Shown here in pieces: positions 1-32,987 of a stretch of 32,987 nucleotides of DNA; position 1 is the stretch's first letter; the number at the start of each line of letters is the position of its first letter. The stretch spans positions 1-32,987 of IMG/VR virus record IMGVR_UViG_3300022690_002280, one strand, 5' to 3'. This DNA is from a virus. The position numbers were made by a program, and so were the translations under genes. Under the pieces are notes generated by a model. It did not search any database and had not been told where the DNA came from. It saw only the letters and a list, made by a program, of their open reading frames with translations.

Positions 1-5
1 AAGTG

Positions 6-164
6 TTATCCAGTAGGTTCACCTACCAACTCGGCTAATGCTTTATGAAATCTTATTTCTTGATCAGCATTCATTGATTTAACAATAGCACCAATCACAA
101 CAACTATTTGTTGATGTTTTTCAAGTGTCAAAAGTTTTTTCTCTACTTTCTCGTTATCAACCAT
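6..164 (-). CDS. Small hypothetical protein, 52 aa
   Basis: A complete minus-strand frame runs from ATG (162-164) to TAA (6-8). It is highly charged at the N-terminus (MVDNEKVEKK), followed by a short hydrophobic helix-like stretch (IVVVIGAIV, about residues 20-28) and an amphipathic tail. It starts 8 nt after the stop of another minus-strand frame at 173-298, so the two may form a small leftward operon that diverges from the rest of the window. I do not recognise a family. The coding look (Lys/Glu-rich, regular heptad-like leucines LLTLEKHQQ) supports a real small protein, possibly a coiled coil. Confidence 0.55.
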   Translation of the reverse strand: MVDNEKVEKKLLTLEKHQQIVVVIGAIVKSMNADQEIRFHKALAELVGEPTG

Positions 165-172
165 TTATTCTT

Positions 173-298
173 CTACCCTTGAGCATCTTTGTTAGACGAT
201 AAATCCTTGATGTCTTTGCCTTCTAAAATGGAACGTAATTTATTTTGTAGATTAAGCATATCATAATCTTTTCCACCTTGATTCACAATCATACTCAA
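173..298 (-). CDS. Small hypothetical protein, about 41 aa, start uncertain
   Basis: A minus-strand frame ends at TAG (173-175). The start is either TTG at 296-298 (41 aa) or ATG at 290-292 (39 aa). The open frame extends upstream through protein-like codons (WYEQVLDD) to a TAA near position 344 without an ATG, so it could also be the 3' remnant of a longer gene. The product is polar and helix-forming (MLNLQNKLRSILEGKDIKDL). It lies 8 nt upstream of the next minus-strand frame, which suggests translational coupling. No family is recognised. Confidence 0.35.
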   Translation of the reverse strand: MSMIVNQGGKDYDMLNLQNKLRSILEGKDIKDLSSNKDAQG

Positions 299-644
299 GT
301 CATCTAGAACTTGTTCATACCATTTTTGAAAGACTTAACTTTCCAACATTTGTAAAAATACTATTGGCACTTAGAGACATAAAATGTGACATAGAAGACT
401 GTGATTTTATATGCTCATCAATTAAGACACTAAAGGATCACAAAAAAACTATTCACGCTTACTAGGCTTAAATAGAATTTTCTTAATGGTAGATCGTCTG
501 GCATCTTTGATCTGTGAGTTCCTTCTTAGAACAGAGGTGTCAGGCAATTACAGCAGTTTAATAATTAGTTATTCTATTATTCTGCATCGGATAACAATCT
601 ATGTGGTGAATAACTGCAATAGAATCGTCTGAGGAAAAAAGAAA
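299..644. other. Sparse left-end region
   Basis: This 346-nt stretch separates the leftward microgenes from the rightward virion genes. The only convincing coding signal is the 33-residue zinc-finger frame at 364-465. From 466 to 630 I see no good gene. A GAGG at 631-634 serves the gene starting at 645. I found no tRNA gene or clear attachment repeat here. Confidence 0.5.
364..465 (+). CDS. C2H2 zinc-finger microprotein, 33 aa
   Basis: From TTG at 364 the frame gives a 33-residue product that is essentially one zinc finger: Cys-x4-Cys-x12-His-x4-His, with residues C8, C13, H26 and H31 and a conserved-position Leu two residues before the first His. This matches the C2H2 spacing, although the usual aromatic core residue is replaced by Cys. 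Small C2H2 proteins are widespread in archaeal viruses as putative regulators. The frame is open upstream of TTG (NFPTFVKILL), so it may instead be the C-terminus of a longer or decayed protein. It ends just before the noncoding stretch leading to 645. Confidence 0.45.
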   Translation: MALRDIKCDIEDCDFICSSIKTLKDHKKTIHAY

Positions 645-860
645 ATGAAAGAACACATACCAAAAATAATTGTAATAATAGGAATATTATTAGTTGTTAT
701 TTTTCTAGGTAATATGCTAATGAATGGGTATAATCATGTTGAAAACACAATTCCAAACGCAACCTGTGATGAATTACTAACCATGATCCAAAGAGAAGGA
801 ATGAAACCAAATTATCAATATGACGTACGAGAATGGATAGCACAGGAGTGTTGGAAATGA
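645..860 (+). CDS. Small single-pass membrane protein, 71 aa
   Basis: A short basic N-terminus (MKEHIPK) is followed by one strong transmembrane helix at residues 8-27 (IIVIIGILLVVIFLGNML). A polar domain of about 40 residues with two cysteines (C41 and C69) follows. With no signal cleavage site it is probably an N-in membrane anchor with an outer polar tail. The start is supported by GAGG at 631-634, 10 nt upstream of the ATG. Its stop overlaps the next gene's ATG (ATGA at 857-860), so the two are co-translated. The family is unknown. Position before the packaging genes does not reveal a role; a lysis or superinfection role would be speculation. Confidence 0.7.
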   Translation: MKEHIPKIIVIIGILLVVIFLGNMLMNGYNHVENTIPNATCDELLTMIQREGMKPNYQYDVREWIAQECWK

Positions 861-1363
861 AATTCGAGATAGACGATAAAAATGAGGGAGGTCAACGAGG
901 ATTTCTTATTAATAAAAAAACTGGTTATATTAATCTCCTAACTCTACACCAAATAAAGAATGAGCCAGATGTCCAAGTCGTACAAAATTTTGGAATGCCT
1001 TCCTTTGTAGAAGTTGAAACTTTTCTAAAAGCGTGGAAAAAGACACAAGAAAAGCTAGTAAACAAACAGATACAGGAGATACAAGACTCTAAGAATATGA
1101 AAGATGTAATGGAGAAGGAAATAAAGTCAATTACTGACAAAATGGGATTACCAAAAGAAATACTCAAAACTGCACGAGACTATAAGAATGAAGAGAATCA
1201 ACAGATAGTAGATGAGTGGCTTAAAAAATACAGATGGCTTGAGACATTCTCTGATGAATATTTGAATGGGAACAATGAAACTGCTATACATCTAAAACAC
1301 CTGAAAAGGAACATAGTAGAAATATACACAAATGCTACAAGTAAAAACATCAAAGACCTCTAG
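857..1363 (+). CDS. Hypothetical helical protein, 168 aa
   Basis: I choose ATG at 857 (MKFEIDDKNEGGQ) because it overlaps the previous stop as ATGA and has GGAG about 9 nt upstream. An ATG at 833 would add eight residues inside the previous gene. The product has an N-terminal beta-like part (GFLINKKTGYINLLTL) and then a long charged helical region with coiled-coil character (QEKLVNKQIQEIQDSKNMKDVMEKE). It contains no cysteines, no membrane segment and no recognisable catalytic motif. It is translationally coupled to the membrane protein at 645 and followed by a T-rich stretch. No family is recognised. Confidence 0.75.
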   Translation: MKFEIDDKNEGGQRGFLINKKTGYINLLTLHQIKNEPDVQVVQNFGMPSFVEVETFLKAWKKTQEKLVNKQIQEIQDSKNMKDVMEKEIKSITDKMGLPKEILKTARDYKNEENQQIVDEWLKKYRWLETFSDEYLNGNNETAIHLKHLKRNIVEIYTNATSKNIKDL

Positions 1364-1390
1364 AGACTAATCCTCTCCTTTTTATTTTTT
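1362..1390 (+). terminator. Probable transcription terminator
   Basis: Right after the TAG at 1361-1363 there is a weak AGAG/CTCT hairpin with a 7-nt loop, followed by a run of Ts interrupted by one A (1379-1390). Poly-T tracts terminate archaeal transcription. The T-run may also form part of the promoter for the gene at 1417. Confidence 0.4.
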
Positions 1391-1393
1391 AAT
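1384..1393 (+). promoter_or_regulatory. Possible leaderless promoter box for 1417
   Basis: ATTTTTTAAT begins 33 nt before the ATG at 1417, the same spacing as the boxes upstream of many other genes in the window. It overlaps the T-run of the preceding terminator. Confidence 0.35.
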
Positions 1394-1416
1394 AGATCAA
1401 AAACATCATACAATAC

Positions 1417-1641
1417 ATGCCACTACCAAACAAGCAGTCATTTGTAACTAATACTGCAAGCAATAACACCATTTGGGTCAGTGCAAATCTTAATTATTCC
1501 ATAAGACAATTCATTGAGAATAACCCTGGATGTACCACACAGGAAATTATTGATGCATTCCCATATAATGATCCTGTGGAAGTATATCGGGCATTAAATG
1601 ATGTTGTAACAGATTCAGATTTTGCTGTAAAAAATACCTAA
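1417..1641 (+). CDS. Small winged-helix-like protein, 74 aa
   Basis: After a short flexible N-terminus, residues 25-70 read as a compact helix-turn-helix or winged helix: SIRQFIENNPGCTTQEII, then DAFPYNDPVEVYRALNDV, ending in a possible wing. This pattern (short helix, xCTTQEI turn, recognition helix) is typical of small archaeal DNA-binding proteins. No dimerisation or ligand domain is present. It is a single gene with its own upstream A/T-rich box (ATTTTTTAAT, first base 33 nt before ATG) and no Shine-Dalgarno sequence. It may regulate the structural genes downstream. The HTH reading is by eye only. Confidence 0.65.
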   Translation: MPLPNKQSFVTNTASNNTIWVSANLNYSIRQFIENNPGCTTQEIIDAFPYNDPVEVYRALNDVVTDSDFAVKNT

Positions 1642-1674
1642 CAACTTTTTTAAGCTAGGCAAATTAACCATTAT

Positions 1675-1739
1675 TGGAACTCATAGATTAACGTGATTTA
1701 ACGATCATGACTTTAGGGATAACGGTTTTATGAGTTCCA
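1675..1739. repeat. Long inverted repeat with internal hairpin upstream of terminase
   Basis: The arms TGGAACTCATA (1675-1685) and TATGAGTTCCA (1729-1739) are perfectly complementary over 11 bp. Inside lies a second hairpin, CGTGAT (1692-1697) / ATCATG (1704-1709), with loop TTAACG and one G-T pair. The block sits about 100 bp upstream of the putative small terminase gene, where cos or pac sites usually lie. It could be a packaging recognition site, a structured RNA or an operator. It does not fold as a tRNA. Confidence 0.55.
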
Positions 1740-1803
1740 TCAACATAACTTTTTTTAAATAATTTCACGCCTACACATATTGGACTTTTCGAGCTAGATA
1801 GTT

Positions 1804-1813
1804 AATTCCTAAT
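1804..1813 (+). promoter_or_regulatory. Leaderless promoter box for terminase operon
   Basis: AATTCCTAAT begins 35 nt upstream of the TTG start at 1839, matching the BRE/TATA position for transcription starting at or next to the start codon. Confidence 0.55.
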
Positions 1814-1838
1814 AGATTTAAAATAATTCCAAATACAA

Positions 1839-2249
1839 TTGGAACTAAATGACTCTGAATTAATAATGACACAAATCTCTGCATTACACCTAACAGAGAA
1901 TCAAGGAATGGAATTATTTGAAAAATCAAAGATTGCTCTTGCACGTTCAACATATTATTCTCTCAAAGGCAAAGTTGCAGCATTAACTAAACGCAGACTA
2001 GTAGATATTGCAAGAGAATTACCTGAAGAGCATCTAAAGACAATGGACCTGATTAATCTCATTGAACAAAAACTAATTGCAAAAATGATAACTTCTACAG
2101 ATGATATGGCAATGGCAAGAATTGCAAAGATAATAGTAGAGATTCAACCATACAAATCAGCATATCAAGAAGGGGCAAAGTTTGCATTACAGGAGCTAGA
2201 AAAACGTGAACTGGAACAAGAAAATAATAATCTATCAATCCTGGCATGA
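1839..2249 (+). CDS. terS: Putative small terminase subunit, 136 aa
   Basis: Small terminases bind the packaging site and deliver DNA to the large subunit. This call rests mainly on position: the gene lies directly upstream of the large terminase and overlaps it by 44 nt. The protein is all-helical, with an N-terminal HTH-like part (residues 10-45, LTENQGMELFEKSKIALARSTYYSLKGKV) and a charged helical C-terminal half suited to oligomerisation. I place the start at TTG 1839 because an AATTCC box lies 35 nt upstream; the alternative ATG at 1866 would remove nine residues. Length is within the family's usual 100-200 aa. No sequence motif alone proves the family. Confidence 0.6.
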   Translation: MELNDSELIMTQISALHLTENQGMELFEKSKIALARSTYYSLKGKVAALTKRRLVDIARELPEEHLKTMDLINLIEQKLIAKMITSTDDMAMARIAKIIVEIQPYKSAYQEGAKFALQELEKRELEQENNNLSILA

Positions 2250-4032
2250 GAAAAATGAGGCTCAAAGAAAAGAGCAATCACTCATCAAAAAACAGATTAA
2301 TCTAAAATCACAAGAACAACTGGAAGCAGAATTACCAACAATCCCCACTAATAGATTACAATGGGAATATCACTGTAGGCCATTAATTAAGGGAGATCCA
2401 AACAGACTCAAATATTTACCCATGTTAATTGATGTAGTAGAGGATAGACATCCATTCAAGTTTTTACTATGGGGAAGACAGTGGGGGAAGACTACAATGA
2501 TTGCATCTGATTTGGCATATTATGCTACAACTAATTACGATTATGACCAGACATACTTTAATTTCAAACTAGATGCATTAAGGACATTCTCTAATAACAA
2601 ATTCAGACAAGATGTATTTGGAACAGAACCACTCTCAAAATATCTAAAGTCACTAGGAAATAATGTAGGCTCTATAAACAAAGTCGAAACCCTGACACGT
2701 TCAATTATTGATATGCTATTGCCAGGTGAAAAATGGGAAAACTCTCAAGGCAAATCAAACAAGAGAATGATAATAGATGAAGGACAAGATCATGATTGGA
2801 CTCATTTCCAAAACGCAAGAGAGACACAGGCAGATACTATGGGTGATACTGTAATTGCAGGTATTGGTGGATTCGTTGATACTGATTATTACAATCTATG
2901 GAAAACCACCAACCAAATGAGTTACAAATACAAAAAAGGTGAGAACTATCTTGGCTATGAAAATATGTCATGGCGTAGAGAATTAGATTTTAATTCAGAA
3001 GGACTAGTGTATGGTGATTACATGATAGAGTTACAAGATGGCAAATGGGTACCAGAAGAACCAAAGAAATATGCAAGACACGGTTATTATTTACCACAAA
3101 CATTCAATCCAAGAATTCCATTAACAATAGAATCTGCAATTAATGATTACAAAGTATCTCCTGAATGGTCCATAGAATACAAACTAAATGATCCAAATTA
3201 CACCCAAGTACAATTTAGACGAAACGTACTTGCAGAATTTGTAGAGGGTGAGCTAAAGCCAATCACTACAAAAGACATGCTAAATCTGTTTGACAATACT
3301 GTACATCTTACAAAGGCAGATGATGTTGATCATGAAGCAGGTGATGTCATTATTGGAATGGATCTTGGAGGTGCAATGAAAACTATAATCTGGATATGGC
3401 AATGCATAGATGATAAAGCACCAATCTTCAAATTATTATGGGTTGAAAAAATAGAAACAGGTGATACTAAAGAACAGGAAAGAGAATGTATAGATATTAT
3501 AGATGCCTATGATCCTGATTTTATCTCTACTGATTCAGGTGGTAATGATAATCTAGTTCAGGTAATTCAGAAAAGATATGGTACAAGAACAGTTAGAGTG
3601 AAATACAAACCACGCCCAGAACAACCATTTCCTACAGATGTAGAATTTGAAAAACAAGAGGCTGAGTTGAGATATATTATTGATAAAACATTTTCAATTA
3701 ATAGAATAATTGATCTGATTAAACATCCATACATTGAAAAGCACTTTAAATCAAATAGAATAATTTTACCAGGTGCAGACTTTGAAAAAGTAAAATGGAT
3801 TATCAGACAATTTGTAGCATTAGAAGGTGAAAAAAGGGAAATTGGGAATACAGGACAACCATACATCAGATACATTCACAAGGATTCAGAGCCTGATGAT
3901 GCACTACAAGCATGTAACTATGCATTTATCGGATGGGATCTATGGAATAAAAAATCACCTGGACCAATAGAATTCCAGCCCATTAACAAGCCAGATCCGT
4001 TTGGCACTGAGAATTCATTTGGAGGGTACTGA
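2206..4032 (+). CDS. terL: Terminase large subunit (DNA-packaging ATPase/nuclease)
   Basis: This motor pumps viral DNA into proheads and cuts it. The ATPase domain has Walker A GRQWGKTT (residues 90-97) and Walker B MIIDE (188-192). The RNase H-like nuclease domain has acidic residues at the expected places: D386 in GMDLGGA, D443 in STDSGG, and D564/D565 in EPDDA. At 608 aa it is in the usual range. The start is GTG at 2206, 10 nt after an AGGAG (2191-2195) lying inside the small-subunit gene, so the two are coupled. Both domains appear intact, so packaging should be functional. Walker A is of the variant type lacking an early GK, as is common in phage terminases. Confidence 0.95.
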   Translation: MNWNKKIIIYQSWHEKNEAQRKEQSLIKKQINLKSQEQLEAELPTIPTNRLQWEYHCRPLIKGDPNRLKYLPMLIDVVEDRHPFKFLLWGRQWGKTTMIASDLAYYATTNYDYDQTYFNFKLDALRTFSNNKFRQDVFGTEPLSKYLKSLGNNVGSINKVETLTRSIIDMLLPGEKWENSQGKSNKRMIIDEGQDHDWTHFQNARETQADTMGDTVIAGIGGFVDTDYYNLWKTTNQMSYKYKKGENYLGYENMSWRRELDFNSEGLVYGDYMIELQDGKWVPEEPKKYARHGYYLPQTFNPRIPLTIESAINDYKVSPEWSIEYKLNDPNYTQVQFRRNVLAEFVEGELKPITTKDMLNLFDNTVHLTKADDVDHEAGDVIIGMDLGGAMKTIIWIWQCIDDKAPIFKLLWVEKIETGDTKEQERECIDIIDAYDPDFISTDSGGNDNLVQVIQKRYGTRTVRVKYKPRPEQPFPTDVEFEKQEAELRYIIDKTFSINRIIDLIKHPYIEKHFKSNRIILPGADFEKVKWIIRQFVALEGEKREIGNTGQPYIRYIHKDSEPDDALQACNYAFIGWDLWNKKSPGPIEFQPINKPDPFGTENSFGGY

Positions 4033-4054
4033 TTATAGATAAAAAATTTATTAG

Positions 4055-4327
4055 ATGGTAACAAGTAAAAATCACATGCAATCACGTTGCGATTCAGATA
4101 GAGCTAGAATTCGTAGAGATGGAAAAAGTTGTTGCGAATTTCATCATAATAAATTTAAAGAACTCATGTATGATTGTGAACATATGGGTGAAATGGAATT
4201 TTTAATGAAACATGATATGGTAATAGGACTAGTAAAAGATATGCATAAAGAATCTATCAATAAAATAAAGGATTCAGATGATGGGATTTTTTGGATAGAT
4301 TATAAAATATCTAGATTAAATCTATAA
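4055..4327 (+). CDS. Hypothetical Cys/His-containing protein, 90 aa
   Basis: The N-terminal half is basic and rich in potential metal ligands: C12, the CC pair at 26-27, HH at 30-31, C41 and H43, within SRCDSDRARIRRDGKSCCEF and YDCEHMGEM. The C-terminal half is helical and polar. The arrangement suggests a small zinc-binding, perhaps nucleic-acid-binding, protein but matches no family I recognise. It starts 23 nt after the terminase stop, with an A/T-rich stretch (TTATAGATAAAAAATTTA) in between and no Shine-Dalgarno. It is the first of a run of five small genes between terminase and portal. Confidence 0.6.
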   Translation: MVTSKNHMQSRCDSDRARIRRDGKSCCEFHHNKFKELMYDCEHMGEMEFLMKHDMVIGLVKDMHKESINKIKDSDDGIFWIDYKISRLNL

Positions 4328-4352
4328 TAATTCCTTTGGTGGGTACTAATTT

Positions 4353-4362
4353 AATTCTCTAT
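4353..4362 (+). promoter_or_regulatory. Leaderless promoter box for 4387
   Basis: AATTCTCTAT begins exactly 34 nt upstream of the ATG at 4387. A second AATTCCTTT at 4329-4337 precedes it. Confidence 0.45.
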
Positions 4363-4386
4363 TATGATAAACTCTTAACTTGACTA

Positions 4387-4482
4387 ATGGGAAAGTGTTG
4401 CAGATATAAGGAAAATTTATCTGTATTAGATGAGTTTCACACTAAATGCATGATATGCAAAAATATTACCAATCACAAATAA
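4387..4482 (+). CDS. Zinc-ribbon-like microprotein, 31 aa
   Basis: A 31-residue frame starts MGKCCRYKEN and ends with TKCMICKNITNHK. Cysteines at 4-5 and the CxxC at 21-24, together with H18 and H30, could make a single small zinc site. An AATTCTCTAT box lies exactly 34 nt upstream of the ATG, the spacing seen for other leaderless genes here, which is the main reason to believe so short a gene. Its stop runs directly into the promoter box of the next gene. Function unknown. Confidence 0.5.
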   Translation: MGKCCRYKENLSVLDEFHTKCMICKNITNHK

Positions 4483-4490
4483 TTCCTTTA
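4481..4490 (+). promoter_or_regulatory. Leaderless promoter box for 4515
   Basis: AATTCCTTTA begins 34 nt upstream of the ATG at 4515 and overlaps the stop codon of the previous microgene. TATAAAT (4494-4500) lies just downstream. Confidence 0.55.
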
Positions 4491-4514
4491 AGCTATAAAT
4501 GAAATTAATAATTC

Positions 4515-4721
4515 ATGACAGCAGGAGATATTACAAGATTGGCGTTCCCAATTACTATAAACAAAACTACTGATGATGGAGTTACTCCTGTTATAGAAGC
4601 AGCGGCTGCAATGACTGTTACAGATTTTGATATCCTTCGAACAGAATTTATTGTAAATGAAGTAACCAAAGAAGGCAACACACTTGGTACTGTAGTTGTT
4701 ATTGGTCGTAAATTAACATGA
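4515..4721 (+). CDS. Small hypothetical beta-rich protein, 68 aa
   Basis: The product (MTAGDITRLAFPITIN...VVVIGRKLT) has alternating hydrophobic residues suggesting a small beta fold, an alanine-rich centre (EAAAAM) and no cysteine. It is compatible with a minor virion protein, but I recognise no family. The promoter box 34 nt upstream and absence of Shine-Dalgarno suggest a leaderless start. Its stop overlaps the next ATG as ATGA at 4718-4721, so it heads a three-gene unit with the microgenes at 4718 and 4791. Confidence 0.65.
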   Translation: MTAGDITRLAFPITINKTTDDGVTPVIEAAAAMTVTDFDILRTEFIVNEVTKEGNTLGTVVVIGRKLT

Positions 4722-4804
4722 CCAAAGATAGTTCTAAGAAGGATTTTTGGAATCCATGTCAACAATTGGATTATATTATAATGGAGAAATATGTCCAAAA
4801 ATAA
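4718..4804 (+). CDS. Microprotein, 28 aa
   Basis: The frame begins by ATGA overlap with the preceding stop and encodes a 28-residue polar peptide (MTKDSSKKDFWNPCQQLDY...) with one cysteine. It overlaps the next frame by 14 nt. The coupling signature argues for translation, but with so few residues the call is tentative. No function can be assigned. Confidence 0.35.
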   Translation: MTKDSSKKDFWNPCQQLDYIIMEKYVQK

Positions 4805-4868
4805 AGAAAATAAAAAAGACTGCGACTGTGACAAACATCCAGAAAAACGAATGAGACAATTTAATTAG
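4791..4868 (+). CDS. Cys-His microprotein, 25 aa
   Basis: A 25-residue frame (MSKNKENKKDCDCDKHPEKR...) starts inside the previous microgene. A CxC followed by a nearby His (C11, C13, H16) gives a possible partial metal site, and the peptide is very basic. Its last codons overlap the promoter box of the gene at 4891. Tentative, supported by overlap-type coupling and by other Cys microgenes in the window. Confidence 0.35.
   Translation: MSKNKENKKDCDCDKHPEKRMRQFN
4858..4867 (+). promoter_or_regulatory. Leaderless promoter box for 4891
   Basis: AATTTAATTA begins 33 nt upstream of the TTG start at 4891. Confidence 0.45.
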
Positions 4869-4890
4869 CAATGTTTTCTTACTATCCATA

Positions 4891-5151
4891 TTGAAACTTT
4901 TATCAGTAATCAATTATAAATTCAATAATGAAGATACAGTAAGAGGTGCATCATTTGATAAGCATATTCCACACTTTAAATTATTAAAAAAACTAGGTGT
5001 AAGATTTCATCGTGATTGTACAAGAGATTGTTTGGAATTTAGGTTTGCAACATTTTCAATAGTTAGTAATATGAAATGGACTCAGAAAACACATCTAAAA
5101 ATCTCAATTCCATTTAAGAGAATGGATATTGCAATAGTTCAATATAATTAA
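4891..5151 (+). CDS. Hypothetical basic protein, 86 aa
   Basis: Starting at TTG 4891, the frame encodes a basic protein mixing helix and strand, with two cysteines (C43 and C47 in RDCTRDCLEF) and a beta-rich C-terminal half (HLKISIPFKRMDIAIVQYN). I see no known motif or membrane segment. The TTG start is chosen because a box begins 33 nt upstream and no ATG lies near the N-terminus. Its stop codon merges with the promoter box for the portal gene. It is the last small gene between terminase and portal; function unknown. Confidence 0.6.
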   Translation: MKLLSVINYKFNNEDTVRGASFDKHIPHFKLLKKLGVRFHRDCTRDCLEFRFATFSIVSNMKWTQKTHLKISIPFKRMDIAIVQYN

Positions 5152-5159
5152 TTCCTTTT
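5150..5159 (+). promoter_or_regulatory. Leaderless promoter box for portal gene
   Basis: AATTCCTTTT begins exactly 34 nt upstream of the TTG at 5184. Tandem AATCGACTCA repeats lie between this box and the start codon. Confidence 0.55.
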
Positions 5160-5163
5160 AATG

Positions 5164-5200
5164 AATCGACTCAAATCGACTCATTGAATGACTCAACTCA
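5164..5200 (+). repeat. Tandem 10-bp repeats at the portal start
   Basis: AATCGACTCA occurs twice head-to-tail (5164-5173 and 5174-5183), ending at the TTG start codon. Further GACTCA (5190-5195) and ACTCA (5196-5200) copies follow inside the coding region. One copy per helical turn, placed between the TATA-like box and the first codons, is the expected layout of an operator. Confidence 0.6.
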
Positions 5201-7040
5201 AGAGCTAATACTAGAATTATTAGATGATGGCAAATCTGCAAATGACATTGTAGATATTCTAAAAGATGAGCATAATATCAAAATATCAAAATCCACTGTT
5301 AATCGTGCAAGAAAACTAACCAAAGCATTAGGAGATGACAAGACACTAACTCCAGAGGAACGAGAGGTATATCTTGCATATATGGAAAAGCAAAAACAAA
5401 AAGAAGAACCAAAAAAATGGTATTCTTATTTCACTCCAATTACTCGAACAGCAGTTGATGGACCATTTGATCCTAACATGCCTGAAATGTCAATGGGCGG
5501 ACATCAGAACTTTCTAAACCAGTACACTCCACAAAACATTACTCAGGCAATAGATGTTGATATTGATTCTAAAGGAAAAGTAAATTCTAATCCTGTACCA
5601 TTCACTGGAAAGACCAAAGAGGGATTACCTGCATATCCAAAGTTTTTCTGGAATCCATATACCGTACTTGACTATTTGGTTTTTCAAGACGTTTACACTC
5701 ATACCATATGTGGTACAATAGTTGATTTGCTAGTTTCATTCTCAGTTGGAATGGGAATCAAGCCAGTCCTAAAACTAATCAATCCAAATGATGTTGAGAT
5801 TAAAGATAAAGATGTAACAAGAAAAGATCCTCTCGGTGTTGATAAAACTGAAAAAATAAAGGAGACAAAAGAAGAAGCCATAGAGAGAACAATTGACGAG
5901 AATCAGAAATTACTAGATCCACTAATTGCAATAGATGAATCATTTGGAGAACTATCAGAGCAAGTAGGAATTGGCGAGGACTGGGACAGCATTGTTGAGG
6001 CATTTGTAAGAAATCACTGGATATTTGGCAGAGACATGATTACAATGGAGACATCAGATGATTACGTATTTGAGTTTGAAGGTAAAAAATATCCTGAAAT
6101 TAGAACAATTGCAAAGGTACAACACCCACGAGACATTAATTTTGTCCAGATAGACCAAGACACACAAAATTTAGTTTCAGTATCTTTGATGTTCTCACCA
6201 AACATGGTAACAAAAGACGAGATGATTTACCTTGCACACAAGTCAGATTCTCCAATATACAACGGAAAATGGTATGGCTATTCCCTAATGCAGAGAATGC
6301 TTGGACAGGGAAGATCACTAAGAAAATTAATTGACAGGGACTTTCCAAACGTTGCATCAATTGGTTATGCACCATTTACTATAGTTGCACTGCTAAGAGA
6401 TGAGAAAGGAACAAAGAATGAAAGTACACAAAATCAGACATTTCTCAATAGTATGACTTCAGGCCAGCCAAATGGAATATCATTAAAAAATCCACAAAAG
6501 GATATAGCGGTACATCACATAGACACAAAGCCTGACATTCCAGGAATGATTGATATGGCACACTTTTTCTCAGAGTCAGCAGCAAAAACTGCACAGGTTC
6601 CAACTTCTCTAGTGGCAAAAGAGAAAGATCCAAACAGGGATACATTACTTGGAATACTAAGACTATTTGCCGAAGTGGAAATACCACGAAGACGACTGCC
6701 AATTACAAGAGCATTTACAAAACAACACTACATGGTTAATTGGAATGTAATTTACAAGGACAAGCAAAAAGTTACTGACATATTCAGAGTAGAGGCAGAA
6801 TTTACTAACGTTAAGATTGACTCATGGGCTGACATTATCGGCTCATTTGTAGAGTTGAATAAGATATTCAGGTTTAAGGCAGATGCAGCAGGTGAATTTT
6901 TGGGAATTGAGAATTTGGAATCAAAGATTGATCCTGAAAAAGAACCATTGGGTGAATCACAATCAATTGAGGATGGTAATGGAAACAAACTCACAATGAG
7001 CAAATCCCCCAAGCCATTTGCTCCAAAAAAATCCACTTAA
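5184..7040 (+). CDS. Portal protein with N-terminal helix-turn-helix
   Basis: Portal proteins form the dodecameric DNA gate at one capsid vertex. The call rests on size (618 aa), position between terminase and protease/capsid genes, and a portal-like core (TICGTIVDLLVSFSVGMGIKP, RNHWIFGRDMITMET, and the helical SESAAKTAQVPTSLVAKEKDPNRDT near residues 455-480). Residues 5-47 look like a separate HTH (ILELLDDGKSANDIVDILKD, then KISKSTVNRARKL), followed by a Lys/Glu linker to residue 77; phage portals do not normally carry this. The start is TTG 5184, with a promoter box 34 nt upstream and no Shine-Dalgarno. The C-terminus is basic and Pro/Ser-rich. Confidence 0.8.
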   Translation: MNDSTQELILELLDDGKSANDIVDILKDEHNIKISKSTVNRARKLTKALGDDKTLTPEEREVYLAYMEKQKQKEEPKKWYSYFTPITRTAVDGPFDPNMPEMSMGGHQNFLNQYTPQNITQAIDVDIDSKGKVNSNPVPFTGKTKEGLPAYPKFFWNPYTVLDYLVFQDVYTHTICGTIVDLLVSFSVGMGIKPVLKLINPNDVEIKDKDVTRKDPLGVDKTEKIKETKEEAIERTIDENQKLLDPLIAIDESFGELSEQVGIGEDWDSIVEAFVRNHWIFGRDMITMETSDDYVFEFEGKKYPEIRTIAKVQHPRDINFVQIDQDTQNLVSVSLMFSPNMVTKDEMIYLAHKSDSPIYNGKWYGYSLMQRMLGQGRSLRKLIDRDFPNVASIGYAPFTIVALLRDEKGTKNESTQNQTFLNSMTSGQPNGISLKNPQKDIAVHHIDTKPDIPGMIDMAHFFSESAAKTAQVPTSLVAKEKDPNRDTLLGILRLFAEVEIPRRRLPITRAFTKQHYMVNWNVIYKDKQKVTDIFRVEAEFTNVKIDSWADIIGSFVELNKIFRFKADAAGEFLGIENLESKIDPEKEPLGESQSIEDGNGNKLTMSKSPKPFAPKKST

Positions 7041-7048
7041 TTTTAATA
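7039..7048 (+). promoter_or_regulatory. Leaderless promoter box for 7073
   Basis: AATTTTAATA begins 34 nt upstream of the ATG at 7073 and overlaps the portal stop codon. Confidence 0.5.
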
Positions 7049-7072
7049 TAGCATAGTAATTATTCAAAACTA

Positions 7073-7342
7073 ATGGATACAGTAGGAAAGAAATCTAATG
7101 AAAAGAAAGATAGTTCCAAAGAACCTGTACTAGATCAAAAAACAATCATTGAAAAACAAAAGGCCGAGATTGAAGAACTCAAGGCATTAAAACCAAAAAA
7201 CAGTGATGATATTGCACCAGGAATCAGAAAACAAGGCACATTTGAAGGATCTTATAGAAACGGATACGAAGATGGTACAGTAGATAGAGCAGTTCAGGCA
7301 CAAAAAGAGAAACAAAGCAAAGAAATGCAAGTAGAATCCTAG
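7073..7342 (+). CDS. Small charged coiled-coil protein, 89 aa
   Basis: The N-terminus is Lys/Ser-rich and probably disordered. Residues 23-40 form a helix with heptad character (TIIEKQKAEIEELKALK). A Gly/Tyr segment (GTFEGSYRNGYEDGTVDRA) and a polar helix follow. It lies between portal and protease/scaffold genes and so may assist head assembly, but no family is recognised. It has its own upstream box 34 nt before the ATG and no Shine-Dalgarno. Confidence 0.6.
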   Translation: MDTVGKKSNEKKDSSKEPVLDQKTIIEKQKAEIEELKALKPKNSDDIAPGIRKQGTFEGSYRNGYEDGTVDRAVQAQKEKQSKEMQVES

Positions 7343-7355
7343 TAATAATTAAAAT

Positions 7356-7365
7356 AATTCTCTAA
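7356..7365 (+). promoter_or_regulatory. Leaderless promoter box for protease/scaffold gene
   Basis: AATTCTCTAA begins 35 nt upstream of the ATG at 7391. Confidence 0.5.
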
Positions 7366-7390
7366 AACCAGTTATCACCATTATTTTTGA

Positions 7391-8794
7391 ATGTCAAATT
7401 GTAAGTTACAAACATTATATTTTGCAGCAACAAAATTCGAGGTTTTAGATGAATTTGAAGGCGAGCAGGGTACATTTATCAAATCATTTCTAATTTCAAA
7501 CAAGCTAAATCTCAATGATTGGGAAGTAACAGCAGAAGCAAACAGAGAAGACGGTCAGGATTTTATAGGCAAGCCTGGAATAGAATTTTTCAAGGAAGGC
7601 AGACGAGATCATACTGTAGGAAATACATACAATAATGCTCTTAATCTGCAAGAGCCATTTAGAAAAGCCACAATACGAAAAGTTTTAGGAACTGAGACTG
7701 GTGAGAAACTATCTCAGGTATCACGAGTATTTGATGAGGATATTATAGCAAAGATACGCTCAAAGGAAATTGAATTTGTATCTCCTGCAATTTTTCCAAG
7801 AAGTGTGGATGATGTAAAGATTATAGAAAGACCTGACGGCACACACATACACCGAGTTCTAAGATATAGAGCATTACACTATGCGTTTGTAAACCAGCCA
7901 GCATTTGGAGGCGAGGCAAGAATTGAGGAAATATGTGAAGGACCAGAATGTCTGTTAAAATTATCCAAAGCATCAAAAGACATTCCCCCAATTATCAGAG
8001 TTGCAAAATGTGCAAAGACAGGAAATACAACTGTGCAAATATCAGGTGAAACAGAATTAAGTAAAAAAGTTTCAGAATGTTTGTCACAAAAACTAACACC
8101 AGGAGAAGAACCAACCGATCAAGACATTGCAATTTGTTTTTCAGAAGCTCGAGATGATATGAAAAAATCTGTAATTAATTCTCAAATACTAAAAAACAAT
8201 GAGGAAAATAAGAAAATGGCTAACGTAGATCTCACCGAAGAGAAGAAAAAAGATTTTGAAGCAAGGATTGCTCAGTTAGAAGATAATGACGAGAAACGTG
8301 ATAAAGAGGCCAAAAAAGCAAAGAAAGCAGTAGACGATGAAGAAACTAAAAAAGAAAAAGAAAACACCGCTGCACAAGATGATGATGATAATGACAAAGA
8401 CAAGATGGATTCTAAAAAATCCAAGAAAGCAAAGAAAGCAGTAGATGAGGAGGAAACTAAAAAAGAAAAAGAAATGACCTCAAAAATTGCAACACTTACT
8501 GCAAGAGCAAATATTCCAATTATTGAAGAATACATCGCTGCAAGAAAAATGATTGGTGATGATGAAGACAAATTAGAATTAACAAGAACTGCAATGCTTA
8601 AAGCATCAGTTGAAGAAAACGAATCAAAACTAGATGAGATTAAACCATTTATTGCACATTTGAATTTTAATAACCAAGCTAATCAAGAATCAGCAAAAAC
8701 AGTTACTCATCCGTATGGTATGGGTGGAGATCAGTTTAGTGCATCTACAAGTACCAAATCCGCAGAAGAAATGTATGAGGAGTTGTATCCATAA
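7391..8794 (+). CDS. Putative prohead protease fused to scaffold
   Basis: Residues 1-190 form a globular domain whose place just before the capsid gene and layout (strand-rich, with candidate nucleophile in EFVSPAIFP near residue 137 and candidate histidines such as DHTVG) resemble phage serine head-maturation proteases of the XkdF/S78 group. Residues 190-275 contain several cysteines. Residues 276-467 are extremely charged and helical, as in scaffolding proteins, and carry a duplicated 17-residue Lys/Glu unit (near 308-324 and 345-361). An internal ATG at 8216 behind GAGG may yield scaffold alone. The assignment is good from context; the catalytic residues are inferred. Confidence 0.7.
   Translation: MSNCKLQTLYFAATKFEVLDEFEGEQGTFIKSFLISNKLNLNDWEVTAEANREDGQDFIGKPGIEFFKEGRRDHTVGNTYNNALNLQEPFRKATIRKVLGTETGEKLSQVSRVFDEDIIAKIRSKEIEFVSPAIFPRSVDDVKIIERPDGTHIHRVLRYRALHYAFVNQPAFGGEARIEEICEGPECLLKLSKASKDIPPIIRVAKCAKTGNTTVQISGETELSKKVSECLSQKLTPGEEPTDQDIAICFSEARDDMKKSVINSQILKNNEENKKMANVDLTEEKKKDFEARIAQLEDNDEKRDKEAKKAKKAVDDEETKKEKENTAAQDDDDNDKDKMDSKKSKKAKKAVDEEETKKEKEMTSKIATLTARANIPIIEEYIAARKMIGDDEDKLELTRTAMLKASVEENESKLDEIKPFIAHLNFNNQANQESAKTVTHPYGMGGDQFSASTSTKSAEEMYEELYP
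8216..8794 (+). CDS. Possible internally initiated scaffold, 192 aa
   Basis: In frame with the protease gene, ATG at 8216 (MANVDLTEEKKK) follows a GAGG at 8201-8204 by 11 nt, spacing used by other genes here. The resulting product would be exactly the charged coiled-coil C-terminal part, residues 276-467. Phages such as lambda make scaffold from an internal start in the protease gene (C/Nu3), so this is a plausible parallel. It could equally be a chance ATG. Confidence 0.4.
   Translation: MANVDLTEEKKKDFEARIAQLEDNDEKRDKEAKKAKKAVDDEETKKEKENTAAQDDDDNDKDKMDSKKSKKAKKAVDEEETKKEKEMTSKIATLTARANIPIIEEYIAARKMIGDDEDKLELTRTAMLKASVEENESKLDEIKPFIAHLNFNNQANQESAKTVTHPYGMGGDQFSASTSTKSAEEMYEELYP
8312..8473 (+). 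repeat. Duplicated 51-nt coding unit in scaffold
   Basis: Two near-identical units at 8312-8362 and 8423-8473 encode KKAKKAVD(D/E)EETKKEKE. They differ mostly at third positions, so the duplication is fairly recent or maintained. It lengthens the predicted scaffold helix. Confidence 0.75.
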
Positions 8795-9300
8795 TGGGAA
8801 CAGGCGGTCCAGGTAACGTTGTCCATATAGACAATCTTTATGTTAAGGACTTTGCAGTTAAAACAAACACCAGTATTGTTTTAGGTGATTTTGTTGTTTT
8901 TGATACTGACGGAGTCAGACCATTATCCACTGCTGATATTACAGTCAATGATACTTTTCTAGATATTCAAGCAAAACCTGTATTCCAAGCAGGTGAGAGT
9001 TCAAATAATCTTACTACTACACCAGTAGATCAGAGAAAACCTACATGCGAATGTTTCACACGAGGTACTGATATTTCTGTAGTTATGAGAGCAGGTGTAT
9101 TACCTGACAAACCAGTAGGAATTTTGAGAGTTGATGGTGCTACACCAGTATTTCAAGTATCAGACAAACGTGTCTCATCTACTATTGTTGCAGCTAAAGA
9201 AGTCTTAGGAATCTACAAACATAAAGAATTCAGTACACAGGCAGATACATCTATCCAAGCCGATAATGGTATTGTCACAACTGGTGGAGGAGTTTCTTAG
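8794..9300 (+). CDS. Putative capsid decoration/head protein, 168 aa
   Basis: A beta-rich protein of 168 residues, Gly/Ser/Thr-rich at both ends, lies immediately upstream of the major capsid gene. This is the typical place of a decoration or stabilisation protein (the lambda gpD position). It has a single CxC (TCECFTRG, about residues 88-92) and otherwise no motif. The ATG overlaps the previous stop (TAATG), with GAGGAG at 8777-8782, so it is made together with the protease/scaffold. Decoration is inferred from position, size and beta content only. Confidence 0.55.
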   Translation: MGTGGPGNVVHIDNLYVKDFAVKTNTSIVLGDFVVFDTDGVRPLSTADITVNDTFLDIQAKPVFQAGESSNNLTTTPVDQRKPTCECFTRGTDISVVMRAGVLPDKPVGILRVDGATPVFQVSDKRVSSTIVAAKEVLGIYKHKEFSTQADTSIQADNGIVTTGGGVS

Positions 9301-9302
9301 AA

Positions 9303-10652
9303 ATGTCTTCACTTCGAATGTCTTTTGGCGATAAAATTATCCATTCTCCATACACTGGCGGAGTATACCTTACATCAGAGAGTATTGCTGAATCAAACTT
9401 TGCAAATCCTATGGAATTAATCGGAACTAAAAAATTAATGACACTCAAAGAAACAAGTGTATCACCATTTACTGGAACAGTAAAAGAAGGTGCAGAAAAA
9501 TTCTATACACACACTACATTTGATAAAATATTCACTGCTACAACCAAATCTCACTTACAATCAAAACTTGCACAAAAAGAACTCATTGCAACTATCCAAG
9601 AAGAAGGCATGACTCCAAAGGGATACATGGCTGCAATGCAATTAGATGAAATGAAAAAACAGATGAGTGCTGGAAGCAATACACCAGTACCAGGAATAGG
9701 TCAGGATGCAATTGATCCATTAAGAGTTATTGAAATTATCACCAAAATAAGAGGTCTTAGACCAAACATCTTTGTAACAGAACAAGGATTCCAAACAATC
9801 AATGTAAACAAACTAGATGCAAGAACACCTGAGCAAGACACCAGAAACGGTCAAGTTCAGATGAAGCCAATGGAGAAAGTTAACTTTGACAAACTCGAAT
9901 ATGCAGAAGGCAAATTTAACCTAAAGAAAAATACATTCCCAACTTTGATAGCATCAGAAAGTATGATGAGATCAGATTTCTCACTACAGCAACTAAACAT
10001 GACTGATTCAATGATAGGCCACGCAAGAATGAGAAACGGTCAAGCCTTACAAGCACTATCAACACTATCTGGTGCAGTAGGCGGTACTCCAACATTCTCA
10101 ATTAACGATCCAGAGGCAACAGGTGCCAGTGCAATTCCACACGGACAATTCAACGTGAAGAAAGAAGTATTGGCACTTATCCAAAGTCACTTGGAGGCAA
10201 ACGAATCCATCATTGATGAAATTTTCATAAACCCAATTGACTATGCAAGATGGGAATCAAACTATGATGTTGGTGGAACTCTTAATGCTCACGGTGATGT
10301 TTCAGTATCAGGTGTAATCCCAATGAGAGGAATTCCAAGTGTAACTGCATATCTTGATAGGGCAGTACCAAGAGGTCTCATGTACTTTGTAGATTCACAG
10401 TCTGCAATGAAAGGTGTAGGACCATTTGAGACTGAATTCTGGAAAGAATATACCAGAGATGCTCACGCATTCCTCACACGAGACTATGTAGAGTTTATCT
10501 TGCCAAATCCAGGAAGATACGGCATCAAGGTACAGATAGCAGGTACTGGTGCTGATGTGTTTACACCTGGAACAGAAATTGTTACCAGAAAAGACTTGGA
10601 GACATATGTCCAAGGACCACAAAACCTTCTAAATAAAGCAGTAGTCTCTTAG
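9303..10652 (+). CDS. Major capsid protein candidate, HK97-like
   Basis: This 449-residue protein follows scaffold and decoration genes and precedes the connector, where the major capsid gene sits in head-tailed viruses. It has a polar N-terminal region of about 125 residues rich in helix (ELIATIQEEGMTPKGYMAAM) that could act like the HK97 delta domain. Then comes an alpha/beta body with a long helix (VLALIQSHLEANESIIDEIF), a loop and strand region near PMRGIPSVTAYLD, and a terminal strand pair. GGAGG at 9286-9290, 12 nt upstream, is a strong ribosome site, as expected for an abundant product. Cleavage by the upstream protease is likely but the site is unknown. Confidence 0.8.
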   Translation: MSSLRMSFGDKIIHSPYTGGVYLTSESIAESNFANPMELIGTKKLMTLKETSVSPFTGTVKEGAEKFYTHTTFDKIFTATTKSHLQSKLAQKELIATIQEEGMTPKGYMAAMQLDEMKKQMSAGSNTPVPGIGQDAIDPLRVIEIITKIRGLRPNIFVTEQGFQTINVNKLDARTPEQDTRNGQVQMKPMEKVNFDKLEYAEGKFNLKKNTFPTLIASESMMRSDFSLQQLNMTDSMIGHARMRNGQALQALSTLSGAVGGTPTFSINDPEATGASAIPHGQFNVKKEVLALIQSHLEANESIIDEIFINPIDYARWESNYDVGGTLNAHGDVSVSGVIPMRGIPSVTAYLDRAVPRGLMYFVDSQSAMKGVGPFETEFWKEYTRDAHAFLTRDYVEFILPNPGRYGIKVQIAGTGADVFTPGTEIVTRKDLETYVQGPQNLLNKAVVS

Positions 10653-10659
10653 AAGACTA

Positions 10660-10827
10660 ATGTCACTATTCAGAAATAGGAATCGCAAGCCTTTTGAACA
10701 AATTGACTTGAAAGGAGATGACTTGGAGCTTGGTATAATTTCAAGACTGCAACACTCCCCTGATACTAGCGGAATATCATTCTTTATACGTTCTAAAGAA
10801 GATAGAGTAAAAGGTACAATACATTGA
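10660..10827 (+). CDS. Small hypothetical head protein, 55 aa
   Basis: The frame starts 8 nt after the capsid stop: a basic N-terminus (MSLFRNRNRKPFEQ), then a beta-rich segment (LELGIISRLQHSPDTSGISF). Its stop overlaps the TTG start of the connector gene as TTGA at 10824-10827, strongly suggesting translational coupling and a real gene. The length and place suggest a head-completion or joining accessory protein, but there is no recognised family. Confidence 0.6.
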   Translation: MSLFRNRNRKPFEQIDLKGDDLELGIISRLQHSPDTSGISFFIRSKEDRVKGTIH

Positions 10828-11243
10828 GTTCAAATGGCACTGAGATAAACAAAAATTATTTCATAACACGAGATTCCCTAAAATCTTATCTTACAATTAC
10901 AGACACACAGGACGATGATACATTACTTCGAATAGTAAAGACTGCAAACAATGAACTAAAAAAACAACTAGTTACAGTAGTTGATGATATAGCAGCACTG
11001 GAAGGAACCAAATTTTTTGATAGAGCACAAGATGTTGCATTAACGTACTGTATGTCACTTGTAAAACGAGACATTAACCAGATGTTTACAGAGGCCAAAG
11101 ATATAATGAATGATTATGATGCACAGTTAGAATCATTACTGGGAGATGTTCGAGCAATTGCACCAGAGAGAACAAGCCTTGAGGTAGTTACACGAGACAT
11201 TCCATTTGAGGATGATTACTTTGCAGAAAGACACATAGTTTAA
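10824..11243 (+). CDS. Head-tail connector (gp6-like adaptor) candidate
   Basis: This helical protein of 139 aa has the pattern of gp6/gp15-type adaptor proteins that attach below the portal ring: an N-terminal ITRDSLKSYLTITDTQDDDTLL segment, a following helix (IVKTANNELKKQLV) and a second helix with conserved-type ALTYCMSLVKRDIN. The position after the major capsid gene fits. The start is TTG 10824, overlapping the upstream stop. The C-terminus is acidic and probably flexible. The family call is by pattern recognition, not alignment. Confidence 0.65.
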   Translation: MSSNGTEINKNYFITRDSLKSYLTITDTQDDDTLLRIVKTANNELKKQLVTVVDDIAALEGTKFFDRAQDVALTYCMSLVKRDINQMFTEAKDIMNDYDAQLESLLGDVRAIAPERTSLEVVTRDIPFEDDYFAERHIV

Positions 11244-11277
11244 TTCTTAAAGAATCATTCAATTCTTAAAGAATCAT
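11242..11277 (+). repeat. Two-copy 17-bp repeat containing palindromes, over a promoter
   Basis: AATTCTTAAAGAATCAT occurs at 11242-11258 and again at 11261-11277, period 19. Each copy contains the hyphenated palindrome ATTCTT-A-AAGAAT. The first copy sits at the -34 promoter position for the ATG at 11276, and the second copy ends on that start codon. It may be a duplicated promoter/operator. Confidence 0.65.
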
Positions 11278-11605
11278 GGCAAACAGAAACTCTACAATTA
11301 CAGCAGCAACAGGAGTACCTGGAGCAAAGACACCTGCACAAACATTTTTAGCATCTAATTATGCACCAGATGTTACAGAGGGATTAGGTCAGGTAGTAAC
11401 AGTTCACTTTGCAATAGATGGGACTAATGATTCTATCATAAATTACACTGTTGATGGTACAAAATATCACAGTTTCCTAAATGGCATTGCACTCAAAGCA
11501 AACAGTGCAATTGAGAGACAAATTACACTAAGGCAAGGAGATCAATTGAATTTTAAATCCGCAGTAAACATTGGACTGGATTATCTTTATCTAGACTTGG
11601 TGTGA
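11276..11605 (+). CDS. Hypothetical beta-rich virion protein, 109 aa
   Basis: After a Thr/Ala-rich N-terminus, the protein is predominantly beta (QVVTVHFAIDG, IINYTVDGTKYHSF, ERQITLRQGDQLNFKS) and ends in a strand (LDYLYLDLV). The look is that of a small jelly-roll or Ig-like structural protein, for example a decoration or neck protein. No cysteines or catalytic motifs. Its promoter lies in the tandem repeat immediately upstream, so it probably begins a transcription unit with 11612. Family not recognised. Confidence 0.6.
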   Translation: MANRNSTITAATGVPGAKTPAQTFLASNYAPDVTEGLGQVVTVHFAIDGTNDSIINYTVDGTKYHSFLNGIALKANSAIERQITLRQGDQLNFKSAVNIGLDYLYLDLV

Positions 11606-11611
11606 TAATAC

Positions 11612-11803
11612 ATGCGAACCACAATAGCACCAGTAGATGAAGCAGATACTGAATTTCTTATCAATCCTCCACGTTCATTATTTCCAGAAGTTCATGAGGA
11701 TATAGCAGGAGTAGAAACTGTTGGAACCATGCTCTTTGAGAGTGGAGGCAGAATGGAATTTGAAGACAATGCTGGAGATATGTTATATGAGAATGCCCCT
11801 TAA
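11612..11803 (+). CDS. Small acidic protein, 63 aa
   Basis: An acidic 63-residue protein (MRTTIAPVDEADTEFLINPP...) has a Gly/Glu-rich C-terminus with a repeated feel (GTMLFESGGRMEFEDNAGDMLYEN). No cysteine or membrane segment. It starts 6 nt after the preceding stop, so it belongs to the same transcription unit. Its stop merges with the box preceding the gene at 11836. Unknown function. Confidence 0.55.
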   Translation: MRTTIAPVDEADTEFLINPPRSLFPEVHEDIAGVETVGTMLFESGGRMEFEDNAGDMLYENAP

Positions 11804-11811
11804 TTCTTTTT
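11802..11811 (+). promoter_or_regulatory. Leaderless promoter box for 11836
   Basis: AATTCTTTTT begins 34 nt upstream of the TTG at 11836 and overlaps the previous stop codon. Confidence 0.5.
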
Positions 11812-11835
11812 ACATAAATTTCTCTAAGTTTTCTA

Positions 11836-12105
11836 TTGACCAAAGAAATTAAACCTATTTTCAAATGCGGATTACATGATTTTGAGAATGAAGATCCAGA
11901 GAAATGGGATGATCATTGTGCAAAGTTTGAGCATGAATATGATCTACATACAGCATGTGCAACTGGATGCGGTAATCAAATCCACATAATGGTAAAGACA
12001 AAACTCTCAAAAGAAGCTGGTAGAATACCAAGAGGATATGTCTGCAAAGACTGTAAATTAAAAATTTCAAACGCACCTGAGATAAAGGAGGCATCAGAGA
12101 AATGA
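11836..12105 (+). CDS. Zinc-finger protein, 89 aa
   Basis: There are two probable metal sites. The first, at residues 10-37, is finger-like (FKCGLHDF...DDHCAKFEHEYDLH). The second is a treble-clef or ribbon made by CATGC (41-45) and CKDC (70-73). Such a protein could bind nucleic acid or stabilise a virion part. The TTG start is set by the box 34 nt upstream. Its stop overlaps the ATG of the fibre-like gene at 12102 (ATGA), so it is translated with a structural protein. Zinc binding is well supported by the Cys pairs; the role is unknown. Confidence 0.65.
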   Translation: MTKEIKPIFKCGLHDFENEDPEKWDDHCAKFEHEYDLHTACATGCGNQIHIMVKTKLSKEAGRIPRGYVCKDCKLKISNAPEIKEASEK

Positions 12106-12683
12106 ATTTCTTTGGAAAAAAACTTGCAGAGAAATCAAAATCACTAATTGAAGCAGTTACATCAAGTGACCAACTAAGAGCAGCAATTAATCAAGTTAGA
12201 AGTCTAAAAGAAGACAGTGTAATAATTGGAGGTTATGTTACAGTAATTAAAAACAAGGGAAGAGAAGATGAAGAGATAATTCAAGTTGATATGCCAAATC
12301 TTCTTACAACTTCTGGTCGTGACTTTTTTCATGCACAATTATACACTAACACATCTGTAGGAACAAAAGGTGCAAATGCCATTGCAATATCTGACAATGC
12401 AGTAAATCCTGTTGCAGGTGATACTACACTAGTTGGCGAGATTACCACAGGCGGACTAACTAGAGTACAGGCTGCAACAATTACACATGTTGCAGGAACT
12501 AATGTTACAACTTTGGAGAATGTCTTTACTGCAACTGCCATCTTTACTGCACTTCACAAGTCTGGTCTGTTTAATCAAAATACTATAGGCGGTCAAATGA
12601 CCCAAGCAAGAGAGTTTTCAGCAGATGTTAATTTGCAAGTATCAGATACTGTTACAATTACATGGACACTCACTACGGGCTGA
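12102..12683 (+). CDS. Virion structural protein of tail-fibre type, 193 aa
   Basis: An N-terminal helix (LAEKSKSLIEAV) is followed by a beta domain containing a pattern frequent in phage tail-fibre/needle proteins: PNLLTTSGRDFFHAQLYTN, an Ala/Asn/Gly stretch, GLTRVQAATITHVAG, VFTATAIFTALHKSGLFN and a final strand pair DTVTITWTLTTG. I infer a fibre, baseplate or adaptor domain. It is coupled by ATGA to the zinc-finger gene upstream and followed by a hairpin before the Gly-rich adhesin gene. The fibre assignment is by remembered pattern, not alignment. Confidence 0.6.
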   Translation: MNFFGKKLAEKSKSLIEAVTSSDQLRAAINQVRSLKEDSVIIGGYVTVIKNKGREDEEIIQVDMPNLLTTSGRDFFHAQLYTNTSVGTKGANAIAISDNAVNPVAGDTTLVGEITTGGLTRVQAATITHVAGTNVTTLENVFTATAIFTALHKSGLFNQNTIGGQMTQAREFSADVNLQVSDTVTITWTLTTG

Positions 12684-12707
12684 GTTTTCATTTTAGAGGT
12701 GAAAATT
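12683..12707 (+). promoter_or_regulatory. Hairpin presenting the Shine-Dalgarno of the adhesin gene
   Basis: AGTTTTCA (12683-12690) pairs with TGAAAATT (12700-12707) over 8 bp, with one G-U pair. The 9-nt loop contains AGAGG, and the ribosome site GAGGTGA (12696-12702) spans loop and stem before the ATG at 12709. This could modulate translation of the adhesin. Confidence 0.45.
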
Positions 12708-12708
12708 A

Positions 12709-14193
12709 ATGGTTAGACAGGAAAAATACAATCATAATAAAATTGTAACATTAGCACAAGACAATACAAAAGCAGTCTCAAAAGATGAATGGAATGACGG
12801 TCACAATGAACTTGGCATGTCAGGGCATGGTACAGTTACAACCCTTACAATATCATCTGGTGCAATAATCCCCATACATGACATGCATATTGTTGCAGGA
12901 GAAGGGGCTGCAAATGATAATTTAGATACTATTACAAATACAGAGTCTGCTGAATTTGATGAAGTTAAATTATTTGCAGGATCTCAAACTATTACTGTAA
13001 GAAATGGTGTTGGAAATATTTTTACATTATCTGGTGATAATGATCAGTTATCCACTACAGTTTCAAGATTATTTGTTAGACGAGGTACTGATTGGTATGA
13101 AACAGGTGGTTCTGGTTCATCTAAATTATTAGGATTCTTTGGTGATGGTTCAGATGGTGATGTTACAATATCATCTAACACTACACTAACTGAAACAAAA
13201 TTTTACAATAATCTAACTATCAACGCAGGAATAACACTTGATGGAACAGCATCTCCTCAAGTAATCTATGTAAAAGATACTTTGACAATTAATGGAACAA
13301 TATCTATGTCAGGTAAAGGTACATCACCAACAGGAGCTGTTGGTGGAGACAGCGGAGATCCTACACCTGATGATGGTTTAGCAGGTAGTGCTGTAGATGC
13401 AATTAATATGAATATTGCTGGTGCAACTGGACCTACTGGTAATGGAGCTGGCGGTGCTGCTGGTGGTGGTGCTGGTGCAGTATTGGGAGGAGGTGGTGGC
13501 GGAAACGTTTCACCATTTGGTAGTACTGCTGGTGGTAGTGGAGTAGCTACCCCATCTCCTGGAGCTGCAACACCTACTCCTTCTACAATTCATTCAGTTA
13601 TAGCATATTTACCAAATGAAAATATTCTTGTAGGAGCAAGTGGTATCTCTGGAAATAGTGGAGGCGCAGGCGGAAACGCTCGTGGAGATGCAACACCAGT
13701 TGCTGATGCTGCTGGTGGTGTAGGCGGTGTAGGTAATGGAGGAGCTGGCGGTACTGGTGGTAATGGTAATTCTGCAGGAACTCAACGTGGCGGAGGCGGT
13801 GGCGGAGGCGGAGGAGCTGGTGGTGGAGGAGGCGATTCATTAATAATTGCAGCTAAAAGAATTAATCTCAATGCTAGTGGAATTATAGAATCTAATGGAG
13901 GTAGTGGAGGAGCTGGCGGTACTGGTGGTAATGGAGCTAGTAGTGGTGCTGGTGGTGGCGGAGGCGGAGGAGCTGGTAATGGAGGTACTGGAGGTAATGG
14001 TGGTTTTATTTTATTATTTTTTTCTTTCTTGCAAAATTCTGGAACAATAACTGTTTCTGGCGGTACTGGTGGTAATAGTGGTACTGGCGGAAGCGGAGGC
14101 ACAGGAGCTAATCCTGGCGGTGCTGGTGGACCTGGAGGTGGAACTGCAGCTAATGGTGTATCTGGAATTATAGTACAATTTCCAACTGCATAG
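12709..14193 (+). CDS. Glycine-rich receptor-binding adhesin, 494 aa
   Basis: Residues 1-140 form a virion-attachment domain of tail-fibre character (KIVTLAQDNTKAVSKDEWNDGHNE..., ending RLFVRRGTDWYETGG). Residues 150-200 are beta-rich. From about 205 the chain becomes runs of GG(A/T/N)GG separated by short hydrophobic strands (IHSVIAYLPNENILV, SLIIAAKRINLNASGII, GFILLFFSFLQNSG). This alternation resembles the polyglycine type II sandwich of T-even gp38-type adhesins. It has a strong ribosome site, GAGGTGA at 12696-12702. It probably contacts the host surface. Low-complexity gene tracts invite repeat-length variation. Confidence 0.7.
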   Translation: MVRQEKYNHNKIVTLAQDNTKAVSKDEWNDGHNELGMSGHGTVTTLTISSGAIIPIHDMHIVAGEGAANDNLDTITNTESAEFDEVKLFAGSQTITVRNGVGNIFTLSGDNDQLSTTVSRLFVRRGTDWYETGGSGSSKLLGFFGDGSDGDVTISSNTTLTETKFYNNLTINAGITLDGTASPQVIYVKDTLTINGTISMSGKGTSPTGAVGGDSGDPTPDDGLAGSAVDAINMNIAGATGPTGNGAGGAAGGGAGAVLGGGGGGNVSPFGSTAGGSGVATPSPGAATPTPSTIHSVIAYLPNENILVGASGISGNSGGAGGNARGDATPVADAAGGVGGVGNGGAGGTGGNGNSAGTQRGGGGGGGGGAGGGGGDSLIIAAKRINLNASGIIESNGGSGGAGGTGGNGASSGAGGGGGGGAGNGGTGGNGGFILLFFSFLQNSGTITVSGGTGGNSGTGGSGGTGANPGGAGGPGGGTAANGVSGIIVQFPTA

Positions 14194-14201
14194 TTTTATT
14201 A
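14192..14201 (+). promoter_or_regulatory. Possible promoter box for 14228
   Basis: AGTTTTATTA begins 36 nt before the ATG at 14228, in a very A/T-rich gap with no Shine-Dalgarno. Confidence 0.35.
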
Positions 14202-14227
14202 TATTATGTAAAAAATGTATATAATAA

Positions 14228-14971
14228 ATGGCAATAGAGTCAATCTTTGATGGACCAAGTATGTTTGATCCAAACATATTTGATACAAGACAAAAAAATT
14301 TTCCAGTTAATCTTGTTGAATCAGTTACAGTGTCAGATAGTTTGGTAAGAAAGTTATCAGCTAAACGTGTATTAACTGAAACTGTTTCTATTATTGATGC
14401 AGTTGCAGGGAAACTTGGAGCTAAAAGAGTACTTGTGGAAGCTGCAATTGCAATAGCTGATGCTGTAGCACGAAAGTTAGAAAACAAAAGAGTATTGGTA
14501 GAAACTGTTGTAATTAATGATGTCCTAAACAGAAAACTCTCAGCTAAACGTATTCTTACAGAAGTTACATCAATAGCTGATGCTGTAGCACGAAAACTCG
14601 GAGCTAAAAGGGTACTTGTAGAGACAACTGGAATAGCTGATGCTGTAGCACGAAAGTTAGAACAAAAGAGAACTTTGTTGGAGACTGTATCAATTACTGA
14701 TGTATTAGCAAGAAAAATAGGTCAATTTAGAACTTTACTAGAATCAGTATCAATCACTGATAGTATAACAGCAATCTTAAAGATAATCTCATCAAAGACT
14801 GCAACAGCTACTCTATGTGCAGAAGATACCACACAGTCAAACCTTTGTGCAGAAGATACTACACAATCTAATCTGTGTGCAGAAGATACCACAAAATCTG
14901 ATTTATGCTTAAGTGATTCAACAAAATCTGATTTGTGTGCAGAAGATACCACACAGTCGAGGTTATGTTAG
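14228..14971 (+). CDS. Tandem-repeat protein with C-terminal cysteine ladder, 247 aa
   Basis: Residues 29-183 consist of eight units of 20 residues (one of 21), consensus L(V/T)ETVSIxDAVARKLxAKRV. Residues 196-247 are a second repeat, consensus LCAEDTTQSN, giving cysteines at 197, 207, 217, 227, 237 and 247, exactly every ten residues, with the last as C-terminal residue. Units of the first kind suggest an elongated stalk; the second could be a solenoid or short ladder linked by disulfides or metal. It sits among fibre genes and is probably a fibre or whisker, with no enzymatic motif. It directly abuts the TTG of the next gene. Confidence 0.65.
   Translation: MAIESIFDGPSMFDPNIFDTRQKNFPVNLVESVTVSDSLVRKLSAKRVLTETVSIIDAVAGKLGAKRVLVEAAIAIADAVARKLENKRVLVETVVINDVLNRKLSAKRILTEVTSIADAVARKLGAKRVLVETTGIADAVARKLEQKRTLLETVSITDVLARKIGQFRTLLESVSITDSITAILKIISSKTATATLCAEDTTQSNLCAEDTTQSNLCAEDTTKSDLCLSDSTKSDLCAEDTTQSRLC
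14312..14776 (+). repeat. Eight 60-nt coding repeats
   Basis: The DNA encoding the 20-residue units shows long near-identical segments, such as GCTGATGCTGTAGCACGAAA near 14458, 14578 and 14638. This suggests recent expansion by recombination or slippage. Confidence 0.7.
14813..14968 (+). repeat. 30-nt coding repeats of the cysteine ladder
   Basis: Five units of about 30 nt built on TGTGCAGAAGATACCACA encode LCAEDTT(Q/K)S(N/D). One unit has diverged to LCLSDSTKSD, and the array ends with Leu-Cys-stop. Confidence 0.8.
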
Positions 14972-15301
14972 TTGGCATTAAATTTCACTCTTAATCAGTT
15001 GACAACAACATGGGAAGTTAAATTAACTGACTGTAGTTCAGGTCAGGTGCGTATTACCACTGATATTAGCAGTGTAGGAATAACATTTACAAAAGTAGAT
15101 GGTACAACATTTACAAAAACTGGAACACTAATTGATGATCCACAAGCACCTACAGAGAAACTAATACAGTATAGAAATATTCCACCAGAGGCATCAATAC
15201 TTGACTTGTTAGGTTCATGGACATATGCAGGATTTGTGGTTTTGACTGATACAGGTACATTTAGGACAAGTGAGAAAAAAGTATTCTGGGTTGTGCCTTG
15301 A
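14972..15301 (+). CDS. Beta-sandwich virion protein, 109 aa
   Basis: The protein is almost entirely beta: FTLNQLTTTWEVKLTD, RITTDISSVGITFTKVDGTTF, then SWTYAGFVVLTDTGTFRTSE and KKVFWVV. It resembles the N-terminal domains of phage baseplate/upper-fibre proteins of the BppU type, which share the strand pattern with a VDG turn and a final SEKK-F strand. The TTG start directly follows the TAG of the repeat-protein gene. Its stop TGA lies immediately before the next ATG. A fibre-base or neck role is inferred. Confidence 0.55.
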   Translation: MALNFTLNQLTTTWEVKLTDCSSGQVRITTDISSVGITFTKVDGTTFTKTGTLIDDPQAPTEKLIQYRNIPPEASILDLLGSWTYAGFVVLTDTGTFRTSEKKVFWVVP

Positions 15302-16147
15302 ATGGTTATAACAGATCATAACAAGAATATTCAGAGAATTATTGACAGAATGCTAGCTGATACAAATATTTTTGACAAAGGGGCAACTGTTGGAAAATTA
15401 CGTTCAGTATTTTTTGGAAATCCAAATAACAGAGTCGAAGAATCAATCCCAATGCCATATGCATATGTAACTACAAAAGAATCAATTCAAAGATCATCAT
15501 ATCCATATGGAATTTCATCTGGTAATCAGATTCCACAAGTTACAGTAGAATACAAAATATCAGTCATTGCAAATTCAAAGATAAAAACCCAACAATCTGA
15601 AAAATTACTCTATACTTTATTAAAAAATATCAGAGCAACACTAACTGCAGATCCTGAATTTAAAACACCTGGTGCATCTCCTACTGATCCTATATTTACA
15701 AGATCAGTTCTAAATCAAGTTCCCTGGGAACAGGATACTATCGGACAGCTTGTAACTACTGTTGATTTTATTTTACTTGCTACTATTGGAAGCATAGGAA
15801 CAATTTCAATGCCAACCATTAACGGAGGTGTTGCAATACAAATTATTTCAGAAGCACCAGATGCAGAGATTGAAGTATATTCTCCACAACTAAATGATCA
15901 ATTACTGGTAAAGGGGTATGCACCTACGGGCTCAACACGTTCAAAAAGCATCGAGATAGATCATATACGTACAATAACAGAACAACTAAGAACACTGAAA
16001 AGAACCAGAAAACCGTTTGTTTTAACTACTGTAGATATAGATGGAGTATCTGAAAATCATAATGCAATCATATCACAATTAACATCCAATATTGCAAGAA
16101 TAGATAATATCAAAACAGATTTAATTCAATTTTTAATAGTTAGATAA
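15302..16147 (+). CDS. Tail terminator-like protein, 281 aa
   Basis: Residues 1-165 show an alpha/beta layout like phage tail terminator/completion proteins: an N-terminal helix (NIQRIIDRMLADTNIF), strand-rich PMPYAYVTTKE, VTVEYKISVIANSKI, a helix (QSEKLLYTLLKNIRATL) and a final TTVDFILLATIG strand. These cap the tail tube and join it to the head. Position just upstream of the tail tube gene agrees. Residues 170-281 are an extra alpha/beta domain (IQIISEAPDAEIEVYSPQ..., RTITEQLRTLKRTRKPF) not usual in short terminators. It begins one base after the previous stop. Confidence 0.6.
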   Translation: MVITDHNKNIQRIIDRMLADTNIFDKGATVGKLRSVFFGNPNNRVEESIPMPYAYVTTKESIQRSSYPYGISSGNQIPQVTVEYKISVIANSKIKTQQSEKLLYTLLKNIRATLTADPEFKTPGASPTDPIFTRSVLNQVPWEQDTIGQLVTTVDFILLATIGSIGTISMPTINGGVAIQIISEAPDAEIEVYSPQLNDQLLVKGYAPTGSTRSKSIEIDHIRTITEQLRTLKRTRKPFVLTTVDIDGVSENHNAIISQLTSNIARIDNIKTDLIQFLIVR

Positions 16148-16151
16148 AAAT

Positions 16152-16161
16152 AATTTCTATA
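16152..16161 (+). promoter_or_regulatory. Leaderless promoter box for tail genes
   Basis: AATTTCTATA, continuing as TATAAC, begins 33 nt upstream of the GTG at 16185. It is one of the clearest TATA-like sequences in the window. Confidence 0.55.
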
Positions 16162-16184
16162 TAACATAATATTTAGTTAATTAT

Positions 16185-16703
16185 GTGGCAGATACCAAGG
16201 AAACAATCAATACATTTGCTAAAAGTTCCCTAACATTTGAGGGATATATCACAATACTTTCAGGTACTGTACCAAACCAATTATACACAAGATTAGATCA
16301 GCTTATGGAATTAACCATAGATACTGACATGGAAACAGTTTCACATTTTAATTCATCAAAAGTACAACATAACGTAGTTGTTGCAAACAACTCAGTTGCA
16401 GTAATCTCATTAAAAGATACAGTAGATATATATCAAAAGTCTGGTGATCCAGTAAAAAAATTCCTGTTGACTGATATGGTAAAAGAACTCAACAACGAAT
16501 TAAGAGTGGTCCCAATAAATTTTATCGGTATTCAGAAAACAGAGTCAACAAGTAATCCTGATTTTATTATTGAAAATATTCAGTGTGATGTAACAGCAGT
16601 AAGAAAAAGAAGGAATCTTGGTACTGGTGACTATACAGTAGAATTGGATGTCATAATAAACAGTAGAACTCCCGAAGCCGCAGATGCATCACCAGAGCCA
16701 TGA
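16185..16703 (+). CDS. Major tail tube protein candidate, 172 aa
   Basis: This is a beta-rich protein with the features of tube proteins: an N-terminal segment, strands SLTFEGYITILSG, LMELTIDTDMETVSHFNSS, NNSVAVISLKDTVDIYQ, a helix (KFLLTDMVKELNNEL) and a final long strand pair (NIQCDVTAVRKRRNLGTGDYTVELDVII), ending in an acidic tail. It follows the terminator gene and precedes the putative tape measure. No sheath gene is visible, so the tail is probably non-contractile. The GTG at 16185 is chosen because a TATA-like box lies 33 nt upstream; the ATG two bases earlier is out of frame. Confidence 0.6.
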   Translation: MADTKETINTFAKSSLTFEGYITILSGTVPNQLYTRLDQLMELTIDTDMETVSHFNSSKVQHNVVVANNSVAVISLKDTVDIYQKSGDPVKKFLLTDMVKELNNELRVVPINFIGIQKTESTSNPDFIIENIQCDVTAVRKRRNLGTGDYTVELDVIINSRTPEAADASPEP

Positions 16704-16716
16704 TGAGGTTAGCAAA

Positions 16717-17226
16717 ATGTCTGGAGTTATAGTCCCACGAAAACAGTTGGAGAATCTTCACAAAGTAAGACAGTTTCAAATAACATATCCAAGACAGATA
16801 ATACAAAAGGCAGAAAAACATCTCAATGAGATTCTAATTCCACTAATCAAATCAAAAATGAAAGAGAAAGAATACTCTCAGAAAATCATTGATTCTACAA
16901 GAATTGGTACGATAGATATTGACATGGATTTAGGAAATATTATCTACGAGGTAATTTGTGATTATGTATCTGTAAGTAATTTTGACATATCAGCAGTAAG
17001 GGAAGATACTGGAACTGTTAGACATTTTATAAAACCAATCAAAAAAAAGGCACTTCATTTTATTGCAAAGGGAGTAGAACATTTTTCAAAAGGTCATTGG
17101 GTTATGGGAATAATTGCATCTCATATCATTGCAGATACTATGAAGGAAATGCAGCCATTTATTGAAAAAAAATTACAAGATGAGGCAGATATTCTCTTTG
17201 AAAAAATAATGAGTGTGAAACTATAA
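16717..17226 (+). CDS. Tail protein, possibly HK97 gp10-like, 169 aa
   Basis: I place the start at ATG 16717 (MSGVIVPRKQ), 8 nt after GAGG (16705-16708). An in-frame ATG at 16684 would overlap the tail tube gene. The protein has an N-terminal helical half (RQIIQKAEKHLNEILIPLIKSKMKE), a beta segment and a C-terminal helix (TMKEMQPFIEKKLQDEADILFEKIM). This arrangement is like HK97 gp10-type tail-joining proteins, though here it lies after the tube gene. It could also be a tape-measure chaperone, which occupies this slot in many phages. Both readings are tentative. Confidence 0.5.
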   Translation: MSGVIVPRKQLENLHKVRQFQITYPRQIIQKAEKHLNEILIPLIKSKMKEKEYSQKIIDSTRIGTIDIDMDLGNIIYEVICDYVSVSNFDISAVREDTGTVRHFIKPIKKKALHFIAKGVEHFSKGHWVMGIIASHIIADTMKEMQPFIEKKLQDEADILFEKIMSVKL

Positions 17227-17960
17227 TGGTAGTAGTAACTGGAAATCTTGGGATTCTCAGTCAAAGCAGACTTGAAAGAGTAAGCTCAGATGTATCATCT
17301 AACACAGGAGATGCAAATATCAAACTAAACGATGTCCTTGAAAGAGTAAAAAAACTTGAACGTAAAGAAGGTGCATTACCAAGATCAATAACTAGAAAAA
17401 GACAAAGAGAACTTGATCGAGGAATAGCTGGAGGGAGAGGTGAAGAGAGTACACAAAAACTATTCGGTGAAAAATTACCATCAGGATCAATTGGAGCACC
17501 AATAAAGAGAAAACAGGCCTTTAAAGATTTACAAAAAAAAGTAAACAATATAGAAAATACACAAAATGCAATGACTAAGATTTTTGGTCTGATGAGTCCA
17601 TTAGTACGAGGTTCATCAGGATTTCAAAGTATTGGTGGCTTGGGAAATCTTTTACTTACTCAAGCTGCAAGAATTGGATTACCCATATCATTTATAACTT
17701 TGATAGCCACCAAAGTTTGGAAGCAGTATAAAGAGCAATATGGAGACGGAGGAACCCGTGACATTAGAAAACTAATCTTAGATGAGGATGTATCACGAAT
17801 AGGAATTGAAAACGAAAACGAACTGGAATCAGCAGCCAATTTATTTTTATCAAATCCTCAACTGTTAACAGGGTTAGCAAGAGGCCCATCAAACACTGAG
17901 AAACTAAGAGAGGGATTAGCTAGATGGAAACAGCGACATGAAGGAACCTATGGTAGATAA
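17226..17960 (+). CDS. Putative short tape measure protein, 244 aa
   Basis: The tape measure sets tail length and lies between tube and baseplate genes. This is the only gene in that slot with the expected features: N-terminal coiled coil (LNDVLERVKKLERKEG, residues 34-49), a basic disordered stretch, a second coiled coil (KDLQKKVNNIENTQNAMTKI), and a hydrophobic Gly-rich segment (residues 140-163, LGNLLLTQAARIGLPISFI). At 244 residues it would imply a very short tail. It starts at ATG 17226, overlapping the previous stop by one base. Alternatively it is a baseplate accessory protein and the tape measure is unrecognised. Confidence 0.45.
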   Translation: MVVVTGNLGILSQSRLERVSSDVSSNTGDANIKLNDVLERVKKLERKEGALPRSITRKRQRELDRGIAGGRGEESTQKLFGEKLPSGSIGAPIKRKQAFKDLQKKVNNIENTQNAMTKIFGLMSPLVRGSSGFQSIGGLGNLLLTQAARIGLPISFITLIATKVWKQYKEQYGDGGTRDIRKLILDEDVSRIGIENENELESAANLFLSNPQLLTGLARGPSNTEKLREGLARWKQRHEGTYGR

Positions 17961-17962
17961 TC

Positions 17963-18535
17963 ATGGCTGAGCCTACATATCCTGTTTTGTATTGGCGTGA
18001 TAATAGTACAAGAACTACACTAACTGCATTTGACACACTTGAAAAGTTAATAGCTGCAAAACCATTACAGGTAATAGAACTTGAAAAGCCTGTAAGCGGT
18101 ACAGCGGAAAACTCCAGTGTTGTTAGTGTATCTATTGGTGGGACAGATAACATTGTTGATGAGCCATTATTTAGTCCAGCAGGAGTAAAGACTATCGAAA
18201 AACAGATGGTTGGTGCAATAGCTGAGCATCTTACTATAGGATTAAAAATACATCTATCACAATATACTATTTTGAGAAAGGTTCAAGAGTTTGCACGAAA
18301 ACCAAACAAGGAAAAAGAGTATCATACATATGGAATTATGGGATTTTGGTTTCCTGCAACTGAAACCGAGGCAACTCCAACACTGACAACACCTAATGTA
18401 TTCAAGACTGATCCTACAAATATAATTGGTTATACATTAAAGCCACCAATCATTGACTGGGGAATATCAGATATTGGATCAGATTACACCAAAATAACAC
18501 TGAATCTGTCACTTGGAGGTAAGAATCTTACATGA
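17963..18535 (+). CDS. Tail/baseplate protein, 190 aa
   Basis: A mixed alpha/beta protein of 190 aa has a central beta segment (NSSVVSVSIGGTDNIVDEPLF), a helix (GAIAEHLTIGLKIHLSQY), a conserved-looking YGIMGFWFPAT strand and a final amphipathic strand (DYTKITLNLSLGGKNLT). Position between putative tape measure and hub suggests a distal tail (Dit-like) or adaptor protein. Its stop overlaps the hub start (ATGA at 18532-18535), and GGAGG at 18515-18519 serves the hub. Family uncertain. Confidence 0.5.
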   Translation: MAEPTYPVLYWRDNSTRTTLTAFDTLEKLIAAKPLQVIELEKPVSGTAENSSVVSVSIGGTDNIVDEPLFSPAGVKTIEKQMVGAIAEHLTIGLKIHLSQYTILRKVQEFARKPNKEKEYHTYGIMGFWFPATETEATPTLTTPNVFKTDPTNIIGYTLKPPIIDWGISDIGSDYTKITLNLSLGGKNLT

Positions 18536-21500
18536 GTTTAATCACACAGTTTACACCAACCTACAAACTAATTGACAAGACAAAAAATACGGTGGTTCCA
18601 ATTACAATAAAGACAGATCCAACAGGTGATTTACTGCCGTTTAGAAGTTCCTGTAGAATATCTGATGTAATTGGAAAGGCAGGAACATATAATGCCACAT
18701 TAGTTTTGAGATCAGATGACGGTATATTCATTGATAATGGACCTAATCTTGTAGATGAATTTGCAAAATTCAAGTTTCTTATAGATATACAATACTTTCA
18801 ACCAAAAGATATTGGAGGTGCAGGACAAGACAATCTAGGATTCAAAACAAGACTATTCAGATGTGAAATATCAAACTCTACAATAGACACAGGAAGAAAG
18901 GGCAGACATGTATCATTGGAATTAACAGGTTATGATGTAAGACTGGAAGAAGTACTTGATGCAGAAAGACTTGAACTAGTCACTCCGAAAAAAGCATTCC
19001 TTACTCGTATAAATAATGCAAATACACGAACCACTACACTTCCAGCAGCTACTGCAACTGTTAATTTTACAGGAGATAAGGTAACTTCACTAACACCAGT
19101 TGATAAAGCTCGCAGTTATCAATTTCCACCAGTAGTAACAATTCAAGCACCAGTTGGAACTCCACCATTAGTACAGGCAACAGCTAATGCAGTATTGGGA
19201 ACAGGTAGTGATTCAGACAAGGTAGTATCATATGTAATTACAAATCAAGGAGATGGATATGCAGGAACTGAAACTGCAACTGTTGATGCACCTCCTAGGG
19301 GAGCGATATTTGCAATAGTTGATGCAGGCGATACATCAATAGATTTACCAGATGATGAAAGACTAAAACAGGACTGGATACCTGCAAAGCCTACATCTAC
19401 CAAAGTATTATTTGATAATATTATTGAAAAGTCTTCAAGACCTGAAATAATAGGAAGTGTAAACCAGGACTTTTTTCATTTTACAGTAGCTAGTCCTACA
19501 AATCCTCAACTATTTACAGTTACATCAAAACAGTTTGGAGAAATTGATTCAGGTGTAATAATAAAAGATTCTGATATAACAACAGAAAACGACAGTCTAG
19601 AAAAAACAAAACAATCAGACTTTAACAACAGAAAATACAAGAGTGTGCTTATAGCTCGTGGAAAAGCTGGTTCACAGACATTCCCACCTGAATTTGGAAG
19701 ACTGTCATCGGATTTGAATCATGCAAGATTTGCATCTGAGTTTAATATTACAACAACATATCTAGACGGTGATTATGTAAAGTCAGGATTTGACAGATTC
19801 AAATCCTTAGGTGATGGCAATATTGGCAATGTACCAGCAGCCAGTCCGTTTGCATGGGAAAATCTTTCAACATCTACTGGTGGCACTCCTTGGACCATTG
19901 ATCCTGAAATATGGATTGCAAGCATGGCAGGACAGGCACTTACAAAAATAACTGCATCTGGTGGTACTGGTGAGGACATAAGAGGAATAATTACAGACGG
20001 AAAAGTAACAGCTGCCCAAATTACATCTGGTGGAACAGGCCATAATATAGGTGATACATTATCTATTAATTCTGGAAATCCTGGTTCTGCATTTGCAGGA
20101 ACCGTATCAGCTGTATCTGGTGGTGTGATAACTGCAGTAAACATATCCAATCAAGGCAGTAATTACATTGTAGGATTCTTCACTGACATGAATATAGCCA
20201 GAGGAAACTATGACAGAAACGATGAGTTTGATGAGTTTGAAAAAATTTCTGTTAAGGATATAGAATCAAGAGCATTTAATGATCCTGCAAACATTCCAGA
20301 TCAAAATGAAATTGCAGAAGGCAGAAGATGGCTTATCAGTGGTACAGGAGCTGGAGATTGGGCAGGACAACTTAACACAATAGCACAAAGAGAAGGTAAT
20401 GAGTGGAAGTTCTCAAATGCTCCTCAATTTACATCTGGATCGCCAGATTCAAAAGACATTATAAATAATTTGGATACTGGTGCAGTAGTAGGATATACTG
20501 GATCTATATGGAGTGACATATGGACAATACTTGCCACACCTAAAGTTTCATCACCATTTCATGCAGTGGAAACAGTTGCAAAGGTAGCCAATAGAAATCA
20601 ACTAAATCAAGCGGTAGAATTTACATTCAACTGGAATACATTTGATTCGGCAGACATACTTCAGAGTTTGTTAAATGCTGTTCAAATATCAAATCCAGTT
20701 GGTGTACCGCTCAAAGTATTAGGTATTGATGTTAGCAGTGTAACTAATTCAACAACAGCTGCTGCGTTTAGAACTCTAATAGGTAATCCAACAGATCAGG
20801 ATCTATTAGATGAATTTGGAGTTGGTAATGTAAAAAACCACTCATCAAGAACCCTTATGTGGGGTATAAAATTCCCATTACCTAGAAAAAAGATAAAGAC
20901 TACAGTAAAACAGTATGCAGTTGGCGATTTTATCAAAAAACCACTTGTAGATTTTGAGAATCTTTCAGAAACAATAGACAAGAATCTAGAAGGATGGAAC
21001 AATGGACTAGACACAGAAAACCTAGGAAACATAAGAGGTGTAGAGTGGTGGCAAAGAGCATCATTTTTTAATGCACCAACTACAACACAACCAATACCAC
21101 AGCCAATTAACGGACTAGCTGATTTGCCATTTCTGTTATTTTTCAGAGACAAGTTTGATACTCTAGTGTACAAGGAAATCACTCAAAGAAGTCATAACAG
21201 ATGGGGCAAGTTCCGAGTATCTGCAGGGCCAAATACAGGATTTAAAATATTTGATTCAAGAATAGATGAACTGTTTAAACTATTAGGTTTCACATTCCCT
21301 GACAATTTTTTCATAGAACAAAGAGAACTAACAGGAGTAAAGTTTGACTGGCGCAGAGTCAAGGAAATGTTTTGTGTTTACAAGGGATCATATGATGACA
21401 ATTTCTTTTACAAGGGAGGACAAAACTCTTTCTTTGATACATTTAACGAACATGCAACCCAATACTTTAAGGATCTTGCAGTAAGATTTACCTTAGGTAA

Positions 21501-21897
21501 TACAACAGGATTCTTAGATCAAGAAAATATAATAGTTGACAAGGGAAAAATTGCAGTTGATGATATTCATTTTATCAAAGATACCTATGTATCATCAAGC
21601 GATGAGATAGAAGCCGATGCCAGATCATTGTTTGTTGACCTGCCAAACCAGACAGACTATATCAATATCAAAAAAACAATACTCCCAAGACTGTTATCAA
21701 GAAAACAATTCCATCCAGAATTTCAAATAACAGACTGTATTGGAAATGTGAGATTAAGAGCTGGTCAAAGCTATACGTTAGATGATAGTACTGTATCATC
21801 TCCTACAAAACTAACACCAATAGAAGTAGTACATATTGATGATGGTAATGGTTATAACTGTCAGTTGACTTCTCTAAGAAAGTATGAGGTTCCATAA
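18532..21897 (+). CDS. Large baseplate hub/tail-tip protein, 1121 aa
   Basis: The largest tail gene. The N-terminal 160 residues look like a hub domain (gp27/gpD-like): SCRISDVIGKAGTYNATLVL, FRCEISNSTIDTGRKGRHVSLELTGYDVRLEEVL. Two Gly/Thr-rich inserts with strand repeats follow (VVSYVITNQGDGYAGTETATV near residue 230 and ITSGGTGHNIGDTLSINSG near 500), similar to repeats in other phage tail proteins. The C-terminal third returns to an alpha/beta hub-like region ending SYTLDDSTVSSPTKLTPIEVV. It is likely the tail tip that the fibres attach to. No lytic domain motif is visible. Coupled by ATGA to the previous gene. Confidence 0.65.
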   Translation: MSLITQFTPTYKLIDKTKNTVVPITIKTDPTGDLLPFRSSCRISDVIGKAGTYNATLVLRSDDGIFIDNGPNLVDEFAKFKFLIDIQYFQPKDIGGAGQDNLGFKTRLFRCEISNSTIDTGRKGRHVSLELTGYDVRLEEVLDAERLELVTPKKAFLTRINNANTRTTTLPAATATVNFTGDKVTSLTPVDKARSYQFPPVVTIQAPVGTPPLVQATANAVLGTGSDSDKVVSYVITNQGDGYAGTETATVDAPPRGAIFAIVDAGDTSIDLPDDERLKQDWIPAKPTSTKVLFDNIIEKSSRPEIIGSVNQDFFHFTVASPTNPQLFTVTSKQFGEIDSGVIIKDSDITTENDSLEKTKQSDFNNRKYKSVLIARGKAGSQTFPPEFGRLSSDLNHARFASEFNITTTYLDGDYVKSGFDRFKSLGDGNIGNVPAASPFAWENLSTSTGGTPWTIDPEIWIASMAGQALTKITASGGTGEDIRGIITDGKVTAAQITSGGTGHNIGDTLSINSGNPGSAFAGTVSAVSGGVITAVNISNQGSNYIVGFFTDMNIARGNYDRNDEFDEFEKISVKDIESRAFNDPANIPDQNEIAEGRRWLISGTGAGDWAGQLNTIAQREGNEWKFSNAPQFTSGSPDSKDIINNLDTGAVVGYTGSIWSDIWTILATPKVSSPFHAVETVAKVANRNQLNQAVEFTFNWNTFDSADILQSLLNAVQISNPVGVPLKVLGIDVSSVTNSTTAAAFRTLIGNPTDQDLLDEFGVGNVKNHSSRTLMWGIKFPLPRKKIKTTVKQYAVGDFIKKPLVDFENLSETIDKNLEGWNNGLDTENLGNIRGVEWWQRASFFNAPTTTQPIPQPINGLADLPFLLFFRDKFDTLVYKEITQRSHNRWGKFRVSAGPNTGFKIFDSRIDELFKLLGFTFPDNFFIEQRELTGVKFDWRRVKEMFCVYKGSYDDNFFYKGGQNSFFDTFNEHATQYFKDLAVRFTLGNTTGFLDQENIIVDKGKIAVDDIHFIKDTYVSSSDEIEADARSLFVDLPNQTDYINIKKTILPRLLSRKQFHPEFQITDCIGNVRLRAGQSYTLDDSTVSSPTKLTPIEVVHIDDGNGYNCQLTSLRKYEVP

Positions 21898-21902
21898 CCA
21901 CC

Positions 21903-22067
21903 ATGTCATATGAGCCAGATAATGAAGCATCAGATCTTAGAAAATCCCATGAATTAATTGAGGAATTAACAGATACGATATACGAACAAGGTGTAGATGT
22001 AGGAGAAGAAAACGTAGGCGGACCTACATATGACCAGCAGGGGAAAATCAGATATGTCAGTCCATAA
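21903..22067 (+). CDS. Small acidic protein, 54 aa
   Basis: A 54-residue acidic frame begins 5 nt after the hub stop: MSYEPDNEAS, a helix (DLRKSHELIEELTDTIYE), then Gly-rich GVDVGEENVGGPTYDQQGK. Good codon content and tight spacing after the hub gene support a real gene, probably a baseplate or fibre accessory. No family recognised. Confidence 0.55.
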   Translation: MSYEPDNEASDLRKSHELIEELTDTIYEQGVDVGEENVGGPTYDQQGKIRYVSP

Positions 22068-22076
22068 TTATTAGTA

Positions 22077-22086
22077 AATTTTAAAT
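22077..22086 (+). promoter_or_regulatory. Leaderless promoter box for 22110
   Basis: AATTTTAAAT begins 33 nt upstream of the TTG start at 22110, in a gene-free A/T-rich gap. Confidence 0.5.
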
Positions 22087-22109
22087 AATTAACAAATTTT
22101 TGCTAAATA

Positions 22110-23042
22110 TTGAAGTTTGCTCTAATTCTAATATTATTTACATTTTCAATGATGTTTGTCATACCAGATTCATTTGCTAAACCCCTTGAACCAACACTAA
22201 CATTTGATGATAAAATCTACACCATAAATGATACACTGACATTAACAGGTAATACAGCTATAGCTGGATATGTTGTTAGTGGACATATATCAAATCCTGA
22301 TCAGATAGGAGTTGCGTTTTTGGGTTTCATGTCTGATTCTGATGCTAATTTTTCCCATGAAATTGATCTTTCTACACTTGGGACTTTTTCAACTTATCAA
22401 AAGTATCCCGAGCGTCTAATTAATGGAACATACACAATCAATATAGATAATTTGGGAGAGTTTCCTACCAAAGAGAGAAGTTATTCTTTTGAGTTTTCCC
22501 ATATAGTAAAATCAAATCATGAAAATATTATGCTCTCACTTGACAAAGAAATATACGGTAAAAAAGATCTAATAATATTTACAGGTACAACTCCTAAAGA
22601 ATACTTTTCAAGTGTTTTTATAATGTCAGTTCAAGATCCCTATGGGAAACCAGTAATTAACAGACACAATGATAGCTTCTTAAGTTTTAAGATGATAGTT
22701 GATAAAGATGGTAACTTTGAGGCCAGATTCTTCCCTAAAGATTTTCTAATAAATGGACAATACAAAATAGTAGTTGATGCTCCATTTACAGATAAAATAA
22801 TTGAAAAAACATTCCAATACAAAAATCCTGATCTAGTTGATATTAAAATTTTAGATAGTCAAGTTCAAAAAATAGATGAGGCAGTCATACAGATAGATAC
22901 TAATGTAAATCAAATAGACAAAGATGTTAAAACATTACGCACTGATGTCAACTCATTACAGTTACAACTTGACAATTTCCAAAAATTCGTAAATGAACAA
23001 TTTGCAATAATTTTTGGTTTGTTTAATCAGACTGGAACATAA
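22110..23042 (+). CDS. Secreted Ig-like protein with C-terminal coiled coil, 310 aa
   Basis: A signal peptide is clear: MKFALILILFTFSMMF core and a likely cut after SFA (residue 23). Two Ig-like beta domains follow, each beginning with a characteristic xxDKxIYxxND or LDKEIYGKKD strand (about 30-125 and 138-240), a form common in thaumarchaeal extracellular proteins. Residues 245-300 are a coiled coil with regular heptads (IDEAVIQIDTNVNQIDKDVK, then LRTDVNSLQLQLDN), suggesting a trimer. It has its own promoter (box 33 nt upstream of TTG). A secreted protein among virion genes could coat the cell surface, block superinfection or join the virion after export. It may be host-derived. Confidence 0.7.
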   Translation: MKFALILILFTFSMMFVIPDSFAKPLEPTLTFDDKIYTINDTLTLTGNTAIAGYVVSGHISNPDQIGVAFLGFMSDSDANFSHEIDLSTLGTFSTYQKYPERLINGTYTINIDNLGEFPTKERSYSFEFSHIVKSNHENIMLSLDKEIYGKKDLIIFTGTTPKEYFSSVFIMSVQDPYGKPVINRHNDSFLSFKMIVDKDGNFEARFFPKDFLINGQYKIVVDAPFTDKIIEKTFQYKNPDLVDIKILDSQVQKIDEAVIQIDTNVNQIDKDVKTLRTDVNSLQLQLDNFQKFVNEQFAIIFGLFNQTGT

Positions 23043-23071
23043 AATATACTATTTCCAGTCACACCAATTTT

Positions 23072-23080
23072 AATTCTTTA
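23072..23080 (+). promoter_or_regulatory. Possible promoter box for propeller fibre
   Basis: AATTCTTTA begins 41 nt before the ATG at 23113. If transcription starts about 34 nt downstream of its first base, the leader would be only about 7 nt. Confidence 0.35.
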
Positions 23081-23112
23081 GTACCAAAATTTACTCAAAA
23101 TAATCATCCCTA

Positions 23113-26100
23113 ATGTCTGATCGTAAATGGAGCGTAGAGCCCCTCAAAGCTACACCAGTAGATGCTGATGAAGCATTAATCATCGATTCAGTTGGTGGCC
23201 TTAACAAGCGAGTTACACTAGGATCACTTGGAGCTGGTATCTGGAAAAGAATAAGTAATGTAATCTCGCCTTCAACTTCAACTGACAAGGTTACAGTATC
23301 AAATACAGTTACGATAGATCCGACAACTCCTCCAGTCCTTGTAGCTACTATCAATGATGCTGTTAATTTTACTAACATCAGCGAGATAGATGTAGTTGAC
23401 AATTTCGCTTATGTGGTAGATGAAACAAAAGACAGGCTGACAATCCTAGATATCACAACTGCCTCAGCACCCCTAATTATTGGCACTACTTCAATAGATG
23501 ATGCTGCTAATCTGAATGGAGCTCGTGATGTTTCAGTGGTTGGCAAATACGCATACATCGCATGTCGTGACGGTAATAATCTAGCAGTAGTTGATATTTC
23601 AGATCATTCTAAGCCTGTTGTTATTGGTACGCTGTTTGATTCACGTCTTAACCAAATGGATAATCTTCATGTTTCAGGAAATTTCCTTCATGCTGTATGT
23701 GGTACTCCTAACAATAGATTTGTAACAATAGACATCTCAAGTCCTACAAATCCAGTCATTGTAGGTGATTTAGTTGATGTAACCAATCTGGTAAATCCTG
23801 CTGACATGTTTGTAGTTGGCAGATTCGCCTATGTTCCTTGTATTGGTAATAACCGATTTTTGGTAATTGACGTATCAAATCCTACAGCACCATTCATTCG
23901 AGGCAACTTACAGGATAACGTAAACTTGGCTGGCATTCTCAATGTTTGGGCTGTTGGCAGATATGTCTACACCCTAAGTCTTAACAATGCCAGTATGGAC
24001 ATAATAGACGTAAAAGATCCTGGTAATCCTGTAAGAGTAGGTGGAATTAAACCCGCAAATTTCGGATCTCCTAAAAAGCTTTTTGTATCAGGCGATCATG
24101 TCTATGCCACATCTTTTAGCGGTAGGAACCTTGTAATATTTGATGTCTCAGATCCTACAACCCCAACCGTAGCTGCATCCCTTCAAGATAATACTAATTT
24201 CACCAATCTCAATGCAGTTTATGTTACAGGCAAGTTTGCATGTCTTTCAACTACTGATACCAGATTCATGGTCGTTTCTCTTGTGGGTTTTGATGCACCA
24301 ACTGGCAATTTTGGAAATATAAAAACAACTTACCTCTCTGTCAATAACAACGTAAGAGTTGCAAATTCTTTGTTTGCTAACACTGTCAATGCCGGAGAGC
24401 ATGGAATAAAAAGCGATGGCGATATAGGAGTATCAGCACAAATAATACAAAAACCAACCAATCCAGTTCTTGCAGGATCAGTAAGTGGAACGAACCTAGA
24501 TGGAATCACTGAGATTCATGTTATTGGTAATTATGCTTACACAGCAAATTTTGATGATGATAGCCTTAGAATTATTGATGTAACTAATCCAAATGCTCCG
24601 TTCATTGTTGGTGGAATAAAGACTACAACCCCTAATTCTCTTAATGGTATAGCAAGTGTCTTTGTAGCTGGAAAGTATGCGTACTGTGCAGCATCACTAA
24701 ATAACTCAATTACAGTAGTTGATATTTCAAGACCTAATGCTCCGACTATAGTTAGCACACTAGTTGATGCCACTCGTTTTACAGGAGTTGACAATATTGC
24801 TGTTGCAGGGAAGTATGCGTATACTGTAGGTTCTGGTTCAAGTAACACCTTTGTAGTAACTGACATTTCAGATCCAAAATTATTAAAAGTTGTTGGAACC
24901 ATAACTAGCGGAGATCTTGCTAGTGCAAATGATATAGTTATACAGGGCAAATATGCATATGTTCCAGTTGTAAGTAGTGACAGATTTCTAGTAATTGATA
25001 TTTCAAATCCAAGAGCACCATTCATTCAAGGCAATATTACCAACACACGATTAGACGGAGCTCTTAACTGTAAGGTTGTAGGAAGATATGCCTACATCAC
25101 ATGTACTAATAACAGCAGCCTTCAAGTTGTCGATGTATCAAATCCTGAAACGCCTACACTTGTTGGCACTACTGGATTAGTAGATACTACTAATCTTTCA
25201 GCCATTGCAGATATTGATGTTGCAGGGAAATTTGCGTATGTCTCAGCAGAAGGAAACAACAGTATCAGAGTTATAGACATTTCAGATCCAGCAAATCTTA
25301 AAATCGTTGCAGGAATCAAAGATGACACCAATCTTCCTTTTGTAGTAGCTCTTGCTGTTTCAGGCAAATTTGCATATACTGGTGATATTAGCATTGACAA
25401 ATTCCAAATTATAGATCTAACAGGAATTTCAGCACCTACTGCTTCCATTGGAAATATCGACACTGATGTTTTGTCTGTCAGGAGTAATGCAAATATTGCA
25501 AACAATCTCATTGCTGGAAGTCTCAACGTTGGACGTAACGGAATAAAAAGTGACGGTGAGGTATCTCTTTCATCATCACTAAAACAAATACCAAAAGATC
25601 CAGTCCTTGCAGGCAGTGTTACTGAGGCAACTAATTTTGATGGAATTAACGCTATTCATGTGGTAGATAATTACGCATATGTTGCAAACACACTTGATGA
25701 CAGTGTTAGAATCATAGATGTAACAGACAAAAATGCACCATTCCTTGTTGGTGGAGTTAAGAATAGTAATCTTGATGGGGTATCAGATGTCTTTGTAGCT
25801 GGAAAATTTGCATATTGTACAGCTCGGGATGTTGATAGGTTTATCGTAATTGATGTATCAAATCCTACTATTCCAATCATTGTTGGCAACTTACTTGATG
25901 GTACATTTCTTGATGGTGTTGAGAGTGTTTATGTAGCAGGCAAATATGCATATGTTGCATGTCGTGACGGTGATAGGCTTACAGTAGTTGACATATCAAA
26001 CCCTACTGCTCCGTTTGTTGCTGGAAGTGTGCAGGATTTCACTAATTTAGTGGGTTTGCGTGGAATTTATGTAGTGGATCACTTTGCATATGTTACATCT

Positions 26101-27006
26101 TTTGCAAATGATAGGTTCACAGTAGTTGATATTTCAGATCCGACAGCACCCTCAGTTCTTACTTCTATTACTAATACTCAATTGGATGGTGCAGATGATG
26201 TGTATATTCAGGGCAGATATGCATACGTTACAGCTTCTAATGATAATAGGCTTGTAGTAATTGATGTAAAAAATCCTAATACTCCTGTAATTGTTGGCAG
26301 TGTTCAAGATGGAACAAACTTGCTTAGACCTGAGAATGTTTTTGTTTCAGGAAATTATGCATATGTTATTGCTGATGGATCTGACGCTCTGCAAGTAATT
26401 GACATTTCAGATCCTACTAATCCTGTAATTGTTGCAGGAATTAAAGACTCTACAAATCTTGATATTCCGACTGCAGTTTTTGTTGTAGGAAAATATGCAT
26501 ATGTTACACTATTTGGTACTAAAAGAGTACAAATTATAGATCTTGGCGGTATTGAAGCACCTACTGCTAGCATTGGAAATATTGAAGCTGGCTATCTATC
26601 TGTAAATACAAATGTAAATGTTGGTCATTCTTTGTATGCTACCAGTCTTAATGCTGGACAGCTTGGAATAAAGAGTGACGGTGATGCGTCAGTTAACAGC
26701 CTAACTATTGGCGGCAATGCTCAATTAAAAAGAACGGCAAGTGCTGTAAATGTCAATAGTGGCAAAGAGATTATCATAGGAATTACTGATACAAGTGTTG
26801 CACGTACTGTAACATTAAGAACTGCTGATACAAAGAATCAAAGAGTTTACATTATAAAAGACGAATCAGGAGCTGCTGGCACTAATCCTATTACCGTAGC
26901 AACAGAAGCAGCACAAACCATAGACGGTGATGCAACTGCCTCAATAAGTGTCAATGACGGAGTTTTACGAGTTTATTGTGACGGGAATAATTGGTTTACG
27001 TGGTAA
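23113..27006 (+). CDS. Tail fibre with three seven-bladed LVIVD beta-propellers, 1297 aa
   Basis: The N-terminal 55 residues (WSVEPLKATPVDADEALIID) look like a fibre attachment domain. Three propeller regions follow at about residues 73-395, 450-773 and 829-1148. Each has seven blades of 45-48 aa, built on the LVIVD pattern: V(Y/F)VxGKYAYV, then LxVIDISDPxxPxIVG. Linkers between propellers share a fibre-like motif (LSVNxNVxVxxSLxAxxxNAGxxGIKSDGD). The C-terminus (VTLRTADTKNQRVYIIKDES, ending DGNNWFTW) is a common phage tail-tip domain. I infer a receptor-binding fibre. The N-terminus reads MSDRKWSVEP, with no signal peptide. Confidence 0.8.
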   Translation: MSDRKWSVEPLKATPVDADEALIIDSVGGLNKRVTLGSLGAGIWKRISNVISPSTSTDKVTVSNTVTIDPTTPPVLVATINDAVNFTNISEIDVVDNFAYVVDETKDRLTILDITTASAPLIIGTTSIDDAANLNGARDVSVVGKYAYIACRDGNNLAVVDISDHSKPVVIGTLFDSRLNQMDNLHVSGNFLHAVCGTPNNRFVTIDISSPTNPVIVGDLVDVTNLVNPADMFVVGRFAYVPCIGNNRFLVIDVSNPTAPFIRGNLQDNVNLAGILNVWAVGRYVYTLSLNNASMDIIDVKDPGNPVRVGGIKPANFGSPKKLFVSGDHVYATSFSGRNLVIFDVSDPTTPTVAASLQDNTNFTNLNAVYVTGKFACLSTTDTRFMVVSLVGFDAPTGNFGNIKTTYLSVNNNVRVANSLFANTVNAGEHGIKSDGDIGVSAQIIQKPTNPVLAGSVSGTNLDGITEIHVIGNYAYTANFDDDSLRIIDVTNPNAPFIVGGIKTTTPNSLNGIASVFVAGKYAYCAASLNNSITVVDISRPNAPTIVSTLVDATRFTGVDNIAVAGKYAYTVGSGSSNTFVVTDISDPKLLKVVGTITSGDLASANDIVIQGKYAYVPVVSSDRFLVIDISNPRAPFIQGNITNTRLDGALNCKVVGRYAYITCTNNSSLQVVDVSNPETPTLVGTTGLVDTTNLSAIADIDVAGKFAYVSAEGNNSIRVIDISDPANLKIVAGIKDDTNLPFVVALAVSGKFAYTGDISIDKFQIIDLTGISAPTASIGNIDTDVLSVRSNANIANNLIAGSLNVGRNGIKSDGEVSLSSSLKQIPKDPVLAGSVTEATNFDGINAIHVVDNYAYVANTLDDSVRIIDVTDKNAPFLVGGVKNSNLDGVSDVFVAGKFAYCTARDVDRFIVIDVSNPTIPIIVGNLLDGTFLDGVESVYVAGKYAYVACRDGDRLTVVDISNPTAPFVAGSVQDFTNLVGLRGIYVVDHFAYVTSFANDRFTVVDISDPTAPSVLTSITNTQLDGADDVYIQGRYAYVTASNDNRLVVIDVKNPNTPVIVGSVQDGTNLLRPENVFVSGNYAYVIADGSDALQVIDISDPTNPVIVAGIKDSTNLDIPTAVFVVGKYAYVTLFGTKRVQIIDLGGIEAPTASIGNIEAGYLSVNTNVNVGHSLYATSLNAGQLGIKSDGDASVNSLTIGGNAQLKRTASAVNVNSGKEIIIGITDTSVARTVTLRTADTKNQRVYIIKDESGAAGTNPITVATEAAQTIDGDATASISVNDGVLRVYCDGNNWFTW
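23329..26580 (+). repeat. Three ~1.14-kb coding repeats (propeller plus linker)
   Basis: Propeller starts near 23329, 24460 and 25600 give a period of about 1.13-1.14 kb. Each period holds seven blades of about 140 nt and a linker. Blade-level repetition also yields many short DNA repeats such as GATATTTCAGATCC. Confidence 0.7.
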
Positions 27007-27012
27007 TGATAC

Positions 27013-28701
27013 ATGGTTGAAGTAACTGCAAACTATAGTAACCAGAAATATTCTGCAATGCCAAACAAGGTAATTGAAATATTTCACATGGAGGATTTTC
27101 CTGCACCATCTGCTGGCGTAATAACACTTGAAGATGGCACTCTCTATATTGTATCAGCACCTCTTGTTACTGGTGATAGATTCGTATTGCCAGCAGGATC
27201 CACTATTACTTTAAGAGCATCTAATGATCCCGTAAACACTTTGATTTATACTGGAACTGGCACCTTTATCTCGTCTGCTGGCCCTGTAGATGGATTCTTT
27301 ATTGATAATATCAGACTAATTTCTAGCGGTTCAGGAGCAACCCTATTTTCTGTACAAGGTCTTGGAGCTCCGACTCAATCAACTTTCCGAGCGAGATTCT
27401 GTGTATTTATTGGGTTTACCAATCTGGGAACTGTATTTGAATTTTTCATTGATTTTCACGATAGTTCGGGATTCATTAATTATACTAATGGAATAGAAAA
27501 CATAAACGATAACAGAGTAGTATATGACCAGAATCTATTTATCAGCAATGGAGCAGGTAATAATGCAGGTCTTCGGATTACTGGAACCACTACTGATAAC
27601 ATCAGACTAGAACTAAATACATTAACTACATTTGGAAACAGTGATGGATATTATGTATCACCTACAGTGAATGAAAACTGCAAGGCTAGCATAAACAATA
27701 CCCTACGATCAGGAACAGGAAACTTTTATGAAAATGGATTAACTGGAACCATTAACAGTTTTGCTGATGTGTCTGCTGCTGCAGGAGCAGTAGCTACTGT
27801 GGATGATGCATCAGGTATAGCCCAATTCAACAGGGTAGCACACGGATTAGTTGTAGGTGATGTAATTACTCATACAGGTTTTGCAACAGGAAATTATAAT
27901 GGATCACCATTTACAGTAAGTGTTGTGCCAGATGCTAATAGCTATCAGGCATTTAACACAGTTGGTGATGCAATAAATTTTGAAGGAGATGACACCACTG
28001 GAAGTGTACAAAATCGCAGAGTCAGAATAACTACGGCAGCAGCTCATGGAATAACAAGTGAGACACCTACCCTAATTTTAGGTACATTCAACTATAATGG
28101 TGGATATGATGTTTTAAATGCATCAGCATCTGTATTTGACATACAAAAAGTCTTTGTTAATACTCAGACAGGTTCCTTTGATACTGGCTCCATTACTGGA
28201 GCAGAACCACGATTAATCTCACTTAACAATTTCCCTATTCAAAACTCTATGGTTTCAGGCGAGGTAGGATTTACAGCAAGTCCAATCACATCACCGCTAA
28301 CTGTAACAATAGCCACACAAGGTACACCTGTACTCATAGCTGGCACAGCTTGGACTAACAACAAACTTGAGAGAATGGAGGTTGATCCGTCAGGAAACGG
28401 ATTAATGAAATATCTGGCAGATGCAACACTGGAGGTTCCCATTACTTTTACTGCTTCAATAGAGAAGGTAGGTGGGGGAACAGTGCATATTGGACTGGCA
28501 GTAATTATTAATGGCGTATTAACTACTGCTGCAACCTTTGAGCCTCCAATAACTGTAAACACGGGAGTTATCGAGATTGGTGCAACCAGACTATTTACAC
28601 TATCTAAAAATGACACAATACAATTAGCAGTAGTCAATTTTAATGGCACTTCAAACATTGAGGTAACACAGGCAGAAATGACAGTAGGAAATAATCTATA
28701 G
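27013..28701 (+). CDS. Beta-structured fibre/tailspike-like protein, 562 aa
   Basis: The protein is almost all beta. Residues 15-240 look like a parallel beta-helix or tailspike (VITLEDGTLYIVSAPLVTGDRFVLPAGSTITL, then NNAGLRITGTTTDNIRLELN). Residues 260-390 contain two repeated units of the kind RVAHGLVVGDVITHTGFATGNYNG and RITTAAAHGITSETPTLILG, frequent in phage surface proteins. Residues 430-562 resemble a TNF/C1q-like C-terminal head (FTASIEKVGGGTVHIGLAVI). No catalytic motif is evident. It begins 6 nt after the propeller fibre and probably belongs to the same fibre complex or is an alternative receptor-binding protein. Confidence 0.65.
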   Translation: MVEVTANYSNQKYSAMPNKVIEIFHMEDFPAPSAGVITLEDGTLYIVSAPLVTGDRFVLPAGSTITLRASNDPVNTLIYTGTGTFISSAGPVDGFFIDNIRLISSGSGATLFSVQGLGAPTQSTFRARFCVFIGFTNLGTVFEFFIDFHDSSGFINYTNGIENINDNRVVYDQNLFISNGAGNNAGLRITGTTTDNIRLELNTLTTFGNSDGYYVSPTVNENCKASINNTLRSGTGNFYENGLTGTINSFADVSAAAGAVATVDDASGIAQFNRVAHGLVVGDVITHTGFATGNYNGSPFTVSVVPDANSYQAFNTVGDAINFEGDDTTGSVQNRRVRITTAAAHGITSETPTLILGTFNYNGGYDVLNASASVFDIQKVFVNTQTGSFDTGSITGAEPRLISLNNFPIQNSMVSGEVGFTASPITSPLTVTIATQGTPVLIAGTAWTNNKLERMEVDPSGNGLMKYLADATLEVPITFTASIEKVGGGTVHIGLAVIINGVLTTAATFEPPITVNTGVIEIGATRLFTLSKNDTIQLAVVNFNGTSNIEVTQAEMTVGNNL

Positions 28702-28703
28702 AC

Positions 28704-29585
28704 ATGAGTGTTCCAAGCAAACCAAAAAAACTGACTACAAGTGTAGGAGACAAACAAATTACTTTACATTGGGAAGCACCAACTAGCAATGGCGGATTTC
28801 CCATCCTTGACTATCTGATACAATTTAGAAATCCCAATGATCCTTGGAGTACATTTAATGATGGCACATACACCAGACTCACATCCACTGTAACTGGATT
28901 AACTAACAAACAATATTACGAGTTCAGAGTTTCTGCAATTAATAGGTCTGGTACTAGTCCATCATCAAATATTGCAACCAGTTCGCCACAACCACATGAA
29001 ATATCACCACCAGCCAGACTATCATCACTAATTACGATTCCAGGAAGTACAAGAATTTATGCACAGTGGAGAGACGGTGATAATCATGAAGATCCAATAG
29101 ATAGTTACAGAGTAACAAAGAAACAAGGAAGTGGATCTGAATCAACAGTGAATGCAACAATCCCAAATTATGAGGACAGGTGCATTATTGATGATTTATC
29201 AACTTCAACGTCCCATACCATATCTGTCTATCCAAAAAATATTGAAGGTGAGGCACTTACAACATCATCAACTGTAACTACAACTGCCAAGTCATTAGTA
29301 CCACTTGCATCAACTAACCTGAATCTTGTAATACATAGAAATTCATTCAAGTTGACATGGACTGCACCAACAAACACTAGAGGAAAGCCAATTACGGACT
29401 ATATGTTAGAATTTAGAATCAATGATGGTCAATGGCTAATATTGGGGAGAAATCCAAATATACATCCTCAAGTTCAGGTGAGTAATTTGGCAAGAAAGAG
29501 AAAAACTGACCTGAGAGTCTATGCAGTTACAGATAATGGAGTTGGTGAACCATCAAGTATAGTTACCATACCTGCTGTTTCATAG
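28704..29585 (+). CDS. Triple fibronectin type III protein, 293 aa
   Basis: Three FN3 domains in tandem: residues 4-97 (PSKPKKLTTSVGDKQITLHW, ending YYEFRVSAINRSGTSPSS), 103-197 (PPARLSSLITIPGSTRIYAQW, ending TSHTISVYPKNIEGE), and 199-292 (LNLVIHRNSFKLTWTAPTNT, ending DLRVYAVTDNGVGEPS). The Trp and Tyr of each core and the N-x-x-G-x-S loop are present. FN3 domains in phage tails mediate weak surface binding. With no signal peptide and its start 3 nt after the preceding gene, this is probably a virion-attached protein. It ends the fibre cluster. Confidence 0.85.
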   Translation: MSVPSKPKKLTTSVGDKQITLHWEAPTSNGGFPILDYLIQFRNPNDPWSTFNDGTYTRLTSTVTGLTNKQYYEFRVSAINRSGTSPSSNIATSSPQPHEISPPARLSSLITIPGSTRIYAQWRDGDNHEDPIDSYRVTKKQGSGSESTVNATIPNYEDRCIIDDLSTSTSHTISVYPKNIEGEALTTSSTVTTTAKSLVPLASTNLNLVIHRNSFKLTWTAPTNTRGKPITDYMLEFRINDGQWLILGRNPNIHPQVQVSNLARKRKTDLRVYAVTDNGVGEPSSIVTIPAVS

Positions 29586-29632
29586 TGACAGCCAAGTCCC
29601 ATAAAGTTGTCACTAGACAGGACTTGACTGCC
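29583..29632 (+). terminator. Hairpin after the fibre cluster, probable terminator
   Basis: GACAGCCAAGTCC (29587-29599) pairs with GGACTTGACTGCC (29620-29632) except for one mismatch-like G-U and one further non-standard position. An alternative, TAGTGACA (29583-29590) with TGTCACTA (29608-29615), is perfect over 8 bp. AAAAATTAATTCC and T-rich DNA follow at 29633-29660. It ends the structural operon or acts as an operator. Confidence 0.5.
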
Positions 29633-29733
29633 AAAAATTAATTCCAAAATTTATTTTTCTGGTGAAATGAGAACTTTTATTGATTTAATACCTTTATTTT
29701 ATTAATTTACAGATTAATGCTAGTTGTCACTAG
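29605..29733 (+). repeat. AGTTGTCACTAG direct repeat flanking a gene-free gap
   Basis: AGTTGTCACTAG occurs at 29605-29616 and 29722-29733. The second copy is part of the palindrome CTAGT-TGTC-ACTAG (29720-29733), which covers the TTG start at 29724. Confidence 0.5.
29687..29696 (+). promoter_or_regulatory. Possible promoter box for lysis cassette
   Basis: AATACCTTTA begins 37 nt upstream of the TTG at 29724, giving a leader of only a few nucleotides if the usual spacing holds. Confidence 0.35.
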
Positions 29734-30050
29734 GAAATATTGGAAATATGAATAAAATAAAACAGGCTGGAACTGCTGGAGGAGGATTCACAGTTATAGC
29801 AATACTTTTATGGCTTGTAATAATGCCTGGAATTGAAGCTCTTACTGAAGATGTAGAAAATAATTCAAAAAATATAATACAATTGCAATTAAATGATGCA
29901 AAATTTGATCCTACGAAACTTGAAAAAAAGGTAGATAAAATTGATGAAAAGATGGATAGTAATCAAGAAAAAAATGATGAAAATTTTGAAGAAATTAAAT
30001 TGATTCTATGTGATATGTCAAAAGGAAAACATTGCACTAAAAATAGGTAA
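29724..30050 (+). CDS. Membrane-anchored coiled-coil protein, lysis-associated candidate, 108 aa
   Basis: The start is TTG 29724 or ATG 29748. One transmembrane helix lies near the N-terminus (GGGFTVIAILLWLVIMPGI, about residues 19-37). The rest is a charged coiled coil (LEKKVDKIDEKMDSNQEKND) with two cysteines near the end. It resembles in layout the XhlA/hemolysin-type or spanin-type membrane partners found beside holins. The gene directly downstream encodes a holin-like protein and then a protease. No sequence family is recognised. Confidence 0.6.
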   Translation: MSLGNIGNMNKIKQAGTAGGGFTVIAILLWLVIMPGIEALTEDVENNSKNIIQLQLNDAKFDPTKLEKKVDKIDEKMDSNQEKNDENFEEIKLILCDMSKGKHCTKNR

Positions 30051-30074
30051 ATACTAGAATTTCTTGGCTACGTC

Positions 30075-30389
30075 ATGGAAGACATTTTAGGATTGAATCC
30101 AATCGTACTGTCTATTATTATAGTAATAGCTGGAGTTGGAATCCATAATACATTGGGATGGCTTAAATCAAAAGATCCAGTCAAACCAAGAAAGATTGTA
30201 GCATCAGTAATTATTGGAGCAATCACATCCTTTGCGATTGTAACGCCAATCATACAACAACTAGCAACAAACCCTGGAACAGAATACTTGCAGTTTGTAA
30301 CAGTACTTGGTGCAATAGCAATGATAGCAGGAATTGATCAGTTGACCAAAAATATTGGCGGTACTATTCTTGCAAAAGTAAACAAATAG
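30075..30389 (+). CDS. Holin-like membrane protein, 104 aa
   Basis: Three hydrophobic helices: residues 8-27 (NPIVLSIIIVIAGVGIHNTL), about 41-61 (IVASVIIGAITSFAIVTPII), and 71-90 (YLQFVTVLGAIAMIAGIDQL). Positively charged loops (KSKDPVKPRK) and a basic C-terminus (KNIGGTILAKVNK) give the topology and size of class I holins. It lies upstream of a predicted protease, the order of a holin/lysin cassette. A holin role in archaea is inference. The hairpin after its stop looks like a terminator but also carries the next promoter. Confidence 0.6.
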   Translation: MEDILGLNPIVLSIIIVIAGVGIHNTLGWLKSKDPVKPRKIVASVIIGAITSFAIVTPIIQQLATNPGTEYLQFVTVLGAIAMIAGIDQLTKNIGGTILAKVNK

Positions 30390-30416
30390 GATAATACATT
30401 TATCCTTCCTTTTTTT
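30389..30416 (+). terminator. Intrinsic-type terminator overlapping a promoter box
   Basis: GGATAA (30389-30394), loop TACAT, TTATCC (30400-30405), then a pyrimidine/T tract TTCCTTTTTTT. The stem also contains AATACATTTA (30393-30402), exactly 34 nt upstream of the ATG at 30427, so it may serve both as terminator and promoter. Confidence 0.6.
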
Positions 30417-30426
30417 ATTATTTATT

Positions 30427-30558
30427 ATGGCAAAAGATTTAGCAAATATAGAAAAAACAGCCAGAGCCTTAGATGATGCTAATTGGGAAATAGAAAAATG
30501 GACAAGAATAAAAGAACAACTTGAACTACATCGTGAACATCTGGAGAAAACAAAATGA
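30427..30558 (+). CDS. Helical microprotein, 43 aa
   Basis: A 43-residue amphipathic peptide (MAKDLANIEKTARALDDANW..., then KEQLELHREHLEKTK) looks like one continuous helix or coiled coil. Its stop overlaps the protease start as ATGA at 30555-30558, and its promoter box AATACATTTA begins 34 nt upstream. It could be an inhibitor, chaperone or partner of the protease with which it is co-translated; this is inference from coupling. Confidence 0.55.
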   Translation: MAKDLANIEKTARALDDANWEIEKWTRIKEQLELHREHLEKTK

Positions 30559-31280
30559 CTGAAAAATACTGTGAATTAGTTTTGTTAGATAATGGAAAAA
30601 TGCAATCAACGGATGCAGCAGAAACTACAACAAAATCAATAGAAGAGAAAATTCAAGATGATAAAAGGTATGGTAATTTTGTTCCAAGAAATGGAAAATA
30701 TTTTACATTCAGAGTCTATGGTGAAGATGAGGAAATCAAACACAAGACAGTAATCAAAGCAGTCCACTATGCATTTAGAGGTTGGACTATACGCACCAAG
30801 GCCAAAGTAAGACGGGCAAGAAAAAATGAAGAGCCTGACTTTAAGATTCATTTCAAAAATCCAAGAACTGATTCATTACTGAAAAAAAATACAATCATGT
30901 ATCACTATTATCCAATTAATGATGTCAATAATCCAAAAAGAGGAATGTGTGTTATCAATTCAGACTTTTACTATACAGTACATGGCAATCCAATCTCAAT
31001 GCACATGATTGATCCAAAAAATTATCCAAAAGATACCAAAAGGACAGGAAAGACAATGGACATTGATGCAATCATTCGTCATGAGTTTGGACATGGATTT
31101 GGTTTATCACATGATAATCAAACACATACTGTAATGTACTACTCACAAGGTGGTATGGCAGAGTTTCCACAAAAAAGAGACATTGCAAGAATTCAGGGAA
31201 AATTGGGAGTCAGTTTGTTATCAAAACATATTGTGTTTAGATGGATGTTGTGGCTACGGTATAGAAGTGATAACTATTGA
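30555..31280 (+). CDS. Metzincin-type zinc metalloprotease (matrixin-like), candidate lysin
   Basis: The catalytic zinc site is complete: HExxHxxGxxH with H176, E177, H180, G183 and H186 (RHEFGHGFGLSHD), and a Met-turn M194 (TVMYYS), as in matrixin-like metzincins. Residues 60-150 form the alpha/beta upper domain (TFRVYGEDEE..., DFKIHFKNPR...). There is no signal peptide or propeptide cysteine switch, so release would need a holin. The C-terminal WMLWLRYRSDNY is amphipathic. It lies after a holin-like gene and starts by ATGA overlap, with GGAG 8 nt upstream. Since the presumed host wall is a protein S-layer, a protease is a sensible lysin. Confidence 0.8.
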   Translation: MTEKYCELVLLDNGKMQSTDAAETTTKSIEEKIQDDKRYGNFVPRNGKYFTFRVYGEDEEIKHKTVIKAVHYAFRGWTIRTKAKVRRARKNEEPDFKIHFKNPRTDSLLKKNTIMYHYYPINDVNNPKRGMCVINSDFYYTVHGNPISMHMIDPKNYPKDTKRTGKTMDIDAIIRHEFGHGFGLSHDNQTHTVMYYSQGGMAEFPQKRDIARIQGKLGVSLLSKHIVFRWMLWLRYRSDNY

Positions 31281-31281
31281 A

Positions 31282-31303
31282 GGGTTTATCATTTGATAAA
31301 ACC
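31282..31303 (+). terminator. Hairpin after the protease gene
   Basis: GGGTTTATCA (31282-31291) and TGATAAAACC (31294-31303) pair with one mismatch around a TT loop, 1 nt after the protease stop. There is no long T tract, so it could also be an operator or an mRNA 3' stabiliser. Confidence 0.5.
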
Positions 31304-31308
31304 TTGAA

Positions 31309-31318
31309 AATTTATTAG
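31309..31318 (+). promoter_or_regulatory. Leaderless promoter box for 31342
   Basis: AATTTATTAG begins 33 nt upstream of the TTG at 31342. Confidence 0.45.
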
Positions 31319-31341
31319 AAAGTAACCACATTTACAAATCA

Positions 31342-31560
31342 TTGGCTTTAGAAGAACCTCCTCAAATCAAATATACAAACTGTGCCAAATGTGGCAAAAA
31401 GATTGAAGTTCCAAAATTATGGATAGGAGATCCAATCATCTCAACATCTGAATTTGTGTATCTAGACAACGTGGAACATCCATTATGTGATAAAGATCGA
31501 AAGAGATATAATAATTTCCTCATGGAAATGTTTCTAGGAAGTAAATTTATTAGAAACTAA
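31342..31560 (+). CDS. Zinc-ribbon protein, 72 aa
   Basis: A classic half-ribbon CAKCGKKIEVP at residues 14-24 is followed by a later PLCDKDRKRY (Cys at 49), which may complete a zinc site with a His or second Cys donor missing from the obvious place (H46 is nearby). The C-terminus is helical and hydrophobic (YNNFLMEMFLGSKFIRN). Such small proteins often bind nucleic acid or transcription factors. The TTG start follows from the box 33 nt upstream. It opens a group of small genes before the recombinase. Confidence 0.6.
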   Translation: MALEEPPQIKYTNCAKCGKKIEVPKLWIGDPIISTSEFVYLDNVEHPLCDKDRKRYNNFLMEMFLGSKFIRN

Positions 31561-31561
31561 T

Positions 31562-31578
31562 GAGAGAATAGAGATATG
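31562..31578 (+). repeat. 17-bp repeat at a start codon, copy 1
   Basis: GAGAGAATAGAGATATG ends with the ATG at 31576. The identical 17 bp recur at 31966-31982, ending with the ATG at 31980. Confidence 0.7.
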
Positions 31579-31716
31579 AAAACACAACTCATTGATGATA
31601 ATTCCACATTTTTAGTTGATGATAAAATACAAGATATTCATTTTTTCCATACACCATTACATTTTGGGACAGTAGTTCAGCCAGATGGTTCAATTAAAAC
31701 AGATTTTGAGAGTTGA
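31576..31716 (+). CDS. Small hypothetical protein, 46 aa
   Basis: The frame starts 15 nt after the zinc-ribbon gene, behind GAGAGAATAGAGAT. The product (MKTQLIDDNSTFLVDDKIQD..., ending GSIKTDFES) is acidic and beta-like with three histidines (IHFFHTPLHFG) close together. No family. The purine-rich leader is duplicated at another gene, which supports translation. Confidence 0.5.
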   Translation: MKTQLIDDNSTFLVDDKIQDIHFFHTPLHFGTVVQPDGSIKTDFES

Positions 31717-31843
31717 ATAAAGATATGGAAATGTCTCAAAAACTATCTCTAAGAATCATTTAACATGGGTTGCAGCATTACCTAAAATCATTTAACATGG
31801 GTTACAAGCCAGCTTTATAATTAAGTAAGATAATAGATAATCT
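31717..31843 (+). promoter_or_regulatory. Regulatory gap with 18-bp direct repeats
   Basis: AATCATTTAACATGGGTT occurs at 31754-31771 and 31786-31803, period 32 (about three helical turns). Immediately downstream comes AGCTTTATAA (31811-31820), 33 nt before the ATG at 31844. The repeats lie just upstream of the TATA-like box, the usual place of activator or repressor sites. Confidence 0.6.
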
Positions 31844-31975
31844 ATGAAAAAAATATCTGCGCATTTCCTAATTACAAATACTGGAATGGATCAATTTCCT
31901 AAAAAAATATTTGTTCCGAGAAGAGATGCACTACAAACACACAATGCAATAGGTCTAGGGAAAAAGAGAGAATAG
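31844..31975 (+). CDS. Small basic protein, 43 aa
   Basis: A 43-residue basic frame (MKKISAHFLITNTGMDQFPK..., ending NAIGLGKKRE) is preceded by TTTATAA in the right place for a leaderless start. It could be a DNA-binding peptide judging by charge, but has no recognisable fold. Its end overlaps the purine-rich leader of the next gene. The paired repeats upstream suggest this promoter is regulated. Confidence 0.55.
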   Translation: MKKISAHFLITNTGMDQFPKKIFVPRRDALQTHNAIGLGKKRE

Positions 31976-31982
31976 AGATATG
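31966..31982 (+). repeat. 17-bp repeat at a start codon, copy 2
   Basis: Identical to 31562-31578. Here the repeat also contains the stop codon of the preceding gene (TAG at 31973-31975). Confidence 0.7.
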
Positions 31983-32105
31983 GTAGATTCAAAATATATG
32001 GAATCGATAGTTGAATGCAATTGTAAAATTGGTACTGCTGTAAATCCAACTTGTAGAGAATGCAAAGGGACAGGTTTTAGAACACTTGTAGTCCGTAACT
32101 ACTGA
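31980..32105 (+). CDS. Zinc-finger microprotein, 41 aa
   Basis: Cysteines are arranged as CxC (C13, C15) and CxxC (C25, C28) followed by KGTGF. The second pair reads like one DnaJ-type zinc repeat (CxxCxGxG), and together the four make one zinc site. The start lies behind the duplicated GAGAGAATAGAGAT leader, 4 nt after the previous stop, and the stop is 5 nt before the recombinase ATG. It is likely cotranscribed with the recombinase and might act with it, but that is inference. Confidence 0.55.
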   Translation: MVDSKYMESIVECNCKIGTAVNPTCRECKGTGFRTLVVRNY

Positions 32106-32110
32106 AAGAT

Positions 32111-32987
32111 ATGAACTCTGAACTACTCCAACAAGTTGACTGGAAAGATTTCAACTCTTCAAAAAAATGGTTCAAAAAATTAAGATTAAGAAATGATGAT
32201 AAAGAGATCCCTGTAAAAACACTAAATGCTATGAATTATTGGTTTCCACCATTTTTAGCATTTTTCAACAAAACACCTGATGAACTAATTGAAGAAGCAT
32301 TAGCTGATGATGAAATAGTCCAGGATAAACTAGATGATTTTTACAGACACAAAAAAGAATTACTTGATAGAAACTCTTGCATCACTGGAATTTATGGAGT
32401 TATCAGAGGATTCTACAGACATAACAAAATCAATACACAAGATATAATCTCTCCAAAATTCTCAGTACGGATGGTGAAAAAAACGGATTCAAATTATCCA
32501 TTATTCAAAATCATTACAAAGGCAGGAAGTAAAAAAATTGTTCTTAATCGAGAATTAATAAGAGAATTTTACAGCAAACTAAACACACGAGATCAATGTA
32601 TCTTACTTTGTCTAATGAGCACAGGACTTGAATCTAGTGACTTTCTAAAATTAACAGTAGGTGATATTCGAGCTCAGATGGAGCAGCCAAGAATTTACAT
32701 GAATGGAAATAGAAACAAAACATTTTCAGAATTTTCTGATTTCTGTTCCAAAGAAGCTACAATTGCAATTAAAAATTATATAAAAAAAGATAGACGTGAG
32801 GCCACAGATGATGATCCAGTATTTGTAATTACACTAGCTGGACAAAAAAGATTATTCTACAAACAAAATAATCGGAGTTGGGAGTTAGGTGATGATTTAC
32901 CAAAACCAAGTGCTATTTTACCAATAGAGATAGCTGATGCATTTAGAACTGCACAAAAAAATATGGGTGTAACATTACAGAAAGGAA
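32111..32987 (+). CDS. Tyrosine recombinase/integrase, truncated by window end
   Basis: Site-specific recombinases of this family integrate and excise viral DNA. The visible 292 residues include an N-terminal core-binding domain (helices about 45-110) and the start of the catalytic domain: CILLCLMSTGLESSDFLKLTVGD (residues 163-184), matching the usual LLxxTGLRxxEl-LxxxDi pattern. At the place of the first catalytic Arg (TGLR) this protein has Glu174, so it is divergent or inactive, or uses another Arg. The HxxR box and Tyr would lie beyond the window. The start is ATG 32111, 5 nt after the previous stop. Confidence 0.65.
   Translation, partial: MNSELLQQVDWKDFNSSKKWFKKLRLRNDDKEIPVKTLNAMNYWFPPFLAFFNKTPDELIEEALADDEIVQDKLDDFYRHKKELLDRNSCITGIYGVIRGFYRHNKINTQDIISPKFSVRMVKKTDSNYPLFKIITKAGSKKIVLNRELIREFYSKLNTRDQCILLCLMSTGLESSDFLKLTVGDIRAQMEQPRIYMNGNRNKTFSEFSDFCSKEATIAIKNYIKKDRREATDDDPVFVITLAGQKRLFYKQNNRSWELGDDLPKPSAILPIEIADAFRTAQKNMGVTLQKG

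Follow-up and report, generated by a model that had tools for sequence, protein, structure and literature searches.

A virus protein of 247 residues ends in a strictly periodic ladder of cysteines, one every ten residues, which follows a body of 20-residue tandem repeats and is retained in register in a divergent relative. Our preferred reading, to which we assign a probability of about 0.4, is that this ladder forms the end of a virion stalk in the surface module of a tailed virus, where it would display the thiols of the protein, probably as an oligomeric β-type ladder. The gene occupies positions 14228–14971 of the window, that is, of the entire 32,987-base virus record that was analysed (35% G+C), which encodes a terminase (PHROG, E = 1e-34) and in which a series of structural genes lies on the plus strand. 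A sequence-only reading had already remarked on the cysteine ladder that closes this tandem-repeat protein and knew of no described function for it; we find in addition that the ladder is maintained by selection and lies within a virion gene cluster, and our searches, too, returned no described counterpart.

In the translation, cysteines are found exactly at the residues claimed at the outset (197, 207, 217, 227, 237 and 247) and nowhere else, and the last of them is the final residue before a TAG stop codon. The N-terminal segment (Table 1) is identical to its counterpart in the ortholog described below at 21 of 26 positions, compared with 41% identity within the repeats. The eight 20-residue units said to precede the ladder are likewise present, each of about that length, as judged by the autocorrelation of the sequence at lag 20 (0.44 in the window, 0.32 in the ortholog), the other tested lags of the window protein, except lag 40, giving 0.13 or less. 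Their consensus is L-h-E-[STN]-V-x-[IV]-[ST]-D-x-[LVI]-x-R-K-L-x-x-[KF]-R-x, with E3, D9 and R19 invariant across 11 aligned units. From residue 196 onward the array consists of LCAEDTTQSN, LCAEDTTQSN, LCAEDTTKSD, LCLSDSTKSD, LCAEDTTQSR and a terminal LC. The decapeptide period proposed in the sequence-only reading thus holds, although the unit is not an invariant LCAEDTTQSN (the fourth departs from it and the fifth ends in SR), and all six cysteines exist, although the sixth unit is a bare LC whose cysteine is not conserved in the ortholog. Cysteine accounts for 11.8% of the final 51 residues but for 0.43% of those encoded by the other open reading frames starting between 8794 and 18532; its rarity in the window's other virion-cluster proteins makes a conserved array of evenly spaced thiols conspicuous. 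If six cysteines were scattered at random over a protein of 247 residues, the chance of a ladder of this kind would be about 7e-10; the proper null, however, is tandem duplication.

Table 1. Features of the stalk gene and its surroundings in the window
Feature	Positions	Strand	Remarks
Capsid-type gene	9303–10652		identified from its location and length; matches no family
Glycine-rich fibre-like protein, upstream	12709–14193	+	same surface module; matches phrog_13336 (function unknown) at E = 4e-13
N-terminal signature of the stalk protein	14228–14305	+	residues 1–26, MAIESIFDGPSMFDPNIFDTRQKNFP
Repeat body	14306–14797	+	residues 27–190; about eight 20-residue units
Decapeptide cysteine ladder	14813–14968	+	residues 196–247; five L-C-x-x-D-x-x-x-[SA]-x units and terminal L-C
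GAGGT, Shine-Dalgarno-like site	14959–14963	+	within the final codons of the ladder gene; -13 from the TTG at 14972
Next gene	14972–15301	+	109 residues; small β-rich protein

Relatives were sought in IMG/VR with the capsid-type protein (9303–10649), which is 71–74% identical in three contigs and 57% identical in a fourth; two of these four contigs span the position of the stalk gene. The sole stalk ortholog found, 46% identical over its full length, is encoded at 14995–15744 of the most distant one, 3300022670_000913 (hereafter L125). Its tail consists of LCFIDDVQSD, LCINDSTESK, LCTNDTSEAK, LCKIDETKSD and LCINDSSEAE, followed by LKI: five cysteines ten residues apart, aligned in register and without gaps to the five units of the window protein. 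The window's terminal cysteine is replaced in this tail (ELKI), which leaves five conserved cysteines. The leucine, cysteine and aspartate of L-C-x-x-D are the only invariant positions over the ten units of the two orthologs; between orthologous units they are identical in 15 of 15 cases, compared with 9 of 35 for the remaining positions, a difference for which p = 6e-7 is indicative only, since these columns were picked after viewing the alignment. The retention of an identical ten-residue spacing in so divergent a relative argues that the ladder is real and maintained.

The gene neighbourhood is shared as well. In both viruses the stalk gene lies in the structural cluster, downstream of the major capsid gene and flanked by a fibre-like, glycine-rich gene on one side and the pre-tail genes on the other, within a common series that encodes a Cys/His-rich 84-residue protein, a 186-residue protein, the glycine-rich protein, the stalk, and proteins of 109 and 279 residues; this location suggests that the product is part of the virion. 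The C-terminal part of the glycine-rich protein, a homolog of which adjoins the stalk ortholog in L125, contains GGxGG runs and is similar in composition to glycine-rich adhesins known from certain phage tail fibres. Elsewhere in the window are a 1,297-residue protein with 17 matches to the β-propeller-type LVIVD repeat (23113–27006; Pfam E = 5e-112), a protein with three fibronectin type III domain matches (28704–29585; Pfam E = 2e-28) and, near the end of the record, a Matrixin-type metallopeptidase with the motif HEFGHGFGLSH (30555–31280; Pfam E = 7e-13). The signal peptide of the open reading frame at 22110 looks to us like those of Nitrososphaerota (thaumarchaea) and may hint at such a host.

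In the second contig that spans the position, L003, whose capsid protein is closer to that of the window (73–74% identity) than is that of L125, another tandem-repeat protein occupies the slot (17285–17911), with repeats of about 17 residues (SKTTIFKHDI...) and no cysteine, ahead of homologs of the window genes that start at 14972 and 15302. Since this relative has a cysteine-free repeat protein at the same place, the stalk position is best regarded as a tandem-repeat slot that can be filled in at least two ways, the cysteine ladder being one, and the types of repeat in it appear, from these sequences, to be exchangeable.

The gene that follows the stalk starts with TTG immediately past the TAG of the ladder and, in the window, in the same frame. 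A fusion of the two by read-through was considered and rejected, because the next gene of L125 starts with ATG in another frame; it is also countered by the Shine-Dalgarno-like site ahead of the TTG of the window, of a kind found at -10 to -17 before several other window genes. As the deviating TCG AGG (Ser-Arg) of the last full ladder unit coincides with this GAGGT, the deviation may serve the translation of the next gene. The 109-residue product is 60% identical to that of L125 (15749–16075) and 24% identical to that of L003 (17908–18267), and is encoded by a separate gene in the relatives. Its structure model (pLDDT 53) has a baseplate component as best Foldseek match, at a non-significant E of 0.016; the predicted fold shows a weak, non-significant resemblance to phage baseplate or BppU-type domains, and Pfam BppU_N did not match the protein. 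The single cysteine of this product is shared with L125 but not with L003, just like the ladder; with three sequences this amounts to a lead only.

The AlphaFold2 model of the stalk monomer, built from two sequences, has a pLDDT of 36 with every residue below 50, and is uninformative on order or on the face occupied by the cysteines. A charge–hydropathy plot classes the body of both orthologs as folded and their tail, which has few hydrophobic residues per ladder unit, as marginally disordered. The strongest hydropathy period of the tail is 2.0 residues in both orthologs, as in β structure, and a ten-residue spacing places the cysteines on one face of a strand or a regular β-solenoid, while in an α-helix they would turn by about 80 degrees per unit. 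The 20-residue body repeat can be read as 7+7+6, but its hydropathy power at 108 degrees, reached by 8–16% of column shuffles, is not significant and is exceeded by a 5-residue signal. As an argument from pattern only, this body might be an α/β coiled coil, in which the strand-like VSI[ST]D would interrupt the helices as an insertion of the kind that makes β-layers; such coiled coils form trimeric stalks, one of them in the tail fibre of a prophage (Hartmann et al. 2016, PMC4786415).

We propose that the protein is a stalk of the surface (tail or neck) module: its conserved N-terminal segment is followed by eight 20-residue repeats that would make up the rod, and then by the C-terminal decapeptides, whose five L-C-x-x-D units selection has preserved as a true structural repeat. 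These would most likely form a β-type ladder in an oligomer, with leucine rungs on one side and stacked cysteine rungs on the other. The cysteines would stay reduced while the stalk assembles in the cytoplasm; once outside the cell, they would be free to stack, to crosslink between chains or to bind metal. A more specific version, in which the folding or locking of a stacked thiol–carboxylate ladder, with one cysteine and one aspartate in each ten-residue rung, awaits exit from the cell and is brought about by interchain disulfides or a column of metal sites, seems to us unlikely.

Among known systems, InlJ of Listeria is a leucine-rich repeat protein with repeats of about 21 residues. In this protein, as in the stalk, cysteines are laddered along the repeats (Bublitz et al. 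2008, as cited in PMC7291126); the stalk differs in its ten-residue, acidic unit of the form L-C-x-x-D, and Pfam and NCBIfam scans detected no leucine-rich repeat family in it. The segment [SA]-[DN]-L-C-x of the ladder resembles one pentapeptide in two of a pentapeptide repeat protein (A[D/N]LXX), but the intervening five residues, x-D-T-T-x, do not follow the pattern, Pfam gives no match, and the autocorrelation is 0.12 at lag 5 versus 0.74 at lag 10.

If the cysteine rungs, reduced in the cytoplasm, were oxidised after lysis, interchain disulfides could covalently lock the end of the stalk, much as the sequence-only reading proposed. This is doubtful as the principal role, even though the conserved cysteines are evenly spaced among neighbour proteins nearly devoid of this residue and, being five per chain, an odd number, are unlikely to pair fully within a chain, which favours interchain bonds. 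In an in-register trimer, three thiols per rung could not be paired. The oxidase search covered thioredoxin (PF00085) and VKOR (PF07884), neither of which was matched in three virus records, those of the window and of the two relatives that span the slot, with positive controls; this result, provisional in view of possibly fragmentary records, lends no positive support to disulfides driven by the virus. Moreover, the close relative L003 manages without a ladder, which together with the missing thioredoxin and VKOR matches argues against an essential, universal crosslinking role.

No better placed is a disordered adhesive or docking tail, in which each decapeptide would be a short linear motif that includes the cysteine and repetition would provide avidity. 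The composition of the tail lies on the disordered side in both orthologs, and leucine, cysteine and aspartate alone are fixed as the rest of the unit drifts; however, the strict spacing, without a single indel in five units at 46% identity, exceeds the needs of a flexible array.

Somewhat less probable still is a metal ladder. In it, the cysteine thiolate of each unit and the aspartate carboxylate three residues further on would form stacked sites for a soft metal, whose binding would make the tail fold once outside the cell. Cysteine and aspartate are invariant in all ten units and the tail seems incapable of folding unaided, but each unit provides a single thiol, and Pfam yields no metal-site or RTX family match to the stalk protein. 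Calcium folds RTX repeats outside the cell. The ladder resembles these nonapeptides in being made of short acidic repeats with one leucine and a fixed aspartate that are unlikely to fold on their own, and differs in having cysteine, a ten-residue unit and no GGxGxDxLx motif.

At the DNA level the ladder is a tandem repeat with a period of 30 bases (TRF), as would be expected of a functionless minisatellite expansion, an origin that we regard as very improbable. The leucine codons of units 1–5 are all different (CTA, CTT, CTG, TTA and TTG), and among the units synonymous differences (pS = 0.60) exceed nonsynonymous ones (pN = 0.19; pN/pS = 0.32), so that the ladder is not a fresh minisatellite; the other five reading frames contain stops or no comparable array, and the distant ortholog has the same number of units with the fixed L-C-x-x-D.

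Enzyme-installed Cys-to-Asp thioethers of the ranthipeptide type can be practically dismissed: the PapA precursor also has six Cys-Xn-Asp motifs, its enzyme PapB accepts n = 0–6 in vitro (PMC9413430), and NCBIfam NF038108 ('Cys-every-fifth RiPP') hits both orthologs (E = 0.03 and 0.07, about 14 and 13 bits), but these hits are far under the cut-off of 30, the ladder has X2 rather than X3 spacing in a 247-residue stalk-like protein of a virion cluster, and radical SAM (PF04055), whose absence removes most of the support, is found in 14 of 14 control genomes and, provisionally, in none of the three possibly fragmentary virus records.

Across the whole of IMG/VR, a search for three L-C-x-x-D units recovered no family member beyond the L125 contig, the other matches being pentapeptide-type and unrelated repeats; in GTDB genomes only repeats of these kinds were present among the matches listed. 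The L125 contig was also the sole return with the two-sequence stalk alignment as query, and the LCxxDTT array search suggested in the sequence-only reading, run as a strict pattern of paired LC..D[TS]T, matched nothing. A loose DNA pattern of five L/F-C at ten-residue spacing gave, among the matches listed for IMG/VR, other simple or short-period repeats, mostly in seemingly non-coding frames. Single-sequence homolog searches with the stalk and with the neighbouring protein (15302–16147) returned nothing, tblastn against phage records gave no significant match, and the stalk protein has no Pfam family above cut-off and no explanatory PDB sequence. PHROG 12240, of unknown function, weakly matches the 20-residue repeats of both orthologs (E = 8e-6 and 3e-4); matches to the histone H1-like HC2 family were below cut-off and were rejected. 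Arrays of 30 bases that read SLCYKDAQTG in one frame, with identical L-C-x-x-D spacing, occur in a Poribacteria genome (L182:3869–4213 and L225:5320–5574) and are seemingly unrelated and perhaps non-coding.

The motif L-C-x-x-D every ten residues offers a handle with which more members of the family can be sought. If a thiol–carboxylate ladder of the proposed form indeed exists, it would add a previously undescribed kind of fibre element, triggered by redox state or by metal. Should it fold or lock after release, it would represent a compact new repeat that gives the virus a simple route to assemble one of its parts in the reducing cytoplasm and to harden it outside.
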